Below, piece after piece: positions 1 through 64,000 of a stretch of 64,000 nt of DNA (the stretch's first letter is position 1; the number at the start of each line of letters is the position of its first letter). This stretch comes from Luteolibacter sp. LG18 (lineage in GTDB: Bacteria; Verrucomicrobiota; Verrucomicrobiia; Verrucomicrobiales; Akkermansiaceae), in the NCBI RefSeq assembly GCF_036322585.1, contig NZ_AP024600.1, positions 2,356,001 through 2,420,000 on the forward strand, written 5' to 3'. The notes under the pieces are model-generated. The model made no database searches and was not told the origin of the DNA. It saw nothing but the letters and a program-made list of their open reading frames with translations. Position numbers and translations under genes: made by a program.

Positions 1-1265
1 GCGATCCCGACGGCTGCCACCCAACCACCTACGGCGTGATCGGCCAATCGGCCGGGGGTAGGATCTCCGGTCGGGATGGAATTCCCGTTGGCGATGTTCC
101 ATCCGGGGTAACCTCTCGCCACGCTGCCGCGGACCAGCGATTCCGCGTGGGTATGTTCCGGCTTCCGCTTTGCCAAAATGATCAATTGGGATACCTCGCG
201 GAGCTTTCCTGCTTCCGCGGGCATCCCGAGGCGGTCGGCGGTTTGGATCAGATAGGCCAATTGCTGGGAAGCGTGCTCCAGCGTGAGCAGGCTTTGGTTG
301 TCCTGAAGCACCGTGGACCGCCACTGGATCAGCAGTTCTCTAAAGCCAGGGCGGTCTCCCCGGGTGGCGAGGATATTCGCCTGCGCCATGACCGCATTTC
401 CCAGGTACGCGCCGCCGAGATAGGAAGACTGGATCACGCTCTCGGAGACGGAGATCCGTCTCAAGAGCGCTGGATAGTCGGTGGTCCGGGGTAGAAGCGC
501 GGATACTTCAGCCTGTCTTGCCGCTTGATAGGAATCATGGCGGGGCCGCTGGGCCGCCTGGGCCAACAGATCCAGGGCCTCTTGGAAAGCGAAGGGATCT
601 TTCATGGCGAAATCGGGAGTTGGCGGACTTCCTTTGCGCCGTGGGGAGTAAACACGATTCGCCTTGGCCTTGTGTGCCGCCGCCTGGGCGGCGGCCAGGG
701 GAAACCAGCCGTTGTCGGGATCGAGACGAGCTGCGGTCGTCAGGAAATCCGGCGGCAAGGTGGCGTGCCGGTAATAATGGGCGACGGCATATTGGGCGTA
801 GTAGGAGAGATTGTCGGGATAGCGTTGGCTCAGCGCGGCAAGCTGTTCCCACGGGACCGGTTTCGACGTGTCACCAAGGAGAACGAACTTTTGTTCAGAC
901 GAAAGCCCTTTCCCAAGCCACCGGGTGATTTCAGGAGCCTCTGGTTCGGGCAGATGGGGCACCTGCGGCGGCAGGGTTGAAAAACAACCTCCGATGCGCA
1001 GACCCTGGATCAGGTCCATGCCGGTGCCAAGGCAGGCCAATATCGCGAGGGTAGCCCCCGCTCCTACGACCCATCTCCAGCGCCGGGCCCACCAGCTCTT
1101 ATCGTGCAGCCTCAGCCTGTTCGCGGCTTCGGCCCAGAACAGATCACCTGCCGCGGACGCATCGATCTGCTCCTCCAGTTCCCGCCGCGCGTGGATCTGG
1201 AGCTCCGCGTTGTCTGCGAAGGGGGAGACGGCGGTGTCGAGGAAACGTTCTGCGGGCGAGGGCAT
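1..1265 (-). CDS. Hypothetical membrane protein, 3' end beyond window
   Basis: The reverse strand is open without a stop from the ATG at 1265 to the left edge, giving about 421 residues of a protein that continues outside. The N-terminus (about 65 residues) is charged and helical, with a Trp/Arg-rich stretch just before one membrane segment near residues 68-88 (VVGAGATLAILACLGTGMDL). After it comes an alpha-helical region rich in Ala, Tyr and Leu that looks like TPR-type helical repeats (for example ALSQRYPDNLSYYAQYAVAH). This arrangement suggests a short cytoplasmic N-terminus and a large exported helical domain. The ATG lies 27 bases after the stop of the DUF1080-like gene on the same strand, so the two may be co-transcribed. 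I do not recognise the family. Antisense frames here are long only because of codon bias. Confidence 0.7.
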   Translation of the reverse strand, partial: MPSPAERFLDTAVSPFADNAELQIHARRELEEQIDASAAGDLFWAEAANRLRLHDKSWWARRWRWVVGAGATLAILACLGTGMDLIQGLRIGGCFSTLPPQVPHLPEPEAPEITRWLGKGLSSEQKFVLLGDTSKPVPWEQLAALSQRYPDNLSYYAQYAVAHYYRHATLPPDFLTTAARLDPDNGWFPLAAAQAAAHKAKANRVYSPRRKGSPPTPDFAMKDPFAFQEALDLLAQAAQRPRHDSYQAARQAEVSALLPRTTDYPALLRRISVSESVIQSSYLGGAYLGNAVMAQANILATRGDRPGFRELLIQWRSTVLQDNQSLLTLEHASQQLAYLIQTADRLGMPAEAGKLREVSQLIILAKRKPEHTHAESLVRGSVARGYPGWNIANGNSIPTGDPTPGRLADHAVGGWVAAVGI

Positions 1266-1292
1266 GGGGAAGGCTCAACTCCTTGCTGGGAA

Positions 1293-1913
1293 TCACTTCT
1301 CCTCCACCACCAGGTTCTTGAACTCGCCGAGGTCGTCGAAGGAGCCGATGCCGATCTTGCCGTGGTCGAGGGTCTTGTCCTTGGCGGTGAGGACGGGTTT
1401 CTCCATGTCGTCGAAGAAGACGGTGATGTCGCCGGTGGCGGTGTCGTGGACGAGCTTCACCTTGTGCCAGGTGCCGGGTTTCCACGGGATGCCGGTGCCG
1501 CGGGTGGCGGTGATGGCCTTGCGGTCGGCGTGGTCGACGAGGTGGATCTGGTCGTGGACGTCATCGGCGCGGACGCCGAGGTGGGCGTAGTAGAAGCGGG
1601 TCTCGTCCTGTTTCGCGAAGGCGATGCAGAGGTCGTTGTTGGTCTTGTCGAACTTGGTCAGGCGGGCGTCGACCGTCAGCGTGAAGGACTTGAATTCCTT
1701 CGGGGTGAACCAAGCGAGGTTGAAGGGGCTGCGGACCTTGGGTTTGAAGTTCGAGGGCGTCTTGAGCGTCAGCACGGTGTCCGCGCCGTCCTTGCCCCAG
1801 ACCCAGGCGGCCTTGTCGCCGAATTCCCAGCCATCGGGTTTGTCGAGCGGGCGGGTGGTTTCACCGGCGAACGCCGGCAGTGCGAAAAGCAGCGCCAGGA
1901 ATGGGATTTTCAT
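1293..1913 (-). CDS. Secreted DUF1080-like (concanavalin-fold) protein
   Basis: A 206-residue protein with a clear signal peptide (MKIPFLALLFALPAFA, cleavage near residue 16). The rest is a single beta-rich domain resembling the 3-keto-disaccharide hydrolase / DUF1080 family, a concanavalin/LamG-like jelly roll common in Verrucomicrobia and Planctomycetes. Typical signs are the segment describing reduced mass and heat of fibres being absent but the family-like core WKPGTWHKVKLVHDTATGDI, followed by an FFDDMEKP strand and a C-terminal GKIGIGSFDD strand. A periplasmic or extracellular role in carbohydrate binding or cleavage is an inference; no catalytic residue can be assigned. The start at 1913 gives a perfect signal peptide. 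It is divergent from the SpoIIE phosphatase gene with only 36 bases between starts. Confidence 0.75.
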   Translation of the reverse strand: MKIPFLALLFALPAFAGETTRPLDKPDGWEFGDKAAWVWGKDGADTVLTLKTPSNFKPKVRSPFNLAWFTPKEFKSFTLTVDARLTKFDKTNNDLCIAFAKQDETRFYYAHLGVRADDVHDQIHLVDHADRKAITATRGTGIPWKPGTWHKVKLVHDTATGDITVFFDDMEKPVLTAKDKTLDHGKIGIGSFDDLGEFKNLVVEEK

Positions 1914-1949
1914 CGTGAAACGGGTTGCCGTAGGGATGGCGTTCGGTCA

Positions 1950-3551
1950 ATGCTGCATTCGATGAGCAAGGATGGTCAATCGGCCCCCGGCGAGGTGGCG
2001 GAGCGGATGGTGCTCGCCCTGAAAGCATCCAACGAGGGGATCTGGGATTGGTACGTGGGGAAGCGGGAGATCTATTATTCCCGCCGGATCATCGAGTTCC
2101 TGGAGTGCCCGGAAATGGCGGCGCCGAACCTGTTCCTGGCCCCCTACGACCATGTCCACCCCGAGGAGCGGACCGCCTTCGAGCGCGCGGTGCTGCAATC
2201 GTTGGAAACCGGCGGGCCGGAGAAGCTGTCGGTCGATTGCCGCGTGCGCTCGGGCAGCGGCACCTGGCGCTGGCTGCGTATCCGCGGCACCGTGGTCCGG
2301 GACCGCGAGGGCCACGCCACCCGCATCGCCGGCTCGATGATCGACATCAGCCTGCGGAAGGGGGCGGAGGCCCAGCTCGAGGAGGAGCGGCATTTGCTCA
2401 AGCAGCTCATCGACCACGTCCCGCTGCAAATTTATTTCAAGGACCTCGATTCCCACTTCGTGCTCGCGAACCGGAAGATGGGGGACTGGATGGGCGTGGG
2501 CGATCCCACCGACCTGTTGGGAAAACACGACCGCGATTTCTTCAATGAAGCGCACTGGGGTCCCGCGGCCTACGACGAACGCCAGATTCTCGAAACCGGC
2601 CAACCGATCACCGACAAGCTGGAGCGCGAGACCTGGCGGGCAGGCGAGGAGACCTGGGTGCAGACCTCGAAGTTCCCGTGGCGCGACCGCCTCGGCCGGG
2701 TGAAGGGCACCTTCGGGGTGTCCGGCGATGTGACCGACCTGGTGGTGGCCCAGAAAAAGGCGGCCAAGCTGGCCTCCGCGCTCTCCGTGCGGAACCAGGC
2801 CTACGAGGAAGAGCTGCACCTCGCCCGCGAGATCCAGCAGGCGCTGGCCAACGGCCAGTTCCCGACCGTCGACAACTTCGGGTTCGGCGCGCGTTACGTG
2901 CCGATCTCCGGGCTGGCCGGGGATTTCTTCGAGGTCGTGCCGGTGTCCGATCGGGCGGCGGGGCTTCTGATCTGCGATGTGATGGGCCACGGCGTGCGCT
3001 CGGCGCTGATCGTGGCGATGCTGCGCGGGTTGTTGGAAAAGCAGCGCAGCCAGGCGGCGGATCCCGGCTTGTTCCTGCACGGGCTGAACGAGGGCCTGTG
3101 CTCGATCCTCAGCCGTGCCGGGGCCACCATGTTCGCCACCGCCTTCTATGCCGTGGCGGACCGCACCACGGGCACGCTCACCTACGCCTGCGCCGGTCAT
3201 CCCGGTGCGGTGATCTCGGGCCGGAACGGCGTGCGCCAGCTCGCCACGGAGAAGCCGGAGCGCGGTCCCGGCCTCGGCCTGATCGCCACCGCCAGCTATC
3301 CGGTGGGCAGCGTGCCGCTGGAGGATGTGGACCGGCTGATCCTGTTCACCGATGGCATCCTCGAGGCCCAGAACGGCAGCGGCGAGGCCTTCTTCGAGCA
3401 GCGCCTGATGGAGATCGTCGGCGCGTCCTGCGGTCAGCCGCTGGACGCCATGCTCGATGCCATCCTCGGCAGCGTGCTGGCGTTTTCGGAGAGCCGCCAT
3501 TTCGACGACGACGTGTGCCTGTTGGGCATGGAGGTCGGGGTGGAAAAATGA
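1950..3551 (+). CDS. PAS-domain SpoIIE/PP2C-type serine phosphatase
   Basis: About 533 residues. Two PAS domains (about residues 20-140 with PAC-like WRWLRIRGTVVRDREG, and 150-275) precede a short coiled linker and a C-terminal SpoIIE/PP2C phosphatase domain (about 300-533). The phosphatase shows the family's metal-binding motifs: GDFFEV, DVMGHG and TDGILEA, plus a C-terminal DDDVCLLG motif. Such proteins dephosphorylate anti-sigma-factor antagonists in partner-switching (RsbU-type) pathways in response to a signal sensed by PAS. No transmembrane segment is seen, so it should be cytoplasmic. Two in-frame ATGs (1950 and 1962) are possible starts; the open frame runs much further upstream but that stretch is antisense to the DUF1080-like gene. 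No RsbV/RsbW partner is in the window. Confidence 0.88.
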   Translation: MLHSMSKDGQSAPGEVAERMVLALKASNEGIWDWYVGKREIYYSRRIIEFLECPEMAAPNLFLAPYDHVHPEERTAFERAVLQSLETGGPEKLSVDCRVRSGSGTWRWLRIRGTVVRDREGHATRIAGSMIDISLRKGAEAQLEEERHLLKQLIDHVPLQIYFKDLDSHFVLANRKMGDWMGVGDPTDLLGKHDRDFFNEAHWGPAAYDERQILETGQPITDKLERETWRAGEETWVQTSKFPWRDRLGRVKGTFGVSGDVTDLVVAQKKAAKLASALSVRNQAYEEELHLAREIQQALANGQFPTVDNFGFGARYVPISGLAGDFFEVVPVSDRAAGLLICDVMGHGVRSALIVAMLRGLLEKQRSQAADPGLFLHGLNEGLCSILSRAGATMFATAFYAVADRTTGTLTYACAGHPGAVISGRNGVRQLATEKPERGPGLGLIATASYPVGSVPLEDVDRLILFTDGILEAQNGSGEAFFEQRLMEIVGASCGQPLDAMLDAILGSVLAFSESRHFDDDVCLLGMEVGVEK

Positions 3552-3601
3552 CGCCGCGGCCTTTCTTCCGCGGTGTGAGGTGTTAGACTGCCGATGGTCG
3601 C

Positions 3602-4477
3602 ATGAATCCGATCCCGGTCATCGTCGCGTGCAGGTCCATAGCCCGGCTGTGGGAACGCCACCGCCATACGGACAATGCCGCGGCGCTGGCGTTCTACTCG
3701 CTGGTTTCGCTCGCGCCGCTGCTGCTGTTCGGGGTCAGCGCGGCGGGCGTGGTGCTCGGGGAGAAGGCGGCGCACGGCGAGCTGGAACGGCAGCTCAATG
3801 CCGTCATCGGCCCGGACGCCACCGGGATGGTGGAGGGCATGCTCCAGACGGCGCGCATCGCCCCGCGCTCGCAGCCGCTGGCCTTCGCCGTGGCGATGGT
3901 GACGCTGCTCTACGCCGGATCGCACGTGCTCACGAAGCTCCGCCTGTCACTCAATCTGGTGAACGAGGCCGCGCCCGCCGATCCGGCGCGGCGGTGGCTG
4001 GGGAAGCTGCTGGCGCGCGGGCTGTGCGCCTCGCTGATCCTGCTGTTCGGCGTGCTGCTGGTGGCGGGCAGCGCGATGGAAGGGCTCGCGGGCTACGTGA
4101 CCAGCCATGTCGATTCGCCGTGGGTGGCGAAGTTCAATCTCCAGCAGGAATCGCGCTGGTTCACCACCTACCTGCTGCTGACTTTCGCCTTCACGCTGGT
4201 GCTGAAGATCCTGCCGCGGCGGCGTCCGCTGTGGCGGCACGCCTTTGTGGGCGCGGCTTTCGGGGCGCTGGCGGCGGTGACCTTGAAGGGACTGCTCGAT
4301 CTCTACCTGCGCCACACGCTGTGGGCCTCGTTGATTGGCAGCGGGCTCACCGTGCTGCTGTTTCTGTTCTGGCTGTTCTTCACCATCCAGGCGTTCCTGG
4401 CGGGAGCCGAACTGGCGGCGTGGCTGGGGCGGCGGGCCGGGAAGATCAGCCAAGCGCAGGAGACGCCACTGCCCTGA
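3602..4477 (+). CDS. YihY/BrkB-family inner-membrane protein
   Basis: A 291-residue integral membrane protein with the features of the YihY (formerly 'RNase BN') family: N-terminal RLWERHRHTDNAAALAFYSL, repeated long hydrophobic segments (about six), and the C-terminal stretch WASLIGSGLTVLLFLFWLFF followed by QAFLAGAELAA. The N-terminal 'DNAAALAFYSLVSLAPLLL' is the hallmark segment. Function in this family is not settled; proposals include transport and envelope roles, and the old ribonuclease assignment is discredited. It starts 50 bases after the phosphatase gene. Its last 32 bases overlap, tail to tail, the 3' end of coaC on the other strand. Confidence 0.88.
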   Translation: MNPIPVIVACRSIARLWERHRHTDNAAALAFYSLVSLAPLLLFGVSAAGVVLGEKAAHGELERQLNAVIGPDATGMVEGMLQTARIAPRSQPLAFAVAMVTLLYAGSHVLTKLRLSLNLVNEAAPADPARRWLGKLLARGLCASLILLFGVLLVAGSAMEGLAGYVTSHVDSPWVAKFNLQQESRWFTTYLLLTFAFTLVLKILPRRRPLWRHAFVGAAFGALAAVTLKGLLDLYLRHTLWASLIGSGLTVLLFLFWLFFTIQAFLAGAELAAWLGRRAGKISQAQETPLP

Positions 4478-4985
4478 GGATCTCCTCCACCGGGGCCATG
4501 CGGCCGATGCCCTGGTAGCCGCAGGCGAGGTCGCCGGTGTCCGGGCCCACGAATTCGCAGCCGTCGGCGCGCAATTGCGCCACGTTGCGCTGGGTGGCCG
4601 GGTGCAGCCACATCTTGCCGTTCATCGCCGGAGCCAGCAGCACGCGGGTGGTGTGGGGCAGGGCGAGGTAGGCGGAGGAAAGGGGATCGGGCGCGAGGCC
4701 GTGGGCGAACTCCGCCAGCACGTTCGCGCTCAGCGGGGCGACGAGGAACAGGTCGGCCGAGTCCGCCAGCTCGATGTGGCCGGGTTTCCACGACTGCTTC
4801 TCGTCCTCCAGCGTCACCAGCACCGGTTGGCGGGTGAGGGTCTGGAGGGTGAGCGGCGTGATGAATTCGGTGGCGGCGCGGGTCATCACCGCGTGCACCT
4901 CATGGCCGGCCTTCACCAGTTGGGAGGCGAGGTCCGCGGCCTTGTAGGCGGCGATGGAGCCGGTGATGCCGAGCAGGATCTTCAT
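4446..4985 (-). CDS. coaC: Phosphopantothenoylcysteine decarboxylase (flavoprotein)
   Basis: A 179-residue HFCD-family flavoprotein. It begins with MKILLGITGSIAAYKAADL, the FMN-binding signature, and carries the substrate loop LLAPAMNGKMWLHPATQRN and the GYQGIGRMAPVEEI segment typical of CoaC. It decarboxylates 4'-phosphopantothenoylcysteine in coenzyme A synthesis. Most bacteria fuse this to the CoaB synthetase in a protein of about 400 residues; here the protein stops after the CoaC domain, and no CoaB domain follows in any frame because the neighbouring gene is yihY on the other strand. The start codon overlaps the stop of gmk (ATGA at 4982-4985 on the reverse strand), so the pair is translationally coupled. 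A role as a different HFCD flavoprotein is less likely given the motifs. Confidence 0.85.
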   Translation of the reverse strand: MKILLGITGSIAAYKAADLASQLVKAGHEVHAVMTRAATEFITPLTLQTLTRQPVLVTLEDEKQSWKPGHIELADSADLFLVAPLSANVLAEFAHGLAPDPLSSAYLALPHTTRVLLAPAMNGKMWLHPATQRNVAQLRADGCEFVGPDTGDLACGYQGIGRMAPVEEILRAVASPALG

Positions 4986-5584
4986 GGCTTGAGGTGCCGG
5001 GCGGCACGCAGGCGCTCGGCGAGGAGCAGCGCCTTGAACCGCAGGTAATCTTCCTCGTGGGTGCCGGAGTGCAAGTGGAAGGTGTACTCGTGCTGGTGGG
5101 CGATTTCCTCCAGCGCGTTGCGCATCCGCAGGGCGATCACGTCCGCGCTGTCGGTGCCGCGGCCGGAGAGGCGGTTGTGGAGTTCCTCCTCCGTGGGCGG
5201 CATCACGAAGATGTCCACCAGCGAGGCGCGGATCGCCGGGTCCTCGCAGGCGCGGACCTGGGCGGCGCCCTGGACGTCGATGTCCATGACCACGTCGGTG
5301 CCGCTGGCGAGGTAGCCCAGCACCTCGGACTGGAGGGTGCCGTAGCTGTTGCCGTGGACGGTGGCGTGTTCCAGGAACTTCCCGGCGGCCACACGGCGGG
5401 AGAATTCATCCGGCGTGAGGAAATGGTAGTCGCGGCCGTTCACCTCGCCCGGGCGCGGCGCGCGGGTGGTGCAGGAGATCGAGTAGTGGGCCTCGTTCTC
5501 GCCAGACAGGCGGCGGCAGAGCGTGGTCTTCCCGGAGCCGGAGGGGCCGGAAACAAGCAGCAGGATACCGGTGCGGGCGGGCAT
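4982..5584 (-). CDS. gmk: Guanylate kinase
   Basis: About 200 residues, the usual size of the family. The P-loop is near the N-terminus (LLVSGPSGSGKTTL), followed by the GMP-binding section ISCTTRAPRPGEVNGRDYHF and the DIDVQGAAQVR motif after the lid. The enzyme phosphorylates GMP to GDP. The open frame allows an extra 26 residues upstream, but these are Pro/Ser-rich and unlike the family; the ATG at 5584 (MPARTGILL) fits the normal N-terminus. It is the first gene of a two-gene operon with coaC. In many bacteria rpoZ lies between gmk and coaBC; it is absent here. The gene is divergent from 5681-6295, with 96 bases between starts. Confidence 0.93.
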   Translation of the reverse strand: MPARTGILLLVSGPSGSGKTTLCRRLSGENEAHYSISCTTRAPRPGEVNGRDYHFLTPDEFSRRVAAGKFLEHATVHGNSYGTLQSEVLGYLASGTDVVMDIDVQGAAQVRACEDPAIRASLVDIFVMPPTEEELHNRLSGRGTDSADVIALRMRNALEEIAHQHEYTFHLHSGTHEEDYLRFKALLLAERLRAARHLKP

Positions 5585-5680
5585 GGACGTGGGGCTAGGG
5601 AAGGGAGGGGCGGGGGGCTGGGGCAAGGATAAAGACGGCTCTTTCTTGATCGGGCCGCCCACGATGGCAAGCTCACGGGA

Positions 5681-6295
5681 ATGGATGACGAACCGCCAGA
5701 GGTGGGATTGGAGAAGCCGTCATGGTGGGTGCGCCGGGACAGCGTCCGCCGCCTGCTTCTTGTTTGCCTGGCCCTGATTGGCGGCTCGGTGGCCCTGTTG
5801 CAAATGCTCGGATTGTCCAGCGTGGGCCATGGGCATCGATCTCCGTGGCTCACCAAAGACCATCTGACGTCCATCGAGCGGGCGATCACCGCCTTCTACA
5901 ACGAGTATGGCTACATGCCCGATCCATGGGGCGGGCTGTCTCCCGTGGATGCCCGTGTCGATACCTCCGATCCAGTGGGGCAGGCTCTGCTGAACATCCT
6001 GTTGGGGCGGGAATCCGGCCCGGTCATGCAGAATCCGAAACAGATCGCGTTTCTCACCCTTCCCACCGGGACGAAGAAGAAGGGCGGGCTGGTGTTCGAC
6101 GCACATGGGAAGGTGAAGGGCGCGTTCGATGCCTGGGGGCGCGGTTACCAGGTGCTCATCGACTATGATGGCGATGAAACCTTGAGTCCGCCATCCGACA
6201 GCGGAAGGTCCTCTCCCTTGCACCGCTGCCGTGCCGCTGGCTATTCGCTCGGGCCGGATGGCACGGGTGGCCGGAACGCGATCCGTTGTTGGTGA
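5681..6295 (+). CDS. Membrane-anchored GspG/pseudopilin-C-domain-like protein
   Basis: A 204-residue protein with one N-terminal membrane segment (about residues 25-46, LLLVCLALIGGSVALLQMLG). The exported part resembles the globular domain of type II secretion major pseudopilins: a helix ERAITAFYNEYGYMPDP, a KGAFDAWGRGYQVLIDYDGD section and a terminal AGYSLGPDGTGG motif, close to the 'YSxGxDG' ending of GspG. Unlike a real pseudopilin it has no prepilin-peptidase site (no Gly followed by Phe-Thr-Leu-x-Glu before the hydrophobic segment), so it should stay membrane-anchored and not polymerise. This type of protein is frequent in Verrucomicrobia. Function unknown. A bidirectional terminator follows it. 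Confidence 0.7.
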   Translation: MDDEPPEVGLEKPSWWVRRDSVRRLLLVCLALIGGSVALLQMLGLSSVGHGHRSPWLTKDHLTSIERAITAFYNEYGYMPDPWGGLSPVDARVDTSDPVGQALLNILLGRESGPVMQNPKQIAFLTLPTGTKKKGGLVFDAHGKVKGAFDAWGRGYQVLIDYDGDETLSPPSDSGRSSPLHRCRAAGYSLGPDGTGGRNAIRCW

Positions 6296-6306
6296 CCGTG
6301 CAAACG

Positions 6307-6344
6307 AAAAAGCCGTCCGCGGATCGCACGGACGGCTTCTTTTC
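6307..6344. terminator. Bidirectional terminator
   Basis: A 10-bp stem (AAGCCGTCCG at 6310-6319 pairing with 6329-6338, nine-base loop) is flanked by an A-tract on the left and CTTTT on the right. It sits between two convergent genes and can serve both. Confidence 0.8.
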
Positions 6345-6363
6345 GTTGGGGTGAAGTTTGTCG

Positions 6364-7002
6364 TTAGAAGTGGTAGCGCATGCCGAGTTCGATGAAGGCC
6401 TGGCTGTCGAAGTCGAGGCCGCTGCTGCCGAACGGAGCCGGGAGCGTCGGGGCTTCGAAGTCGACGTAGATCCAGCGGGCGCCGCCGTAGACCTGGAAGT
6501 CTCGGCTGACGTTGTAGGTCAGGCCGGCGAAGATCTGCGCGGCGAACACGGTGTCGCTTTGCTTGATCTGGGCAACCAGCGAGTGGGACTCGAACTCCGT
6601 GAAGGCCACGCCGAGACCGCCGCCGATGAAGACGTTGAGGTTGTTGGTGATGGGGCGCTCGAGCTTGAAGTTGAGGGTCAGCGGAATGACCTGCAGTTCC
6701 TCATCGAAGTTGATGAACACCTGTCGCTGGAGGTCGACGATGCGGTTCTCGCTCTTGTCGGTGTAACCGAGCTCCAGATAGGCGGCGGTGCACCACCCCC
6801 CGAGATTCATGGGCAGGTCCCGTCCGAACTGGGCGGTGTACATCGGTTCCTCGAAGTCGATCAGGTAACCGGCGCTGGCGCCGACGAACCAGCCGTCGAG
6901 ACAGGATTCCTGGGGTTGGGAGATGGGCGCTTTGGCCGAGTGGACTTCCCCGGCCCAAACAGGACCGGCCAGTGCAAGAAGCAACGGAATGGCTTTTTTC
7001 AT
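6364..7002 (-). CDS. Outer-membrane beta-barrel protein (paralogue 1)
   Basis: About 212 residues from the ATG at 7002, which gives a good signal peptide (MKKAIPLLLALAGPVWAGE). The mature protein alternates polar and hydrophobic residues and ends in an aromatic residue (IELGMRYHF), the outer-membrane barrel signature recognised by BamA. Internal segments such as FIGGGLGVAFTEFESH and YGGARWIYVDFEAP match the OmpW/OmpA-like 8-strand barrel type. It is a clear paralogue of the gene at 7855-8508: both have SKAPIxxPQE after the signal peptide, then GxSAGYLxDFEEPxYT. Upstream frame extension to 7098 is rejected because it would overlap the divergent gene and hide the signal peptide. Function unknown; perhaps a small pore or surface adaptor. 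Confidence 0.8.
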   Translation of the reverse strand: MKKAIPLLLALAGPVWAGEVHSAKAPISQPQESCLDGWFVGASAGYLIDFEEPMYTAQFGRDLPMNLGGWCTAAYLELGYTDKSENRIVDLQRQVFINFDEELQVIPLTLNFKLERPITNNLNVFIGGGLGVAFTEFESHSLVAQIKQSDTVFAAQIFAGLTYNVSRDFQVYGGARWIYVDFEAPTLPAPFGSSGLDFDSQAFIELGMRYHF

Positions 7003-7087
7003 GACAAATCGCACGTTAGAAGAGGTGGGTGGCAGAAGGCAATTCCTTTCTTGATGTCCCATCTCCAACAGGCAGTATGCGAACGCC

Positions 7088-7777
7088 ATGAGTAACATGC
7101 CGCCGCCTCCTCCGCCCGCACCGGTTCAGAAGAAGGGTCTCCATCCGATGGCCTGGGTCGGCATCGGCTGCGGAGGCATCGTGATTCTCGGCGTCGTCGG
7201 GGTCGTGTTGTTGGGGGGATTCATCTTCAGCAAGGCGAAGGACGCGATGAAGAACCCGGGCAAGGCTTCGGCCGAGCTCATGGTCCGGGCCAACAAGGAT
7301 CTCGAGAAGGTGTCCGAGAATGAATCCACCGGCGAGATGACCGTCCGCGTGAAGAGCACCGGCGAGGAGGTCACGCTCAAGTACGACGACCTCGCGAAGG
7401 GCCGCTTCACGGTCAAGGGCAAGGACGGCAAGGTGATCCAGCTTGGCAACGGTGACCTGGCGAAAGTGCCCGCGTGGGTGCCGCGCTACCCGGCGATCAC
7501 CGATGAGGCCTCCGCGCTGCAGGCCGAGGACGCCACGCAGAGCACGGGCATGCTCACCTTCACCACAGCCGATCCGCTGGAGGACGTGAAGCTCTTCTAC
7601 AAGGCCGAGGCCGACAAACTCTCGCTCTCCTCGTCCAGTGATTCCTCGTTCGAGCTGAATGGCGAGAAGAACCTCTCCCTCCACTACAGCGGCGGCAAGC
7701 GGGAGATCACGATCAATGCCTTCGGGAAATCGGGCGAGCCGCTGAACGTGCAGACGTTCTACACCGAGAAGAAATAA
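7088..7777 (+). CDS. Hypothetical membrane-anchored protein with Pro-rich N-terminus
   Basis: A 229-residue protein. After a short Pro-rich stretch (MSNMPPPPPPAPV) there is one membrane segment (about residues 22-48, VGIGCGGIVILGVVGVVLLGG). The exported part is mixed alpha/beta, lysine- and glutamate-rich, with a strand pattern GEMTVRVKSTGEEVTLKYDDL near the middle and a C-terminal KREITINAF section. The N-terminal Pro-rich plus single-membrane-span layout is seen in many verrucomicrobial proteins of unknown role. I do not recognise the family. It lies between the two barrel paralogues and is divergent from the first, 85 bases apart. Confidence 0.72.
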   Translation: MSNMPPPPPPAPVQKKGLHPMAWVGIGCGGIVILGVVGVVLLGGFIFSKAKDAMKNPGKASAELMVRANKDLEKVSENESTGEMTVRVKSTGEEVTLKYDDLAKGRFTVKGKDGKVIQLGNGDLAKVPAWVPRYPAITDEASALQAEDATQSTGMLTFTTADPLEDVKLFYKAEADKLSLSSSSDSSFELNGEKNLSLHYSGGKREITINAFGKSGEPLNVQTFYTEKK

Positions 7778-7796
7778 CCGGTCCGCCGGAACGCGA

Positions 7797-7829
7797 AACA
7801 GCCCGCCGGGATGGCGGGCTGTTCTGTTT
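7797..7829. terminator. Bidirectional terminator
   Basis: An 11-bp perfect stem (7797-7807 with 7813-7823, AACAGCCCGCC arm) followed by CTGTTT, located between the convergent genes ending at 7777 and 7855. Confidence 0.78.
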
Positions 7830-7854
7830 CCAAGGGATTGGCTCCGGGCTTCGG

Positions 7855-8508
7855 TTAGAAGGTGAAGCGCGCGCCGAGTTCGAAGTCGAAGTCGCTGTCG
7901 AAGTCCACGTCGAGTCCGGACGGGATGTTGTTGCCGGAATCGATGTAGATCCAGCGGGCACCGCCATAGACCTCGAAGTTCGGGGTGAAGTTATAGATCA
8001 GACCCGCGAAGAGCTGTGCGGCGAACACCGTGTCATCCTGGGAGACATTGATGCTTGGCACCGGGCCGGGCGAGAATGCCGCGCGGGCGCTGAAGTCGGT
8101 GAAGGCCACGCCGATACCGCCGCCGAAGTAGGCGTTGAGGTTGCCGGTGAGCTGGCGCTCCAGCTTCACGTTGAAGGTGAGTGGAATCACCTCCAGCTCC
8201 GCGGTGAGCGGGGTGCGGACGACGGCCACGACCACGTTCGGGTCGATGACGGAGGTCGTCTGGTCCTTGTCGGTGTAGCCGGCTTCCAGATAGAGGGCGA
8301 CGTCCCAGCCGCCGACCTTCCACGGCGTGTCCACGCCGATGTGGCCGGTGTAGAGCGGCTCCTCGAAGTCCACGAGGTAACCGGCGCTGCCGCCGATGAA
8401 CCAGTGCCAGAGATCCGGCTCCTGCGGCGGTGGAATGGGGGCTTTCGACGAGGTGCCGGCCCATGCGGAACCGGTCAACGCGAGTGCGAGTGCAAGGGAT
8501 TTCATCAT
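7855..8508 (-). CDS. Outer-membrane beta-barrel protein (paralogue 2)
   Basis: About 217 residues from 8508 (two adjacent ATGs, 8508 and 8505, either usable). It has a signal peptide (MMKSLALALALTGSAWAGT), a short SKAPIPPPQEPDLWHW linker and a beta-barrel ending in ELGARFTF with a terminal Phe. It parallels the product of 6364-7002 throughout: GGSAGYLVDFEEPLYTG, LEAGYTDKDQ, FGGGIGVAFTDF and YGGARWIYID occur in the same order. The two genes point the same way and flank the gene at 7088-7777, which suggests a local duplication. Role unknown; the barrel is too small for a porin with a large channel. Confidence 0.8.
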   Translation of the reverse strand: MMKSLALALALTGSAWAGTSSKAPIPPPQEPDLWHWFIGGSAGYLVDFEEPLYTGHIGVDTPWKVGGWDVALYLEAGYTDKDQTTSVIDPNVVVAVVRTPLTAELEVIPLTFNVKLERQLTGNLNAYFGGGIGVAFTDFSARAAFSPGPVPSINVSQDDTVFAAQLFAGLIYNFTPNFEVYGGARWIYIDSGNNIPSGLDVDFDSDFDFELGARFTF

Positions 8509-8607
8509 AGCATCCCTAACGTAGAGGAGGTTAGGGGCTCGAATCAATCTCTTAGTGATTGCGGAAACGTCGCTCTTTGCAACGTGATCGAGGCGCGGAA
8601 CCGCCTA

Positions 8608-11085
8608 TCAGAATTCCCCGAAAAGATCCATCTGGGGAGGGTTCGCGGCGGGCATGTCGGTGGCCTGGCGGGTGTTCTTCGCCTTCGGGCCGCGGGCTTT
8701 CGCCTCCGGTTTCACCGAGTGGAGCTCGAGGTGGGAGAGGATCGCCTTCGCGCGCTCGAGCACCGGCTTCGGCAGGCCGGCCAGGCGCGCCACCTGGATG
8801 CCGTAGCTCTTGTCGGCTGCGCCGGGCAGGATCTTGCGCAGGAAGATGATCTCGTCGTTCCACTCGCGCACGGCGACGTTGAAATTCGCCACCGCCGGGC
8901 GGGTGGCCTCCAGGTCGGTGAGCTCGTGGTAGTGGGTGGCGAAGAGCGTGCGGCAGCCGGTGATGTCGTGCAGGTGCTCGGCCACCGCCCAGGCGATGGA
9001 CAGTCCGTCGAAGGTCGCGGTGCCGCGGCCGATTTCGTCGAGGATCACCAGCGAACGGTCGGTGGCGTGGTTGAGAATGAGCGCGGTTTCGTTCATCTCG
9101 ACCATGAAGGTTGATTGGCCGCGGGAGAGGTCATCGGAAGCGCCGACGCGGCAGAACACGCGGTCCACCAGGCCGACGATTGCGTTTTCGGCGGGGACGT
9201 AGGCACCGATCTGGGCCATCACGGTGATCAGTGCGACCTGGCGGATGTAGGTCGATTTACCCGCCATGTTCGGGCCGGTGAGGATCTGGAGGCGGGAATC
9301 CTCCGGTTCCATCGCGGTGTCGTTGGGCACGAACTTCTCGCCCTGCAAGGTCTGGTCGAGCACCGGGTGGCGGCCGTTGACAATCACCAGGCGGTTGGAC
9401 TCCTCCAGCACCGGGCGGCAGTGGCGGTGGAGCTGCGCGGTTTCCGCCAGCGCGCACAGCACGTCGATCTCGGCGATCGCGGCGGCTGTCTGCTGGAGCG
9501 CGTCGAGGTGGGTGACGACCTGTTTGCGGAGATCGAGGAAGAGCTCGTATTCGAGCTGCTTCGAGCGCTCCTCGGAGCCCAGCACCTTGTGCTCCATGTC
9601 CTTGAGGCCGGGCGTGATGTAACGCTCGGCGTTGGCCATGGTTTGCTTGCGGATGTAGTCGTCCGGTACCTTCGCGAGATTGGTGGTGGTGATCTCGATG
9701 AAGTAGCCGAAGACGTTGTTGAACTTGATCTTCAGCGAGTCGATGCCGGTGCGCTGGCGCTCGTCCTCCTGCATGCGGGCGATGAAGCCCTTGCCGTCGC
9801 GGGAGATGGCGCGCAGCTCGTCGAGCTCGGGCGACCAGCCGTCGCGGATCATGCCGCCCTCCTTGAGATTGGCGGGCGGTTCCTCGGCCAGCGCGGTGGC
9901 CAGCAGGTGGGTGAGGTCGGTGAAATCGTGGAGGCGGCCGGCGAGCTCCGGCTGTGCGAGGCTGGTCACGTCGTCGCGCAGCGCGGGCACGTGGCCGAGC
10001 GAGATCGCCAGCGCGGAGAGGTCGCGGGCGTTTCCGGAACCCTGGGCGAGGCGGCCGGTGGTGCGCTCGATATCGCGGATGCCCTTGAGGGATTCGCGGC
10101 ACTTCGAGAGCAGGTAGGGTTCGGCCAGGAAGGAGGCGATGCAGTCCTGGCGGGCGACCAGCGTCTCGCGGTCGCGCAGCGGGTGGAGGATCCAGTCCCG
10201 CAGCAGGCGCGCGCCCATCGGGGTGGCGGTGCGGTCGAGGGAGCCGAGCAGGGTGTGGACCTTGCCGGAGCGGGATTCCACCAGGTCGAGGTTCCGCTGC
10301 GAGGCGGCGTCGATCAGCACATGGCAGGTGGACTCGCGGACCCGCAGGTGGCGGATGTGGTCGCAGGACCGGCGGAGCTGGTGGACCAGGTAGTGCAGCA
10401 CGGCCCCGGCCGCGCCGGTGGCGGCGTGGAGATTGCCGCAGCCGAAGCCGTCCAGCGAGTGGACGCTGAAATGATCGCGCAGGAACTGTCCAGCGTGGTC
10501 GGGCAAGAAGGCGTAGCCGTCGTAGGCCAGCGAGTTCGTCAGGCCGGTGAACTCCGCGAGCTGGTGGTCCGGCAGGAGGAGCTCGGAGGGCTGGATGCGG
10601 GCGAGTTCGTCGGAGAGCTGCCCGGCGTCGTCGAACTCGGCCACGGTGAACTCGCCGGTGGTGTGGTCCACGCAGGCGAGGCCGGACTTCTTGCCCTGCC
10701 GGAACACGGCGGCGAGGTAGTTCGGGCGCTGATCGTCGAGCAGGCTCAGGTTGTCGATCGAGCCGGCGGTGAGGATGCGGGAAATCTCGCGTTCGACCAG
10801 CTTGCCGGGTTTCGGATCGGAGGTCTGTTCGGCGATGGCGACCCGTTTCCCGGCTTTGAGCAGGCGGGCCAGGTAGGCCTCCGCCGCGTGGTAGGGCACC
10901 CCGCACATCGGCGTGGTGTGGCGCTTGGTCAGGGCGACATTGAGGATCGGCGCGGCGGTCTTCGCGTCCTCGAAGAACATCTCATAAAAGTCCCCGAGCC
11001 GGTACATCAGCAGGACATCCGCGGGCAGGGTGCGCCGCATGGCCTGATACTGGGCCATCATCGGGGTGAGGGTGTCGCCGGACAT
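8608..11085 (-). CDS. mutS: DNA mismatch repair protein MutS
   Basis: About 825 residues. The mismatch-reading Phe-x-Glu motif is present near the N-terminus (GDFYEMFFEDA), then the connector, core and clamp domains, then the ATPase with Walker A GPNMAGKSTYIRQ, the ABC-like STFMVEMNETA segment and LVILDEIGRGTATFDGLSIAW (Walker B). MutS recognises mispairs and recruits MutL. The start at 11085 (MSGDTLTPMMAQYQAM) agrees with the family; the 12 extra residues possible upstream do not. The C-terminus ends with a Pro-rich QMDLFGEF tail, as in many MutS proteins (a beta-clamp-binding type motif). No mutL in the window. Confidence 0.97.
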   Translation of the reverse strand: MSGDTLTPMMAQYQAMRRTLPADVLLMYRLGDFYEMFFEDAKTAAPILNVALTKRHTTPMCGVPYHAAEAYLARLLKAGKRVAIAEQTSDPKPGKLVEREISRILTAGSIDNLSLLDDQRPNYLAAVFRQGKKSGLACVDHTTGEFTVAEFDDAGQLSDELARIQPSELLLPDHQLAEFTGLTNSLAYDGYAFLPDHAGQFLRDHFSVHSLDGFGCGNLHAATGAAGAVLHYLVHQLRRSCDHIRHLRVRESTCHVLIDAASQRNLDLVESRSGKVHTLLGSLDRTATPMGARLLRDWILHPLRDRETLVARQDCIASFLAEPYLLSKCRESLKGIRDIERTTGRLAQGSGNARDLSALAISLGHVPALRDDVTSLAQPELAGRLHDFTDLTHLLATALAEEPPANLKEGGMIRDGWSPELDELRAISRDGKGFIARMQEDERQRTGIDSLKIKFNNVFGYFIEITTTNLAKVPDDYIRKQTMANAERYITPGLKDMEHKVLGSEERSKQLEYELFLDLRKQVVTHLDALQQTAAAIAEIDVLCALAETAQLHRHCRPVLEESNRLVIVNGRHPVLDQTLQGEKFVPNDTAMEPEDSRLQILTGPNMAGKSTYIRQVALITVMAQIGAYVPAENAIVGLVDRVFCRVGASDDLSRGQSTFMVEMNETALILNHATDRSLVILDEIGRGTATFDGLSIAWAVAEHLHDITGCRTLFATHYHELTDLEATRPAVANFNVAVREWNDEIIFLRKILPGAADKSYGIQVARLAGLPKPVLERAKAILSHLELHSVKPEAKARGPKAKNTRQATDMPAANPPQMDLFGEF

Positions 11086-11189
11086 GGGGCGAAGCCTCCC
11101 GGCACGGCCGGAATCAGGCAAGAGGGAACGCGTTCCGATCCCTCATTTTCGGATGGGCAAGCGGCCCGCTTGCGTGCAAATGACAGCCG

Positions 11190-11612
11190 ATGAAACTCCA
11201 CGCGATCTGCGCAACCCTCGCCGCCGCCGCCCTGTCCCTCCAAGCCGCCCGTGCCGCCGACAAGCCCGAAACCGAGCTCGGCAAACAGATGGAGGCCGCC
11301 AACGACGCCCTCAAGGCGATGAAGAAGGAAACCGACCCGGCCAAGGGCGCCGCCCTCGCCCGCGAGGTGGAAGCCGCCCTGGTGAAGAGCCTCGGCGAGG
11401 TCCCCTCCACCCTTGAGAAAACCCCGGAGCCGGAGAAGGCCAAGGCGCTCGCCAATTACCGCACCCTGATCGCCAAGACCTACGTCACCGTCAGCCAGAT
11501 CGAGGAAGCCTACCTCGCCAACGACCTGGAAAAGGTGAAGACGCTCTCCGAGTCGCTCCGCCCGGACAAGAAGGAAGGCCACGAGAAGTACAAGCCGAAG
11601 GACGAGAAGTGA
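11190..11612 (+). CDS. Periplasmic cytochrome b562-like protein
   Basis: A 140-residue exported protein (signal peptide to about residue 22, ...AARA/A). The mature part is a four-helix bundle with the two axial haem ligands of cytochrome b562 in the right places: Met34 in LGKQMEAANDALKAM (compare LEDNMETLNDNLKVI in the E. coli protein, quoted from memory) and His131 in KKEGHEKYKP (compare NAYHQKYR). Their spacing is 97 residues against 95 in E. coli. There is no CxxCH or CxxxCH site, so haem would be non-covalent, as in b562. Function of this family is unknown beyond electron carriage. It stands alone between mutS (divergent) and a terminator. Without haem-binding data a haem-free relative of the same fold cannot be excluded. 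Confidence 0.72.
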   Translation: MKLHAICATLAAAALSLQAARAADKPETELGKQMEAANDALKAMKKETDPAKGAALAREVEAALVKSLGEVPSTLEKTPEPEKAKALANYRTLIAKTYVTVSQIEEAYLANDLEKVKTLSESLRPDKKEGHEKYKPKDEK

Positions 11613-11642
11613 TTTCCCAGGCGCCTCCCGCCGCCTGAACAA

Positions 11643-11680
11643 AAAAGCCCCGGACGAGCGCTCGTCCGGGGCTTTTGGTT
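11643..11680. terminator. Strong bidirectional terminator
   Basis: A perfect 16-bp stem (11643-11658 with 11661-11676) flanked by A- and T-tracts, between the convergent genes ending at 11612 and 11700. Confidence 0.88.
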
Positions 11681-11699
11681 TAAAGGAGTTCGGCGGGGT

Positions 11700-12362
11700 T
11701 CAGTCCTCGACCTTCACCGTGGTGCCGACCTTCACCTTCGAGTAGACGATCGGCATCACCGCGCTCGGGCCGCGCACGCAGGCGTGGGAGGCGGGGCGGC
11801 GGCGGACCGGACCGATGTGGTGTCCCACGCCATCCCAGGTCAGGCGCATCCAGTAGCGCATTTCCGCGCCTTCGAAGCGACCGCCTTCCGGGATCGGATC
11901 GAGCTGCACGTCGGCGTTGCCATTGGTCACTTCACCGGCGGCGTCGAGGATCTTGCCGTAGCGGTTGGACTTCTTGTCCACGACCTTCTCGAGGATGTTG
12001 TAGGTCCCCGGAGGCGTCGGGCGGCTCGGGATGCCGGAGCAGATCGGGTAGTCGATCGCCACGTCCTCGCCGTTCATCAGGTAGCCGCGTTGCTTCGAGA
12101 GCGAGATCAGGACGCGGGAGTTGCTTTCATTGGTGCGGGAAAGCACCTCCTCGTTTTTCCAAACCGACTTCCAACCGTCCTTGGCGGCCGGGTTCTTCAG
12201 CTCGGCCTGGAAGTATTCGTAGGTCCCGGGCTTGTTGGGATTCACGAACTGGCCTTTGGCATCGGTCGTGGGTTTGGGTTTGCCGGGCTGGTTGGCGCAG
12301 CTCGCGAGGAACACGGCGGCCAGGGCTGCGGCGGCGGTCGTGAGGAGTTTGGCTGGATTCAT
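11700..12362 (-). CDS. L,D-transpeptidase (YkuD-type) lipoprotein
   Basis: About 220 residues from the ATG at 12362. It has a lipoprotein signal peptide (AAVFLASCANQ; Cys near residue 22). The YkuD domain covers about residues 85-215: ...YPICSGIPSRPTPPGTYNI is the usual substrate-lid and PTPxG motif, and HHIGPVRRRPASHACVRG holds the catalytic His and Cys195. L,D-transpeptidases cross-link peptidoglycan stem peptides 3-3 or attach envelope proteins. The canonical sequence is SHGCIR; here Gly is replaced by Ala (SHACVR). The open frame extends to 12581, but those residues are Arg/Pro-rich and hide the signal peptide, so they are left out. Confidence 0.85.
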   Translation of the reverse strand: MNPAKLLTTAAAALAAVFLASCANQPGKPKPTTDAKGQFVNPNKPGTYEYFQAELKNPAAKDGWKSVWKNEEVLSRTNESNSRVLISLSKQRGYLMNGEDVAIDYPICSGIPSRPTPPGTYNILEKVVDKKSNRYGKILDAAGEVTNGNADVQLDPIPEGGRFEGAEMRYWMRLTWDGVGHHIGPVRRRPASHACVRGPSAVMPIVYSKVKVGTTVKVED

Positions 12363-12441
12363 GAGAATGGCTGGGGCGGGACCCTTACGGTATTTCCGTA
12401 GGGATGGCAATGCCCACATGCGGGGGTTAGAACGGTGAGGA

Positions 12442-14922
12442 TCAGATGGTTGCGGCGGCCGGCTCCGGAGTCTCCTGGACTTCGCGGACCTTCCACACCG
12501 CCAGCAGCGATTTGAAGTTCGGGGGCACCTGCGCCACCGGGTGGCCGTCGGCGTTGAGCGTGGTGGCGACGGAGCTGCCATCCACCTGCAGGACCAGCGC
12601 TTCCCAGCCCTTTGGAAGGCCGCGCAGCACCAGCGACATTTTCCCGTAGCCGGGCTTCCACGAGCCGGTCCACTCGCGGGTCAGTTGCAAGGTGCCCGAC
12701 GAGCCCTCGACCTTGAACGTGGAGTCGCGGTAAACGCCATCCTTCCACGCCTGACCGTCGCCATCGTCCTCATACCAGCGGCTCGTTTCCGCGCCGTTCT
12801 TCCACCACACCCGCAGCTCGGGCTCGGGGTGGGGGATTTCACCGACGTACTGCTGGAGCGGCCAGTGCGGAAGCACCGCGCCCGCGTGCACGAACACCGG
12901 GATACGGTCGATCGGGCAATCGACCCAGATGTCCTTGCGGACGGACTTGGGCTTGAGATCGTCGTGGTAGCAGAACCAATCGCCTTCCGGCAGGTAGAGG
13001 AAGCGGCCTTCCTCGCCCTCGCGGGTCATCGGGATCACCAGCAGGTGGTCTCCGAAGAAGAACTCGGTGCTGCGCCAGTAGGCGTCCGGATCGCGGTGCG
13101 CCACCAGCGGCATCGGCCGCAGCATCGGCGTGCCGTCGCTCACGTATTGCCAGAAGGCGCTGTAGATCACCGGCAGCAGGCGGTAGCGCAGTTCGATCGC
13201 CTGCTTGACCAGGCTGGTCGTGTCCTCGCCGAAGGACCAGGGTTCCTGATCGCCGTGGTCGCCGGAGGAGTGCGTGCGGAAGAAGGGATGGAACACCGCC
13301 ATCTGCACCCAGCGGAGGTAGAGCTCCGGAGTGGGGGTCTCGATGAAGCCGCCGACGTCCGAGCCGATGAACGACATGCCGGAGATCGCGAGGCGCTGGC
13401 ATTGCAGGCTGGCGATGTGCAGGTGCTCCCAGGACGCAACGTTGTCCCCGGTCCATGCGCAGGCGTGGCGCTGGGTGCCGGCGTAGGCCGAGCGGGTGAT
13501 GGAAAAGGTGCGCTTGCCGCCGCCGAACCGGCGCAGGCCTTCCTGGGTGGCACGCACCATCTGCATGCCGTAGACGTTGTGCGCCTTCCGGTGCGAGCAC
13601 GGGTGGCCGTCGTAATCGTGGCGGACGTCGTGGGAGAACGTGCCGTCCTCGAACACCGCGGGCTCGTTCATGTCATTCCACACGCCGCGCACGCCGATGT
13701 CCTCGACGAGGCCCTTGAACTGCTCCGCCCACCATTCGCGGACGTCGGGGCGGGTGAAATCCGGGAAATGGCACAGGCCCGGCCACACCGAGCCCTTCGC
13801 CAGGTTTCCGTCCTGGCGGCGGCAGTACATGTCCTTGTCGATGCCGTCCTGCCACACCGGGTAGTTCGGATCGATCTTCAGGCCGGGGTCGATGATGACC
13901 ACGGTCTTGAAGCCGTCCTTCTCCAGGTCGGCGACCATGCCCTTCGGATCCGGGAATCGCTCGGCGTCCCAAGTGAAGCAGCGGTAGCCGTCCATGTAGT
14001 CGATGTCCAGGTAGAGGGCATCGCAGGGGATCTTGCGGTCGCGGAAGCCCTTGCCGATCGCGCGGAACACAGCGTCCGGGTAGTAGCTCCACTTGCACTG
14101 GTGGTAGCCCAGCGCCCACAGCGGCGGCATCCCGGGCCGGCCGGTCAGGCGGGTGTAGGCGCGCACCACGTCGAAGGGCGCGTCACCGTGGAAGAAGTAG
14201 TAGTTCATCTCGCCGCCCTCCGCCGAGAAGGCGGTGCGGTTCGGCTGCTCCGCGCCGAAGTCGAAGCGGGAGCGGAAGGTGTTGTCGAAGAATATGCCGT
14301 AGGTGCCGCCGCGGTGCATCCCGATGTAGAACGGGATGTTCTTGTAGAGCGGGTCGCTGTCCGGGCCGAAGGCGTAGGTGTCGCTGCCCCACAGGTCGAA
14401 GCGGCGGCCGCGCAGGTTCAGGTCGCAGGATTTGTCCCCCAGTCCGTAGAAATGCTCTCCGGGCTGATAGGTTTTCATCATCTTCACCACCTCGCCGCCG
14501 AAGGTCTTGTTATCCTGCCAGTGGAATCCCTTGTCATCCTGGCACAGCGGCTTGCCCGTGCGCGCGTCGGAGATGGTGGTCTTGAGCCCGTTGCGAGATA
14601 CACGGATCGACAGCGCCGCGGTGCGGATCGCCACGCCATCCCCGAACTCGACCACCTCGTGCGGCGGCAGTTCGGGTTTGAAATCCGGGTCGACGGCGTA
14701 GGAGAAATCGCTCTCGAAACGTCCTTCCGGACTGAAGCGGAACCGCACCATTCCGGCCTCGATGACCTGGATGCGCAGCAGCACTTGGTTGTCCGTCAGG
14801 ATGTCCACCACGCCGTCCGAGGGGCGGCTGATGGTCCGGATCGTGCCTGGGAAAAGGTCCGCCCACCCTTCGGAGGTGCGGTGCTTTTCCATGTAGTTGC
14901 CGGAGAATTCGTCAGAAGCCAT
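12442..14922 (-). CDS. Glycoside hydrolase family 31 (alpha-glucosidase type)
   Basis: About 826 residues with no signal peptide, so probably cytoplasmic. It shows the GH31 layout: an N-terminal beta-sandwich with FYGLGDKSCDLNLRG (residues about 145-160), the (beta/alpha)8 barrel with the catalytic nucleophile Asp in GVWNDMNEPAVF (about residue 416), the acid/base region AWTGDNVASWEHL, the SGMSFIGSDVGGF section, and C-terminal beta domains. The likely reaction is hydrolysis or transfer of alpha-1,4/1,6-linked glucose from malto-oligosaccharides or glycogen; alpha-xylosidase activity cannot be excluded. The ATG at 14922 (MASDEFSGNY) was chosen; a second ATG lies 10 codons further in. It is divergent from the GT4/5 gene, about 196 bases between starts, and belongs to a glucan cluster. 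Confidence 0.92.
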   Translation of the reverse strand: MASDEFSGNYMEKHRTSEGWADLFPGTIRTISRPSDGVVDILTDNQVLLRIQVIEAGMVRFRFSPEGRFESDFSYAVDPDFKPELPPHEVVEFGDGVAIRTAALSIRVSRNGLKTTISDARTGKPLCQDDKGFHWQDNKTFGGEVVKMMKTYQPGEHFYGLGDKSCDLNLRGRRFDLWGSDTYAFGPDSDPLYKNIPFYIGMHRGGTYGIFFDNTFRSRFDFGAEQPNRTAFSAEGGEMNYYFFHGDAPFDVVRAYTRLTGRPGMPPLWALGYHQCKWSYYPDAVFRAIGKGFRDRKIPCDALYLDIDYMDGYRCFTWDAERFPDPKGMVADLEKDGFKTVVIIDPGLKIDPNYPVWQDGIDKDMYCRRQDGNLAKGSVWPGLCHFPDFTRPDVREWWAEQFKGLVEDIGVRGVWNDMNEPAVFEDGTFSHDVRHDYDGHPCSHRKAHNVYGMQMVRATQEGLRRFGGGKRTFSITRSAYAGTQRHACAWTGDNVASWEHLHIASLQCQRLAISGMSFIGSDVGGFIETPTPELYLRWVQMAVFHPFFRTHSSGDHGDQEPWSFGEDTTSLVKQAIELRYRLLPVIYSAFWQYVSDGTPMLRPMPLVAHRDPDAYWRSTEFFFGDHLLVIPMTREGEEGRFLYLPEGDWFCYHDDLKPKSVRKDIWVDCPIDRIPVFVHAGAVLPHWPLQQYVGEIPHPEPELRVWWKNGAETSRWYEDDGDGQAWKDGVYRDSTFKVEGSSGTLQLTREWTGSWKPGYGKMSLVLRGLPKGWEALVLQVDGSSVATTLNADGHPVAQVPPNFKSLLAVWKVREVQETPEPAAATI

Positions 14923-15118
14923 GGGAGAGAGGTCAGCGGGACTATTAAACCGGGTAGCGTCCAGCGTGCCAAGCTTGCGATTTCGCGTGCGTGACGACTC
15001 CGGCACCGTTGGAGAAACGATCCTTTCTCGACATTGGCCCGCCGTTTGCTTTGGGTGTTGGCGATCGCCCGCACGTTTGAAAATCAACGAACTGCGTGTT
15101 AGGTCGATCTTCCTCCAT

Positions 15119-16411
15119 ATGAAGCGGTTGCGTGTCTTGAAGCTGGGTTGGGAGTTTCCTCCATTGATCAACGGAGGCTTGGGAATCGCTTGCCTGGGTT
15201 TGTCCCGGGCGCTTTCGAAGCATGTCGACCTCCGGGTCGTGGTGCCCCGCACCGCTCCCGAGGACCACTTCGATGGGTTCACCCTGACCGGCCTGAACAA
15301 CCTGCGGGTCGAGGACCTCCAGAGTGTCGAGGGCCGCTACCGCTACGAGAGTTTCTCGAAGGTCCAGCGGGTGCCCATCCACCTCGATCCGTATGAGGAC
15401 GGGGAGACCACGATGGAGACCCTGGAGCACATCCCGGGAGGAGAGATCCGCTTTTCCCAGACCACCCGCCGCCAGCTTGAGCAATTCAAGATGGGGGAGT
15501 TGTATGGGGAAGATTTGGGTAACAAGGTGATCGAGTTTTCAAAGATCGCCGCGAAGCTCGCGCTTCAAGATGACTTCGATGTCGTCCACGCCCATGACTG
15601 GATGACTTTTTTGGCGGGCGTGGAGGTGAAAAAAGCCACCGGAAAACCGCTGGTGATCCATGTCCACGCGTCCCAGTACGACCGCGCCGGCGCCGATGCC
15701 CGCGGTTGGATCTATGATATCGAGAAATACGGTATGGAGGAGGCTGACCGGGTCATTCCGGTGAGCAACTACACCGGACAGGTGGTGACCGGCCACTACG
15801 GCATCGATCCGGGCAAGGTGCGTGCGGTCCACAACGGTGCCGATCCGGTCGAGGTTTTCAGCACCCACAAGAAATTCCCGGAAAAACTCGTGCTCTTCCT
15901 CGGCCGCCTCACGGCGCAGAAGGGGCCCGAGTTCTTCCTGGAAATCGCCGCCAAGGTGCTCGCCGTAAACAAGGACGTCCGCTTCGTGGTCGCCGGCACC
16001 GGTGAAAAGCTCCGTCCGCTGATCGAAACCGGGGCGTTCCACGGCCTCGGCGGTCACTTCCACTTCACCGGCTTCCTGAACAAGGAGAAGGTGAACGAGC
16101 TGCTCTCGATGACCGATGTCTACTGCATGCCCTCCGTTTCCGAGCCCTTCGGGCTCTCGGCGCTGGAGGCCGCGCAGTTTGGCATTCCCGCCGTCATCTC
16201 GAAGCAGTCCGGCGTCGCCGAAGTCCTGAGGGGTGCGCTCAAGGCGGACTTCTGGGACGTCGACCTGATGGCCAAGCACATCATCGACCTGATCACCGAC
16301 GACGAACTCCGTGAGAAGGTCGTGGAGCAGGCGAAGCGCGACATCGAGGCCTCCACCTGGGACGCCGCCGCCGAGAAGGTCGTTGAGATTTACCGGGAAC
16401 TCGTTCCTTGA
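15119..16411 (+). CDS. Glycogen-synthase-like glycosyltransferase (GT4/GT5 fold)
   Basis: About 430 residues from the ATG at 15119. The N-terminal Rossmann half starts VLKLGWEFPPLINGGLGIA, matching the nucleotide-sugar-dependent starch/glycogen synthase N-domain motif; HDWMTFLAGVEVKKATGKPLVIHVHA follows. The C-terminal GT-B half has LVLFLGRLTAQKGPEFFLE and the donor-binding E-x7-E motif in SEPFGLSALEAAQFGIPAV. The protein shares most with the short archaeal/cyanobacterial type of glycogen synthase. It probably extends an alpha-1,4-glucan from an NDP-glucose. The stop is 37 bases before the GH57 gene, so the two form an operon. Another role in surface glycan assembly is possible but the GH57 and GH31 neighbours favour glycogen. 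Confidence 0.87.
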   Translation: MKRLRVLKLGWEFPPLINGGLGIACLGLSRALSKHVDLRVVVPRTAPEDHFDGFTLTGLNNLRVEDLQSVEGRYRYESFSKVQRVPIHLDPYEDGETTMETLEHIPGGEIRFSQTTRRQLEQFKMGELYGEDLGNKVIEFSKIAAKLALQDDFDVVHAHDWMTFLAGVEVKKATGKPLVIHVHASQYDRAGADARGWIYDIEKYGMEEADRVIPVSNYTGQVVTGHYGIDPGKVRAVHNGADPVEVFSTHKKFPEKLVLFLGRLTAQKGPEFFLEIAAKVLAVNKDVRFVVAGTGEKLRPLIETGAFHGLGGHFHFTGFLNKEKVNELLSMTDVYCMPSVSEPFGLSALEAAQFGIPAVISKQSGVAEVLRGALKADFWDVDLMAKHIIDLITDDELREKVVEQAKRDIEASTWDAAAEKVVEIYRELVP

Positions 16412-16448
16412 TCCACCGGGGAATTTTCCCCACGCTCCCCAGTTCCCG

Positions 16449-17690
16449 ATGCCCGACGTTTGCCTTTATTTCCAGGTTCACCAACCGAACCGGCTCATTC
16501 CGTACGATTTCTTCCGGATCGGCGAGCACGCCTTCTATGAAGACGACCTGCTCAACGCCCGCATCCTCTCGAAGGTGGCGGAGAAGTGCTACCTGCCCGC
16601 GAACAAGATGTTCAAGCGCCTCATCGAGCGCAGCGAGGGCAAGTTCCGCATGGCGCTCTCGATCAGCGGTACGGTGATCGAACAGATGCAGCACCACCGC
16701 CCGGACGTGCTGGAGTCCTTCCAGGAGCTGGTGGCCACCGGCGGCGTGGAGCTGCTGGCGGAGACCTATTACCACTCGCTGGCGATCGTCCATTCCCGCA
16801 AGGAATTCGAGCGCCAGGTGGAACGGCACCTCGATCTCCTGGAGGAGGTCTTCTCGGTGCGGCCGCGGGTGTTCCGGAACACCGAACTGATCTACAACAA
16901 CGCCATCGCCGCCCAGGCGGAAACGATGGGCTTCGACGGCATCCTCGGCGAGGGGGTCGAATGGGTGCTCAACGGCCATTCGCCGAATTTCCTCTACCGC
17001 GCTCCGCATGTCAGCCGGCTCAAGACGCTGCTGCGGAATCCCGGTCTCTCCGATGACCTGGGCTTCCGTTTCTCCGACAAGAACTGGACCGAATACCCGC
17101 TCTCGCCGGAAACCTTCGCCGATTGGCTGGTGAAGTCGAAGGGCGACGTGGTGAACCTGTTCATGGACTACGAGACGATCGGCGAGCACCAGTGGGGCGA
17201 CACCGGCATCTTCAAGTTCTGGGAGCAGCTTCCCGAAACGCTGCTCGAGCTCGGCGGCCAGTGGATCACGCCTTCCGAGGCCGTGGATCTCCACCGGGCC
17301 TCGAAGGAATACGATTGCCACTGGCCGACCTCGTGGGCGGACGCCGAGCGCGACCTCACCGCGTGGATGGGCAACGTGATGCAGCAGGAGGCGATCGCGA
17401 AGATCCATCGGCTGGAGGAAGAGGTGCTGGCCGCGAAGGACCCGGACCTCACCCATGTCTGGGCGAAACTCCAGACCTCGGACCACTTCTACTGGATGTC
17501 CACCAAGGGCGGCACGGATGGCGGGGTGCACTCGTATTTCTCGCCCTACGGCGGTCCCTACGACGCCTACATCTACTTCATGAACTCGCTGGCGGACCTC
17601 CAGATCCGGCTGAAGCGGCTCAAGGAGGGCGTGAACGGCGTGCCCCTCGCGGTGGCGGCAAGTGCGGGCGGGCTGAAGAATTTTTCGTAA
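16449..17690 (+). CDS. Glycoside hydrolase family 57 (alpha-amylase/4-alpha-glucanotransferase type)
   Basis: About 413 residues, no signal peptide. All main GH57 motifs are visible: the N-terminal YFQVHQPNR, the nucleophile Glu146 in FRNTELIYNN, and the acid/base Asp240 in LFMDYETIGEH; the WPTSWADAERDLTAWMGN and QTSDHFYWMSTKGG segments are typical of the alpha-amylase subgroup near the C-terminus. The enzyme should act on alpha-1,4-glucans inside the cell, by hydrolysis or transglycosylation. It is the second gene of a two-gene operon with the glycosyltransferase, a pairing known from other bacteria and archaea that make glycogen by the GT4/GH57 route. A branching-enzyme role is less likely because those are usually longer (about 520 residues or more). 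Confidence 0.92.
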   Translation: MPDVCLYFQVHQPNRLIPYDFFRIGEHAFYEDDLLNARILSKVAEKCYLPANKMFKRLIERSEGKFRMALSISGTVIEQMQHHRPDVLESFQELVATGGVELLAETYYHSLAIVHSRKEFERQVERHLDLLEEVFSVRPRVFRNTELIYNNAIAAQAETMGFDGILGEGVEWVLNGHSPNFLYRAPHVSRLKTLLRNPGLSDDLGFRFSDKNWTEYPLSPETFADWLVKSKGDVVNLFMDYETIGEHQWGDTGIFKFWEQLPETLLELGGQWITPSEAVDLHRASKEYDCHWPTSWADAERDLTAWMGNVMQQEAIAKIHRLEEEVLAAKDPDLTHVWAKLQTSDHFYWMSTKGGTDGGVHSYFSPYGGPYDAYIYFMNSLADLQIRLKRLKEGVNGVPLAVAASAGGLKNFS

Positions 17691-17765
17691 TACTCCCCGG
17701 GCCGGGGTCATGGGCATGGCAACAGGCGTTCCGTCGATGGGGCGTCTGGTTGCATTGCCCATCGC

Positions 17766-18485
17766 ATGAAAATCCTAGCCCCCTTGTTCCTCGCGCTCGC
17801 GGCTCCGGCCGGTGCCGCGATCCTGCTCACGACCGGTTTCACCGGCGTCACCAGCACCGGTGCCACCCTCAATGGCATCACCTGGACCGGTGACTCCCGC
17901 CTGACCGGAGCTTCCTCCACCACGGTTGGCGGTGCCGCCAACTATCTGGCGACGCCCCTCACGGCGGGCCGCGTGGTGCCGAACGTGAATGTCCAGCTCG
18001 CCTCCGGTACCGCGCCGGTGGCCGTCTGGACCACCGATTACGTGGTGAGCTACACGTTCAGCAATTCCGGGGACTCCCTGGTGCTGACCACCGTCGATCT
18101 GACCGGGTTTGCCTACAATTCCACGTCCGCGATCCAGACGGCTGCCCGCACCACCCGCTTCTCCGCGAGCATTCTGGATTCGTCCCTCACCACCACCTTC
18201 GCGACGGGCTCGCTCCAGCAACTGATCGCGGCGAATGCCAGTTCCGGCATGGCGTTCTCGATCACGCTGGCCGGTGACACCACGCTCGATGCCGCGGATC
18301 TCGGGGGCACCAGTGGCACCTTCGTGCTGCGCATTACCGGGGACAAACCGACCGTGACCGAGGGCGGCTCTTACGGCGGCATCGACAACCTGACGCTCAA
18401 TGGCAGCTACCAGGCCGTGCCGGAGCCGTCCGCCGTCCTGCTCGGTGCCTTGGGGATGGTCGCCCTGCTGCGCCGCCGTCGTTGA
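17766..18485 (+). CDS. PEP-CTERM sorting-signal surface protein
   Basis: A 239-residue exported protein. It has an N-terminal signal peptide (MKILAPLFLALAAPAGA), a Thr/Ser/Ala-rich beta-sandwich body, and a textbook PEP-CTERM end: VPEPSAVLLGALGMVALLRRRR, that is Pro-Glu-Pro, a membrane helix and an Arg cluster. Such proteins are processed by an exosortase and displayed on or released from the cell surface, often as part of an exopolysaccharide matrix. No exosortase (epsH/xrt) gene is in this window. The core domain is not recognised. A GC-rich terminator hairpin separates it from the sulfatase gene that follows on the same strand. Confidence 0.9.
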   Translation: MKILAPLFLALAAPAGAAILLTTGFTGVTSTGATLNGITWTGDSRLTGASSTTVGGAANYLATPLTAGRVVPNVNVQLASGTAPVAVWTTDYVVSYTFSNSGDSLVLTTVDLTGFAYNSTSAIQTAARTTRFSASILDSSLTTTFATGSLQQLIAANASSGMAFSITLAGDTTLDAADLGGTSGTFVLRITGDKPTVTEGGSYGGIDNLTLNGSYQAVPEPSAVLLGALGMVALLRRRR

Positions 18486-18493
18486 TCTTCACC

Positions 18494-18526
18494 CGGGCCG
18501 GGGTGAAGTGCCCCGGCCCGTCGTTT
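18494..18526 (+). terminator. Terminator hairpin between PEP-CTERM and sulfatase genes
   Basis: Perfect 10-bp GC stem (CGGGCCGGGG at 18494-18503 with 18511-18520, loop of seven) followed by TCGTTT. The T-run is short, so termination may be partial. Confidence 0.6.
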
Positions 18527-18539
18527 CCCGCCCGTCACG

Positions 18540-21500
18540 ATGAAGCGCCTGTTTTCCATTCTGTCCGTCCTCCTTTGCTCCGCCTTGTTCGCGGCCGGAG
18601 CCGCCCCGAAGCCGAATGTCATCTTCGTGCTCTGCGATGACCTCGGCTACGGGGACATCGGGGTGTTTTACCAGAACCTGCGGAAGGCGAACAACGACCG
18701 TGCCGAGCCCTGGCACTTCACGCCGAACCTCGACACCGTGGCGGGCGAGGGCCTGCAATTGCCGCACCACTACTGTCCGGCGCCCGTCTGTGCGCCGTCC
18801 CGTGCCTCGCTGCTGCTCGGTGTCCACCAAGGCCACGCGAACGTCCGGGACAACCAGTTCGACAAGGCGCTGGAGAGCAATCACACCCTTGCCAGCGTGC
18901 TGAAGGGGGCGGGTTACGCCACCGCCTGTGTCGGCAAGTGGGGTCTGCAAGGCTCCGGCACGACTCCGGCCACCTGGCCCGCCTATCCCACCAAGCGCGG
19001 GTTCGACTACTATTACGGCTATGTCGCACACGGCGACGGCCACGAACACTATCCGAAGGAAGGCACCTATCAGGGCGCGAAGCAGGTCTGGGACATGGAC
19101 ACCGAGGTCTCGGCCGGGCTGGCCAAGTGCTACACTGCCGACCTGTGGACGGCCCGTGCGAAAAAATGGATCGTGGACCAGCACGCGGCCTCCCCGACCC
19201 AGCCGTTTTTCCTCTACCTCGCCTATGACACCCCGCATGCGACCTGCGAGCTGCCCACCATGGCCTATCCGGCAGGGAAGGGGCTCACGGGCGGGTTGCA
19301 ATGGAATGGCACCGCGGGTTCGATGATCAACACCGCCGGTGGCACCGTCGACAGCTACATCCACCCGGATTATGCGACCGCCACTTACGACAATGACAAG
19401 ACTTCGATCGGGCCGGAAGTGGCTTGGCCGAATGTCATGAAGCGCTACGCCACATCGGTGCGCCGCATCGACGATTGCATGGGCGACCTGATCCAGACGC
19501 TGAAGGATCTGAATATCGACGACAACACGCTGATCGTTTTCACCTCGGACAACGGCGTCAGCGATGAGTCCTATCTCTCCTCGGCCATGCAGCCGTATTT
19601 CTTCAACAGCTTCGGTCCGTTCGATGGGATCAAGCGCGATTGCTGGGAAGGCGGTGCCCGTGTTGGCGCGCTGGTGCGCTGGCCGGCGGGAATCCCCGCG
19701 AACCGCGTCAGCAACCTGCCGAGCCAGTTCCACGATTGGATGCCCACCTTCGCGGAGCTCGCGGGGGTGCCCGCGCCGGCCCGCGCGGACGGGGTTTCGC
19801 TGGTGCCCACCCTGGAAAACATTGCGGGTCAGAAGACGCCGCAAGTTTACATCGAGTACTACTACAACGGCACCACGCCGAACTATTCCGAGTTCGATGC
19901 CGCGAAGCGCGGGCGCTCCCGGCAGCAGATGCAGATGGTCCGCATCGGCGACTATGTCGGCGTGCGCTACGCCATTCCCGCGCAGTTGAACGATTTCGAA
20001 ATCTACAACGTCGTGACCGACCCGAAGGAGTCGAACAACCTCGCCGTGGGCATGACCGACCTTCAGCAGCAGATGAAGGACAAGGTGCTGCGGATGCGTC
20101 GTCCGGATAGTAGCGCCGCGCGGCCGTATGATTCACAGCAGGTGCCCTCCCTGCACACCGGCTCGGTCACCACCGGCCTCGAATGGAAAGCCTACACGAA
20201 CGTCTGGTCGGGATGGCTTCCCGATTTTTCCAGCCTCACTCCGGCGTCGAGCGGCACTTCTTCCGTGCCGGATGTCTCCCTGCGCACGGGGGATTCGAAT
20301 GTGGGCCTGTTGTTCTCCGGTTACCTGAATGTCCCGGCCGACGGTACCTATACGTTCTATTTGAACGCGGACACCCGCGCCTTCCTCCGCATCCACGATG
20401 CCTCGGTGATCGATGCCGATTCCGGCTACACCGGCGGCACCGAGAAGAGCGCTTCGATCAACCTGAAGGCGGGCAGGCATCCCTTCCGCCTGTCGTGGTC
20501 GCGCGCCACCGCGGGCACCCCGGCTCTGTCGATCCAGTGGAGCGGCCCCGGCATCGCGAAGCAGGCGATGGCCGCCTCGGCGTTCGTCCGCGACGGGATC
20601 GGCACCGGTGCTCCCCCGACCGCGAACGACGACACGGTGACCATCCTCAAGGACACGGCCACCACCATTTCCGTCCTCGGCAATGACACCGACGACGGAT
20701 CGCCCCAGCCGCTTGCGATCAGCTCCGTGAGCCAGCCGTCGGCGGGCACCGCCGTGATCCAGGGCTCCAATATCCTCTACACCCCGGCCGCGGGCTTCCT
20801 TGGCGAGGATTCCTTCACCTACACCTGCACCGATGGCGACCAACCCGCCACTGCCACCGTGCGGGTCAGCGTCGCTTACGCGGATGCGGACTACTGGTTC
20901 CCGCTGGATCAAAGTGCCGGCCTGACCACCACCGAGGCGGGTGGCTACCGGTCCGCCACCTTGAACGGCTTCACCAGCGATCCCACGCAGTGGGTCACCG
21001 GCCGGGCCGGTCGCGCGCTCCTGTTCGATGGCGTGAACGACTACGTGAGCGTGGATGGTTTCAATGGCATCACGGGCACCAACGCCCGCACCTGCTCGGC
21101 ATGGGTGAAGACCACCGGCACCGGCCAGATGCCGGTCATCGCCTGGGGGCCGAACTCGACGGGCAACAAGTGGACTTTCCTCGTCCAGAGCGGGCAGCCG
21201 CGCATCGAGGCCACCGGCGGCGCGCTCCAGGCGAGCCACACGGTGAACGACGGCCAGTGGCACCACATCGCCTGCACCTTCGCCAACGACGGCACGCCCA
21301 CCGTGACGGACACCAAACTCTATATCGATGGCGTGCTGGAAACGACCTTCGCGTCCAGCACCTCGGTGGCGATCAACACCACCGCCAGCCAGGTGAAGAT
21401 CGGCAGCGACGTGCAAAGCCGCTTCTTCACCGGCACGATCGATGACGTCCGCATTTATCCGCGCGCGCTCAGCGCCGCCGAGGTATCCACGCTCGCCACC

Positions 21501-21887
21501 GAAACCCAGACGTCGGCGCTCGCCTGGCACCGGCGCTACTTCGGTGGCGATGCCGTGAACTGGTCGGTGGACGATGATGGCGACGGCCGCAGCCGCCTCA
21601 GCGAATACGCTTTCGGTACCCGTCCCCGCGTTGCCGATTACACGCCGATCACCAGCGCGGAGTGGATCGACGGCGAATACCGCATGACCTACCCACGCCG
21701 CCGTGGCGGACCGTCCACGCTGGTGTATCAGGTGCAGTCCTCGTCCGATCTCGTCAACTGGAGCAGCCTTCAGGTCTCCGAGGTGTCGGTGTTCCCGGAG
21801 GGGGACTTCGACGAGGTCACCGTGGAGTCTACCGCTCCCGAGACCCCGGAGAAGTTGTTCCTCCGGGTGCGGGCCACCGGCCCCTGA
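18540..21887 (+). CDS. Secreted multi-domain sulfatase (sulfatase + PA14 + LamG)
   Basis: A 1,115-residue exported protein. After a signal peptide (to about residue 21) comes a type I sulfatase: metal-binding Asp33-Asp34 in FVLCDDLGYGDIG, and the formylglycine site CAPSR with Cys84. A PA14-like sugar-binding domain (about 545-690, FYLNADTRAFLRIHD) follows, then a cadherin/Ig-like 'tandem-95' domain (about 695-780, AGFLGEDSFTYTCTDGD), a LamG domain (about 785-990, DGQWHHIACTFANDG), and a C-terminal calcium-loop plus beta-sandwich module (about 1000-1115, DDDGDGRSRLSEYAFGT ... FLRVRATGP). It should cleave sulfate esters from polysaccharides outside the cell. The Cys needs a formylglycine-generating or anaerobic maturase enzyme, not seen here. 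This is longer than ordinary arylsulfatases (450-600 residues). Confidence 0.93.
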   Translation: MKRLFSILSVLLCSALFAAGAAPKPNVIFVLCDDLGYGDIGVFYQNLRKANNDRAEPWHFTPNLDTVAGEGLQLPHHYCPAPVCAPSRASLLLGVHQGHANVRDNQFDKALESNHTLASVLKGAGYATACVGKWGLQGSGTTPATWPAYPTKRGFDYYYGYVAHGDGHEHYPKEGTYQGAKQVWDMDTEVSAGLAKCYTADLWTARAKKWIVDQHAASPTQPFFLYLAYDTPHATCELPTMAYPAGKGLTGGLQWNGTAGSMINTAGGTVDSYIHPDYATATYDNDKTSIGPEVAWPNVMKRYATSVRRIDDCMGDLIQTLKDLNIDDNTLIVFTSDNGVSDESYLSSAMQPYFFNSFGPFDGIKRDCWEGGARVGALVRWPAGIPANRVSNLPSQFHDWMPTFAELAGVPAPARADGVSLVPTLENIAGQKTPQVYIEYYYNGTTPNYSEFDAAKRGRSRQQMQMVRIGDYVGVRYAIPAQLNDFEIYNVVTDPKESNNLAVGMTDLQQQMKDKVLRMRRPDSSAARPYDSQQVPSLHTGSVTTGLEWKAYTNVWSGWLPDFSSLTPASSGTSSVPDVSLRTGDSNVGLLFSGYLNVPADGTYTFYLNADTRAFLRIHDASVIDADSGYTGGTEKSASINLKAGRHPFRLSWSRATAGTPALSIQWSGPGIAKQAMAASAFVRDGIGTGAPPTANDDTVTILKDTATTISVLGNDTDDGSPQPLAISSVSQPSAGTAVIQGSNILYTPAAGFLGEDSFTYTCTDGDQPATATVRVSVAYADADYWFPLDQSAGLTTTEAGGYRSATLNGFTSDPTQWVTGRAGRALLFDGVNDYVSVDGFNGITGTNARTCSAWVKTTGTGQMPVIAWGPNSTGNKWTFLVQSGQPRIEATGGALQASHTVNDGQWHHIACTFANDGTPTVTDTKLYIDGVLETTFASSTSVAINTTASQVKIGSDVQSRFFTGTIDDVRIYPRALSAAEVSTLATETQTSALAWHRRYFGGDAVNWSVDDDGDGRSRLSEYAFGTRPRVADYTPITSAEWIDGEYRMTYPRRRGGPSTLVYQVQSSSDLVNWSSLQVSEVSVFPEGDFDEVTVESTAPETPEKLFLRVRATGP

Positions 21888-21932
21888 CGCTTCAAACCGC
21901 GACCCACGCCGAGCATCTTCTTTCCCCTCCGG

Positions 21933-22490
21933 ATGAAACCTGATTCCATTGCCTCCACTCCCGCCATGGAAGAACTCCGGATCGAATACCTGCAACTGGT
22001 GACCCGCCACCAGCCGGCGATCTACGGCTACATCCGCAGCCTCGCCCCACAGGCGGACGTGGAGGACATCCTTCAGGAAACGAACCTGGTGCTGTGGAAC
22101 AAGGCGGACACCTTCGAGCCCGGGACCAATTTCAAGGCCTTCGCCTTCCGCATCGCCCACCTCAAGACGCTCGAGGCCCTGCGCTCCGACAAGCGCCGCC
22201 AGTGGCTCGTCTTCGACAGCGACCTGATGGAGCAGATCTCCGCGCGTAGCTCGTCTCCGGAGTCCCTTGCGGATGGCCAGCAGGCCGCGCTCCGCGAGTG
22301 CATGAAGCAGCTCGAGCCCGGCGACCGCGAGCTGATCCACACCCGCTACGTGGTCGGTCGCACGGTCCGGGACATGGCGCGCGATCTCCGGAAAACGGAG
22401 GGCTCGCTCCAGCAGTGGTTCTTCCGCATGCGGAACCAACTGCGCGATTGCGTCGAGCGCCGAAACCGGGTGGAAGGAGGTGTCGCATGA
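21933..22490 (+). CDS. ECF-type RNA polymerase sigma factor
   Basis: A 185-residue sigma-70 family protein. Region 2 lies at about residues 20-90, with ADVEDILQETNLVLWNKADTF (region 2.2-2.3) and FKAFAFRIAHLKTLEALRSD (2.4); region 4 at about 120-175 with LEPGDRELIHTRYVVGRTVRDMA and an HTH (KTEGSLQQWFFRMRNQLRDCV). This is the planctomycete/verrucomicrobial ECF subgroup that pairs with FecR-LamG proteins. It would direct RNA polymerase to a small set of genes when its partner is inactivated. The stop overlaps the ATG of the partner (ATGA at 22487-22490), so both are made together. The 45-base gap from the sulfatase stop suggests possible read-through from that gene. Confidence 0.92.
   Translation: MKPDSIASTPAMEELRIEYLQLVTRHQPAIYGYIRSLAPQADVEDILQETNLVLWNKADTFEPGTNFKAFAFRIAHLKTLEALRSDKRRQWLVFDSDLMEQISARSSSPESLADGQQAALRECMKQLEPGDRELIHTRYVVGRTVRDMARDLRKTEGSLQQWFFRMRNQLRDCVERRNRVEGGVA
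22474..22481 (+). promoter_or_regulatory. Strong ribosome binding site of the FecR-LamG gene
   Basis: AAGGAGGT lies five bases before the ATG at 22487 and inside the 3' end of the sigma gene. Most other genes here have no such site, so this supports coupled but independently strong translation of the partner. Confidence 0.75.
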
Positions 22491-24058
22491 ACCGCGAGAC
22501 GATGGAATGGATCGATGCCTTGTTGGAAGGCTCGCTCGCGCCCGAGCATTTCGCGGAACTCCAGCGGCGCATGCGGGAGGACCCGGTCGCCATGGAGCAC
22601 TACTGCATCCAGGCCGAGATCCACGGTCGCCTGGAATGGGAGCTTCGCGATGCTGCCCGTGAGGCGGATGTGCCCGCGACGAAGGTCACGCGCTTCCCCG
22701 CGTGGGTGCGGAAACTTCCCGCCGCCGCGGCCCTGGTGGCCTTGGGCGCGGGAATGGGCATCCTTTTCAAGCCCGCGAAACAGATCATCCAGGTGGTGGA
22801 AAAGGAGCGGGCCGGTGGCTCCGGCGCGTTCGTCGCCCGCATCACCCAAGCCAGCGACGCGAAGTGGAAGAGCGGCCAGCCCCTTGTGGGTGAATGGATC
22901 TCCACCGGCATCATGGAACTCACCGAGGGCTCCGCGCAGATCACCTTCGATTCCGGCGCCAGCGTGCGGCTCCAGGCTCCCGCCCGCCTCGATGTGTCCT
23001 CGCCGAACCGTGCCCGCCTCGAACTCGGGAAATCGATCGTCGACATCCCCGATCAAGCCGGCGGCTTCGTGATCGAAACCCCCACAGGTGAACTCCGCCA
23101 CCGCGGCTCGCGTTTCGGCGTGGCGGTGGAGGAGGACGGCCATGCCGAGGTCCACGTGCTCGCCGGGGAGGTGGAGCTCAATCCCAAGCGCGGCGTCCGG
23201 GATTCGCTCAAGATCGCCAAGTCGAAGTCCGTTCGCCTCGCCGACTCCGGGGTTCTCAATGAAGCGCCCCGCTATGAGCCTGGCGACTTCGGCAAGGTGG
23301 CGCGCACCGACAGCGCGCTGATGCCGACGACCTACCTGCACTGGAGCTTCGACGCGATGAACAATGCCGATGGCACCTTCGATGAGACCGGCGTGCGGCC
23401 GGAGGGCCAGGCGCCTTTCGTGGCGCGGATGGTGGAGTTGAAGGACGTCACCCATCCCTCGCTGGTGCCGGGGAAATTCGGCAACGCGGTGAAGCTCGAT
23501 GGCTTCGCCACCGTGATCGGCACCGGCTTTCCCGGCTATGCCGGAAACCAGGCCCGCTCGGTGACCTTCTGGGTGATGGTCCCGCCTGGCACCCCGGATA
23601 CCTTCTGTTATTCGATGCTGTCGTGGGGGCCTTCCACGCCGGGCATGGGACGGAAGTGGCAGGTCGCCTGGAACAACGGCACCGACAACAACGGCACCAA
23701 GGGCGCGATCCGCGTGGAGGTGCAGGGCGGGGCCAGCATCGGATCGACCGACCTGCGCGATGGTAAGTGGCACCATGTGGCGGTGGTCTTTCCTGGCGGC
23801 CCCCACAGCAGCACCAACGACATCCGCTACTACATCGACGGCCGCCTGGATCCCTCCACCTACGTCAAAACGCGGGAGGTGGACACCCAGATCGATGGGC
23901 CGAATGCCTTCCCTCTCACCATCGGCCATCGGGTCGACAACGAATCCAGCTACTCGTTCCGCGGCAGCATCGACGAGCTGTATGTCTTCCCGGTCGCGCT
24001 GCTGCCGGAGACCATCGAGGATCTCTATCAGCGCAACGCACCGCCCGGGCTGCGTTGA
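22487..24058 (+). CDS. FecR-domain transmembrane regulator fused to LamG
   Basis: About 523 residues. The N-terminal 70 residues are cytoplasmic and probably bind the sigma factor (METMEWIDALLEGSLAPE-type anti-sigma helix and HYCIQAEIHGRLEWEL). A single membrane span covers about residues 75-95. The periplasmic FecR domain follows at about 150-255 (ELTEGSAQITFDSGASVRLQA, ETPTGELRHRGSRFGVAVEED), then a LamG/concanavalin domain at about 340-515 (GKWHHVAVVFPGG, YYIDGRL, GSIDELYVF). By analogy with FecR systems, binding of a ligand by the LamG domain may release or activate the sigma factor. The LamG fusion replaces the TonB-receptor contact of classic FecR; no TonB receptor is nearby. Its stop codon directly abuts the stop of the convergent DUF1552 gene with no base between. 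Confidence 0.9.
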   Translation: MNRETMEWIDALLEGSLAPEHFAELQRRMREDPVAMEHYCIQAEIHGRLEWELRDAAREADVPATKVTRFPAWVRKLPAAAALVALGAGMGILFKPAKQIIQVVEKERAGGSGAFVARITQASDAKWKSGQPLVGEWISTGIMELTEGSAQITFDSGASVRLQAPARLDVSSPNRARLELGKSIVDIPDQAGGFVIETPTGELRHRGSRFGVAVEEDGHAEVHVLAGEVELNPKRGVRDSLKIAKSKSVRLADSGVLNEAPRYEPGDFGKVARTDSALMPTTYLHWSFDAMNNADGTFDETGVRPEGQAPFVARMVELKDVTHPSLVPGKFGNAVKLDGFATVIGTGFPGYAGNQARSVTFWVMVPPGTPDTFCYSMLSWGPSTPGMGRKWQVAWNNGTDNNGTKGAIRVEVQGGASIGSTDLRDGKWHHVAVVFPGGPHSSTNDIRYYIDGRLDPSTYVKTREVDTQIDGPNAFPLTIGHRVDNESSYSFRGSIDELYVFPVALLPETIEDLYQRNAPPGLR

Positions 24059-25351
24059 TCAGATCCCGGAAAGCTCTCCCTGCGAGTCACCGAGCCGCGC
24101 GGCCTTCACGCCCATCCGGTCCAGCATCGAGAGATACAGGTTCGTCATCGGCGTGCCCTTCGGGGCTTCGATCACTCGGCCTTGCTTGAGGGTGCCCTTG
24201 GCGTGCCCGGCCAGCAGCACCGGCAGGTCATCGTGGTTGTGGCGGTTGCCATCGGCGATGCCGCCGCCGTAGACGATCATCGAGTGGTCGAGGAGCGTGC
24301 CATCGCCGTCCGGGATCGATTTCATCTTCTCCAGGAACCACGCGAACTGCTCGACGTAATAGCGGTCGATCTCGCCGATGCGGCGCAGCGTCTCTGGATC
24401 GCCTCGATGATGGGAAAGACCGTGGTGCGCGTCGGGGATGCCGATCTCGGGGAAGGTCCGGTTCGAGCCATCGTGCGCCAGTAGGAAGGAAGCGATGCGC
24501 GTGCTGTCCGTCTGGAAGGCCAGCGCCATCAACTCGTACATCAGCCGGATGTGGTCGCGGTAGATTTCCGGCACGCCGTTCGGGCGCTTGTCCTCCGGCA
24601 CTTCCTTGCGGAATTGCTCGGCGCGCGAGATGCGCGTTTCCACGTCCCGCACCGAACTGAAGTACTGGTCCATCTTGCCGCGGTCCTCGTGGTCGAGGCG
24701 GCCTTGCAGGCGCTTGGCATCCTCCAGCACGAAATCGAGCACGCTCTTCTCGTAGACGCGGCGGCGCGCGTCCTGCTTCTCATCGCCGGAGCCGAAGAGC
24801 TTTTCGAACACCATCCGCGGATCACGTTCCGCCGGGGCGGGGATGTTCTCGCTGCGCCACGAGAGGTTGAACTGATACGCGCAGGAATAGCCGGAGTCGC
24901 ACTCGCCCGCGGCGCGCGGCGGATCGGTGGAAAGTTCGAGCGAAGGCAGCCGCGTGAGGTGGCCGATCTCGTTCGCGGCGAGTTGGTCCACGGAAATGCC
25001 GAGCCGGATGTCGGAGCCGGCGGTCTTGCGCGCTTGGCAACCGGTCAGGAAAGTCGCGTTTGCCCGCGCGTGGTCGCCCGCGCCATCGCCGTTCGCGGCG
25101 GCCTTGTGCTGGTCCAGCCCACGGAAGACCGAGAAGTGCTCGCGCAGCGCGGCCAGCGGTTGGAGGGTGGGGGAAAGCTGGCTGCCGGCCGCCGGTCGCC
25201 ACAGGTCGAGGTTCACCCCGTTTGGAATGTAAACGAATCCCATCCGCAGCGGGGATGCGGCGGCCGCGGTCGTCGCGGCCTGCGCGGACGGCAAGTAGGG
25301 CAGCGCGCAGGTGGCGGCGAGTCCTTGCAGGAAGCGGCGGCGGGGTGTCAT
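24059..25351 (-). CDS. DUF1552 family Tat-exported protein
   Basis: About 430 residues from the ATG at 25351. It starts with a twin-arginine signal (MTPRRRFLQGLAATCALPYL), then GFVYIPNGVNLDLWRPAAG and LRGLDQ-type segments, ANATFLTGCQARKT, and DHSMIVYGGGIADGNRHNHDDLPVLLAG near the C-terminus, all hallmarks of DUF1552, which is related to the DUF1501/alkaline-phosphatase-like fold. These proteins are abundant in Planctomycetes and Verrucomicrobia and are nearly always encoded next to a DUF1592 cytochrome; their function is unknown. The start is 20 bases after the stop of the DUF1592 gene on the same strand, an operon with that gene first. The upstream open frame to 26335 is only a shadow of the DUF1592 gene. 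Confidence 0.92.
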   Translation of the reverse strand: MTPRRRFLQGLAATCALPYLPSAQAATTAAAASPLRMGFVYIPNGVNLDLWRPAAGSQLSPTLQPLAALREHFSVFRGLDQHKAAANGDGAGDHARANATFLTGCQARKTAGSDIRLGISVDQLAANEIGHLTRLPSLELSTDPPRAAGECDSGYSCAYQFNLSWRSENIPAPAERDPRMVFEKLFGSGDEKQDARRRVYEKSVLDFVLEDAKRLQGRLDHEDRGKMDQYFSSVRDVETRISRAEQFRKEVPEDKRPNGVPEIYRDHIRLMYELMALAFQTDSTRIASFLLAHDGSNRTFPEIGIPDAHHGLSHHRGDPETLRRIGEIDRYYVEQFAWFLEKMKSIPDGDGTLLDHSMIVYGGGIADGNRHNHDDLPVLLAGHAKGTLKQGRVIEAPKGTPMTNLYLSMLDRMGVKAARLGDSQGELSGI

Positions 25352-25371
25352 GGCGGCGGGGTGTCGGGGTT

Positions 25372-27711
<2,340 letters not shown>

Positions 27712-27774
27712 TCAACCGGTTCCTACGCCGGGATCGGGGAATTGCTTGCACAAAGAAATGTGCTTCCCGGATAG

Positions 27775-28614
27775 CTACTTGCGCATTCCCTTTAACCAGG
27801 CGGCCGCGGCATCCGGCCACAGCGAGCTCGGCTTGTCGGGATTGGGCTCGGAAATGCCGAAACCATGGCCGCCGGAGGCATAGACGTGCAGCTCGGCTTT
27901 CACCCCGGCTTCAGTCAGTTTTCGCCAAAGCTGGGCGCTGCCGTCCGCCGGATACTTGTCATCCGCGGCGTGGAAGAAGGCGGCGGGCGGCGAGTCCTTG
28001 GTCGGCGCGAACTCCGGCTTCAGCTTCCCTTCCTTGTCGGTCAGATAGGCCGGGTAGATCGCCACCACGAAATCCGGGCGCTCCGCCCCGGCGGGCATCG
28101 GTCCGTAGGCCGACTCCAGCACGAGGTGGCCGCCGGCGGAAAATCCGAGCACGCCGGTTTTGCCGTTGAACCCCTTCGCCTTCATCTCCGCGCGCACCTG
28201 GCGCAGTGCCTCGGCCAGATCCTGGCGCGGGCCCGCGTCGGCGGCATCGGTGTTGGCGGCAGGCACGCGGTAGTGCAGCACCGCCACGGTGATGCCTTCC
28301 TTGGCGAAACGCTCGGCCACCTTGTCGCCCTCCTTGTGGATCGCGAGGATCTTGTAGCCACCGCCGGGGCACACGATCAGCGCGCGGCCGTCGGGCTTTT
28401 CGGGATGGAACCACGTCAGCGTCGGCGCCGCCACGTCGGTCATCCGCTCGTCATCGTTCATCTTCCCGGTCGGCGCGGCTCCCTGTTGGACCGCGGGCAG
28501 CTCGCCGGGCGGCGTGCCTTTCCACAAGGGCACTTCGGGAGCGGCGTGGAGAACTCCAGCCGCGAACGGCCAGGCCAGGAGCAAAGGACGGAGGTAAAGA
28601 GGCATGATGGGCAT
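27775..28614 (-). CDS. Secreted alpha/beta-hydrolase (acetyl-xylan-esterase-like)
   Basis: A 279-residue protein with an N-terminal signal peptide (LLLAWPFAAGVLHAAPEV). The hydrolase has the oxyanion motif CPGGGYKIL, nucleophile elbow GFSAGG (Ser at about residue 158), and a C-terminal catalytic His in SGGHGFG. The layout matches the BD-FAE/dienelactone-hydrolase-like esterases that often remove acetyl or feruloyl groups from plant or algal polysaccharides. The substrate cannot be told from the sequence. ATG at 28614 or 28605 can serve as start; both keep the signal peptide. It lies 63 bases upstream of the DUF1592 gene and points the same way, so it could be co-transcribed with it. Confidence 0.85.
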   Translation of the reverse strand: MPIMPLYLRPLLLAWPFAAGVLHAAPEVPLWKGTPPGELPAVQQGAAPTGKMNDDERMTDVAAPTLTWFHPEKPDGRALIVCPGGGYKILAIHKEGDKVAERFAKEGITVAVLHYRVPAANTDAADAGPRQDLAEALRQVRAEMKAKGFNGKTGVLGFSAGGHLVLESAYGPMPAGAERPDFVVAIYPAYLTDKEGKLKPEFAPTKDSPPAAFFHAADDKYPADGSAQLWRKLTEAGVKAELHVYASGGHGFGISEPNPDKPSSLWPDAAAAWLKGMRK

Positions 28615-28682
28615 GCATACACCAAGCCCACGCCCCTTCTAGCAAATTGCGGGTAGTCCAAATGGGGTCCCCGCCTGCGGGG

Positions 28683-28934
28683 TCACACCACCCCGCGCTT
28701 CCGGAGGAACGGCACCAGCTCGTCCACGCCGAAATCAGCCAGCACCTCGCCGTGCCAGTCCATCGTCGGCGCCTTCGACTGGCCGGAGAGATCCACCATC
28801 TCCTGCATCGCCTCGCGGTTGCCGCTCACGACGATCGTCTCGACCTCGATCTTCTTCTTGTCGAGGTATTCGATCACGTCGTCGCACCACGGACAGCCGA
28901 TCTTGACGTAGAGGATGGGAAGTTCGGAGGACAT
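28683..28934 (-). CDS. Glutaredoxin
   Basis: An 83-residue GrxC-type glutaredoxin with the dithiol site Cys14-Pro-Trp-Cys17 (the common motif is CPYC) and the cis-Pro segment KAPTMDW, followed by a GVDELVPFL helix. It reduces protein or glutathione disulfides in the cytoplasm. No signal peptide. It begins 13 bases after the tyrS stop on the same strand and should be its operon partner. Confidence 0.92.
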   Translation of the reverse strand: MSSELPILYVKIGCPWCDDVIEYLDKKKIEVETIVVSGNREAMQEMVDLSGQSKAPTMDWHGEVLADFGVDELVPFLRKRGVV

Positions 28935-28947
28935 GGAATGAGGCGGG

Positions 28948-30135
28948 TTAGATGAAGCGGACCGCGTGCTTCTTCGAGAGCTTCAGCACGTCGCCCGCCT
29001 GCACCGATACGGCGGCGGAGGGGTCCGTCAACTTCTCGCCATTGAGCTGCACCGAGCCGGTGGTGATGAACTGCTTGCGCAGCTCGCCGTTGGACTTCTC
29101 GGTGTCGAAGGCGGCCTTGAAACAGTGGGCGGAGAGCACCAGTACGGTCGCTTCCGCCGGGAGATCGGCGAGGGCCAGCTCCGGCAGGTCGGCCGCGGCC
29201 AGGTCCTTCTTCGAGAAGCGGGTATCCCAGTCCGCGCGGGCGGCGGTGCCCGCCTCCGCGCCGTGGTAGCGTGAGGTGAGTTTCTCCGCAAGGGCCTTCT
29301 TCGCCTCCATCGGATGGACGTCCGGGGAAAGGGTTTCCCCCAGCAGGAGCTGGTAGTAGCGCGCCATCAGGGTGTCGGACACGCTCATCAGCTTGCCGAA
29401 CATCTCCTGCGGCGCGTCGTTCACACCGACGTAGTTGCCGTAGGACTTCGACATCTTTTTCACGCCGTCGAGGCCCTCCAGCAGCGGCACGACCATCACC
29501 ACCTGCTGCGGCTGGCCTTCCTCCTTCTGCAGGTCCCGGCCCACGAGGATGTTGAAAAGCTGGTCGGTGCCGCCGATCTCGACGTCGGCGCGGATCTCCA
29601 CCGAATCCCAGCCCTGCATGATCGGGTACTGGAGCTCGTGCAGGCGCACTTCCTGGGCGGAGTCGAGGCGGGTGCGGAAGTCCTCGCGCTGGAGCATCTG
29701 CTGGAGCGTCACGCGGGAGTTGAGCTTCAGGACCTCTTCAAAGGTCATTTTCCGGAACCAGTCGCCATTGTAGACGACCTCGGTTTTCTCGGGATCGAGG
29801 ATCTTGAACGCCTGGGTGGTGTAGGTCTCGGCGTTCGCCAGCACCTCGTCGCGGGTGAGCGGCGGGCGGGTCACCGAGCGGCCGGACGGGTCGCCGATGG
29901 TGGCGGTGAAGTCTCCGATCAGCAGCACCGCCTGGTGGCCGAGTTCCTGGAACTGGCGGAGTTTCTCGAGCGCCACGGTGTGGCCGAAGTGGATGTCCGG
30001 CGCGGTCGGGTCCACGCCCAGCTTCACGCGCAGCGGGCGGGCGAGCGCGAGTTTGTCGGCGAGTTCCTTTTCCGAGAGCACCTTGGCGGTGCCGGCGGTG
30101 AGCAGGCGGAGTTGTTCGGCGGCCGGGAGCGACAT
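28948..30135 (-). CDS. tyrS: Tyrosyl-tRNA synthetase
   Basis: About 395 residues from the ATG at 30135. The class I signatures are HFGH (residues 49-52, the HIGH site) and KKMSKSYGN; the tyrosine pocket segment PIMQGWDSVEI and the GGTDQLFNI loop are also typical. A C-terminal S4-like RNA-binding domain (GSVQLNGEKLTDPSAAVSVQAGDVLKL) is present, as in the TyrZ-like group. It charges tRNA-Tyr. The open frame extends to 30264, but that region lacks family similarity and the ATG at 30135 gives the normal N-terminus. The glutaredoxin gene follows it. Confidence 0.97.
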   Translation of the reverse strand: MSLPAAEQLRLLTAGTAKVLSEKELADKLALARPLRVKLGVDPTAPDIHFGHTVALEKLRQFQELGHQAVLLIGDFTATIGDPSGRSVTRPPLTRDEVLANAETYTTQAFKILDPEKTEVVYNGDWFRKMTFEEVLKLNSRVTLQQMLQREDFRTRLDSAQEVRLHELQYPIMQGWDSVEIRADVEIGGTDQLFNILVGRDLQKEEGQPQQVVMVVPLLEGLDGVKKMSKSYGNYVGVNDAPQEMFGKLMSVSDTLMARYYQLLLGETLSPDVHPMEAKKALAEKLTSRYHGAEAGTAARADWDTRFSKKDLAAADLPELALADLPAEATVLVLSAHCFKAAFDTEKSNGELRKQFITTGSVQLNGEKLTDPSAAVSVQAGDVLKLSKKHAVRFI

Positions 30136-30236
30136 GCGCGGGACGCTAGTGGGGGCCGCTGGCGGAGTCCAGAGCGCAGACGCGGCGAGTTTCCGGCCCC
30201 CTCCCGGCGGGTGGAAACGCCCCCGCAAAACGTGGA

Positions 30237-30265
30237 TTGCAAATTCTCCAACAGTCAGATACAAC
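30237..30265 (+). promoter_or_regulatory. Candidate sigma-70 promoter of the beta-strand-repeat gene
   Basis: TTGCAA (30237-30242) and TACAAC (30260-30265) are spaced by 17 bases, which would place the transcription start about 30 bases before the ATG at 30301. Each box matches the consensus at four of six positions only. Confidence 0.3.
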
Positions 30266-30300
30266 GATACTCCCCCAAAATCCTTTAACCCCGCTTTCCC

Positions 30301-33300
30301 ATGAAGACGAAGTTCGTTGGTCGTGGTTTGTGGTTTGTTTCTCCGGCCATTACGGTGGCCTTCTCGCTGGTCCTGCCCCCCACCGCCAGGGCCGTGAATG
30401 TCGTCAAGGCGAACAACACGACCGCCTTGAACGCGACCGGCAGTTGGTCCGGTGGAGTGGTTCCTGGCACCGGTGACACCGCCCTCTGGAATTCCACGGT
30501 CGCCTCCGGCAACGCAGCCGTGTCGATTGGCGACAACCTGGCCTGGGGAGGACTCCAGATCGGTGATGGCACCAATCCTGGCGCGAACATCACCATCAAT
30601 GCCACCACCGGCAAGGTGATGTCTCTCGGGTCCGCCGGAATCGTGCTCAACACCACCGGCACCAGTCCGCGCAGCCTCACCGTCAATGCCGACACCGACC
30701 TGTCGGCGAGCCAGGTTTGGAACGTCGGGGGCACCCTTTTCTTCAACCAGACCGGTGCCCTGTCCGGTGTGAGCGGCTTGCTCCTGACGAAGTCCGGCAC
30801 CGGAGCGGCCACCCTGGCGTCCCAGACGTCCACCTATGCCGGCAAGTTCCTCGTCAATGGCGGCGTGCTCGGCATTAGCGGGGATCTCGCGTTCGGCCCC
30901 GTGCCCGGAGCCGCCCAGGCGGATTACCTGACCCTGGACGGGGGCGTTCTCGCGAACATGACGGTGGCGACTTCCAGCACTGTCTTCACCTCGGGCTTCG
31001 ATGTGAGCCTCAATGCCAACCGCGGCATCACCTTGGGTGCCGGCGGCGGCACCATCCAGACCGGCTATGGTCGAACCGTGACCATTGCCGGGGCGATCAC
31101 CGGCGCGGGCAATCTCATCAAGACCGACATCGGCACCCTCGTGCTGGCCGGGGCCAGCAACTACAGCGGCACCACCACGGTGAACTCAAACGCCGGCACG
31201 CTGAAGATCACCGGTTCGCTCACCTCGGATGTCACGGTGAACCTGAATTCCACCATCACCGGCTCGGGTTCCAGTTTGGGCTCCCTGTCGCTGCTGAACA
31301 ACTCCACCTTGTTGGTGGGGTCCTCGATCCTGACTTTCAACACCGTCAGCGCCGCCGGCACCGTCAATCTCGTCCTCGCCAATCCATCCCCCACCGTCGG
31401 CACCAAGACCGTCGACCTCATCAAATACGGGGTGGGCGTTGCCATAGGCACCGGCAGCTACAACATCGCGGGCTTCCGGAATTCCTCCATCACCAACGAT
31501 CTGGTCAATGCCAAGCTGGTTCTGCAGTACGACGTCTCGTTGCTCACCTGGGACGTGGCGAACACCACCTGGTCCACCAGTGCCAATTTTGCCGCCGGCC
31601 CGATCACTTTCCAATCGGGCGACTCGGTCATCTTCGACACTGCCGACGCGGTCACCATCTCGGGGATCGTCTATCCATCCGCGCTGTTGGTGAACAACAC
31701 CTCCGGCACCGTGTCCATGACCGGGACCGGGGTCATCGCCGGTGGCACCACGGTGACCAAGGAGGGGGCCGGCACCTTCCTCCTGTCCACGCCGAATACC
31801 TTCCTGGGGCAGACCTTGGTCAACGCCGGTATCCTGCAACTGGGCAACGCCAATGCCCTGGGGGCATCCGGCATCGGGAACGAGACGCTTGTGGCCACCG
31901 GGGCAACCCTGGACGTCAACGGCCAGTCGCTGAACTCCGCGACCATTTCGGAAATCATCAAGATCGAGGGCGATGGTGTCAGCAGCCTCGGGTCATTGGT
32001 CAACAACGGCTCGAGCCAGATCAACGCCCTGAACAACCTGACGCTGACGGCCAACGCCTCCGTTGGCGGCACGGCCCGGTTCGACATCCGCAGCGCGAAC
32101 GGAGCCCCCACCTCTTTTCTGGAAATGGGGAATTTCACCCTGACCAAGATCGGTGCCAACCAGGTCAGTGTGGTCGGCACGCCGATTTCGCAGGGGAATA
32201 TCGTCATCAACGCTGGCACCCTCAGCTTGGAAAGCACGACCTCCACCGCGGGCACCGGCACCATCACCATCGCCGCCACCGGCACACTGGGCATTTATGC
32301 AAACGTGGCTGGCGGAGTCACCTGGCCCATCACGTCGAATGGCGGCACCATCAACAACCTGGGTTCGGCGGCCACGCTCAGCAGCACCATCGCTCTCGCC
32401 ACCGGCACCACCACCACGATCACCGGCTCCGCCGGCACCACCTTGCCCAGCGCCATCACCGGCACCGGGGACCTGCTCAAGACCGGTTCCAGTTCCTACA
32501 CGTTTGCCTCCACGAAGGCCTTCACTGGCAAGATCACCGTCAACCAAGGCACCCTCGTCCAGGATGCGACGGGCAACCTCGGCGGCACGCCTCCCAGTTT
32601 TGTCGCGGACGGTCTGACGCTCAACGGCGGCGCGATCAGCAACTCCGGCAGCCAGATCGTCGGGGTCACCATTCCCGCGAACCGTGGGGTAACCCTTGGC
32701 GCTTCCGGAGGCACCATCATCGGGGACAGCACCAGCGGCAACTTCGGCATCACCGTGTCGAGTGTGATCACCGGGTCCGGGTTGCTCACGAAATCGGGTG
32801 GGGGTTACGTCCAGTTGAGCGGGGCGAACACCTACACCGGTGGCACGACCGTCTCCAACGGCTCCGCGACCTCCGCCACCCACGGGGCCATCGACCTGAA
32901 CAACGCCAGCGGCCTCGGCACAGGCAACCTCACCTACACTCACACCGGCAGCATCACCGGCCTTCGTTTCCAAGTGGATGCCACCCTCGCCAACAACATC
33001 ACCTTCAGCAGCAGCGCCGTCACCAACCGCTTCCTCCTCGATGCGTCCCGGAACATCGTGCTCAACGGTGTTCTGGCCGGCGGCAACGCCGGAGGCACCT
33101 GGCAACTCGACATCAACGCCACTTCCACCCTGACCCTGGCGGGCAACAGCACCTACATCGGGACCACCAAGCTGAACTCCGGCAAGCTGATCGTGTCGAC
33201 GTATGACACCGCGCTCGGTACCAGCACCCTCCAGTTCGCGGGCAATGCGACCCTCGCCACCGGGGGCGTCAGCGCCGCCCGGACGCTTGCCAACGCGATG

Positions 33301-36300
33301 ACGATCAATTCCGGCATCACCGCCACCCTCGATGCCAGCGTGGGGGCGCTCACGCTGAACGGGCCAATTGGAGGAAGCGGCAATCTGATCCAGACGGTCA
33401 ACGGAGTGGTCACCCTCGGTGGGGCGAATACCTACACCGGCACCACGACCTACAATCTCGGGCTCCTCACCCTGGACTACACCAACCAGAACAACTCCAA
33501 GCTGGCGGACGGGGCGTTGCTGACGCTCAACGGCAGCGCCGTCATGCTGAACGGTGGCTCCCACACAGAACTCACGGGAGGCACCACTTTCAGCGGGTTC
33601 ACCAGCATCGGCCGCAGCAGCGGCAGTTCGAGGATCGCACTGGGGGCCATCACCCGCATCAATGGCCAGCTCGATATTGCCCTCACAACCCCCACCAGCC
33701 TCGCGACCACCTCCACGGCCAATGTCAACGGGCTCCTGCCCGGGGTGATCCTGGGAGGATCGAGCCTGGCGATGAACGACGGCAGCGGGAACATCGTGCC
33801 TTACACCGGGTTCGCGGACCTCGTCCGCCTCGGAGGGGTGGTCGCCAACAACGGCACCCTCAACCAGCGGATCGTCGAGGGTGGTGTCTCGGGCAATGTC
33901 ACCCTGGCGGCGGCCACCACCGACACGAACACTTTGACCGTCGGCACGACTTCCGCGCTCGCCACCATCAGCGGTGCCACCACGCTCCGGCTGGGGTCGC
34001 TCGGCTCCCTGGTGGCCACCTCCAGCAGTGGGGGCCTCTCGGTCACCGTCTCGACCCTGACCGCGGGTGGACCCACGATCGACATCGCGGGCGAGCTGGT
34101 GCTCAACAATTCCCAGGCCTCCGTTCCCATGAGCATCAGTTCGGTGCTGGCGGACAACGGCACGGGGGTCGTGAGTGTGACCAAGGTGGGCGCGGGAACC
34201 ACGGTGCTGACCGGGATCAACACCGCCTCCGGCGGCTACACCGTCGGCGCGGGTATCCTCCAGGTCGGAGATAGCTCCACCACCGGCGCGACCGCCACCC
34301 TCGGGATCAATGCTTCCGTGACCATGCAGTCGGCCACGATGCTGATTCTCAACGACCGCGTCGCGACCAGCAGCAACGTTGACTGTGTGGGAGCCATCGG
34401 GGGAGCTGGCAGCGTCACTTACAATGGTGTCAACGGACCGGCTCCGAACGGCGGTCTGAGTGCTTACACGGTCAACAACGCCAGTACCTACACGGGTGGC
34501 ACCACGATCAACAACGCCCGTGCCAACGCGAGCAGCGCCACCGCCTTTGGCACAGGAGCCGCGACGGTCAATGCGGGCGGCCAGATCTATGTGTCCACGA
34601 ACAGCCTGACCTTCGCCAACAACCTGGATGTGAAAGGCAACGGGTGGTATGAGAACGCTGGCACCGTGCAAAACGGGGCGATCCGGGTGGACGGAAACTC
34701 GGTGGTCTTCTCGGGGGCCGTCAATCTCTCCGCGGACACACGCATCGGTGCTGGGTCCGGTGCCTCTCCGGGGCCGGTGTTCTCCGGCCCGATGACCGGA
34801 AACGCGGGACTGGAGATCAATGGTGCCACCAATGTCAGCGGCACCGTGATCCTGTCCGGTACCAACAGTTACACCGGCCTCACCAAAATCACCACGGGTA
34901 TCCTGCAGATCGGAAACGGCGGAACCACGGGCACCCTTGGCACCGGTAGCGTGACGAACAATGCCGCCCTGCGTTTCAACCGAACCAATGCCTCCATTGT
35001 GGCGAACAACATCGGGGGCACGGGCACGGTGACCCACACCGGAACCGGCACCACCACCTTGACCGGCACGAACAATTACACCGGTGGCACCACTCTCACG
35101 GCCGGCACGCTCTCTCTCGGATCGACCGACGCGATCGGCACCACCGGCACGATCAGCTTCGGCGGAGGGACTCTCCAGTTCACTGTCGCCAACACCACCG
35201 ACTATTCGAGCCGCTTTTCCCAAGCTTCGGGCCAAACCTACCGGTTGGATACCAACAGCCAGCTCGTGTCGATCGCGACGGCCCTGACCGGGCCATCCGG
35301 CAGCCTGATCAAGATCGGCCAGGGGTCGCTGGTGCTCACCAATGCCGCCAATACCTTGCCCTCGGGCATCACGATCGCGGATAATGGTGGAACGCTGCTG
35401 GTGATGACCCCGGGTGCCCTGGGGACGGGTACGGTGACCTTCAGCAAGACCGGGGTCAATACCGGCACCTTGGCATTGCAGCTCACAGGCTCGAACACCC
35501 TTTCCACCACCTTCAACGCCGCGTCCTCCACCAGTTCGTCGGCCGGTGGTACTCCCAATATCCAGAATGTGAGCGGGAACACCAAGCTCGTCGGCAACCT
35601 GACGGTGACCGGCACGGGCGGCAATGGGTTCAATATCCAATCGGACGCGGGAGTTGGGAACTTCCTCGAACTGGCAGGCACGCTCGGCGTCGGACCGGCC
35701 CTTACGACCGGCAGGACCAACACCCTGACGGGAGCGGGAAATGGGTTGGTCAGCGGGGTGATCCAGGACAGCACCACCAATCCAGCCGCCACCATGGGCG
35801 TGACGAAGGATGGCACCGGCACCTGGACCCTCACCGGCACGAACACCTACACGGGGTCGACGACCGTGAACGGCGGCATCCTGTCCCTCGTCACAGCGTA
35901 TCTGGCGGATACCTCCACCGTGAATATCGCGGCCACCGGAGCGACCTTGAACCTCAACTACGTGGGCACCGACACCATCAACCAGCTCAACTTCGGAGGA
36001 GTGCTGCAACAGGCGGGAACCTGGGGTTCGCCGTCATCCGCGGCCGCCCACAAGACCACCCGGATCACCGGCACCGGCATCCTCAATGTGCTCACCGGAG
36101 CCCCGTCCACGCCTTATGACACATGGATGAGCCTTTATGGGCTCACCTACGGCCTGAATGACGGCAAGGGCCAGGATCCGGACAACGACGGTTCCAACAA
36201 CCTGGCGGAATTCGCCTTCGACGGGAATCCGTTGTCCGGAGTGAGCAGTGGCAAAATCCGGGTCAAGGTGGCGACCTTGGGACCGGATCAGGTGCTGACC

Positions 36301-36585
36301 TTGACGCTGCCGGTGTTCACGGGAGTGACCTTCAGCTCGCCGGATGGAATGGAGATGGTCTCAACGGCCGCGGTCAACGGGGTGATCTACCATATCCAGG
36401 GTTCGGCGGACCTGGGGACCTTCGAGCTGTCGGTTTCCGAACTCAGCCCCGGGGACTCGGCCGCGGTGCAGGCGACCTTGTCGCTACCGGTTTTGGACGC
36501 CGGATGGACCTACCGCACCTTCCGCACGGCGGGGACTGTTGCCTTGGACACCAAGAACTTCATGCGCGCCAAGGTGAACGAATGA
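30301..36585 (+). CDS. Giant autotransporter-associated beta-strand-repeat protein
   Basis: A 2,094-residue exported protein (signal peptide to about residue 31, LPPTARA/VN). It is low in charge and cysteine and very rich in Gly, Thr, Ser, Asn and Ala. Repeats of the PATR/autotransporter-associated type recur through the body: G-x-NTYTGGTTVxNG, GTNSYTGLTKITTG, GTNNYTGGTTLTAG and GTNTYTGSTTVNGG, each joined to strands such as LTKSGTGAATLAS and ILQIGNGG; they should fold as a long right-handed beta-helix. No C-terminal translocator barrel is present. Instead the last 150 residues are a DPDNDGSNNLAEFAF calcium-type loop and a beta-sandwich ending VALDTKNFMRAKVNE. The protein is likely a surface-layer fibre or adhesin. 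Its own repeats make long antisense frames that are not genes. Confidence 0.93.
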   Translation: MKTKFVGRGLWFVSPAITVAFSLVLPPTARAVNVVKANNTTALNATGSWSGGVVPGTGDTALWNSTVASGNAAVSIGDNLAWGGLQIGDGTNPGANITINATTGKVMSLGSAGIVLNTTGTSPRSLTVNADTDLSASQVWNVGGTLFFNQTGALSGVSGLLLTKSGTGAATLASQTSTYAGKFLVNGGVLGISGDLAFGPVPGAAQADYLTLDGGVLANMTVATSSTVFTSGFDVSLNANRGITLGAGGGTIQTGYGRTVTIAGAITGAGNLIKTDIGTLVLAGASNYSGTTTVNSNAGTLKITGSLTSDVTVNLNSTITGSGSSLGSLSLLNNSTLLVGSSILTFNTVSAAGTVNLVLANPSPTVGTKTVDLIKYGVGVAIGTGSYNIAGFRNSSITNDLVNAKLVLQYDVSLLTWDVANTTWSTSANFAAGPITFQSGDSVIFDTADAVTISGIVYPSALLVNNTSGTVSMTGTGVIAGGTTVTKEGAGTFLLSTPNTFLGQTLVNAGILQLGNANALGASGIGNETLVATGATLDVNGQSLNSATISEIIKIEGDGVSSLGSLVNNGSSQINALNNLTLTANASVGGTARFDIRSANGAPTSFLEMGNFTLTKIGANQVSVVGTPISQGNIVINAGTLSLESTTSTAGTGTITIAATGTLGIYANVAGGVTWPITSNGGTINNLGSAATLSSTIALATGTTTTITGSAGTTLPSAITGTGDLLKTGSSSYTFASTKAFTGKITVNQGTLVQDATGNLGGTPPSFVADGLTLNGGAISNSGSQIVGVTIPANRGVTLGASGGTIIGDSTSGNFGITVSSVITGSGLLTKSGGGYVQLSGANTYTGGTTVSNGSATSATHGAIDLNNASGLGTGNLTYTHTGSITGLRFQVDATLANNITFSSSAVTNRFLLDASRNIVLNGVLAGGNAGGTWQLDINATSTLTLAGNSTYIGTTKLNSGKLIVSTYDTALGTSTLQFAGNATLATGGVSAARTLANAMTINSGITATLDASVGALTLNGPIGGSGNLIQTVNGVVTLGGANTYTGTTTYNLGLLTLDYTNQNNSKLADGALLTLNGSAVMLNGGSHTELTGGTTFSGFTSIGRSSGSSRIALGAITRINGQLDIALTTPTSLATTSTANVNGLLPGVILGGSSLAMNDGSGNIVPYTGFADLVRLGGVVANNGTLNQRIVEGGVSGNVTLAAATTDTNTLTVGTTSALATISGATTLRLGSLGSLVATSSSGGLSVTVSTLTAGGPTIDIAGELVLNNSQASVPMSISSVLADNGTGVVSVTKVGAGTTVLTGINTASGGYTVGAGILQVGDSSTTGATATLGINASVTMQSATMLILNDRVATSSNVDCVGAIGGAGSVTYNGVNGPAPNGGLSAYTVNNASTYTGGTTINNARANASSATAFGTGAATVNAGGQIYVSTNSLTFANNLDVKGNGWYENAGTVQNGAIRVDGNSVVFSGAVNLSADTRIGAGSGASPGPVFSGPMTGNAGLEINGATNVSGTVILSGTNSYTGLTKITTGILQIGNGGTTGTLGTGSVTNNAALRFNRTNASIVANNIGGTGTVTHTGTGTTTLTGTNNYTGGTTLTAGTLSLGSTDAIGTTGTISFGGGTLQFTVANTTDYSSRFSQASGQTYRLDTNSQLVSIATALTGPSGSLIKIGQGSLVLTNAANTLPSGITIADNGGTLLVMTPGALGTGTVTFSKTGVNTGTLALQLTGSNTLSTTFNAASSTSSSAGGTPNIQNVSGNTKLVGNLTVTGTGGNGFNIQSDAGVGNFLELAGTLGVGPALTTGRTNTLTGAGNGLVSGVIQDSTTNPAATMGVTKDGTGTWTLTGTNTYTGSTTVNGGILSLVTAYLADTSTVNIAATGATLNLNYVGTDTINQLNFGGVLQQAGTWGSPSSAAAHKTTRITGTGILNVLTGAPSTPYDTWMSLYGLTYGLNDGKGQDPDNDGSNNLAEFAFDGNPLSGVSSGKIRVKVATLGPDQVLTLTLPVFTGVTFSSPDGMEMVSTAAVNGVIYHIQGSADLGTFELSVSELSPGDSAAVQATLSLPVLDAGWTYRTFRTAGTVALDTKNFMRAKVNE
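31140..35880 (+). repeat. Degenerate in-frame repeats of the beta-strand gene
   Basis: Copies of a short unit coding for (N)-T/S-Y-T-G-G/T-T-T recur at about 31153, 32824, 33145, 33424, 34479, 34860, 35064 and 35836. They are diverged in DNA but share the core ACCTACACCGG. These are coding repeats, not a mobile element. Confidence 0.8.
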
Positions 36586-36776
36586 TGGCATGGACCACCT
36601 AGGCCGCTCATTGGCGAATTGACCAAAAAAAGTATGCAGAAAAGTGGACAAATGTTGGTTGCAACATCGTTAAGCCGGTGTAGTAATTGTCGGCAATTGG
36701 GTTGCGCGCAATAAATCGTGCGCTCCCGGTGTCTCATGAGGCACCCACCAGCTTTCTTGGGTACATGCAATGAACG
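36586..36776. other. AT-richer intergenic stretch, possible 3' RNA
   Basis: This 190-base gap follows the giant gene and precedes a strong terminator. It is clearly lower in GC than its surroundings and has two small palindromes: TGTTG-GTTG-CAACA (36653-36666) and GGTGTCTCATGAGGCACC (near 36728-36745). No open frame of note. It could be a long 3' UTR or a small RNA ending at the terminator. Confidence 0.35.
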
Positions 36777-36812
36777 AAAGAGACCGGACGGGAAACCGTC
36801 CGGTCTTTTTTT
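36777..36812. terminator. Strong bidirectional terminator
   Basis: An 11-bp perfect stem (AGACCGGACGG at 36781-36791 with 36796-36806, GAAA loop), A-tract before and seven T after. It stands between the convergent genes ending at 36585 and 36840. Confidence 0.9.
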
Positions 36813-36839
36813 GCTCGATGGGATCTGACGAATTGAGAA

Positions 36840-38411
36840 TCAGTGGATTTTCGCGTGGAGGCGGAGGATCCGGATGACCTCATCGGCGGCTTCCGCGTTG
36901 TCCGGGACACTGTGGCCGGAAGGGACGATCTTCTCGCTTTCGACGTGGTCGAGGTGGGAGGACCAATAGGGCACGATGCCGTCGCTGCTGTTCGGAGTGT
37001 CGCCGCGGCCACGGTCGCCGATGATCGAGTGGAGGTGCAGCTTGGGGATCAGACGGGTTTTTTGGAGAGCCAGCACGCTCGGATCGTTCGGCGCGAGATT
37101 GTCGATGGCGGTGGGGAGGTGGCCGGGATCGGGGAGGAGGATGTCCCCGGCATTGCGCAGGGTGATGTCCACCATCTCGACGGTGAGGGTCTTCGGCAGC
37201 CGCACCAGACGGGAGAGCCAGGTGAAGATGACGCGCTCGGCCAGCGGGCTGCCCTGGTGGGGCACGGCCATGAACACCACGCGGTTCGGGAAGGTGACGG
37301 GTTTATAGAGGAGGCCGTTTTCGATCATCTTGCGGCCCTCGGGAGAGAGATTGAGTTGGTTGAGCGGCTTCTTGAAGTAGCAGTCGTAGAAGCAGGTGCC
37401 GGGTTCGCTCATCGCGGTGCGGGTGATGAGGCCGCCCATCGAGTGGGCGACGATCACGGTCTGGTTGAGATTGCCATGGTCGCCGTGTTCGCGTGCGAAT
37501 TTGGCGGCGGCGTTCATGTGGCTGCGGAAGCGGGCGGCGCTGAGAATCCACGGGTTGCCGGTCGGGTAGTTGAAGAACCAGACCTGGTATTTCTTGCGGA
37601 ACCATTCCTGGCCGGCGAGGGCGTTGATGACGTGCTTGAAGGCCGCCGGGCTGGAATTGATGCCGTGGATGAAGACGATGGGAATGCGGTCGGGATCGTA
37701 GGGCTGGCCGAAGTAGAGGCCGGTTTCCTCGTTGAAACGGGCGGGGACGATGACCTTGAGCGCGTCGAAGTCATCGAGGTCGCTCATGTGCCAGTAGAAG
37801 GCGTGGCTGGCGGACCAGTCGGCCTGGAGCTTCACGCTGCGGCCGGCGATTTCAGTGGTGTCCTTCTGGAGAGGCGCGGTGAAATGCCAGGTGGGCTGGG
37901 AGCCGCGGTCGAACCGCAGGACGGCGGTGACGTTGAACGGCTGGCCGGTGGGCGGCACGAAGGGAGCGCGGGTGCGGCCTTCGGAGGATTGGGTGTGCCA
38001 GCCGACGAGCGGCACGCCGATGCCCGCGGTGGTCTGGCGGGGGCCGACCGGATCGGTGTCGACGAGGCTGGAGGGAAATAGGTCCTGGATGTCCTTCAGG
38101 TGGGCGTCATCCTTGCCCTGGGGCTCGATGCGGGTGCCTAGGGCGGCGGCGGCCTCGTCCCACGGACGTTGCGGACAGCGGAATTGATCGAACAGCTTGG
38201 CGACCGCGGCATTGTAGCTGGCCTGGGCGGCGGGCCACTGGGCCTTGCGCGCGGGATTGGCGAGGATGTCCCAATCGGCCCGGGCCTCGGCGATCAGCGC
38301 GGCGGAGGGCACGCGGGATTCCTTGGGGACGCTGGAGCAACTCGGGGCTTGGGGGACGCCGCAGTGGGTGAGGACCAGGACGGTCAGGGCGAGCGGGATG
38401 AATCGAATCAT
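36840..38411 (-). CDS. Lipase-like alpha/beta-hydrolase lipoprotein
   Basis: About 523 residues from the ATG at 38411 (MIRFIPLALTVLVLTHCG), which gives a lipoprotein signal peptide with Cys near residue 17. The hydrolase core starts at about residue 250: FIHGINSSPAAFKHVI (oxyanion), then the nucleophile elbow VAHSMGGL, and an AVPHQGSPLAERVI segment seen in PGAP1/lipase-like families; DGIVPYWSSHL and GHSVPDN supply a likely acid and the catalytic His. The first 230 residues form a separate domain not recognised. Likely role: ester or lipid hydrolysis in the periplasm or outer membrane. It is a single gene, convergent with the giant gene and divergent from the membrane-protein gene at 38517. 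Confidence 0.83.
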   Translation of the reverse strand: MIRFIPLALTVLVLTHCGVPQAPSCSSVPKESRVPSAALIAEARADWDILANPARKAQWPAAQASYNAAVAKLFDQFRCPQRPWDEAAAALGTRIEPQGKDDAHLKDIQDLFPSSLVDTDPVGPRQTTAGIGVPLVGWHTQSSEGRTRAPFVPPTGQPFNVTAVLRFDRGSQPTWHFTAPLQKDTTEIAGRSVKLQADWSASHAFYWHMSDLDDFDALKVIVPARFNEETGLYFGQPYDPDRIPIVFIHGINSSPAAFKHVINALAGQEWFRKKYQVWFFNYPTGNPWILSAARFRSHMNAAAKFAREHGDHGNLNQTVIVAHSMGGLITRTAMSEPGTCFYDCYFKKPLNQLNLSPEGRKMIENGLLYKPVTFPNRVVFMAVPHQGSPLAERVIFTWLSRLVRLPKTLTVEMVDITLRNAGDILLPDPGHLPTAIDNLAPNDPSVLALQKTRLIPKLHLHSIIGDRGRGDTPNSSDGIVPYWSSHLDHVESEKIVPSGHSVPDNAEAADEVIRILRLHAKIH

Positions 38412-38516
38412 GGAGGCTGCGTGGGGGATCATGGAGGACCGCGGGGAGCTGCCAAGTTCCGAAATCGGGACCGGTCACGGCTGGACAAGAGGCGGTCGAT
38501 CCGGTGCGATGCCATC

Positions 38517-39143
38517 ATGCCCGAGGAATCCTCTCCCTATGCCCCGTCGTTCGCTCCGCCGCCTGTTCCAGCAGAGGCTCCATTGGACCGCCCTCCGGGT
38601 CAGATCAAGGTGTTTGGCATCCTGCACCTGGTGTTCGCGGCGATCGGCACGCTGGGAGTCCTGGCGTCCGTGGTGATGAAGCCCGTCACGGAGAAGATGT
38701 ATGAGGCTCAGGAGAAAATGGGCGGGCAGCAGGAAATCCAGGCACGCATGTCCCGGGAGCTGGTGACGTCGATGGAGCCGGTGACGTATTTCCAATACGG
38801 GGCGTCGGTGTTGCTGACCGTGTTGCTCGTGCTTGCGGGGCTCGGCCTGCTGAAGCGCCGCGCGGGCGGACTGAAGTATTCGAACGCCTATGCATGGACC
38901 GCCATCGGGCTGAGGCTCCTCACCGTGGTGCTGGCCTTGGTGTACGTGCTGCCGCGGATGAGCGCCGCCATGGAAGGAGTGATCAAGGGCAGCGGCGCGG
39001 GCAAGGAAACGGAGACCGCGCTGGCGATCACCAAGTTCTCGATGATGGCGGGCATCGTGATTGGCCCCCTCATGTACTGCATCTATCCGGTGCTGGTTTT
39101 GGTCTTCCTGAACCGGAGATCCGTGAAGGCCGCGCTGGGCTGA
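38517..39143 (+). CDS. Hypothetical four-helix membrane protein
   Basis: A 208-residue protein with a 28-residue Pro/Ser-rich cytoplasmic N-terminus and four membrane spans at about residues 30-54, 91-114, 125-148 and 170-200. A soluble stretch between spans one and two (KPVTEKMYEAQEKMGGQQEIQARM) is helical and charged. Nothing identifies a function. It has no close neighbours on the same strand; tRNA-His follows 78 bases later. Similar four-helix proteins with a Pro-rich N-terminus are frequent in this group of bacteria. Confidence 0.75.
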   Translation: MPEESSPYAPSFAPPPVPAEAPLDRPPGQIKVFGILHLVFAAIGTLGVLASVVMKPVTEKMYEAQEKMGGQQEIQARMSRELVTSMEPVTYFQYGASVLLTVLLVLAGLGLLKRRAGGLKYSNAYAWTAIGLRLLTVVLALVYVLPRMSAAMEGVIKGSGAGKETETALAITKFSMMAGIVIGPLMYCIYPVLVLVFLNRRSVKAALG

Positions 39144-39220
39144 AGTTTTTTGGACGATTTGTCGTTTTTCACTTCCCAAAGCCGGCGGGGGCGCGTAGTT
39201 CTCCCGCCCGCCGATAAAAT

Positions 39221-39296
39221 GGTGGCCGTAGTTCAATGGTAGAGCCCCAGATTGTGATTCTGGTTGTTGCGGGTTCGAGTCCCGTCGGTCACCCCA
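39221..39296 (+). tRNA. tRNA-His (GTG)
   Basis: A 76-nucleotide cloverleaf with the anticodon GTG in the loop TTGTGAT, a 7-bp acceptor stem (GTGGCCG with CGGTCAC), T-loop GGTTCGAGTCC, the histidine-specific extra G at position -1 (39221) opposite discriminator C73, and an encoded CCA end. It lies 64 bases before rnc. Confidence 0.96.
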
Positions 39297-39359
39297 CTTT
39301 TCTCATCGGGTAGCGGCAAGCGTCCGGGTGAGGAGAGAGGAAACCTCGACCGCGTGACC

Positions 39360-40061
39360 ATGCAGCCCCTCGAAAGCCGGATCGGCTACAAATTCCGTAA
39401 CTCGTTCCTTCTGGCAGAAGCGCTCACCCATCCGAGCCTCGCCTACGAGTCCCAGCGGCCCCATTTCGACAACCAGCGGTTGGAGTTCCTGGGCGATGCG
39501 GTGCTGCAACTCATCCTCACGGAGGAGCTTTTCAAGATGTTCCCGGACTTTCCGGAAGGCCGTCTCACCAAGCTGCGCTCCCGCGTGGTCTCCCGCCGGG
39601 CGCTGGCGCGCTTCGCGATGACGATCCACCTTGGGGATTATGTGCTTCTCGGCAAGGGGGAGGAGTCGACGGGCGGCCGCCGCCGTTTGTCGACGCTGGC
39701 CGATGCCTTCGAGGCGCTGATCGGCGCGGTGTATCTCGATTCCGGCGTGGCGGCCTCGCGTGAGCTGGTGCTGCGCCTGCTCCAGTCCGAGATCGGTGGT
39801 CTTGCCGCGAGCCCGGAGGAGCGGAATCCGAAAGGCGAACTCCAGGAATGCCTGCAATCTCTGTGTCCCCAGGCTCCGACCTACCGGATCATCGGGGAAA
39901 GCGGCCCGGACCACCGCCGCGTGTTCCAGGCCGAGGTCGGTTGGCAGGGTCTTGTTCTGGCCACCGGCAAGGGCAAGAGCAAGAAGGAGGCCGAAGCGCG
40001 CGCCGCCTCCGAAGCCCTCCGCGCCCGTGTCTGGGAGCGCGAGGAGTGGAAGAAGGCGTGA
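39360..40061 (+). CDS. rnc: Ribonuclease III
   Basis: A 233-residue protein. The nuclease domain has the signature NQRLEFLGDAVLQLILTEEL, with the metal-binding Glu and Asp, and TLADAFEALIGAVYLD with the second acidic pair. A double-stranded-RNA-binding domain follows at about 155-225 (NPKGELQECLQS ... GKSKKEAEARAASEAL). It cuts double-stranded RNA in rRNA maturation and RNA control. The ATG at 39360 was chosen; a GTG two codons upstream is also possible. tRNA-His ends 63 bases before it. Confidence 0.97.
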   Translation: MQPLESRIGYKFRNSFLLAEALTHPSLAYESQRPHFDNQRLEFLGDAVLQLILTEELFKMFPDFPEGRLTKLRSRVVSRRALARFAMTIHLGDYVLLGKGEESTGGRRRLSTLADAFEALIGAVYLDSGVAASRELVLRLLQSEIGGLAASPEERNPKGELQECLQSLCPQAPTYRIIGESGPDHRRVFQAEVGWQGLVLATGKGKSKKEAEARAASEALRARVWEREEWKKA

Positions 40062-40139
40062 GTTTGCGCCCGCCACGCGGGGTGTGAACCGGATTGTGTC
40101 CGGGGGGCGGCGTGGCAAGATCGCGGCGTGACTCATTTC

Positions 40140-40631
40140 ATGCGCGCCGTCGTCCTGGGTGTCGTGCTGGCTGCGGCCGGTTGCAACAAGCCGCGCCCCG
40201 GTGGCAGCATGGCGATCGTTCCGGCTGCCGTGAGGGAGCCGGACTATCATCCGGGGGATCTCGATGCCGCCGGGAAGCTGGTGTTCTGGACGGTTGATGC
40301 GTTTGATCACCAGGCACCCTTCATTCTCCGCGGGGAATGCGGGGTGGTGCTGGCGAATGCCGGGAATGAAACGCATCCCAGGCCCCGGTTCATCTTCGCG
40401 CGGCAATCGACGCGGGAGATCGTGGATACGGAGGATCCGGCGGTTTTCCGGGCGGTGTTGGCGAAGGTGCCGGCGGGTACCGCGGTGCTCCGTTACGAGA
40501 CCTGCTCGGTGCCGAGGTGTTTCGGCCTCAGTGAGGGGCAGGTCGGGGACTTCACGCAGGCGATCACGGATGCTGGCCTCGCGTTGGAGTCGGAGGTGGA
40601 GACCGTCTGCTACTGCCCCGATCATGGTTGA
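40140..40631 (+). CDS. Hypothetical small lipoprotein
   Basis: A 163-residue protein from the ATG at 40140 (an in-frame GTG at 40128 adds four residues). The N-terminus MRAVVLGVVLAAAGCNKPRP is a lipoprotein signal with the lipobox AAGC. The mature part is about 145 residues with five Cys, including a CxxxxC pair (CSVPRC) and a CYC near the end, which could form disulfides in the periplasm. The family is not recognised. The neighbours, rnc and the LamG protein, give no hint to its job. Confidence 0.65.
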   Translation: MRAVVLGVVLAAAGCNKPRPGGSMAIVPAAVREPDYHPGDLDAAGKLVFWTVDAFDHQAPFILRGECGVVLANAGNETHPRPRFIFARQSTREIVDTEDPAVFRAVLAKVPAGTAVLRYETCSVPRCFGLSEGQVGDFTQAITDAGLALESEVETVCYCPDHG

Positions 40632-40775
40632 GGTGGATGGGAGCGCCCGGTGTTCACCGCGTTTCGGATGTGGCATGTGATATGATCTAACCGTGTAAGT
40701 TGCACGGATGGATGAATAAACTTGAGCGGTGTTGGAGATAGGCGCACGGGAGGAGCGTCTCCACCCTGTTTCTTC

Positions 40776-42518
40776 ATGAAGATCTCCCGTCTTCCGCTCC
40801 CCCTTTCCTCCGGTGCTTTCGTGGTCCTGCTGATGCAGGATGCGGGGGCGGTACAAGATACCAATGCCAACGGCCTCGGAGACGTATGGGAGCGCCGGTT
40901 CAATGGCGGGAGCTTGTTTTCCGCTTCCAATCCCAATCATGCGGCAACGGCTGATCCGGACCGCGATGGCTGGACGAACGAGGAGGAGTCGCTTGCGGGC
41001 ACGGATCCGTTCAGCGCGGCCGGGCCTGCCGGGCGTGTCGACCTGAAGATCGGCCGGACGCCGCCCCCGGATGGCTTTTTCCAGTTCACCTGGCCGACGC
41101 AGGTGGGGAAGGTGTATCAACTCGAGACGTCCGCCGGTCTTGCCACCTGGACAAACTCCGGGGCAGCGATCGACGGGACGGGTTCGGATATCCAATTGAC
41201 GTTGGGTGGAGTGGGTGCGGCCAAGCGCTACTGGCGGGTGAGGGTCACGGACTCGACCGCGGACCCGGATGGTGACACGCTCAACGCCTGGGAGGAAGCG
41301 GCGCAAGGGACGAATCCGCAACTGGCGGACACCGACGGAGACAATCTGGCGGACAACGTGGACCCCTATCCGACGGTGAATGCGGGCTTGTCCGATCCGG
41401 ACGGGACGAGCGTGGCCGCGTCGATCGCCACCGGCTTGCGGGGTTTCTGGGATTTCGAGTCGATCCAGGGTTCGACCTTCTCCGACCGCTCGGGGTCGAA
41501 CCGGCACGCGACTTCCTTTTCCGGCGGTCCCGTGCGGTTCGGGATGCCCTCGCGGGGCGCGAACATCGGCACCGGCTACATCACGATCCCGCCCGCCACG
41601 GTGCAGAGCCAGGCGGCGTGGACGGTGAGCGGGTGGTTCAAGCTCGGGAAGAATAGCATTGTAAACGCGAACGGCATCAACCGCGCGATCTTCTCGCTCT
41701 ACGATCTCCAGGGCACGGGGCCCGCGCCGCAACTGGCGACGCTCGCGCAGGGGACGTGCCTGCTGGTGCGCCATGGCGCGACCGAGCAGTGGTTCTTCGG
41801 CGGCTATCACCAGTATGCGTCCAATGGCTCGGGTGGATCGTCGGTGGGCGATCCGATGACCGAGTTCAACGGCTACAATTTCACGCGTCCGCTGGGCACC
41901 ACGGACGATGGGAAATGGCACCACCTCGCGGCAACCTACGCTGCCTCCGGAAACGGGCAGAAGGTATACATCGATGGCACGCTGATGATCGAGGGCAACG
42001 GCTTGTCCTACCCGGTGGCATACGACGCAACGACGACATTCACCTTCGGCCGCCTCTACCCCGCGCACACGCCCAGCGCGCTGCCGGACGCGATGCTGGA
42101 CCGGCTGCGGGTGCACAACCGCGTGCTGACGGCCACCGAGGTCGGGGACCTGTATCGTCAGGATACGGATGGCGACGGCCTATGGGATCTCACCGAGGCC
42201 GGGACGGTGAATTGGGTGGACGCCAACTCGAACGGGGTGGTGGACGCGGGGGAATACACCTACGTGTCCTCGCCGTATCTTTGGCAGGCGGCGTCCACCG
42301 ACCATGACGGCGACGGTCTCACCGACCTGCAGGAGCAGACGAAGGGAACCGATCTCACCAAGGCGGACACGGACGGCGACCTGATGCCGGATGGGTGGGA
42401 GTCAACGTATGGCTTGAACCCGCTGAGCGCGGCCGATGCGACCGCGGATGCCGATTTGGACGGGAAGACCAATCTCTACGAATACCAGCACGGTACCAAT
42501 CCGAAGGTGGCGAATTGA
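40776..42518 (+). CDS. Secreted LamG protein with calcium-binding (TSP3-like) repeats
   Basis: About 580 residues from the ATG at 40776, which gives a signal peptide (ISRLPLPLSSGAFVVLLMQDAGA). An N-terminal DTNANGLGDVWERRF and DPDRDGWTNEEESLAGTDP loop leads into a beta-sandwich (QFTWPTQVGKVYQLETSAGLATW), then another Asp-rich loop. The LamG/concanavalin domain spans about 220-460 (GKWHHLAATYAASGN, YIDGTLMIEG), and the C-terminus has three to four further DxDGDGL repeats (DTDGDGLWDLTE, DHDGDGLTDLQE, DTDGDLMPDGWE). These bind calcium and stiffen the protein. It is probably a surface carbohydrate-binding protein. A hairpin without a T-tract follows the gene. Confidence 0.88.
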   Translation: MKISRLPLPLSSGAFVVLLMQDAGAVQDTNANGLGDVWERRFNGGSLFSASNPNHAATADPDRDGWTNEEESLAGTDPFSAAGPAGRVDLKIGRTPPPDGFFQFTWPTQVGKVYQLETSAGLATWTNSGAAIDGTGSDIQLTLGGVGAAKRYWRVRVTDSTADPDGDTLNAWEEAAQGTNPQLADTDGDNLADNVDPYPTVNAGLSDPDGTSVAASIATGLRGFWDFESIQGSTFSDRSGSNRHATSFSGGPVRFGMPSRGANIGTGYITIPPATVQSQAAWTVSGWFKLGKNSIVNANGINRAIFSLYDLQGTGPAPQLATLAQGTCLLVRHGATEQWFFGGYHQYASNGSGGSSVGDPMTEFNGYNFTRPLGTTDDGKWHHLAATYAASGNGQKVYIDGTLMIEGNGLSYPVAYDATTTFTFGRLYPAHTPSALPDAMLDRLRVHNRVLTATEVGDLYRQDTDGDGLWDLTEAGTVNWVDANSNGVVDAGEYTYVSSPYLWQAASTDHDGDGLTDLQEQTKGTDLTKADTDGDLMPDGWESTYGLNPLSAADATADADLDGKTNLYEYQHGTNPKVAN

Positions 42519-42547
42519 CCCGGGCGGCACGAGCCGCCTGCCCGGGA
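42519..42547. terminator. GC hairpin between convergent genes
   Basis: CCCGGGCGGC pairs with GCCGC-CT-GCCCGGG (bulged stem, four-base loop). There is no T-tract, so termination is only possible. Confidence 0.4.
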
Positions 42548-42564
42548 TGGATGGCCGGAAGGGG

Positions 42565-43422
42565 TCAAGCCTTCAGCTTCGAGTAGGCGCGGAGGTAGCC
42601 GACGCACTGGGAGATTTCCGGGACGGAGGTTTCCCAGTTGTGCTCGTATTCGATGCTGACATTGCCGGCGAAGCCCTTGGAGCGGGCTTCATCGAGGATG
42701 GCCGGGAGATTGATCACGCCGGTGCCGAAGGGGCGGTCGTGGGTCCACTTTTCGATCGATTCGCGGTCCTTGAAATGGAACGAGCGGATGCGGGTGGAGA
42801 TCTTCTTTACGATCTCGAGCGGCTCCCAGCCGGAGGAGGCGAGGTGGCCCACGTCACAGCAGAAGCCGACGTTCTCGTGGCGGTCCTTGATGGCCTCCAG
42901 GGTCTTGAGGGGGTCGCCGAGCTTGGTGCCCTTCGGGTGGTTGTGGAAGCAGACCTTCACGTCGTATTCCTTCGCCAGCTTCTCGATGGTGTCGAGGGCC
43001 TCGAGGGACTCGGTGGTGAGGCCGTAGAGGCCGAGGGTCTTCGCCATCTCGAAGGTGGCGCGGGCCTTGGTTTCGTCCTTCGGGATCTCACAGACGCCGA
43101 AGTTGACGGCGACGAGACCGTTCTTCGTGAGATGCTCCAGCAGGGATTGGTAGACCTCGGGCTTCAGATCGGGGCCCATCTTCAGGTCGCCGTGGGGGCC
43201 GCCGAGTTTCTGGCCCGGATAGAGTTCCACGGAGCCGGCTCCGGTGGAGGCGGCCTTTTCGATGGCTTCCCAGAGGGTGTATTTGTTGAAGGACCAGCAC
43301 TGCACGGCGATGGAGAACCCGGCGGCGGTGAGTGCGGGCTGGGGAATCGGTTTTCCGTGGGAGCGCATGGCGAAGAGCACCGAAGCGGCGGGAACCATCG
43401 TGAGCAAGGAGCGGCGTTTCAT
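42565..43422 (-). CDS. Sugar phosphate isomerase/epimerase (xylose-isomerase-like TIM barrel)
   Basis: A 285-residue protein beginning with a signal-like, twin-arginine N-terminus (MKRRSLLTMVPAASVLFAM), so it may be exported. The TIM-barrel core has the metal ligands expected of the family: Glu in GSVELYPG, a His in VCFHNHPKG, Asp and His in CCDVGHLASS, and Glu in SIEYEHNW near the C-terminus. These enzymes interconvert keto- and aldo-sugars or act as hydroxypyruvate-isomerase-like or inosose enzymes; the substrate is not determinable. It is convergent with the LamG gene. Exported members are common in Planctomycetes and Verrucomicrobia. Confidence 0.88.
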   Translation of the reverse strand: MKRRSLLTMVPAASVLFAMRSHGKPIPQPALTAAGFSIAVQCWSFNKYTLWEAIEKAASTGAGSVELYPGQKLGGPHGDLKMGPDLKPEVYQSLLEHLTKNGLVAVNFGVCEIPKDETKARATFEMAKTLGLYGLTTESLEALDTIEKLAKEYDVKVCFHNHPKGTKLGDPLKTLEAIKDRHENVGFCCDVGHLASSGWEPLEIVKKISTRIRSFHFKDRESIEKWTHDRPFGTGVINLPAILDEARSKGFAGNVSIEYEHNWETSVPEISQCVGYLRAYSKLKA

Positions 43423-43521
43423 CTAATACGAAAGTTAGGGAGCAGACGCGGCAAGGCGAGGGATTCTTTCGAAGCGCGGCGGGTTTGACGATCAACCTCC
43501 CTTGAGGTATTCCCGGGGGCG

Positions 43522-44298
43522 ATGAGCGAAGTGCCGCAGGACGCCTGGTTTTTCTCCAAGGACGGGAAGCAATACGGCCCTGTGGCAATGGAGGAGCTGA
43601 AGTTCGTGGCGAGCAACGGCCAGCTCCACCCGCGCCAGGACCTGGTGTGGCGGGCAGGCATGGAAAGCTGGCTTCCCTCCGGCGAAATCGAGGGGCTTTT
43701 CGAAAAGGTGGTTCCGACCGAGGTGGAGGTTCCCGCCATGGCCGCCACTCCGGACTTGAGCACCGACGTGGAGGAGGACAACGCGCGGGAACTGATGGCT
43801 CTCCAGAAGAACTGGGTGGGCGTCGGGCGTGCAGGCTATTTCATCGGCACGATCGTGCTGTCGGCGGTGGGCACGTATGCGCCGGGGTTGATCCGGCCGC
43901 AGATCGCGAGCCTGATCGAGGGGCATGAGAACGTGATGATGGCGGTTCCGGTGCTGGTGGTGATTGGCAATATCGTGCTGGGCGTGAAGCGGCTGCGGAA
44001 CGTGGGCATGAGCGGCTGGTGGTTCCTCGGACATCTGGTGCCATTTTTGAACCTGTGGGTGGGATACCGGGCGTTCGCGTGCCCGGGCGGCTACAATTTC
44101 CACCGGAAGATGGACGGCGCGGGGATTTTCCTGGCGATCATCTACTGGCTGCTGGTGCTCGCCTCGTTGGTGGCCGCGGTCGCGGTGATCATGATCGCGG
44201 CCGGGTTGCTGGGCTCGCCGGAGGTGCATGACAAGCTGCAGGAGATCCAGCAGGAGATCCTGCGGGGGGCTCAGGGGGCTTCCGCACGGGTGAAGTGA
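43522..44298 (+). CDS. GYF_2-domain membrane protein
   Basis: A 258-residue protein. The N-terminal 55 residues are a GYF_2 domain (DAWFFSKDGKQYGPVAMEEL, then RAGMESWLPSGEI), a small module that binds Pro-rich peptides, facing the cytoplasm. A linker follows and then four membrane spans (about 100-122, 137-158, 163-188, 200-235). The membrane part resembles small DUF805-like proteins (GMSGWWFLGHLVPFLNLWVGYRAF). Function unknown; coupling of a membrane sensor to Pro-rich partners is inference. Several proteins in this window have Pro-rich N-termini that could be partners. Confidence 0.8.
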   Translation: MSEVPQDAWFFSKDGKQYGPVAMEELKFVASNGQLHPRQDLVWRAGMESWLPSGEIEGLFEKVVPTEVEVPAMAATPDLSTDVEEDNARELMALQKNWVGVGRAGYFIGTIVLSAVGTYAPGLIRPQIASLIEGHENVMMAVPVLVVIGNIVLGVKRLRNVGMSGWWFLGHLVPFLNLWVGYRAFACPGGYNFHRKMDGAGIFLAIIYWLLVLASLVAAVAVIMIAAGLLGSPEVHDKLQEIQQEILRGAQGASARVK

Positions 44299-44404
44299 GG
44301 GTGCCCTCCCGGGAGGTTGGGAAGCCTCGCCAGGGGAATCCGTGTGCCGATGATGTGGGTTGGGCATTGTCCCGAAGCGGGCCGCGGTGTTTCCTGTTTT
44401 CCCG

Positions 44405-46420
44405 ATGCCGAATGCCCTGATCCACGAGACGTCTCCCTATCTGCTGCAGCACGCGCACAATCCGGTGGATTGGGTGCCGTGGGGCGAGGAGGCGTTCGCG
44501 CGGGCGAAGGCGGAGGACAAGCTGGTGTTTCTCTCGGTGGGTTACTCGACCTGCCATTGGTGTCACGTGATGGAACATGAGAGCTTCGAAAACGAAGCAA
44601 TCGCGGCGCGGATGAACCGGAACTTCATCAACGTGAAGGTGGACCGCGAGGAGCGTCCGGATGTCGACGCGACCTACATGGCCTTCGTGCAGGCGACGAC
44701 GGGGCAGGGCGGCTGGCCGATGAGCGTGTGGCTGACGCCGGAGGGCAAGCCGGTGGTGGGTGGGACGTATTTCCCGCCGGAGGACAAGTATGGCCGGGCG
44801 GGATTCACGCGGCTGTGCGAGGAGATCGGGCGCCTGTGGCAGGACGATCGCGCGCGGATGGAAGGCAGCGCGGAGAAGGTGATGATCCACCTGCGGGCGG
44901 AGGCCGATGTCGGCGCGGTGATGCAGGGCCTGCCGGACCCGCGGGTGTTCGGCGATTTCATCGACCGCTGCGAGGCGATGTTCGATCCGCAGGAAGGTGG
45001 GTGGGGGAACGCGCCGAAGTTCCCGCGGCCGGTGGTGCCGGGCCTGCTGTTGCAACTTTCGGAACGCTACGGCGTGGAAAGCGAGGAAGGCGCGGCGTGC
45101 CTGCAGATGGTGGAGCGCACGCTCGATGCGATGCAGGCCGGTGGCATGCACGACCAGCTCGGCGGCGGATTCCACCGCTACTCGGTGGACCGCTACTGGC
45201 ATGTGCCGCACTATGAGAAGATGCTCTACGACCAGGGCCAGCTCGCGATGGTGTATCTGGACGGCTGGCAGGTCACCGGAAAGGCGGCGTACCGCGAGAC
45301 GGCGGAGGGCATCTTCCGCTACGTGTTGGATGAATTGAAGGACGCCAGCGGAGCGTTCCACGCGGCGGAGGATGCGGATAGCCTGCCGGCGGCGGATGCC
45401 GCGAAGAAGCGCGAGGGCGCGTTCTGGACCTGGGAAGCGGATGAGATTTTCGAGCGGCTGGACACGCGGTCGGCGCTGGTGTTTTGCGCGGCCTATGGCG
45501 TGCAGGCGGAAGGAAACGCGCGGCCGGAGAGCGATCCGCATGAGGAGCTGGCGGGGCAGAACACGTTGTTCCGCGCGGGTTCGGTGGAGACGCTGGCGGC
45601 GCGGTTCGATCTGGGGGTGGACGAGATCCGGGCGATCCTGGCGGAGGCACGCGGAACGTTGCTGGCGGCGCGGAAACAACGGCCGCTGCCGCACCGGGAC
45701 GACAAGCTGGTGACGGCGTGGAACGCGCTGATGATCGGCGCGCTGGCGCGCGGCGGGCGGGTGCTGGAGCGGCCGGATTTGTTAGAGGCGGCGAAAGGGG
45801 CGGCGGCCTTCCTGAAGAAGCGGCTGTGGGATGGGGCTCGGCTGTTCCGGAGCTACCGCCAGCGGAGCAGCGGGATCGCTGGCTTCGCCGCGGATTACGC
45901 GTTCTTGATCGCCGCGCTGATCGAACTGCATTCGGCCGATGGCGATGGGGCGCATCTCACCTGGGCGCTGGAGCTCCAGGCGGCGATGGACCGGGACCAC
46001 TGGGATGGCGACCGCGGCGGCTACGTGATGAAAGCCGAGCTGGGCGGCCAGCCGCTGCTGGTGATGCGGGAGGATTACGATGGCGCGGAGCCTTCGCCGG
46101 GACACGTGTCGGCGGTGAATCTCTTCAAGCTGGCGGTGCTGGCGGAGCGGCCGGAGTTCGCGGTGCAGGGCGAGGCGATCCTGCGCGCGGAGGCGCGGGT
46201 GGCGGCGAAGCAGACCTTCGCGGTGCCGGTGCTGCTGGCCGCGTGTGACCTGCGCGAGCGCGGGGTGGTGAAGATCGATGTCCGCGGTGGGATCTCCGCG
46301 GCCCGGGCGAAGGCGCTGGCAGCGAGCTACCTACCGCGCGCGGTGTTCGTGCGGTCGGAGGGACCGGGTGAGATCATCGCGTGCGAGGGGCAGGTGTGCC
46401 GTCCGTGGTCGCCGGAATGA
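44405..46420 (+). CDS. DUF255/SPATA20-type thioredoxin-domain protein
   Basis: About 671 residues from the ATG at 44405. The N-terminal domain is thioredoxin-like with the motif CHWCH (Cys50, Cys53) in [17 protein letters not shown], followed by [15 protein letters not shown]. The rest is an alpha/alpha-barrel of the six-hairpin glycosidase type, including [17 protein letters not shown] and [13 protein letters not shown]. This family (YyaL in Bacillus, spermatogenesis-associated protein 20 in animals) is widespread; a role in sugar metabolism, perhaps glucosyl or N-acylglucosamine epimerase-like, has been suggested. No signal peptide, so cytoplasmic. The open frame to 44360 adds 15 residues without family character. 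Confidence 0.92.
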
Positions 46421-46427
46421 GAGTCGG

Positions 46428-47642
46428 TCAGTGGCTGAGCGCCGATCGCACGGCGCTCCGTGAAGCTCCTTCCGGGATCGCCAGGAGAATCCGCTCCACC
46501 TCGCTGGTCATGCCGCGGGCCTGGAGTTGCTGGCAGGCCTGGATGGCGGCGGAGGGCAGGAATGGCGCGGTGGGATTGCGTTCGAACCATTCGGCCAGTT
46601 TGGCGGGATTGCGTTCGACTGCGTTCGAAATGGCCTCCGGCAGCATCGTGGGGGCATCCGCCTGATCCTGGAGCACAGGGCCGCGTGAGAGCTCCGCGAG
46701 GAGGTCGAGACCGCCGGTCGGCCCGCCGAAATGATCCATGGCTTGGGCGATGCGGGCGTCGTCGACCTTGAGGAAGGCGTGGATCTGCTCCATGCGGGCG
46801 GCCATGTCGGCGGGGGTGCCGTTGCTGGTCACCTTGTTGAAAACCTCGTTGGTGACGGATCGGGCATAGGGTCCCGGGTTGTCGCCCGAACCCTGGGTGA
46901 CCTCCTTCATCCAGTTCATGGCTTGGTCGAGCCCCCCGTTCTGGACGATGTTCCAGGTGGCGTGACCGACACAGTTCCGGCGCTCGTCCTCCGGCAGGGA
47001 CTCCATCAAGCGGATGCCCTCCTGGGGATCCATGAGTGTGGCGCCCGCGGCGAGGGCGGGCAGGAGCCGGTGCCACTGGCTGGGATCGCTCTCCCGGAGT
47101 TGGTCGAGCCATTTCAAGGCTCCCTTGGGATCGGTGGTGGCCCAGCCGTACATCGCGTTCCACGATTCGGTCGTCTTGTTCTTCAGCCCGTCGCCCTTGA
47201 AGGCATTCATGGCTTCTTCGCCCGCGACCTGACCGGCGCGGAACAGGCAGCGCTCCCATTCCTCGCGGTGGGTGCGGCCGGTTTCACGGGTGATGTTCCA
47301 GTATTGGCCCAAGCAGGTTTGCCAGTTGGATGCGTCCATGGCGGCCAGGCACTGGGCCACGAGGGCGCCGCGCTCGTTGGGATCCGGGCATTCCAGCGAG
47401 CGATAGAGCACGCCGGGCAACTGGCTGGCCGAGGCATTCCGGATTTCCCGCTGCATGGCGCTGAGGCGGGTGCCCGTGGTGGCGCGGGAATCGTCCTCCC
47501 GGCCCGAGGCTCGGGCGCTGCGCCGGGTGTTCGCGGTTTGATCGGAATCGGGCGCGGGGGTGGATGAGGGGGCGGTCAACCGGCCAAGAACGGCTCCGGT
47601 CAATAGACATGCCGCCATGATCCAAGTCCTCCTGATCTCCAT
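46428..47642 (-). CDS. Hypothetical membrane-anchored helical protein
   Basis: About 404 residues from the ATG at 47642. One N-terminal membrane anchor (MEIRRTWIMAACLLTGAVLG), a low-complexity polar linker (about 25-75, rich in Ser, Thr, Asp), then an alpha-helical repeat domain (about 80-404) rich in Trp, Ala and Glu, with recurring 30-40-residue units such as NITRETGRTHREEWERCLFR, WATTDPKGALKWLDQLRES and ERNPAKLAEWFERNPTAPFL. The W-A-x-x-D-P-x-x-A-x-x-W units recall a helical repeat common in verrucomicrobial proteins of unknown role. It stands alone, convergent with the DUF255 gene (7 bases between stops). An inverted repeat overlaps its start codon. Confidence 0.75.
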   Translation of the reverse strand: MEIRRTWIMAACLLTGAVLGRLTAPSSTPAPDSDQTANTRRSARASGREDDSRATTGTRLSAMQREIRNASASQLPGVLYRSLECPDPNERGALVAQCLAAMDASNWQTCLGQYWNITRETGRTHREEWERCLFRAGQVAGEEAMNAFKGDGLKNKTTESWNAMYGWATTDPKGALKWLDQLRESDPSQWHRLLPALAAGATLMDPQEGIRLMESLPEDERRNCVGHATWNIVQNGGLDQAMNWMKEVTQGSGDNPGPYARSVTNEVFNKVTSNGTPADMAARMEQIHAFLKVDDARIAQAMDHFGGPTGGLDLLAELSRGPVLQDQADAPTMLPEAISNAVERNPAKLAEWFERNPTAPFLPSAAIQACQQLQARGMTSEVERILLAIPEGASRSAVRSALSH

Positions 47643-47665
47643 AGATAAGCCATCTATCTGGAGAT
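47635..47665. promoter_or_regulatory. Inverted repeat over the start codon of the hypothetical gene
   Basis: ATCTCC (47635-47640) and AGATA (47643-47647) pair with TATCT (47655-47659) and GGAGAT (47660-47665): an 11-bp stem with a two-base bulge and a seven-base loop. The reverse-strand ATG (47642-47640) lies at the bulge, so in mRNA the start codon would be held in a hairpin; as DNA it could be an operator. Confidence 0.45.
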
Positions 47666-47703
47666 AGGGGGAAGTCAATCTGCAAGCGACCCGCCGCCGC
47701 GGT

Positions 47704-48177
47704 TCACCGCTGGCGGGGCTGGTGGAACGCCGGCTCGGGAGTGATGCAGGCGACCTTCAGACGGCGGTGGAAGAACCGCAGCAAACCACCGAGCAGCGGG
47801 ATCTCGCCGTAAACGCAGAAGGTGGCGTCCCAGTGATCCTGCTGATGGGCGATGCGGCCGTCGCTGGCGAACTTCACATGGCTGGTGCCGCTGACCGAGC
47901 GGTCCTTGCCGCGGTAATGATAGAAGAGGGTCCAGAGGATGAAACCGCTGTGCTCATCTCCCTGGGCATCGATCACTTCCATGGAGCAGTTGGAGAGGTT
48001 GTTGAACATCTCCTGATAGATGCTGCGGAGCCCGGCGATTCCGCGGGCCTCGCGGATGGGATCGAGGAAGTGGACGTTGGGGGAATAGACGTCGCCCAGA
48101 CGCTCGAGTTTGGCGGGGCTGAGTTTCTCGTAATGCGCCACGATGGCGGCAAGTGGCTCGGGGCAGGCGATGGACAT
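47704..48177 (-). CDS. SnoaL/NTF2-like protein
   Basis: A 157-residue protein of the NTF2-like alpha+beta cone fold: helix AIVAHYEKLSPAKLERLGDVYS, then YSPNVHFLDPIREARG, and the strands GFILWTLFYHYRGKDRSVSGTSHVKFASDGRI, ending in HQQDHWD. These are the usual SnoaL-like segments. Enzymes and small binding proteins share the fold; the function here is unknown. No signal peptide. It lies upstream of the hypothetical gene at 46428-47642, on the same strand, 61 bases away. Confidence 0.85.
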   Translation of the reverse strand: MSIACPEPLAAIVAHYEKLSPAKLERLGDVYSPNVHFLDPIREARGIAGLRSIYQEMFNNLSNCSMEVIDAQGDEHSGFILWTLFYHYRGKDRSVSGTSHVKFASDGRIAHQQDHWDATFCVYGEIPLLGGLLRFFHRRLKVACITPEPAFHQPRQR

Positions 48178-48363
48178 GGTGAACGAAGGGCGAGCGATAG
48201 CACCGCGGACGGGCCTCGCAAGCCTCTGAAAAAACTGTTAGATCCGGCTACGGAAAACACGTGCGGGAAAACACGAGGATGGGGATGCCGGAGGGCCGGA
48301 AGGGTCGTGGATTTACGAACTTTTCCTTCCGTGGGGCTGGTCCGCAGGGCATGAATTCCGGAA

Positions 48364-51123
48364 ATGGTTGCGCGCGATTTCCTGGGCTGGGGCCAGCCGT
48401 TCCTGAATGTCCTGACGGCGTGGCTGGTGGAGCGGCGGGAGTCGCTGCCGGGCATGCTGGTGGTGGTGCCGACCGCGCAATCGGGACGGCGGCTGCGCGA
48501 GGCGCTGGCGGAGGCTGGCGGCGGGCTGGCTCCGCGGGTGGTGACGCCGGGGCATTTCCTGAAAACGGAGGGCGCGGCCCCAGCGGCGGTGGAGCAGCTG
48601 GCGTGGACGGAGGTGTTCGAGGGGATCCGGGACTGGTCGCCGTATGAAGCGGTGTTTCCGGTTCCGCCGGGTGAGGGCGAAGAGCGCGGTTGGGCGCTGG
48701 GGCTGGCAGGGGCGATGAGGTCTCTGCGGGAAGGGTTGCAGGAAGGCGCACTGACCATCGCGATGGCGGCCCGCATGTTGGGTGAAACCGTGGAAACGGA
48801 GCGCTGGCAGGCACTGGCGTCCTTGGAGGGCAAGGTGGAGAAGCTGCTGGCGCGTTGGGGGTTCGTCAGCCGCAGCGCGCTGCTGGCGCGTGGCGGGCAA
48901 GCAGGCTGGGAGGGGGCGAGGGAGATCGTGTTGGCGGGGGTGCCGGATTTTCCGATGGCGATGGAAGCCGTGCTTGATAGGTGCCCGTTGCCGGTGACGG
49001 CGCTGGTGGGGGCTCCGGAGGAGGAGATCGGGGCCTTCGATGAATTCGGCAGGCCACGGGCGTTCAAGACGAAGGAGGAATTGGAGCCCAAGGAGAAGGA
49101 ACCGGCACCATCGACCATCTGGACCGCCCGCGTGCGTCCGTGGCCGGAGGAGGGCCGGGGAAGCGTGACGCTGACGGCCGATCCACGGCAGCAGGCGGCG
49201 GAGGCGGTGCGGCTGGCGGGGAGCGCGGGCACGCCCTCGGATGATCTGGCGCTGGGCTCGGCGGACGAGGAGACGGCGGGAGAGCTGGTGCGGGCGTTCG
49301 GCCGGGCGGGCTGGACCTTGCACGATCCCTCGCACCTGCCGCCGCGGCCGGTGATGGCATGGCTGAGGGCGTGGCGGGAGTTTCTGAAGACGCCCACCAC
49401 GGCGGCGGCGATCGATTTGCTGGGGTTCGCTCAGACCGGCCGTTTGGTTGGAGGAAAGCGCGCGCAGCGCGTGAAGGCGCTTTCGGTGGCGCGGGACAAG
49501 TGGCTGGCGAAGGAGGGCGCGGACCTGAAGCGGGCGCTCGAGCTGACGAAGCGGGATTCCGAGAAGGAGGCGCTGGCATTGACGTTGGAGACCTTCACCG
49601 TCCTGGAGAAACGCCGTGGGGTTTTCCTGTGGGAGGGCTTCCATGCCGGGTTGCCGCGCTTGTTGGAGTCCTTCGATCCGGGGCATGCGGAGACGGCGGA
49701 GCTGCACGCGTGGGTGGAGTCCACCGCGGCGATGGCGGGTCGTGTGGATCGCGACGCGGGATTCTGGATCGACCTGTTGCTGGCGAACGGACCGGAGGCG
49801 GTGGCGGTGCCGCCGGAGGACCGGGTGCTGGACGTGCAGGGCTGGCTGGAGCTTTTCCATGAGCCGGGAAGCCACCTGATCGTGTGCGGCTGCAATGAGG
49901 GCAAGGTGCCGGGTCGGGCGAGCAGCGACGCGTGGTTGCCGGAAAGCGTACGGCGGATTTTGAAGCTGGCGACCGATCACACGCGGACAACGCGTGACGC
50001 CTATCTGCTGACGGCGATGCTGGAGGCGCGCCGGGGCGAGGGGCGGGTGGACCTGCTGTTGGCGAAGTCGGGAGCGGGCGGCGATGCGTTGCTGCCGTCG
50101 CGATTGCTGCTGGCGGCGGAGGAGGGCGAGTTGCCGCAGCGGGTGAAGACCTTGTTCCGCGAGATCGAACCGCCGGACGCAGGGCTGGCGTGGACGCTGG
50201 AGGATGAATGGAAATGGCGGCCACGGGTGATCCGGGACACGCCGCGGTTGAGCGTCACCGCGTTTGCCGATTACCTCGCGTGTCCGTTCCGTTTCTATTT
50301 GAAGCACGTCGTCGGCATGCAGTCGCCGGAACCGGAGCGGGTGGAGTGGAACGCGCGGGATTTCGGCAACATCGCCCACAACGTGCTGGAAAACTGGGCG
50401 CGTGATGAGGACGCGAAGGAGTTTTCGAAAACGGAAGCGATCGAGGAATGGGTGCATGCCGATCTCGACCGGCAGGTGCGCGAGCGCTTTGGCCCGCGTC
50501 CGCCGCTGGCGATCCGCATCCAGGTGGAGTCGCTGCGGAGAAGGCTCTCGTGGTTCTCCCGCATCCAGGCGTGCGAGCGTGCGCAGGGTTGGCACATCGA
50601 GGAGGTGGAGAAGAAGTTCGAGGTGCCGATTGGCGACATCGTGCTGATCGGTCGGGTGGACCGTATCGAGCGCCACGACGATGGCCGCCGACGCGTGCTG
50701 GATTACAAGACCGGGCACGTGGATTCCATCGAGTCCGCGCACCGCGTGGCGATCACCGCGAAGACGGTGCTGCCGGTGCATTTGCAACAAGTGTCCGCCG
50801 TGCTCCACACCACCGCCGATGGCAAACAGAAGCGCTGGAAGAATCTCCAACTCGCGCTGTATGCCGCCGGTTTAAAGGATGTGGACGAAGTGGGCTATTT
50901 CAAGCTCGGCGCGATCGAGGGCGATGTGGGCCTCTCGGTGTGGGACGGCTTCTCGCCGGACGATTCGGACTCGGCGCTGCGCTGCGCGGAGTGGGTGATC
51001 GGACAGGTGGCGGCGGGTGTGTTTTATCCACCCGCGGAGAAGGTGCCGTGGGACGATTACGAGGCGCTGTCGTTCGGGCGCGAGCTTTCGGAAACGATCA
51101 TGATGGAAGGAGGTGCGGCGTGA
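48364..51123 (+). CDS. addB: AddB-like nuclease/inactivated-helicase subunit
   Basis: A 919-residue protein. The N-terminal part looks like a degenerate SF1 helicase (VVVPTAQSGRRLREAL, with no Walker A), as in AddB. The C-terminal PD-(D/E)XK nuclease domain (about 635-880) has FADYLACPFRFYLKHVVG and VLDYKTGHVDS, the catalytic Asp and Lys. It should process broken DNA ends with AddA before RecA loading. The Fe-S cluster that braces the nuclease in Bacillus AddB needs four Cys; here only the one in ACPFRF is placed right, and the C-terminal Cys group is absent. addA overlaps its stop (GTGA at 51120-51123), so the two are coupled. Confidence 0.88.
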   Translation: MVARDFLGWGQPFLNVLTAWLVERRESLPGMLVVVPTAQSGRRLREALAEAGGGLAPRVVTPGHFLKTEGAAPAAVEQLAWTEVFEGIRDWSPYEAVFPVPPGEGEERGWALGLAGAMRSLREGLQEGALTIAMAARMLGETVETERWQALASLEGKVEKLLARWGFVSRSALLARGGQAGWEGAREIVLAGVPDFPMAMEAVLDRCPLPVTALVGAPEEEIGAFDEFGRPRAFKTKEELEPKEKEPAPSTIWTARVRPWPEEGRGSVTLTADPRQQAAEAVRLAGSAGTPSDDLALGSADEETAGELVRAFGRAGWTLHDPSHLPPRPVMAWLRAWREFLKTPTTAAAIDLLGFAQTGRLVGGKRAQRVKALSVARDKWLAKEGADLKRALELTKRDSEKEALALTLETFTVLEKRRGVFLWEGFHAGLPRLLESFDPGHAETAELHAWVESTAAMAGRVDRDAGFWIDLLLANGPEAVAVPPEDRVLDVQGWLELFHEPGSHLIVCGCNEGKVPGRASSDAWLPESVRRILKLATDHTRTTRDAYLLTAMLEARRGEGRVDLLLAKSGAGGDALLPSRLLLAAEEGELPQRVKTLFREIEPPDAGLAWTLEDEWKWRPRVIRDTPRLSVTAFADYLACPFRFYLKHVVGMQSPEPERVEWNARDFGNIAHNVLENWARDEDAKEFSKTEAIEEWVHADLDRQVRERFGPRPPLAIRIQVESLRRRLSWFSRIQACERAQGWHIEEVEKKFEVPIGDIVLIGRVDRIERHDDGRRRVLDYKTGHVDSIESAHRVAITAKTVLPVHLQQVSAVLHTTADGKQKRWKNLQLALYAAGLKDVDEVGYFKLGAIEGDVGLSVWDGFSPDDSDSALRCAEWVIGQVAAGVFYPPAEKVPWDDYEALSFGRELSETIMMEGGAA
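51107..51114 (+). promoter_or_regulatory. Strong ribosome binding site of addA
   Basis: AAGGAGGT lies five bases before the GTG at 51120 and within the addB 3' end. It decides the GTG start. Confidence 0.75.
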
Positions 51124-54100
51124 GTGCGGACCGGATCGAGATCCTGGCGAAGCACCTGATGATCCTGGCTTCGGCGGGATCGGGGAAAACCTTCCAGCTT
51201 GCGAACCGGGTGATCGGCCTGGTGGGCGCGCAGGGGCGCGAGCCTGAAAAAATCGTCGCTCTGACGTTCACGCGGAAGGCCGCGGGTGAGTTCGCGGACT
51301 CCGTGCTTTCGCGGCTGGCGACCTGCGCGCTGGAGCCGGCGAAGGCGGGGGAACTGCACGCGCAGATCGGCGCGGAGTTCGATGTCGGGCCGGTGCTGGG
51401 CCGGGTGGTGCGCGCGCTGCCGCGGCTCCAGTTTGGGACGATGGACGGGTTCTTCGCGCGGATTGTTCGAGGGTTCCAGTATGAGCTGGGGCTCACGGGC
51501 GGGACGTTCGAACTGATCGAGGGACCGAAGCTGGATGCCGCGATGGCGGACATCCTCGGCGCGGTGCTGGGGGACGCGCTGGACGAAGGTTCGGCGGACG
51601 AGTTCCTGCATGCGTTCCGGCGGGCGACATTGGGGAAGGAGGGCCAGGGCGTTCTGCGCTCCGTCGAGCGGTTCCTCGGTTCGTGGCACGGCTGGTGGAA
51701 ATCCGGCCGGGCGCTGTCGGGGTGGGGTGGCGAGTCCTTGTTCACCGGCCTGCCGGAGGTGGAGGCGTGGGAGCGGGACAAGTTCGCGCTGCTGTCCGCG
51801 CTGCGCCGGAGCGAGAGCCACGAGGCGGTGCTCAAGATGATCGATCATTTCGAACTCCACACGGTCGGCAGCGGCCGGGTGTCGAAGGCGGGCACTCTGT
51901 TCGAGCGGCTGCTGGAGGCGGTGCCGGGACACGGCGAGATCGAGCTGCCCTACAACCGCAAGGTGATCCGTTTTTCCCTCCCGGTCTCCGATCAATGGCG
52001 GGATGTGGTGCGGCTGCTGGCGGCCTGCGAGCTGGCGGCGGCGGTGGCACGGACCAAGGCCGTGGCGGAGCTGGTGTCGCGGTTGGACGCCGAGTGCGAG
52101 CGGCGGCTGCGCAGCAGGGGACTGCTGGGCTTCGATGACGTCAAGGTGCTGATGGGGCGCTGGGCCGCGGACGAGGAATCGCGGACGCGGCGGCAGGCGG
52201 TGGATTTCCGCTTGGACGCGCGCTACGACCACTGGCTGCTCGATGAGTTCCAGGACACCAGCGCGGCGGAGTGGACCGGCGTCGTGCCGCTGCTGGACGA
52301 GGTCGTGGACCGGGACGATGGCACCTTGTTCGTGGTGGGTGACCGCAAGCAGGCGATCTACGGCTGGCGCGGGGGCGAGGTGACTTTGTTCGACGAGGTC
52401 GAGCGGCGCTATCAGGCGCAGCATTTGGAGACGGCGACCATGCCGGAGTCCTGGCGGTCGTGCCCGGCGGTGCTGGAACTGGTCAATGGCGTGTGTGGCG
52501 ATCTGGCCTCGATCCGGGATCTGTTCGGAGCGGAAATGACCCGCCGCTGGGTGTGGGAGGACCACGTTTCGGCGAAGCCGTCCGTGACCGGTGCGGCCAC
52601 GGTCGAAGTGGTGGCCAGCGAGGATCGCGACGAGCGGCTGGTGGAGCTGCTGCGGGAGACCGGCATCGGCGAGCGCGCGCTGAGCTGCGGCGTGCTGGTG
52701 CGGACGAACTCGCAGGTGCGGGAGGTCGCCGCCCTTTTGCGCGAAAACGGGTTCGACGTGATTGAGGAAGGCCGCCGCCATCCGGTGGAGGACAACGCGG
52801 TGGGCGTGGCGCTGTTCCACCTCGTGAAATGGCTGGCCGATCCGGCGGATGCTTACGCCGGCGAGGTGGTGCGGATGTCGCCGCTGTGGAGTGTGGTCGA
52901 GGCGAGGTTCGAGGGCGGTTGGTATGCGATTTGGGAAGGCCTGCTGCTGGAGGCGCAGGCGGAGGGATTCGCGGCCATGGCGGGGAAGGTGATCGAACCG
53001 CTGTGGGCGGGTCTATCCGAGTTTTCCCAGCGCCGCGCCGGGGACGTGATCGGCGCGCTGGCGGAGTTCGACGCGGGCGGGACCTCCACCGTGCGGGAAG
53101 CGGCGCGCTGGCTGGCGGATCTGGAGATTGCCCAGAGCCCCGGCGCCGCGGCGGTGCAGGTGATGACGATCCACAAGTCGAAGGGCCTCGGGTTCGATGT
53201 CGTGGTGCTGCCGGAGGTCGAGGACAGCCAGGTGCCGGACCGAGGGAATTTCGAGGTGGCCCGCGGGGCCCATGCCGGGACGGCGTGGCTGCTGGAGCCG
53301 CCCGCCCGGTGGGTGCGGGATCTGGTCGCACCGCTGAGGGAGGCCGAGGAGCGCTGGGCCGATGACCAGCGCTACGAGACCCTGTGCATGGTTTATGTGG
53401 CGCTGACCCGGGCGAAACGCGGCCTGCACGTGCTGCTGCCGCAAGTGCCAAAGAGTCGGAAGAATGCCGATGACTGGACCTCGCCCGCCAATTGGATCGC
53501 GCGCTCGGTGGGCGTGGAGTTCCAATCCGGCGACCCGCGGTGGTTCGAGGCTGTGCCCGCCCGGGAAACCAAGGCCGTGCCGGAGATTCCCGCGCTGGGG
53601 GCGGCGGTGCCGCGCCGGGAGCGCTTGAGCCCGTCCGGAGCGGGCGGGCACGCCGGTGGTTCGCCGGAGGCCCTGCGGTTCGGCACGGCGGTGCACGCCG
53701 CGTTCGAACGGGTGGGCTGGATCGATGAGGCGGAACCCACCTTGCCACCGGACGAGGGCGGCCGGGCGGTGGCCGCCTTGCTGGAGAGTCCGGAGGTGGC
53801 GGCCCTGTTCCGGCGGGACGGGCGGACGGTGGACTTGCTGCGGGAGCAACCGCTGGAGGCGATCGTCGGCGGTGCCTGGATGAGCGGGGTGATCGACCGG
53901 TTGCATGTGTTTCGCGGCCCGGAAGGGCGGGTGGAGGCGCTGGAAATCCTCGATTTCAAGACCGACGGGGTCGAATCGGCGGCCGAACTGGTGGCCCGCC
54001 ACGGGTTTCAGATGGCGGCTTATCGAACTGCCTTGCAATCGCTGTACCCCCACGTTAGCCTCCGCTGTATTTTGGTTTCGAGCCACCTCGGCGTTGCCGT

Positions 54101-54134
54101 CGAATGCCCTGAAACCCTTGCCCTCGGAAATTGA
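51120..54134 (+). CDS. addA: AddA helicase-nuclease
   Basis: About 1,004 residues from the GTG at 51120. The UvrD-type helicase motifs are in order: Walker A ASAGSGKT (residues 17-24), VALTFTRKAAGE (Ia), LLDEFQDTS (II), VVGDRKQAIYGWRGGE (III), MTIHKSKGLGFDVVVLPE (V) and YVALTRAKRGLHVLL (VI). A C-terminal PD-(D/E)XK nuclease has EILDFKTDG. Together with addB it forms the AddAB helicase-nuclease that trims double-strand ends for homologous repair. The open frame to 50448 is a shadow; the strong ribosome site and the overlap with the addB stop fix the start. Recognition of a Chi-like site by AddB cannot be judged. Confidence 0.95.
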   Translation: MSADRIEILAKHLMILASAGSGKTFQLANRVIGLVGAQGREPEKIVALTFTRKAAGEFADSVLSRLATCALEPAKAGELHAQIGAEFDVGPVLGRVVRALPRLQFGTMDGFFARIVRGFQYELGLTGGTFELIEGPKLDAAMADILGAVLGDALDEGSADEFLHAFRRATLGKEGQGVLRSVERFLGSWHGWWKSGRALSGWGGESLFTGLPEVEAWERDKFALLSALRRSESHEAVLKMIDHFELHTVGSGRVSKAGTLFERLLEAVPGHGEIELPYNRKVIRFSLPVSDQWRDVVRLLAACELAAAVARTKAVAELVSRLDAECERRLRSRGLLGFDDVKVLMGRWAADEESRTRRQAVDFRLDARYDHWLLDEFQDTSAAEWTGVVPLLDEVVDRDDGTLFVVGDRKQAIYGWRGGEVTLFDEVERRYQAQHLETATMPESWRSCPAVLELVNGVCGDLASIRDLFGAEMTRRWVWEDHVSAKPSVTGAATVEVVASEDRDERLVELLRETGIGERALSCGVLVRTNSQVREVAALLRENGFDVIEEGRRHPVEDNAVGVALFHLVKWLADPADAYAGEVVRMSPLWSVVEARFEGGWYAIWEGLLLEAQAEGFAAMAGKVIEPLWAGLSEFSQRRAGDVIGALAEFDAGGTSTVREAARWLADLEIAQSPGAAAVQVMTIHKSKGLGFDVVVLPEVEDSQVPDRGNFEVARGAHAGTAWLLEPPARWVRDLVAPLREAEERWADDQRYETLCMVYVALTRAKRGLHVLLPQVPKSRKNADDWTSPANWIARSVGVEFQSGDPRWFEAVPARETKAVPEIPALGAAVPRRERLSPSGAGGHAGGSPEALRFGTAVHAAFERVGWIDEAEPTLPPDEGGRAVAALLESPEVAALFRRDGRTVDLLREQPLEAIVGGAWMSGVIDRLHVFRGPEGRVEALEILDFKTDGVESAAELVARHGFQMAAYRTALQSLYPHVSLRCILVSSHLGVAVECPETLALGN

Positions 54135-54207
54135 AACAGGATTTCCCTTGACCAAAAGGCCTCCGGAGTCAGACTCCGTGCCCCGCAATCCCTTTCCGAC
54201 CACGACC

Positions 54208-54471
54208 ATGGCACGTATCTGCAGCATCCGAGGAACCCGCGTCCGCTCCGGTGGTAAAATTCACCGCTCCGGCCTCGCGAAGAAAAAAGGTGGTATCGGC
54301 CGCCACGTCACCAAGGTCGTGAAGCGCACCGTTTCGCCGAACCTTCAGACCAAGCGCATCTGGGTGCCGGAGCTGAACCGCTTCGTGCGCGTCAAGCTGA
54401 GCTGCCGAGCGCTCAAGACCGTCAACAAGAACGGTGCCTACGCGACGCTCAAGGCCGCTGGCCTCGTCTAA
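54208..54471 (+). CDS. rpmB: Ribosomal protein L28
   Basis: An 87-residue basic protein of the L28 family: ARICSIRGTRVRSGGKIHRSG at the N-terminus (commonly RxCxxTGK..), then KRIWVPELNRFVRVKLSCRALKTV with the conserved Leu/Val-rich core. It belongs to the large ribosomal subunit. It follows addA after 73 bases and is followed by a terminator. Having rpmB near addAB is of no obvious meaning. The Cys pair required for a zinc ribbon in some L28 proteins is absent here. Confidence 0.93.
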   Translation: MARICSIRGTRVRSGGKIHRSGLAKKKGGIGRHVTKVVKRTVSPNLQTKRIWVPELNRFVRVKLSCRALKTVNKNGAYATLKAAGLV

Positions 54472-54512
54472 AATTTTCAGACCCCTTCCACGTCGAGGTT
54501 TCATGACGTAAG

Positions 54513-54546
54513 CGGTCCGGACGAAAGTCCGGGCCGTTTCCTTTTG
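54513..54546 (+). terminator. Terminator after rpmB
   Basis: A 10-bp stem (CGGTCCGGAC at 54513-54522 with 54527-54536, GAAA loop) followed by TTTCCTTTTG. Confidence 0.85.
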
Positions 54547-54744
54547 TAGGGTAAGCTCTGAGTAGCCGCGCTCGTGAGAGCGTGGACGGGGTGAATCCTC
54601 CCGATTCGGTGCGGTTCCGGTCCCGGGTTCGGCACCGACGCTGCGATCCCTTTGGGATCAAGAGTTCTCGCGGGTGAGATTTTAGAGCAATCGCGGCGGC
54701 AGGTGAGGGCGGGATTGCCCAGCCGGAATTGGAACCAGTTCCAA
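54547..54744 (-). repeat. Gene-free stretch with palindromic repeat elements
   Basis: No gene is seen. It has hairpins CGCTC-GTGA-GAGCG (54569-54582), CGGTGC...GCACCG (54607-54637) and GATCCC-TTT-GGGATC (54645-54659). Read on the reverse strand, the last palindrome is followed by GCAG, then GGTGCCG, the same order as an element at 58179-58207 on the forward strand. This points to a dispersed repeat family. Confidence 0.5.
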
Positions 54745-56025
54745 CTACCCCACCATCACCGGCACCAGCACGCCGTCGGTCATGCCGTGGATCTTCTTCT
54801 TGTCCGCGGGGACGAGGGTGGCGAGACAGCCGGCGAAGGTGGTTTCCCCGGCGTCGTCGGTGAAGAAGTAGGGGCACAGCCGCGCCCGGCCGCGCATCAT
54901 TTCCACCGAACCATCGGCGGCGAAGACGGGATGGTCGATCAGGCGGCCTTCGCGGAATTCCTGGAGCAGCCACGGTTGCTCGTCGGCGGAAGCGAGGGCC
55001 TCGTCGATGCGGGCGCGCCATTCGCTGCCGGGCAGGTCGTGGCCGATGTGGACGCCGCGGGAACCCCAGGCGGTTTCGTGGAAGCCGCTGATTTTCAGGA
55101 CGAGCTGGCGTTCCTTCTGGCTGAAGGCGGCGACCTCGTCCCATGAGTTCACGTCGAGTTTCGGCAGCGCCGCGTGGGGCGGCAGCGGGGTGGGATCGAG
55201 CACCCAGCCGAAAGGCACCAGCTCGCGCAGGCGCGTGAGGTGGTTCTGGCGCATCGATTGGTCCCAGATCTTGCGCAGGCCGGGAGCCCACAGCAGGGCG
55301 AGCCAGAGCTTGTCCTCGAGGTGGGGCTTGAAGGGCGAGGAGAGCGTGATTTCCCCCGCGCTGGCCTTTTCCGCGAGGCGGCGGGCAGCGGGGATCGCTT
55401 CCCAGTCGAAGAGCTCGAAGAAGCGGTAGAGCGTGCGACCGTCAGGCTCGTATTCCTCAGCGGAGATCACTTCCCAGGCCGCGCCGAGTTCCCCGGCCAG
55501 CCACTGCATTTCCGGGCGATAGTCACCGGCTTCCTCGGACACGAGGATCGCGCCGCCCTCCGGCATCAGGGACCGGAAACCCTCGATCATGCCATCGCGG
55601 CCGCCGAGCACGTCGAATCCGGCGTCCGCATAGACGCGGGACAGCCAGGCGGTGGTGCCGATGCCGCCGGGCACGCTGTCCAGCTCGGTGACGGCGAAGC
55701 CATCGTGGCCGAGGATCAGGTCGGGGCGGATCACGCGTGGCAATTGGTCCGCGGTGCCGGGGTGGCGTTGCTGGCGGACCATCCACTCCGGCTTGCCGAC
55801 ATCGAGCAGCTCGGCGATCCAGCCCGGCAGCTTGCCGTTCGCGCTGCGGCGGTAGATGGCGTCGCTCGCCTTCTGGAACTGGGCCAGCGGGTAACCCAGC
55901 CGGGTGATCGCGCGGGCCTCGGTCGCGCTGAGCTTCAGCGGTTCCGGCGACCAGCGCCACGTGCCACCGCCGAACAGGCCGCCCTTTGGCAGCGCGGCCT
56001 GGAGTTGGGAAAGGGTCAGGGACAT
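54745..56025 (-). CDS. Hypothetical ATP-grasp-like protein
   Basis: A 426-residue protein with no signal peptide. Segments that recall a nucleotide- or peptide-ligase fold are GHDGFAVTELDSVPGGIGTT, a long helical middle, LVLKISGFHETAWGSRGVHI (a Lys-x-Ser with a Gly/Arg loop like an ATP-grasp lid) and LLQEFREGRLIDHPVF with the acidic pair typical of the metal site. The likeness is to circularly permuted or glutathionylspermidine-synthase-like ATP-grasp proteins, but it is weak. The substrate is unknown. Start at 56025 (MSLTLSQLQAALP); the frame continues upstream to 56226 only as a shadow of ruvA. It begins 20 bases after the ruvA stop, so the two are probably one operon. Confidence 0.7.
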   Translation of the reverse strand: MSLTLSQLQAALPKGGLFGGGTWRWSPEPLKLSATEARAITRLGYPLAQFQKASDAIYRRSANGKLPGWIAELLDVGKPEWMVRQQRHPGTADQLPRVIRPDLILGHDGFAVTELDSVPGGIGTTAWLSRVYADAGFDVLGGRDGMIEGFRSLMPEGGAILVSEEAGDYRPEMQWLAGELGAAWEVISAEEYEPDGRTLYRFFELFDWEAIPAARRLAEKASAGEITLSSPFKPHLEDKLWLALLWAPGLRKIWDQSMRQNHLTRLRELVPFGWVLDPTPLPPHAALPKLDVNSWDEVAAFSQKERQLVLKISGFHETAWGSRGVHIGHDLPGSEWRARIDEALASADEQPWLLQEFREGRLIDHPVFAADGSVEMMRGRARLCPYFFTDDAGETTFAGCLATLVPADKKKIHGMTDGVLVPVMVG

Positions 56026-56045
56026 GCGGGGAGGAAAATCTCGGC

Positions 56046-56642
56046 TCAGCCTTGGAGGTGGCGCAGCGCGCCGCGGACGAGGGCCTCGGTGGCGGCACCG
56101 GGCTCGGCATCCAGCACCTTGCGGACCGCCTTGCGGGCATCCACCTGCTTGTAGCCCAGCGCGATGAGCGCCAGCTCGGCATCGGCCGCGCCCGCGCTCA
56201 TCTGGCCGGCGGCGGCGTCTTGCCAAGTATCGACCACACCGACCTTGTCCTTGAGTTCCAGCACAATACGCTCGGCGGTCTTCTTGCCGACGCCCTTCAC
56301 CCGGGACAGGGCGGTGACGTCGTTCTGCACCACGGCGGTCTTGAAAGCCGGGACCGGCATGCCGCTGAGGACGGCCATCGCGATCGCCGGGCCGATGCCG
56401 CTGACGCGGTCGATCAGCAGCAGGAACACGTCGCGCTCCTCCTCCGAGGAGAAGCCGTAGAGCGTGTGGGCGGTTTCGCGGATGTGAAGGTGGGTGCGGA
56501 GATCCACCGGCAGTCCTTCCGCGGCATGCAGACGGTCGAAGGTGGAAAGCGGCACATGCACCTCGTATCCCACCCCCTGCACATCCACCACCAGCCGGTT
56601 CGGATAGGCTTCCAGCACTGTTCCGCGAAGTCGCGCGATCAC
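56046..56642 (-). CDS. ruvA: Holliday junction protein RuvA
   Basis: A 198-residue protein, the normal size. The OB-fold N-terminal domain (MIARLRGTVLEAYPNRLVVDVQG), the HhH pair in domain II (LLIDRVSGIGPAIAMAVLSG and LSRVKGVGKKTAERIVLELK) and the C-terminal RuvB-binding domain (ALIALGYKQVDARKAVRKVL) are all present. RuvA tetramers bind four-way junctions and load the RuvB motor. No ruvB or ruvC in this window. The following gene is the ATP-grasp-like one. Confidence 0.96.
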   Translation of the reverse strand: MIARLRGTVLEAYPNRLVVDVQGVGYEVHVPLSTFDRLHAAEGLPVDLRTHLHIRETAHTLYGFSSEEERDVFLLLIDRVSGIGPAIAMAVLSGMPVPAFKTAVVQNDVTALSRVKGVGKKTAERIVLELKDKVGVVDTWQDAAAGQMSAGAADAELALIALGYKQVDARKAVRKVLDAEPGAATEALVRGALRHLQG

Positions 56643-56942
56643 GAGGTCACCTTGGCGAGGGGTCTCTAACCGTCAATTCCCTTCTCGCGATTTGCACGGG
56701 ATGAAGTATTTTATGACCGGTCCGGACCCGCCCAAACCCACCTTGACTCCGGCGCGAACTTTTCACCCAAACCCACAATCCAAAGGCTTGCAGCAGATTA
56801 TGGAGATGGCTCCTGCGTAAAAACCGCCCCCATTACAATCCAGGTTGAAATTTAAGTCTTGTAAATTATTTTAAATAACACTGGATCGGAGTTCATTTTT
56901 GGGGTCGCTTTTGTGACAGAGGGGTGGTATTATCGCGCCGTT
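56643..56942. other. 300-base intergenic region with AT-rich part
   Basis: No gene is seen. The part from about 56830 to 56880 is strongly AT-rich against the GC-rich surroundings, as expected of a regulatory region. It separates divergent ruvA and the gene at 56943. An extended -10 sequence sits at its right end. Confidence 0.5.
56925..56933 (+). promoter_or_regulatory. Extended -10 promoter close to the start codon
   Basis: TGGTATTAT (TGn followed by TATTAT at 56928-56933) would start transcription near 56940, two or three bases before the ATG at 56943. The transcript would be leaderless, which fits the lack of a ribosome binding site. No good -35 box is seen. Confidence 0.45.
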
Positions 56943-57248
56943 ATGGCAACCACCACGAAACGAACTCGATTCTCGCGCCGTCTCCCTGACCATGTCACAG
57001 ACGAGCTCGTGAACGTACTTTCTGAGAGCAAGGTGTTTGGTTTCAACGACCTCTTCGAACGGGTCTTCGAGAATCTGAAAGTTCGGAACGCGGTCAGCGG
57101 CGGCGAGGAAATGCTCCGTTTGCGCGCGTATGAAAAGCTGCAAAACCTGGTGACGCGCGGTCTCGTCGAGAAGATCGGTAAGGAATACAAGGGCACTGCC
57201 CGCGTGCGCGAAGCGTCCAGCGAATATGCTGCAGCCCAGGAGGACTGA
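56943..57248 (+). CDS. Small winged-helix-like protein
   Basis: A 101-residue basic protein, MATTTKRTRFSRRL followed by helices HVTDELVNVLSESKVFGFNDL, FENLKVRNA and LRAYEKLQNLVTRGLVEK. The last two look like a winged-helix recognition helix and wing (GLVEKIGKEYKGTARVRE). It could bind DNA or RNA as a small regulator or nucleoid-type protein. I do not recognise a named family. It has its own AT-rich promoter region and a strong terminator, so it is probably a well-expressed single gene. Confidence 0.75.
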   Translation: MATTTKRTRFSRRLPDHVTDELVNVLSESKVFGFNDLFERVFENLKVRNAVSGGEEMLRLRAYEKLQNLVTRGLVEKIGKEYKGTARVREASSEYAAAQED

Positions 57249-57273
57249 AGCCGCTTGCCATTCCCTGTTTTTT

Positions 57274-57309
57274 AAAACCCGCATCGGTCTCCGGTGCGGG
57301 TTTTTTTTC
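57274..57309 (+). terminator. Strong terminator
   Basis: A 14-bp stem with one G-T pair (57274-57287 with 57291-57304, loop TCT) followed by a run of T to 57308. Confidence 0.92.
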
Positions 57310-57354
57310 TATCCATCCGGCACAGCGGCCGACAATATCCGGACACTCACCGTC

Positions 57355-57726
57355 ATGCTGCAGGACTACCTTCCGATCTTCTTCCAGATCCTCATCGCGC
57401 TCGGCTTCGCGGCGGTCACGCTGACCCTCAGCGTGGTGCTCGGTCGCTCCGCGAAACGCAATGCGACGAAGGACAGCGCCTACGAGTGCGGCATGTTGCC
57501 GGTGGGTGACGGTGCGCCACGGTTCTCGGTGAAGTTCTACCTCGTGGCGATGCTGTTCGTGATCTTCGATATCGAGGTGGTTTTCATGTATCCTTGGGCG
57601 GTCCAATTCCGGGACCTGGTCGCGAACAGCCCGACGGCGCTGGTGAGCATGGCGGGATTCGCCGGTGTGCTGGCCTTCGCCTACGTCTACGCGCTGAAGA
57701 AGGGTGCTCTGAACTGGAAGTCCTGA
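57355..57726 (+). CDS. nuoA: NADH-quinone oxidoreductase subunit A
   Basis: A 123-residue membrane protein from the ATG at 57355, with three spans (about 8-30, 62-84, 92-113). The family signatures KDSAYECGMLPVGD (loop with the conserved Glu and Cys) and RFSVKFYLVAMLFVIFDIEVVFMYPWA are complete. It is a membrane-arm subunit of complex I, near the quinone site. Nuo genes normally lie together (nuoA-N); here a Dabb-type gene follows after 7 bases and no other nuo gene is in the window, so the rest must be elsewhere. It is preceded by a terminator. Confidence 0.95.
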   Translation: MLQDYLPIFFQILIALGFAAVTLTLSVVLGRSAKRNATKDSAYECGMLPVGDGAPRFSVKFYLVAMLFVIFDIEVVFMYPWAVQFRDLVANSPTALVSMAGFAGVLAFAYVYALKKGALNWKS

Positions 57727-57733
57727 ACCACCG

Positions 57734-58051
57734 ATGATCCTCCACGTCGTTTTTTCCCAACTGAAGCCCGAAGTCGATGACGCCAAGGTGGAGGACATGG
57801 TGCGTACCACGCGCAGCCTGCTCCTGAAAATCCCCGAGGTGCTGAGCGTGAAGTCCGGCCGCAATGTGGACGAGGCCTCCGAGTGGCAGTTCTTCTACGA
57901 CGTCGAGACCGAGTCGCGGGAGAAGCTGAAGATCACGCTGGAGGATCCGTTCTACCTCAAGTTCATGGAAGCGGTGATCAAGCCGAACACCGTGAACCAG
58001 TTCGCGATGGACTTCGAGCTCGATCCTTCGAAGGACCTGCGGTACTCGTGA
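57734..58051 (+). CDS. Dabb (stress-responsive A/B barrel) domain protein
   Basis: A 105-residue protein of the dimeric alpha/beta-barrel type: MILHVVFSQLKPEVDDAKVED, then KIPEVLSVKSGRNVDE, and EDPFYLKFMEAVIKPNT, the usual strand-helix pattern with HV near the start and a final DF strand. Members are small dimeric proteins, some enzymes of ring cleavage or stress. Function here is unknown. It follows nuoA by 7 bases and is probably its operon partner, but a link with complex I is not known. Confidence 0.85.
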   Translation: MILHVVFSQLKPEVDDAKVEDMVRTTRSLLLKIPEVLSVKSGRNVDEASEWQFFYDVETESREKLKITLEDPFYLKFMEAVIKPNTVNQFAMDFELDPSKDLRYS

Positions 58052-58407
58052 CGGTCCGGACGTGACCTTGATGCGCATCCCGCGCTGGTCTGCCGCTTAC
58101 CTTCCGACGCCATCGCTCTGGGCGTCGCCGAAGGTGTCGTCGCCGAGGTTCCTCAACCACCGGCTACTGGGGCTATCATCCCTTCGGGATAGCAGATCGA
58201 GGTGTCGTATAAAGGTCAGGGTGCTGACCATGCGAGCGTGCGGCATCGCTGTGAGAAGGTGGCCGGACCACCGGAGTGATCCGGCCACCTTAGCTCTGTT
58301 CATTGCATCATATTACCCGGGAAGTCCGCGGCCGAAGATCGACCATCGGCATGCTACGGATTTTCCACGGGATGCGGTAGTGGGCAAAACTGCCTACACC
58401 CCGCCGG
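58052..58407 (+). repeat. Gene-free 356-base stretch with palindromic repeats
   Basis: No gene is seen. Four hairpins: CCTTC-CGACGCC (58100-58111) with GGCGTCGCCGAAGG (58121-58134); GCTATC..CCC-TTC-GGGATAGC (58172-58193); GGTCAG-GGTG-CTGACC (58214-58229); and a perfect 12-bp repeat AAGGTGGCCGGA (58256-58267) with 58280-58291. The core ATCCC-TTC-GGGAT, GCAG, GGTGTCG recurs inverted at 54547-54744. Confidence 0.6.
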
Positions 58408-60828
58408 TTACCAGGCGCGGTCGCCGCGTTCGTCGTAGGGCAGCCAGAGCAGGGCGATGGCCTGGACCTTGATGTCGGTCTTGCCGGGTTTGAGCGACTT
58501 GGTTTCCAGCGCCAGCCCCTCCGGAGTGAAGCTCTGGTCGAGGGCGGCGATCTGGTCGGTGATGGACTGGTTGATCGCGTCGATCTCGGACTGGATGCCT
58601 TCGACCTTGGTCTCGGCATTGGTCACATCCTGGTGCTGCTTGTAGGCACCGGTGGCCTTGCCGAAGGCGGAGGTGCCGGTGCGGGTCAGGCCGCTGATGC
58701 CGCTCTTCCGTCCGAGCACGGCCCCGAGGATACCGCCGAGCACGGACACCCCGGCTTGCATGACGGCGGACTGGGACTCGGCCTTCTGCTTTGCGAGCTG
58801 GCCTTCGGCGGTGGTCTTCTTGCTCTCCAGCGAGGCGATCTTCTTCGCGGCATCCTGGCGGATCTTTTCCACGGCGGCATCGCGGGCCTCACGGCCTTCG
58901 TGGGCGAGGCGCTGGCGGAAGTCGGCTTCGGCCTCGCCGGGTTTCGAAATGCCCTCGGGCGACCCGCAGGTGAAGATGTCGAGGCGTTCGTTGCGGTAGA
59001 GTTCGTCGGCGAAGTCCTTCTCGACCTGCTTGTAGTTCGCCGCGTTCATCGCGTAGCCGGGTAGCGGCGCGAAGCCGATGCCGGGCGCGGGATCGCCGCC
59101 GAGGTTTTCCGGCTTCAAGGGCGGCGGCAGCGGGGTGGGCGAGGGGCCCTTGTCGGTGAGTTCATTGAGCCGCCGCACCGAGCGGGCGAAGTCGCCTTCC
59201 TTGGTGGTGAAATGGACCGCGCCGACCTTGAGCAGGTTGGGGCGGTAAACCATACCGTCCTCGTCGCGGGATGCGGGCGCGAATTTCTCGTCCACACCGA
59301 CGCCGACCGCGGGGCGGCTGCCCGCGGCATCGGCGGCCGGGCGGGGCGCGGCCATCGGATTGTCCGATACGGTTTCGGCGGCCCCGCCGGCGGCGAACTC
59401 ACCGCGTTTCGGATCCATCAGCGTCTTGATCTGCGCCCGGGTCAGCGGGCCGGTGAGGTAGCTCATCGCCCAGCGGACCTGGAGCAGCACGGGGTGGTCC
59501 TCGTGGACGTTGTTCATCAGGAACACGCGGTTGCCGAGGGACGAGAGGAGCTTCTCCATCTCGTCGCGGTCGAACTTCGCGTTCTGCGAGCCCGCGGCTC
59601 CTTCCAGTCCATCGAGCACGCGGAGCTTGTCGCGCTCCGTTTGCAGGCGGCCGAGGAACCAGGTGCCGATGTTGGAGAGCGCCTTGTAGTCGAGGTCGAC
59701 CGGGTTCTGGGTGGCGAGCAGGCAGCCCAGACCGAAGGCGCGGCCTTGCTTGAGCAGGGTCATCAGCGGCTTCTTCGACGGCGGGTTTGCGGTCGGCGGC
59801 AGGTAGCCGTAGATCTCATCCATGTAGAGCAGCGCGCGCAGCGAGGTGGTGCCGTTCTGGGTGCGCATCCAGGCGAGCGTCTGGTTGAGCAGCAGGCTGA
59901 CGAAGAACATGCGCTCGGCATCGCCGAGGTGGGCGATGGAGAAGATCGAGAGGCGCGGCTTGCCGCTGTCCGTGCGAAGCATCTGCCCGATGTCGAGCGG
60001 CGGGCCCTCGAGCCACGAGGCGAAGCCGGGCGAGGCGACGAGGTTGTTGAATTTCAACGCGAGCGCCTGGCGGGTCTTCTGCGGATAGAACGATTCGAGG
60101 TCGATCACGCCGACCTTGTCGAAGCCGGGTTTCTGGACCAGCGCGATGAGGCCCTCGAGGGTGACATTGCGGCCGTTCTTCCACTCGTTCTGGAAAATGG
60201 CGGCGAGGAGCACGGCTTCCGGGCTCTGGATCGGATCGGCATCGATGCCGACCAGCGAGAGCAGCGAGAGCACGGTGCTCTCCACGCGTTCACCGTAGAT
60301 CTCGGAGTCTTCGAGCACTTCCTCGGACGGGGCCTCCAGCGAGGCGAGGATGGAAACGGGGATGCCGGCCTTGCTGCCGGGGGTGAAGAGGGTGATGTCG
60401 ACCTTGTCGCGGAGCTGCTGGATGCGCTCCGGAGTCTGGCCCCAGTCGGCGAGGCCCTTCCTCCACATCTCCGCGGTCTGGGCGGCGAACTCATCCGGAG
60501 TCACGCCCTTCTTCGCGGCGTCGTCCTCGTTGATCCACGGGCGGAAATCCTCCGGCGCGAGGTTCGGGAACGTCAGCAGGAGGTTGGAGATGTCGCCCTT
60601 CGGATCGATGATGATGGCGGGGATGTTGTCCATCGCGGCCTCCTCGATGGCGGCGAGACAAAGGCCGGTCTTGCCGGAGCCGGTCATGCCGAGGACCACG
60701 CCGTGGGTGACGAGATCCTTCGAATCGTAGAGGACGAGGTCGTCCGTGGCTTTCTTGCTGGTCTGGTCGTATTCGCGACCGAGGTAGAACTGTCCGAGTT
60801 TCTCGTAGTCCGCGGAAGAGATGCTCAT
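58408..60828 (-). CDS. HerA/FtsK-type P-loop ATPase with coiled-coil C-terminus
   Basis: An 806-residue protein. The ATPase begins with Walker A GMTGSGKT (residues 47-54), IIIDPKGDISNLLL follows, and the Walker B region is RALLYMDEIYGYLPP near residue 345, then LLKQGRAFGLGCLLATQNPVDLDYKALSNIGTWFLGRLQTERD, a hallmark of the HerA/VirB4/TraG-like pumps. The second half is a Pro-rich linker, a coiled coil (about 630-715, KIRQDAAKKIASLESKKTTAEG) and a Gly-rich segment (VSVLGGILGAVLGRKSG). It may translocate DNA or protein, but the partner nuclease NurA seen with HerA is not present. The start at 60828 (MSISSADYEKLGQ) is the obvious one. Confidence 0.88.
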   Translation of the reverse strand: MSISSADYEKLGQFYLGREYDQTSKKATDDLVLYDSKDLVTHGVVLGMTGSGKTGLCLAAIEEAAMDNIPAIIIDPKGDISNLLLTFPNLAPEDFRPWINEDDAAKKGVTPDEFAAQTAEMWRKGLADWGQTPERIQQLRDKVDITLFTPGSKAGIPVSILASLEAPSEEVLEDSEIYGERVESTVLSLLSLVGIDADPIQSPEAVLLAAIFQNEWKNGRNVTLEGLIALVQKPGFDKVGVIDLESFYPQKTRQALALKFNNLVASPGFASWLEGPPLDIGQMLRTDSGKPRLSIFSIAHLGDAERMFFVSLLLNQTLAWMRTQNGTTSLRALLYMDEIYGYLPPTANPPSKKPLMTLLKQGRAFGLGCLLATQNPVDLDYKALSNIGTWFLGRLQTERDKLRVLDGLEGAAGSQNAKFDRDEMEKLLSSLGNRVFLMNNVHEDHPVLLQVRWAMSYLTGPLTRAQIKTLMDPKRGEFAAGGAAETVSDNPMAAPRPAADAAGSRPAVGVGVDEKFAPASRDEDGMVYRPNLLKVGAVHFTTKEGDFARSVRRLNELTDKGPSPTPLPPPLKPENLGGDPAPGIGFAPLPGYAMNAANYKQVEKDFADELYRNERLDIFTCGSPEGISKPGEAEADFRQRLAHEGREARDAAVEKIRQDAAKKIASLESKKTTAEGQLAKQKAESQSAVMQAGVSVLGGILGAVLGRKSGISGLTRTGTSAFGKATGAYKQHQDVTNAETKVEGIQSEIDAINQSITDQIAALDQSFTPEGLALETKSLKPGKTDIKVQAIALLWLPYDERGDRAW

Positions 60829-60935
60829 GCGGTTTCACTGTGGTGGCTGGAGCCCGATTCTTCCAGTGTGAAGAAGGGGAATGTGGATACTCCTGTGGCT
60901 TGTCGGAGCGGTTCTCCCGGTTAGATTGGGCCGCG

Positions 60936-61301
60936 ATGGCGATTGGGAAATACAGGTTGGCCCGGATGATCCGAGGCAGATGCTTCTTCGCCTTGGTCCG
61001 GCTTTCCATCGAGCCCGCTGGGAGAAACACGATTTCTTTCGCGCGATGTGTGGCGCCGGGCGGGAAGCCGGATCCCGAACCCTATTATGCGGCCGCGGTG
61101 ACTTTTGGAATCCGGAACGCGTTGAGAAAAGTGAATGGCCGCCATCAAGTCGACGTGTTGGAAATCATGACCACCTATGCGGATTCGACTGACGCCGCCG
61201 TTGCGTTCGCGGCCAGCCAAGCGGTGTTCGAGGCATTGGAGCTTCCCGGCGACGCGATGATCCTGGATGTGGAGAGTGTGGAGATCCGCATTCCGATGTA
61301 G
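60936..61301 (+). CDS. Stand-alone EF-G domain-IV-like protein
   Basis: A 121-residue protein that resembles domain IV of elongation factor G over its whole length: FALVRLSIEPAGRNTISFAR aligns with the domain's first strands, EPYYAAAVTFGIRNALRKVNG with the helix and turn, and VDVLEIMTTYADSTDAAVAF AASQAVFEAL with the last helix region, ending in DVESVEIRIPM. No GTPase domain is present. Such isolated domain-IV-like proteins could act as translation-related regulators or have another function; none is proven. The ATG at 60936 fits the domain; the open frame extends upstream to 60840 without similarity. The gene is divergent from the HerA-type gene. Confidence 0.65.
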   Translation: MAIGKYRLARMIRGRCFFALVRLSIEPAGRNTISFARCVAPGGKPDPEPYYAAAVTFGIRNALRKVNGRHQVDVLEIMTTYADSTDAAVAFAASQAVFEALELPGDAMILDVESVEIRIPM

Positions 61302-61354
61302 AACCGGCGGCACCTGCACAGCGTGGTGGAAATCCGGCCTGAACAGTGGTGCCC

Positions 61355-62503
61355 ATGCTTGCCCGCGGCGGGGCGCTCATTACGGTGGCGGGCGTGAGTG
61401 TTTCCGTTCCTGCTTCGCCGCCCCGTGCGTGGGCGGAGGTCGATTTGTCCGCCCTCCGGCACAATCTCGGCGTGGCCCGCGAGGCCTGTGGCTGCCACCT
61501 GATGCCGGTGGTGAAGGCGGGTGCCTACGGTCACGGCTTGGAAGAAGTGGCGCGGGCCCTGGAAGCGGAGGGGATCGAGTTTTTTGGCGTCGCCAATGTC
61601 GGTGAGGCGCGGCGCATCCGCCATGCGGGCGTGAAGACGCGGGTTTATCTGCTGGGTGCGACCTGGGCCGAGGAGCGTGCGGAGATCGTGGCGCAGGATT
61701 GGACGCCGTGTTTGTCCTCGATGGAGGAGGCCCTACATTTCAACGAGCTGGCCGCGGACGCGGGCGTGCGGCTGAAGGTGCACATCTCGGTGGACACCGG
61801 CATGGGCCGCGGCGGCTTCGTGGCGGCGGGTCTGCCCGCGTTGCTGCCGGAGCTCGACACACTGGAGCACCTGGTCATCGAGGGGCTGGGATCGCATCTG
61901 CCATCGGCGGACGAGGACCGGGAGTTCACGTTGAAACAGTTCGCCGTGTTCGAAGGCGTGCTCGGGGAATTGGGCGGCGTGGAGCGTTTCCACTGGCGCC
62001 ATCTTTCCAGCAGCGCGGGGCTGCTCGGCTACGACAACCACGCGTGCAACCTGGTGCGGCCGGGACTGCTGCTCTACGGAGTCTCACCCCTGCCGGAATT
62101 CCAGGACCGCTTGAAGACGGTGATGTCCCTGAAATCCCGCATCACGCTGGTGCGGACATTGCCCGCGGGCCACGGGGTTTCCTACGGCCGCGATTACATC
62201 ACCGACCGGCCGACTCGGGTCGCCACGATCGGGATCGGCTACGGCGACGGCTACACGCGCCATCTCTCCAATCGCGGCACCGAGGTGTGGATCCACGGCC
62301 AGCGTTGTCCGCTGCTCGGGCGTGTGTCGATGGACCAAATCATGGTCGATGTGAGCGCCGTGCCGGAGGCGGCGGAGGGAGATGAGGTCGAGTTGTTCGG
62401 GGCTTACATCCCCGTCGCCGAAATCGCGAAAAAGGCGGGCACCATCCCGTGGGAGATCTTCACCGGCATCACGCCGCGGGTGACGCGGGTGTATCGGGGC
62501 TGA
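61355..62503 (+). CDS. alr: Alanine racemase
   Basis: A 382-residue protein. The PLP lysine is Lys54 in MPVVKAGAYGHG; the RAWAEVDLSALRHNL start, the DTGMGRGGF motif, and the VSYGRDY motif with the second catalytic base (Tyr near residue 277) are typical of the fold-type III racemase, as are IGIGYGDGYTRHLS and VSMDQIMVDVS. It supplies D-alanine for peptidoglycan. Several starts are possible (GTG 61346, ATG 61355, GTG 61394); the GTG at 61394 would give a conventional N-terminus, so the true start is not certain. It is 53 bases after the EF-G-like gene. Confidence 0.95.
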   Translation: MLARGGALITVAGVSVSVPASPPRAWAEVDLSALRHNLGVAREACGCHLMPVVKAGAYGHGLEEVARALEAEGIEFFGVANVGEARRIRHAGVKTRVYLLGATWAEERAEIVAQDWTPCLSSMEEALHFNELAADAGVRLKVHISVDTGMGRGGFVAAGLPALLPELDTLEHLVIEGLGSHLPSADEDREFTLKQFAVFEGVLGELGGVERFHWRHLSSSAGLLGYDNHACNLVRPGLLLYGVSPLPEFQDRLKTVMSLKSRITLVRTLPAGHGVSYGRDYITDRPTRVATIGIGYGDGYTRHLSNRGTEVWIHGQRCPLLGRVSMDQIMVDVSAVPEAAEGDEVELFGAYIPVAEIAKKAGTIPWEIFTGITPRVTRVYRG

Positions 62504-62536
62504 GGTGACACCCTTCTTTCTGCTGTCCTTGTGGGA

Positions 62537-62572
62537 CAAAACAAAACACCCGGCCTCTTGCGAAGCCGGGTG
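62537..62572. terminator. Terminator for alr and the RRM gene
   Basis: Stem CACCCGGC (62547-62554) with 62565-62572. On the reverse strand it is followed by TTTTGTTTTG (complement of 62537-62546), making a good terminator for the RRM gene. Confidence 0.8.
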
Positions 62573-62608
62573 CCTTGGGAAAATGTTTGATAGGATCAGG
62601 CGTGGGGA

Positions 62609-63103
62609 TTAGTCCCAGCCGCCGCCGCCACCCTTGTAGCCGCCGCCGCCACCGCCACGGCGATCGCCGTAACCGCCGCCGCCGCCGCCCTTGTAGCCGC
62701 CGCCACCACCGCCACGGCGTTCGCCGTAACCGCCGCCGCCGCCGCCACCCTTGTAGCCACCGCCGCCGCCGCCACCTTTGTAGCCGCCGCCGCCACCACC
62801 TTTGTAGCCACCGCCGCCACCGCCCTTGTAGCCACCGCCGCCACCACCGAAGCCCTTGTTTTCCTTGGGCTCGGAAGCATTCACGCGGAGGGCACGGCCC
62901 TGGAGGTCATAGCCGTTCAGGGCCTCGACAGCTGCTTCGATCTGGCTCTGATCGCCGAGGGTCACGAATGCGAAACCCTTCGAGCGACCGGTTTCACGGT
63001 CGGTGATGATTTTGACCCGATCAACCGGGCCGTACGAGGCGAAGAGACCAGTGATGTCTTCTTCCGTCGCGGTGTAGGGCAGGTTGCCCACGTAGATGTC
63101 CAT
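62609..63103 (-). CDS. RRM RNA-binding protein with glycine-rich tail
   Basis: About 164 residues from the ATG at 63103. The RNA-recognition motif covers residues 1-80: RNP2 IYVGNL (3-8) and RNP1 KGFAFVTL (42-49). The remaining 80 residues are a Gly-rich tail of GGGGGGYKG units with two GDRR/GERR breaks. Such small RRM-Gly proteins are cold-shock or RNA-chaperone-like proteins in cyanobacteria and many other bacteria. The tail DNA (62620-62850) is a direct repeat and prone to length change. A TTG at 63112 is also in frame, but the ATG gives the usual MDIYVGNLPY start. Confidence 0.92.
   Translation of the reverse strand: MDIYVGNLPYTATEEDITGLFASYGPVDRVKIITDRETGRSKGFAFVTLGDQSQIEAAVEALNGYDLQGRALRVNASEPKENKGFGGGGGGYKGGGGGGYKGGGGGGYKGGGGGGGYKGGGGGGGYGERRGGGGGGYKGGGGGGYGDRRGGGGGGYKGGGGGWD
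62618..62852 (-). repeat. Tandem Gly-Gly-Tyr-Lys coding repeats
   Basis: About nine units coding for GGGGGGYKG or GGGGYGxRRG, differing by one or two Gly codons. The variation in unit length suggests slippage. Confidence 0.85.
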
Positions 63104-63250
63104 TTGCTTCAATTCTCAGATTACGCCATCACGCTGAACACTTCCTGAGACCATGGCGTGGGAGACCAGACGAAGCGCGTCCCTACCAGGCAAGCCCGGA
63201 GGACCGCACATGCATAAGCGTGGATGTGTTCGGCTGGCAAGTAATTATTT

Positions 63251-64000
63251 TCAAGCGCTTGCGTGCCGGAAGGGTGGACGGACCGGGATCCCTCGTTCGG
63301 CGAAATGACGCTTCGCCTCTCCCACCGTGTGTTTGCCGAAGTGGAAGATGCTGGCGGCGAGGACGGCGTCCGCCTTGCCTTTTTCGAGAACGTCCACCAT
63401 GTGATCGAGATTTCCCGCGCCACCGCTGGCGATCACGGGGATGCCCACGGCTTCGGAAACGGCGGCGGTGAGGCCGAGGTCGTAGCCGGCCTGGGTGCCA
63501 TCGGCGTCCATGCTGGTGAGCAGGATTTCACCGGCGCCGCGGCGCCAGACTTCCTTCGCCCACTCCACGGCATCGAGACCTACGGGCGTGCGGCCACCGT
63601 GGGTGTAGACGCCCCATTTGCCCGGGCCCTCGCTCTTCGCATCGATCGCGACCACGATGCACTGGCTGCCGAAGGCCTTGGCTCCGGCGTCCACCAGGCC
63701 GGGATTGGTCACGGCGGAGGTGTTCACGCCGACCTTGTCGGCTCCGGCCATCAGCATCTCGTGCATGTTCTCCACGCTGCGGATGCCGCCGCCCACGGTG
63801 AGCGGGATGAAGCAATGCTGCGCGGTGCGGCGGACGACATCGACCATGGTGCCGCGGTTGTCGGAGGAGGCGGTGATGTCGAGGAAGACGAGCTCGTCGG
63901 CCTGTTGGGCGTTGTAGGCCATGGCCGCTTCCACGGGATCGCCGGCATCGATGAGGTCGACGAAGTTGACGCCCTTGACCACACGGCCATCGGTCACGTC
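63251..64000 (-). CDS. hisF: Imidazole glycerol phosphate synthase cyclase subunit, 5' end beyond window
   Basis: A 249-residue C-terminal part. The frame is open to the right edge ([18 protein letters not shown]), so the first roughly ten residues are missing; a full HisF has about 255. The barrel motifs are clear: [51 protein letters not shown] with the catalytic Asp, [20 protein letters not shown] and [13 protein letters not shown]. It condenses ammonia with PRFAR in histidine synthesis. Its partner hisH should lie nearby outside the window. Confidence 0.96.

Follow-up and report, generated by a model that had tools for sequence, protein, structure and literature searches.

The window, meaning the whole 64,000-nucleotide stretch of Luteolibacter sp. 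LG18 DNA that was analysed, carries a 121-codon open reading frame (ORF) between a divergent gene for a HerA/DUF87-like ATPase, whose start region is common to two related genomes (G438 and G002), and alr, the gene for alanine racemase (Table 1). This ORF, from which an earlier note on the DNA had quoted peptides, is present on the forward strand as described there, beginning with ATG, and an alternative GTG start at 60840 would give a product of 153 aa. It is overlapped by an ORF on the other strand and, in another frame of the same strand, by a 103-codon ORF (MWILLWLVGAV...) that served both as a rival reading and as a null control. By inference, the true start of alr may lie downstream of 61346. 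A low-power scan of 60700-61500 (shuffles gave 0.2 and 0.7) found no sigma-70-like promoter or terminator. Beyond alr, an ORF on the reverse strand combines an N-terminus resembling RRM-type RNA-binding domains, named by eye, with a long glycine-rich tail of GYKGGGGGG repeats.

Table 1. Features at and around the ORF, in window coordinates
Feature	Position	Strand	Remark
HerA/DUF87-like ATPase gene	58408..60828	-	divergent neighbour
Insertion relative to the sister genome G438	60868..61303	.	about 436 bp against 11 bp there (pairwise alignment)
Inverted repeat, left arm	60878..60893	+	imperfect; about 10 bp inside the insertion
Inverted repeat, right arm	61279..61294	-	imperfect; partner of the left arm
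Overlapping 103-codon ORF	60881..61192	+	other frame; rival reading and null control
Overlapping ORF on the other strand	60921-61319	-	from the ORF list
ORF under study	60936..61301	+	121 codons; similar to EF-G domain IV and the domain V strand that follows it
First third of the match	60942..61040	+	carries much of the EF-G likeness
Remaining two thirds of the ORF	61041..61298	+	codon-position GC 0.65/0.45/0.71, coding-like
alr (alanine racemase)	61346..62503	+	neighbour
ORF with RRM-like N-terminus	62609-63112	-	glycine-rich tail

The ORF lies within an insertion relative to G438, the nearest relative by alr (90% identity), in which one flank matches at 85% DNA identity (87 bp) and the other at 79% (107 bp). 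By DNA search, the matched flanks are 20 bp apart in G438 and 445 bp apart in the window, and in G002 both flanking genes are present with a short spacer between them. A gain in the LG18 lineage is a simpler reading than a loss. The GC content of the insertion is 0.59, compared with 0.65 for the window. A mobile element was considered and set aside, given that there is no second copy of 60780-61420 in the LG18 genome, no match to the inserted DNA in plasmids or phages, and no target duplication that could be seen by eye at the insertion ends.

Close to these ends lies an imperfect inverted repeat (left arm GGAATGTGGATACTCC), which possibly marks the ends of a small element. In a test made post hoc, 6 of 2000 plain shuffles produced an 11-nt pair in the outer 30 nt of the insertion, and the 16-nt pattern, allowing up to 2 mismatches, occurs twice in the window against a shuffle mean of 0.90. 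Additionally, a stretch inside the ORF (61108-61154) forms a 49-bp DNA match, at 84% and with three gaps, to another place in G438 (L138:993-1040; genome E=4.4e-4; equalled by none of 3000 plain shuffles at this chosen locus), where it sits in the gene of an unrelated alanine-rich protein (NPDRVCEIVKAAIKAT...) with no match at the protein level. The inverted repeat and the 49-bp match could be signs that the insertion is a mosaic, and either may be due to chance; the 49-bp match, if real, would speak against an EF-G origin of the stretch that it covers.

Likeness to domain IV of elongation factor G

The earlier note had read the 121 residues as following the motif order of domain IV of EF-G, and a profile search returned a statistically detectable match to this domain for the single query: the NCBIfam model PRK12740.1-3 aligns residues 6-120 of the ORF with profile positions 472-589 at E=2.8e-4, PRK12740.1-5 matches at E=0.0047, and in pairwise hhalign comparisons the ORF reaches 95.9% and 96.2% with two EF-G alignments of five rows each. 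The order of motifs holds over the whole domain and in register, both for the NCBIfam model PRK12740.1-3 and for the HMMs described below, but the similarity is weak. No further family appears in the NCBIfam result, the remaining EF-G models of that library do not match, and no Pfam model does so at E<=10, EFG_IV (PF03764) included, a model whose matches in the LG18 genome are confined to its two full EF-Gs (L004 and L005; C1:413239-413595 and 2322152-2322511). PHROGs yields a single match at E=0.19, PADLOC none at E<=1, and the PDB sequences only 4yk2 at E=0.65. Identity to EF-G domain IV ranges from 24 to 37% in the alignments, and from 19 to 29% for the rows of the alignment used to guide the structural model.

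With an HMM built from 59 EF-G domains, the ORF scores 28.3 bits; the highest-scoring of 20,000 shuffles has 9.9 bits, and the runner-up among the 799 six-frame stretches of the window (at least 40 codons) has 3.3 bits. This model is selection-biased in that 12 of its 59 domains had been retrieved with the ORF. With the 47 other domains, the score is 14.3 bits, which none of 20,000 shuffles reaches (the best shuffle scores 8.9 in one run and 10.3 in another, of 20,000 each), and 16 of the 47 were reached via EF-Gs that the ORF had found; the set comprises 31 domains retrieved via Pfam EFG_IV, 10 by similarity to L006, and 6 through alignments with such EF-Gs. The best other score, among the window stretches together with 2867 ORFs from other loci, is 8.0 bits, compared with the 28.3 bits of the ORF, and with the 47-domain HMM the best of these 2867 ORFs reaches 5.8 bits, compared with 14.3. 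Both parts of the ORF contribute: when it is split at residue 45, the scores of the first and last parts with the 47-domain HMM are reached by 16 and 12 of 20,000 shuffles, and when it is split at residue 60, by 11 and 12, the corresponding counts for the selection-biased 59-domain HMM being 0 and 0, and 0 and 2. Such shuffle tests, made after the target has been selected, prove little, because for a target chosen after the search with the rival frame the count was likewise 0 of 20,000.

These figures bear directly on the possibility of chance, in which a spurious or unrelated orphan frame of the insertion would resemble EF-G by coincidence, noticed because first a reader and then a library of 19,000 models had been applied to it. 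The NCBIfam E=2.8e-4 counts one query, the window contains 799 six-frame stretches, and by arithmetic about 0.2 chance matches of this size would be expected had all of them been tried; as a sequence likeness, the match therefore exceeds noise for a single protein and is only marginal for the window as a whole. The silence of Pfam and the 49-bp match to an unrelated gene also favour coincidence, against which stand the span of the match over the entire domain, the contribution of both parts, and the wide gap to the best scores of the other loci and the window. Overall, chance is nearly as likely as the reading that we prefer, namely that the ORF is a decaying offshoot of domain IV.

For this preferred descent from domain IV, the borders of the match are informative. 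The match starts at the domain border, and the YRET segment, which in the EF-Gs shown lies just before domain IV, is missing upstream, where the insertion has room for it (about 22 codons); a random EF-G fragment cut at any point was disfavoured because this segment is missing. Much of the likeness lies in the first third (GKY...RGRCFFALVRLSIEPAGRN), and taken alone, the C-terminal 86 residues match nothing in Pfam or NCBIfam at E<=10. In a tree of domain IV, the ORF has a branch length of 3.28, too long to single out a nearest EF-G. As the earlier note had stated, no other EF-G domain is near: the ORF alone among the 799 window stretches scores clearly with the domain-IV HMM, and a full-length EF-G HMM, applied to the six frames of 60400-61700 as the check for a neighbouring GTPase domain, scores positively solely at profile positions 498-621. 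At 121 aa, the protein lacks the GTPase domain and domains II, III, and V of an EF-G.

Coding pattern and competing frames

Over the whole ORF, GC at the three codon positions is 0.57/0.47/0.72. The first third, with 0.39/0.52/0.73, is unlike coding DNA; in the corresponding part of the EF-G comparators, GC1 exceeds GC2 in 12 of 12, and of 3778 33-codon pieces, taken from 27 genes of the window that had first been filtered for a coding pattern, 67 are as extreme by GC1-GC2 and 6 by both measures. In codon usage, the ORF frame is the best of six with a score of -3.5, between the 5th and 25th percentiles of the training frames, on a training set so rough that wrong frames of its genes scored high too. 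On this sequence pattern, the first third of the ORF may not be a normal coding sequence, which lends weight to chance and counts against both a decaying and a working domain IV.

A different explanation for this pattern is a frameshifted gene of another kind, in which the first third would be read in the frame of the 103-codon ORF and the remainder in the ORF frame, which would make the EF-G-like N-terminus an out-of-frame translation. Read from 60881, the first third does have a coding-like GC of 0.72/0.41/0.53. By codon usage over 60881-61040, however, both sense frames are negative (-10.0 for the rival frame and -25.0 for the ORF frame), and the best is an antisense frame at +7.4. The 103-codon ORF has a hydrophobic start (MWILLWLVGAVLPV) directly 3' of a purine-rich GAAGAAGGGGA, within the insertion. 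It belongs to no family and has no credible relative; as a null for the search, it found something at E<=0.05 in 39 of 254 genomes (own included), and the matches listed are short, scattered, often interrupted by stops, and without an evident single gene family, which argues against chance as the source of the EF-G matches. Synonymous recodings of the 60881 frame reach the first-part EF-G score in only 1 (59-domain HMM) and 7 (47-domain HMM) of 20,000 cases, so the likeness is not a by-product of that frame.

Across the junction, the two-frame composite finds a match in G503, to an open frame of 101 aa (E=3.9e-4), and in G510, to the homologue of that frame (0.027), which favours a frameshift. 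This match overlaps a nucleotidyltransferase-like gene, named by eye, and runs into an out-of-frame stretch of it, and it lies near chance because 165 genomes were searched, among which about 0.06 matches as good as that in G503 would be expected by arithmetic. No NCBIfam model matches the composite, and its only Pfam match is insignificant (E=2.3). A frameshifted gene is very improbable. Against a model of its own G503 and G510 targets, the composite scores 18.0 bits, with 0 of 20,000 shuffles reaching this value, so target selection inflates such tests, that of the ORF with its 28.3 bits included.

A small conserved ORF (DEWQEWFRxGPLxRWNESMKLWAQYLAQGGSLDPEPDSQSPF) overlaps the start of a nucleotidyltransferase-like gene at L133:1435-2365 and L135:1486-2347, in two genomes from a different family of the order, and looks like part of a two-gene unit; the small protein of L135 has no Pfam match.

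Relatives, predicted structure, and possible function

The survey of related genomes that the earlier note had proposed brought up neither a conserved copy of the ORF nor a conserved neighbourhood. Searches of 59, 387, 73, 260, and 384 genomes (overlapping sets; E cut-offs of 0.01, 0.01, 1, 0.01, and 0.001, respectively) gave no credible short relative, as did tblastn against phages and plasmids and scans of genome_contigs and viral_contigs, and no conserved stand-alone gene family was found in these genome, phage, plasmid, and contig sets. A small alignment of the ORF with three EF-Gs retrieved one locus from genome_contigs, within an EF-G. In the phylum, 14 of 387 genomes have a match at E<=0.01, own genome included; of the 13 non-self matches, 2 are not EF-G and 11 fall on domain IV of long frames (675-748 aa) that resemble EF-G, 4 of which were classified and all pass the NCBIfam TIGR00484 cut-off. 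In the genus, 35 of 73 genomes (own included) have a match at E<=1, among them weak ones in G033 and G458 in frames that are otherwise also matched as EF-G.

Several matches were examined and rejected. The best non-self match of the genus (E=0.0017) contains an internal stop and was judged to be chance, as were short-frame matches with 37 aligned residues (L003) or four stops in the matched frame (L013) and three that involve stops or unrelated frames (L018, L019, and L021); another match falls in a 404-aa frame that is not EF-G (L010). A low-complexity antisense stretch (L123), likewise judged to be chance, has a single-genome E of 3.1e-4, similar to the E=2.8e-4 of the ORF, and this favours coincidence.

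Searches with the domain itself gave a similar picture. PF03764 matches in 184 of 189 genomes of the order, with short stand-alone domains not visible among the strong matches listed. For plasmids, every annotated row among the 50 of 259 records listed is elongation factor G, and many are unannotated; for phages, the annotated ones among 22 and 38 records are EF-G or Tet, and the others are unannotated under the match. No stand-alone domain IV was seen among these plasmid and phage matches listed, many of whose rows are unannotated. A literature search, whose coverage leaves out most subscription papers, yielded no publication about a free EF-G domain IV. In PMC9025141, ORF170 of phage vB_SmaM_Ps15 is reported as an EFG_IV domain protein without homologues; it resembles the present ORF in its EFG_IV name and in being homologue-free, is a phage gene, and is likened here by description only.

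Structure prediction, which the earlier note had put forward as a check, gave a divided answer. The single-sequence AlphaFold model of the ORF is poor (pLDDT 50.6, pTM 0.43); its elements follow the order strand-strand-strand-helix-strand-helix-strand, an order consistent with domain IV extended by the first strand of domain V. Foldseek found nothing for this model at E<=0.001, and its best neighbours listed are permuted S6 proteins with Z up to 6.1 and no EF-G, an absence that is no evidence for a different fold. With seven EF-G rows added, the guided model improves to a pLDDT of 57.3 and a pTM of 0.56, and it superposes best on the EF-G structure 1elo (Z 12.2, rmsd 2.4, 104 residues) and also on Thermus 1wdt (Z 10.7), with all 50 neighbours listed being EF-G-type factors, as judged from title or from size and range; this result is partly circular, the alignment being made of EF-Gs. 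EF-Gs are thus listed as neighbours of the guided model, itself of low confidence, and not of the unguided one, whose poor quality also counts in favour of a chance likeness.

Compared with domain IV of EF-G (PF03764), the ORF shares the motif order, the length, and the continuation into the first strand of domain V. It differs in standing alone without a GTPase and in residues that the alignment locates: one glycine of the GG in loop 1 is retained, the tip position has no histidine, and ILDV occupies the site at which most EF-G rows reaching that far show LLEP. The GG loop and the tip histidine have roles in EF-G, the histidine being important. The tip histidine is likewise missing from several EF-G paralogues of that alignment, and the PDB entry 1fnm is titled EF-G H573A.

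A working, free-standing domain IV, acquired recently and acting as a small ligand of the ribosomal A site or of some other partner, is unlikely. In its favour are the frame that stays intact over 121 codons despite extreme divergence, the domain-precise start, the superposition of the guided model on EF-G domain IV, and the phage protein mentioned in PMC9025141. Speaking against it are the lack of any credible short relative in the sets searched, the low-power scan without promoter or terminator, the poor codon usage, the missing tip histidine and loop glycine, and the low pLDDT of a model guided by EF-Gs. The suggestion of the earlier note that a free domain of this kind could bind the A site or mimic tRNA found no support, the ORF being an orphan in a lineage-specific insertion without a conserved neighbourhood, short of tip residues, and with a first third that looks non-coding in its frame; this claim is unsupported at present under every reading weighed. 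Its most specific form, a recently gained GTPase-free domain IV acting as a small A-site ligand or EF-G decoy, is very improbable, and if true would represent a pared-down gene for a tRNA mimic, derived from a translational GTPase.

The explanation that we prefer, with a probability of about 0.4, is that the ORF is a laterally acquired, eroding offshoot of EF-G domain IV without translocase function. In the LG18 lineage, about 436 bp of foreign or rearranged DNA would have entered the space between alr and the HerA-like ATPase gene, and the orphan ORF that it carries would be a very remote descendant of domain IV of an EF-G-type factor. This ORF would have retained the hydrophobic pattern of the fold while losing parts of the decoding-centre tip, with no GTPase, and would most likely be an eroding gene or gene fragment with no present ribosomal role; if translated, it might form at most a small domain-IV-like fold, unable to drive translocation. 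Homology, lateral origin, decay, and lack of function are inferences here, whereas the ORF, the insertion against G438, the weak whole-domain similarity, the missing tip residues, and the lack of relatives in the sets searched are observations. This account is consistent with the NCBIfam matches over residues 6-120, the 47-domain HMM score above all 20,000 shuffles, the two ORF parts that each beat most shuffles, the predominance of EF-G domain IV among the phylum matches (11 of 13), the start at the domain border, the empty site in G438 and short spacer in G002, the lower GC, and the long branch. It is opposed by the silent EFG_IV model and the remaining NCBIfam models of EF-G that miss the ORF, the C-terminal residues that match nothing alone, the rare codon pattern of the first third, the poor single-sequence model, the rival-frame target that also gave 0 of 20,000, and the possible mosaic suggested by the 49-bp match. 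Its weight was slightly lowered, and that of chance slightly raised, because of this 49-bp match and the 16 of 47 control domains linked to the ORF. Remote descent from domain IV, whether decaying or working, has a probability of a little over one half, with chance and a frameshifted gene sharing the remainder.

As it stands, the case serves mainly as a caution: when an orphan frame shows a whole-domain likeness of E~3e-4, relatives are required before any function is put forward. If the ORF is real and expressed, it would represent a domain IV living apart from the EF-G motor, in which ribosome binding could be tested in isolation. PMC3150367 and PMC4342817 distinguish the EF-G paralogue subfamilies EFG I, EFG II, spdEFG1, and spdEFG2, and describe an altered loop I of domain IV in EFG II. 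The number of EF-G copies also varies in the genus, in which eight members listed (own included) have two to four domain-IV matches.
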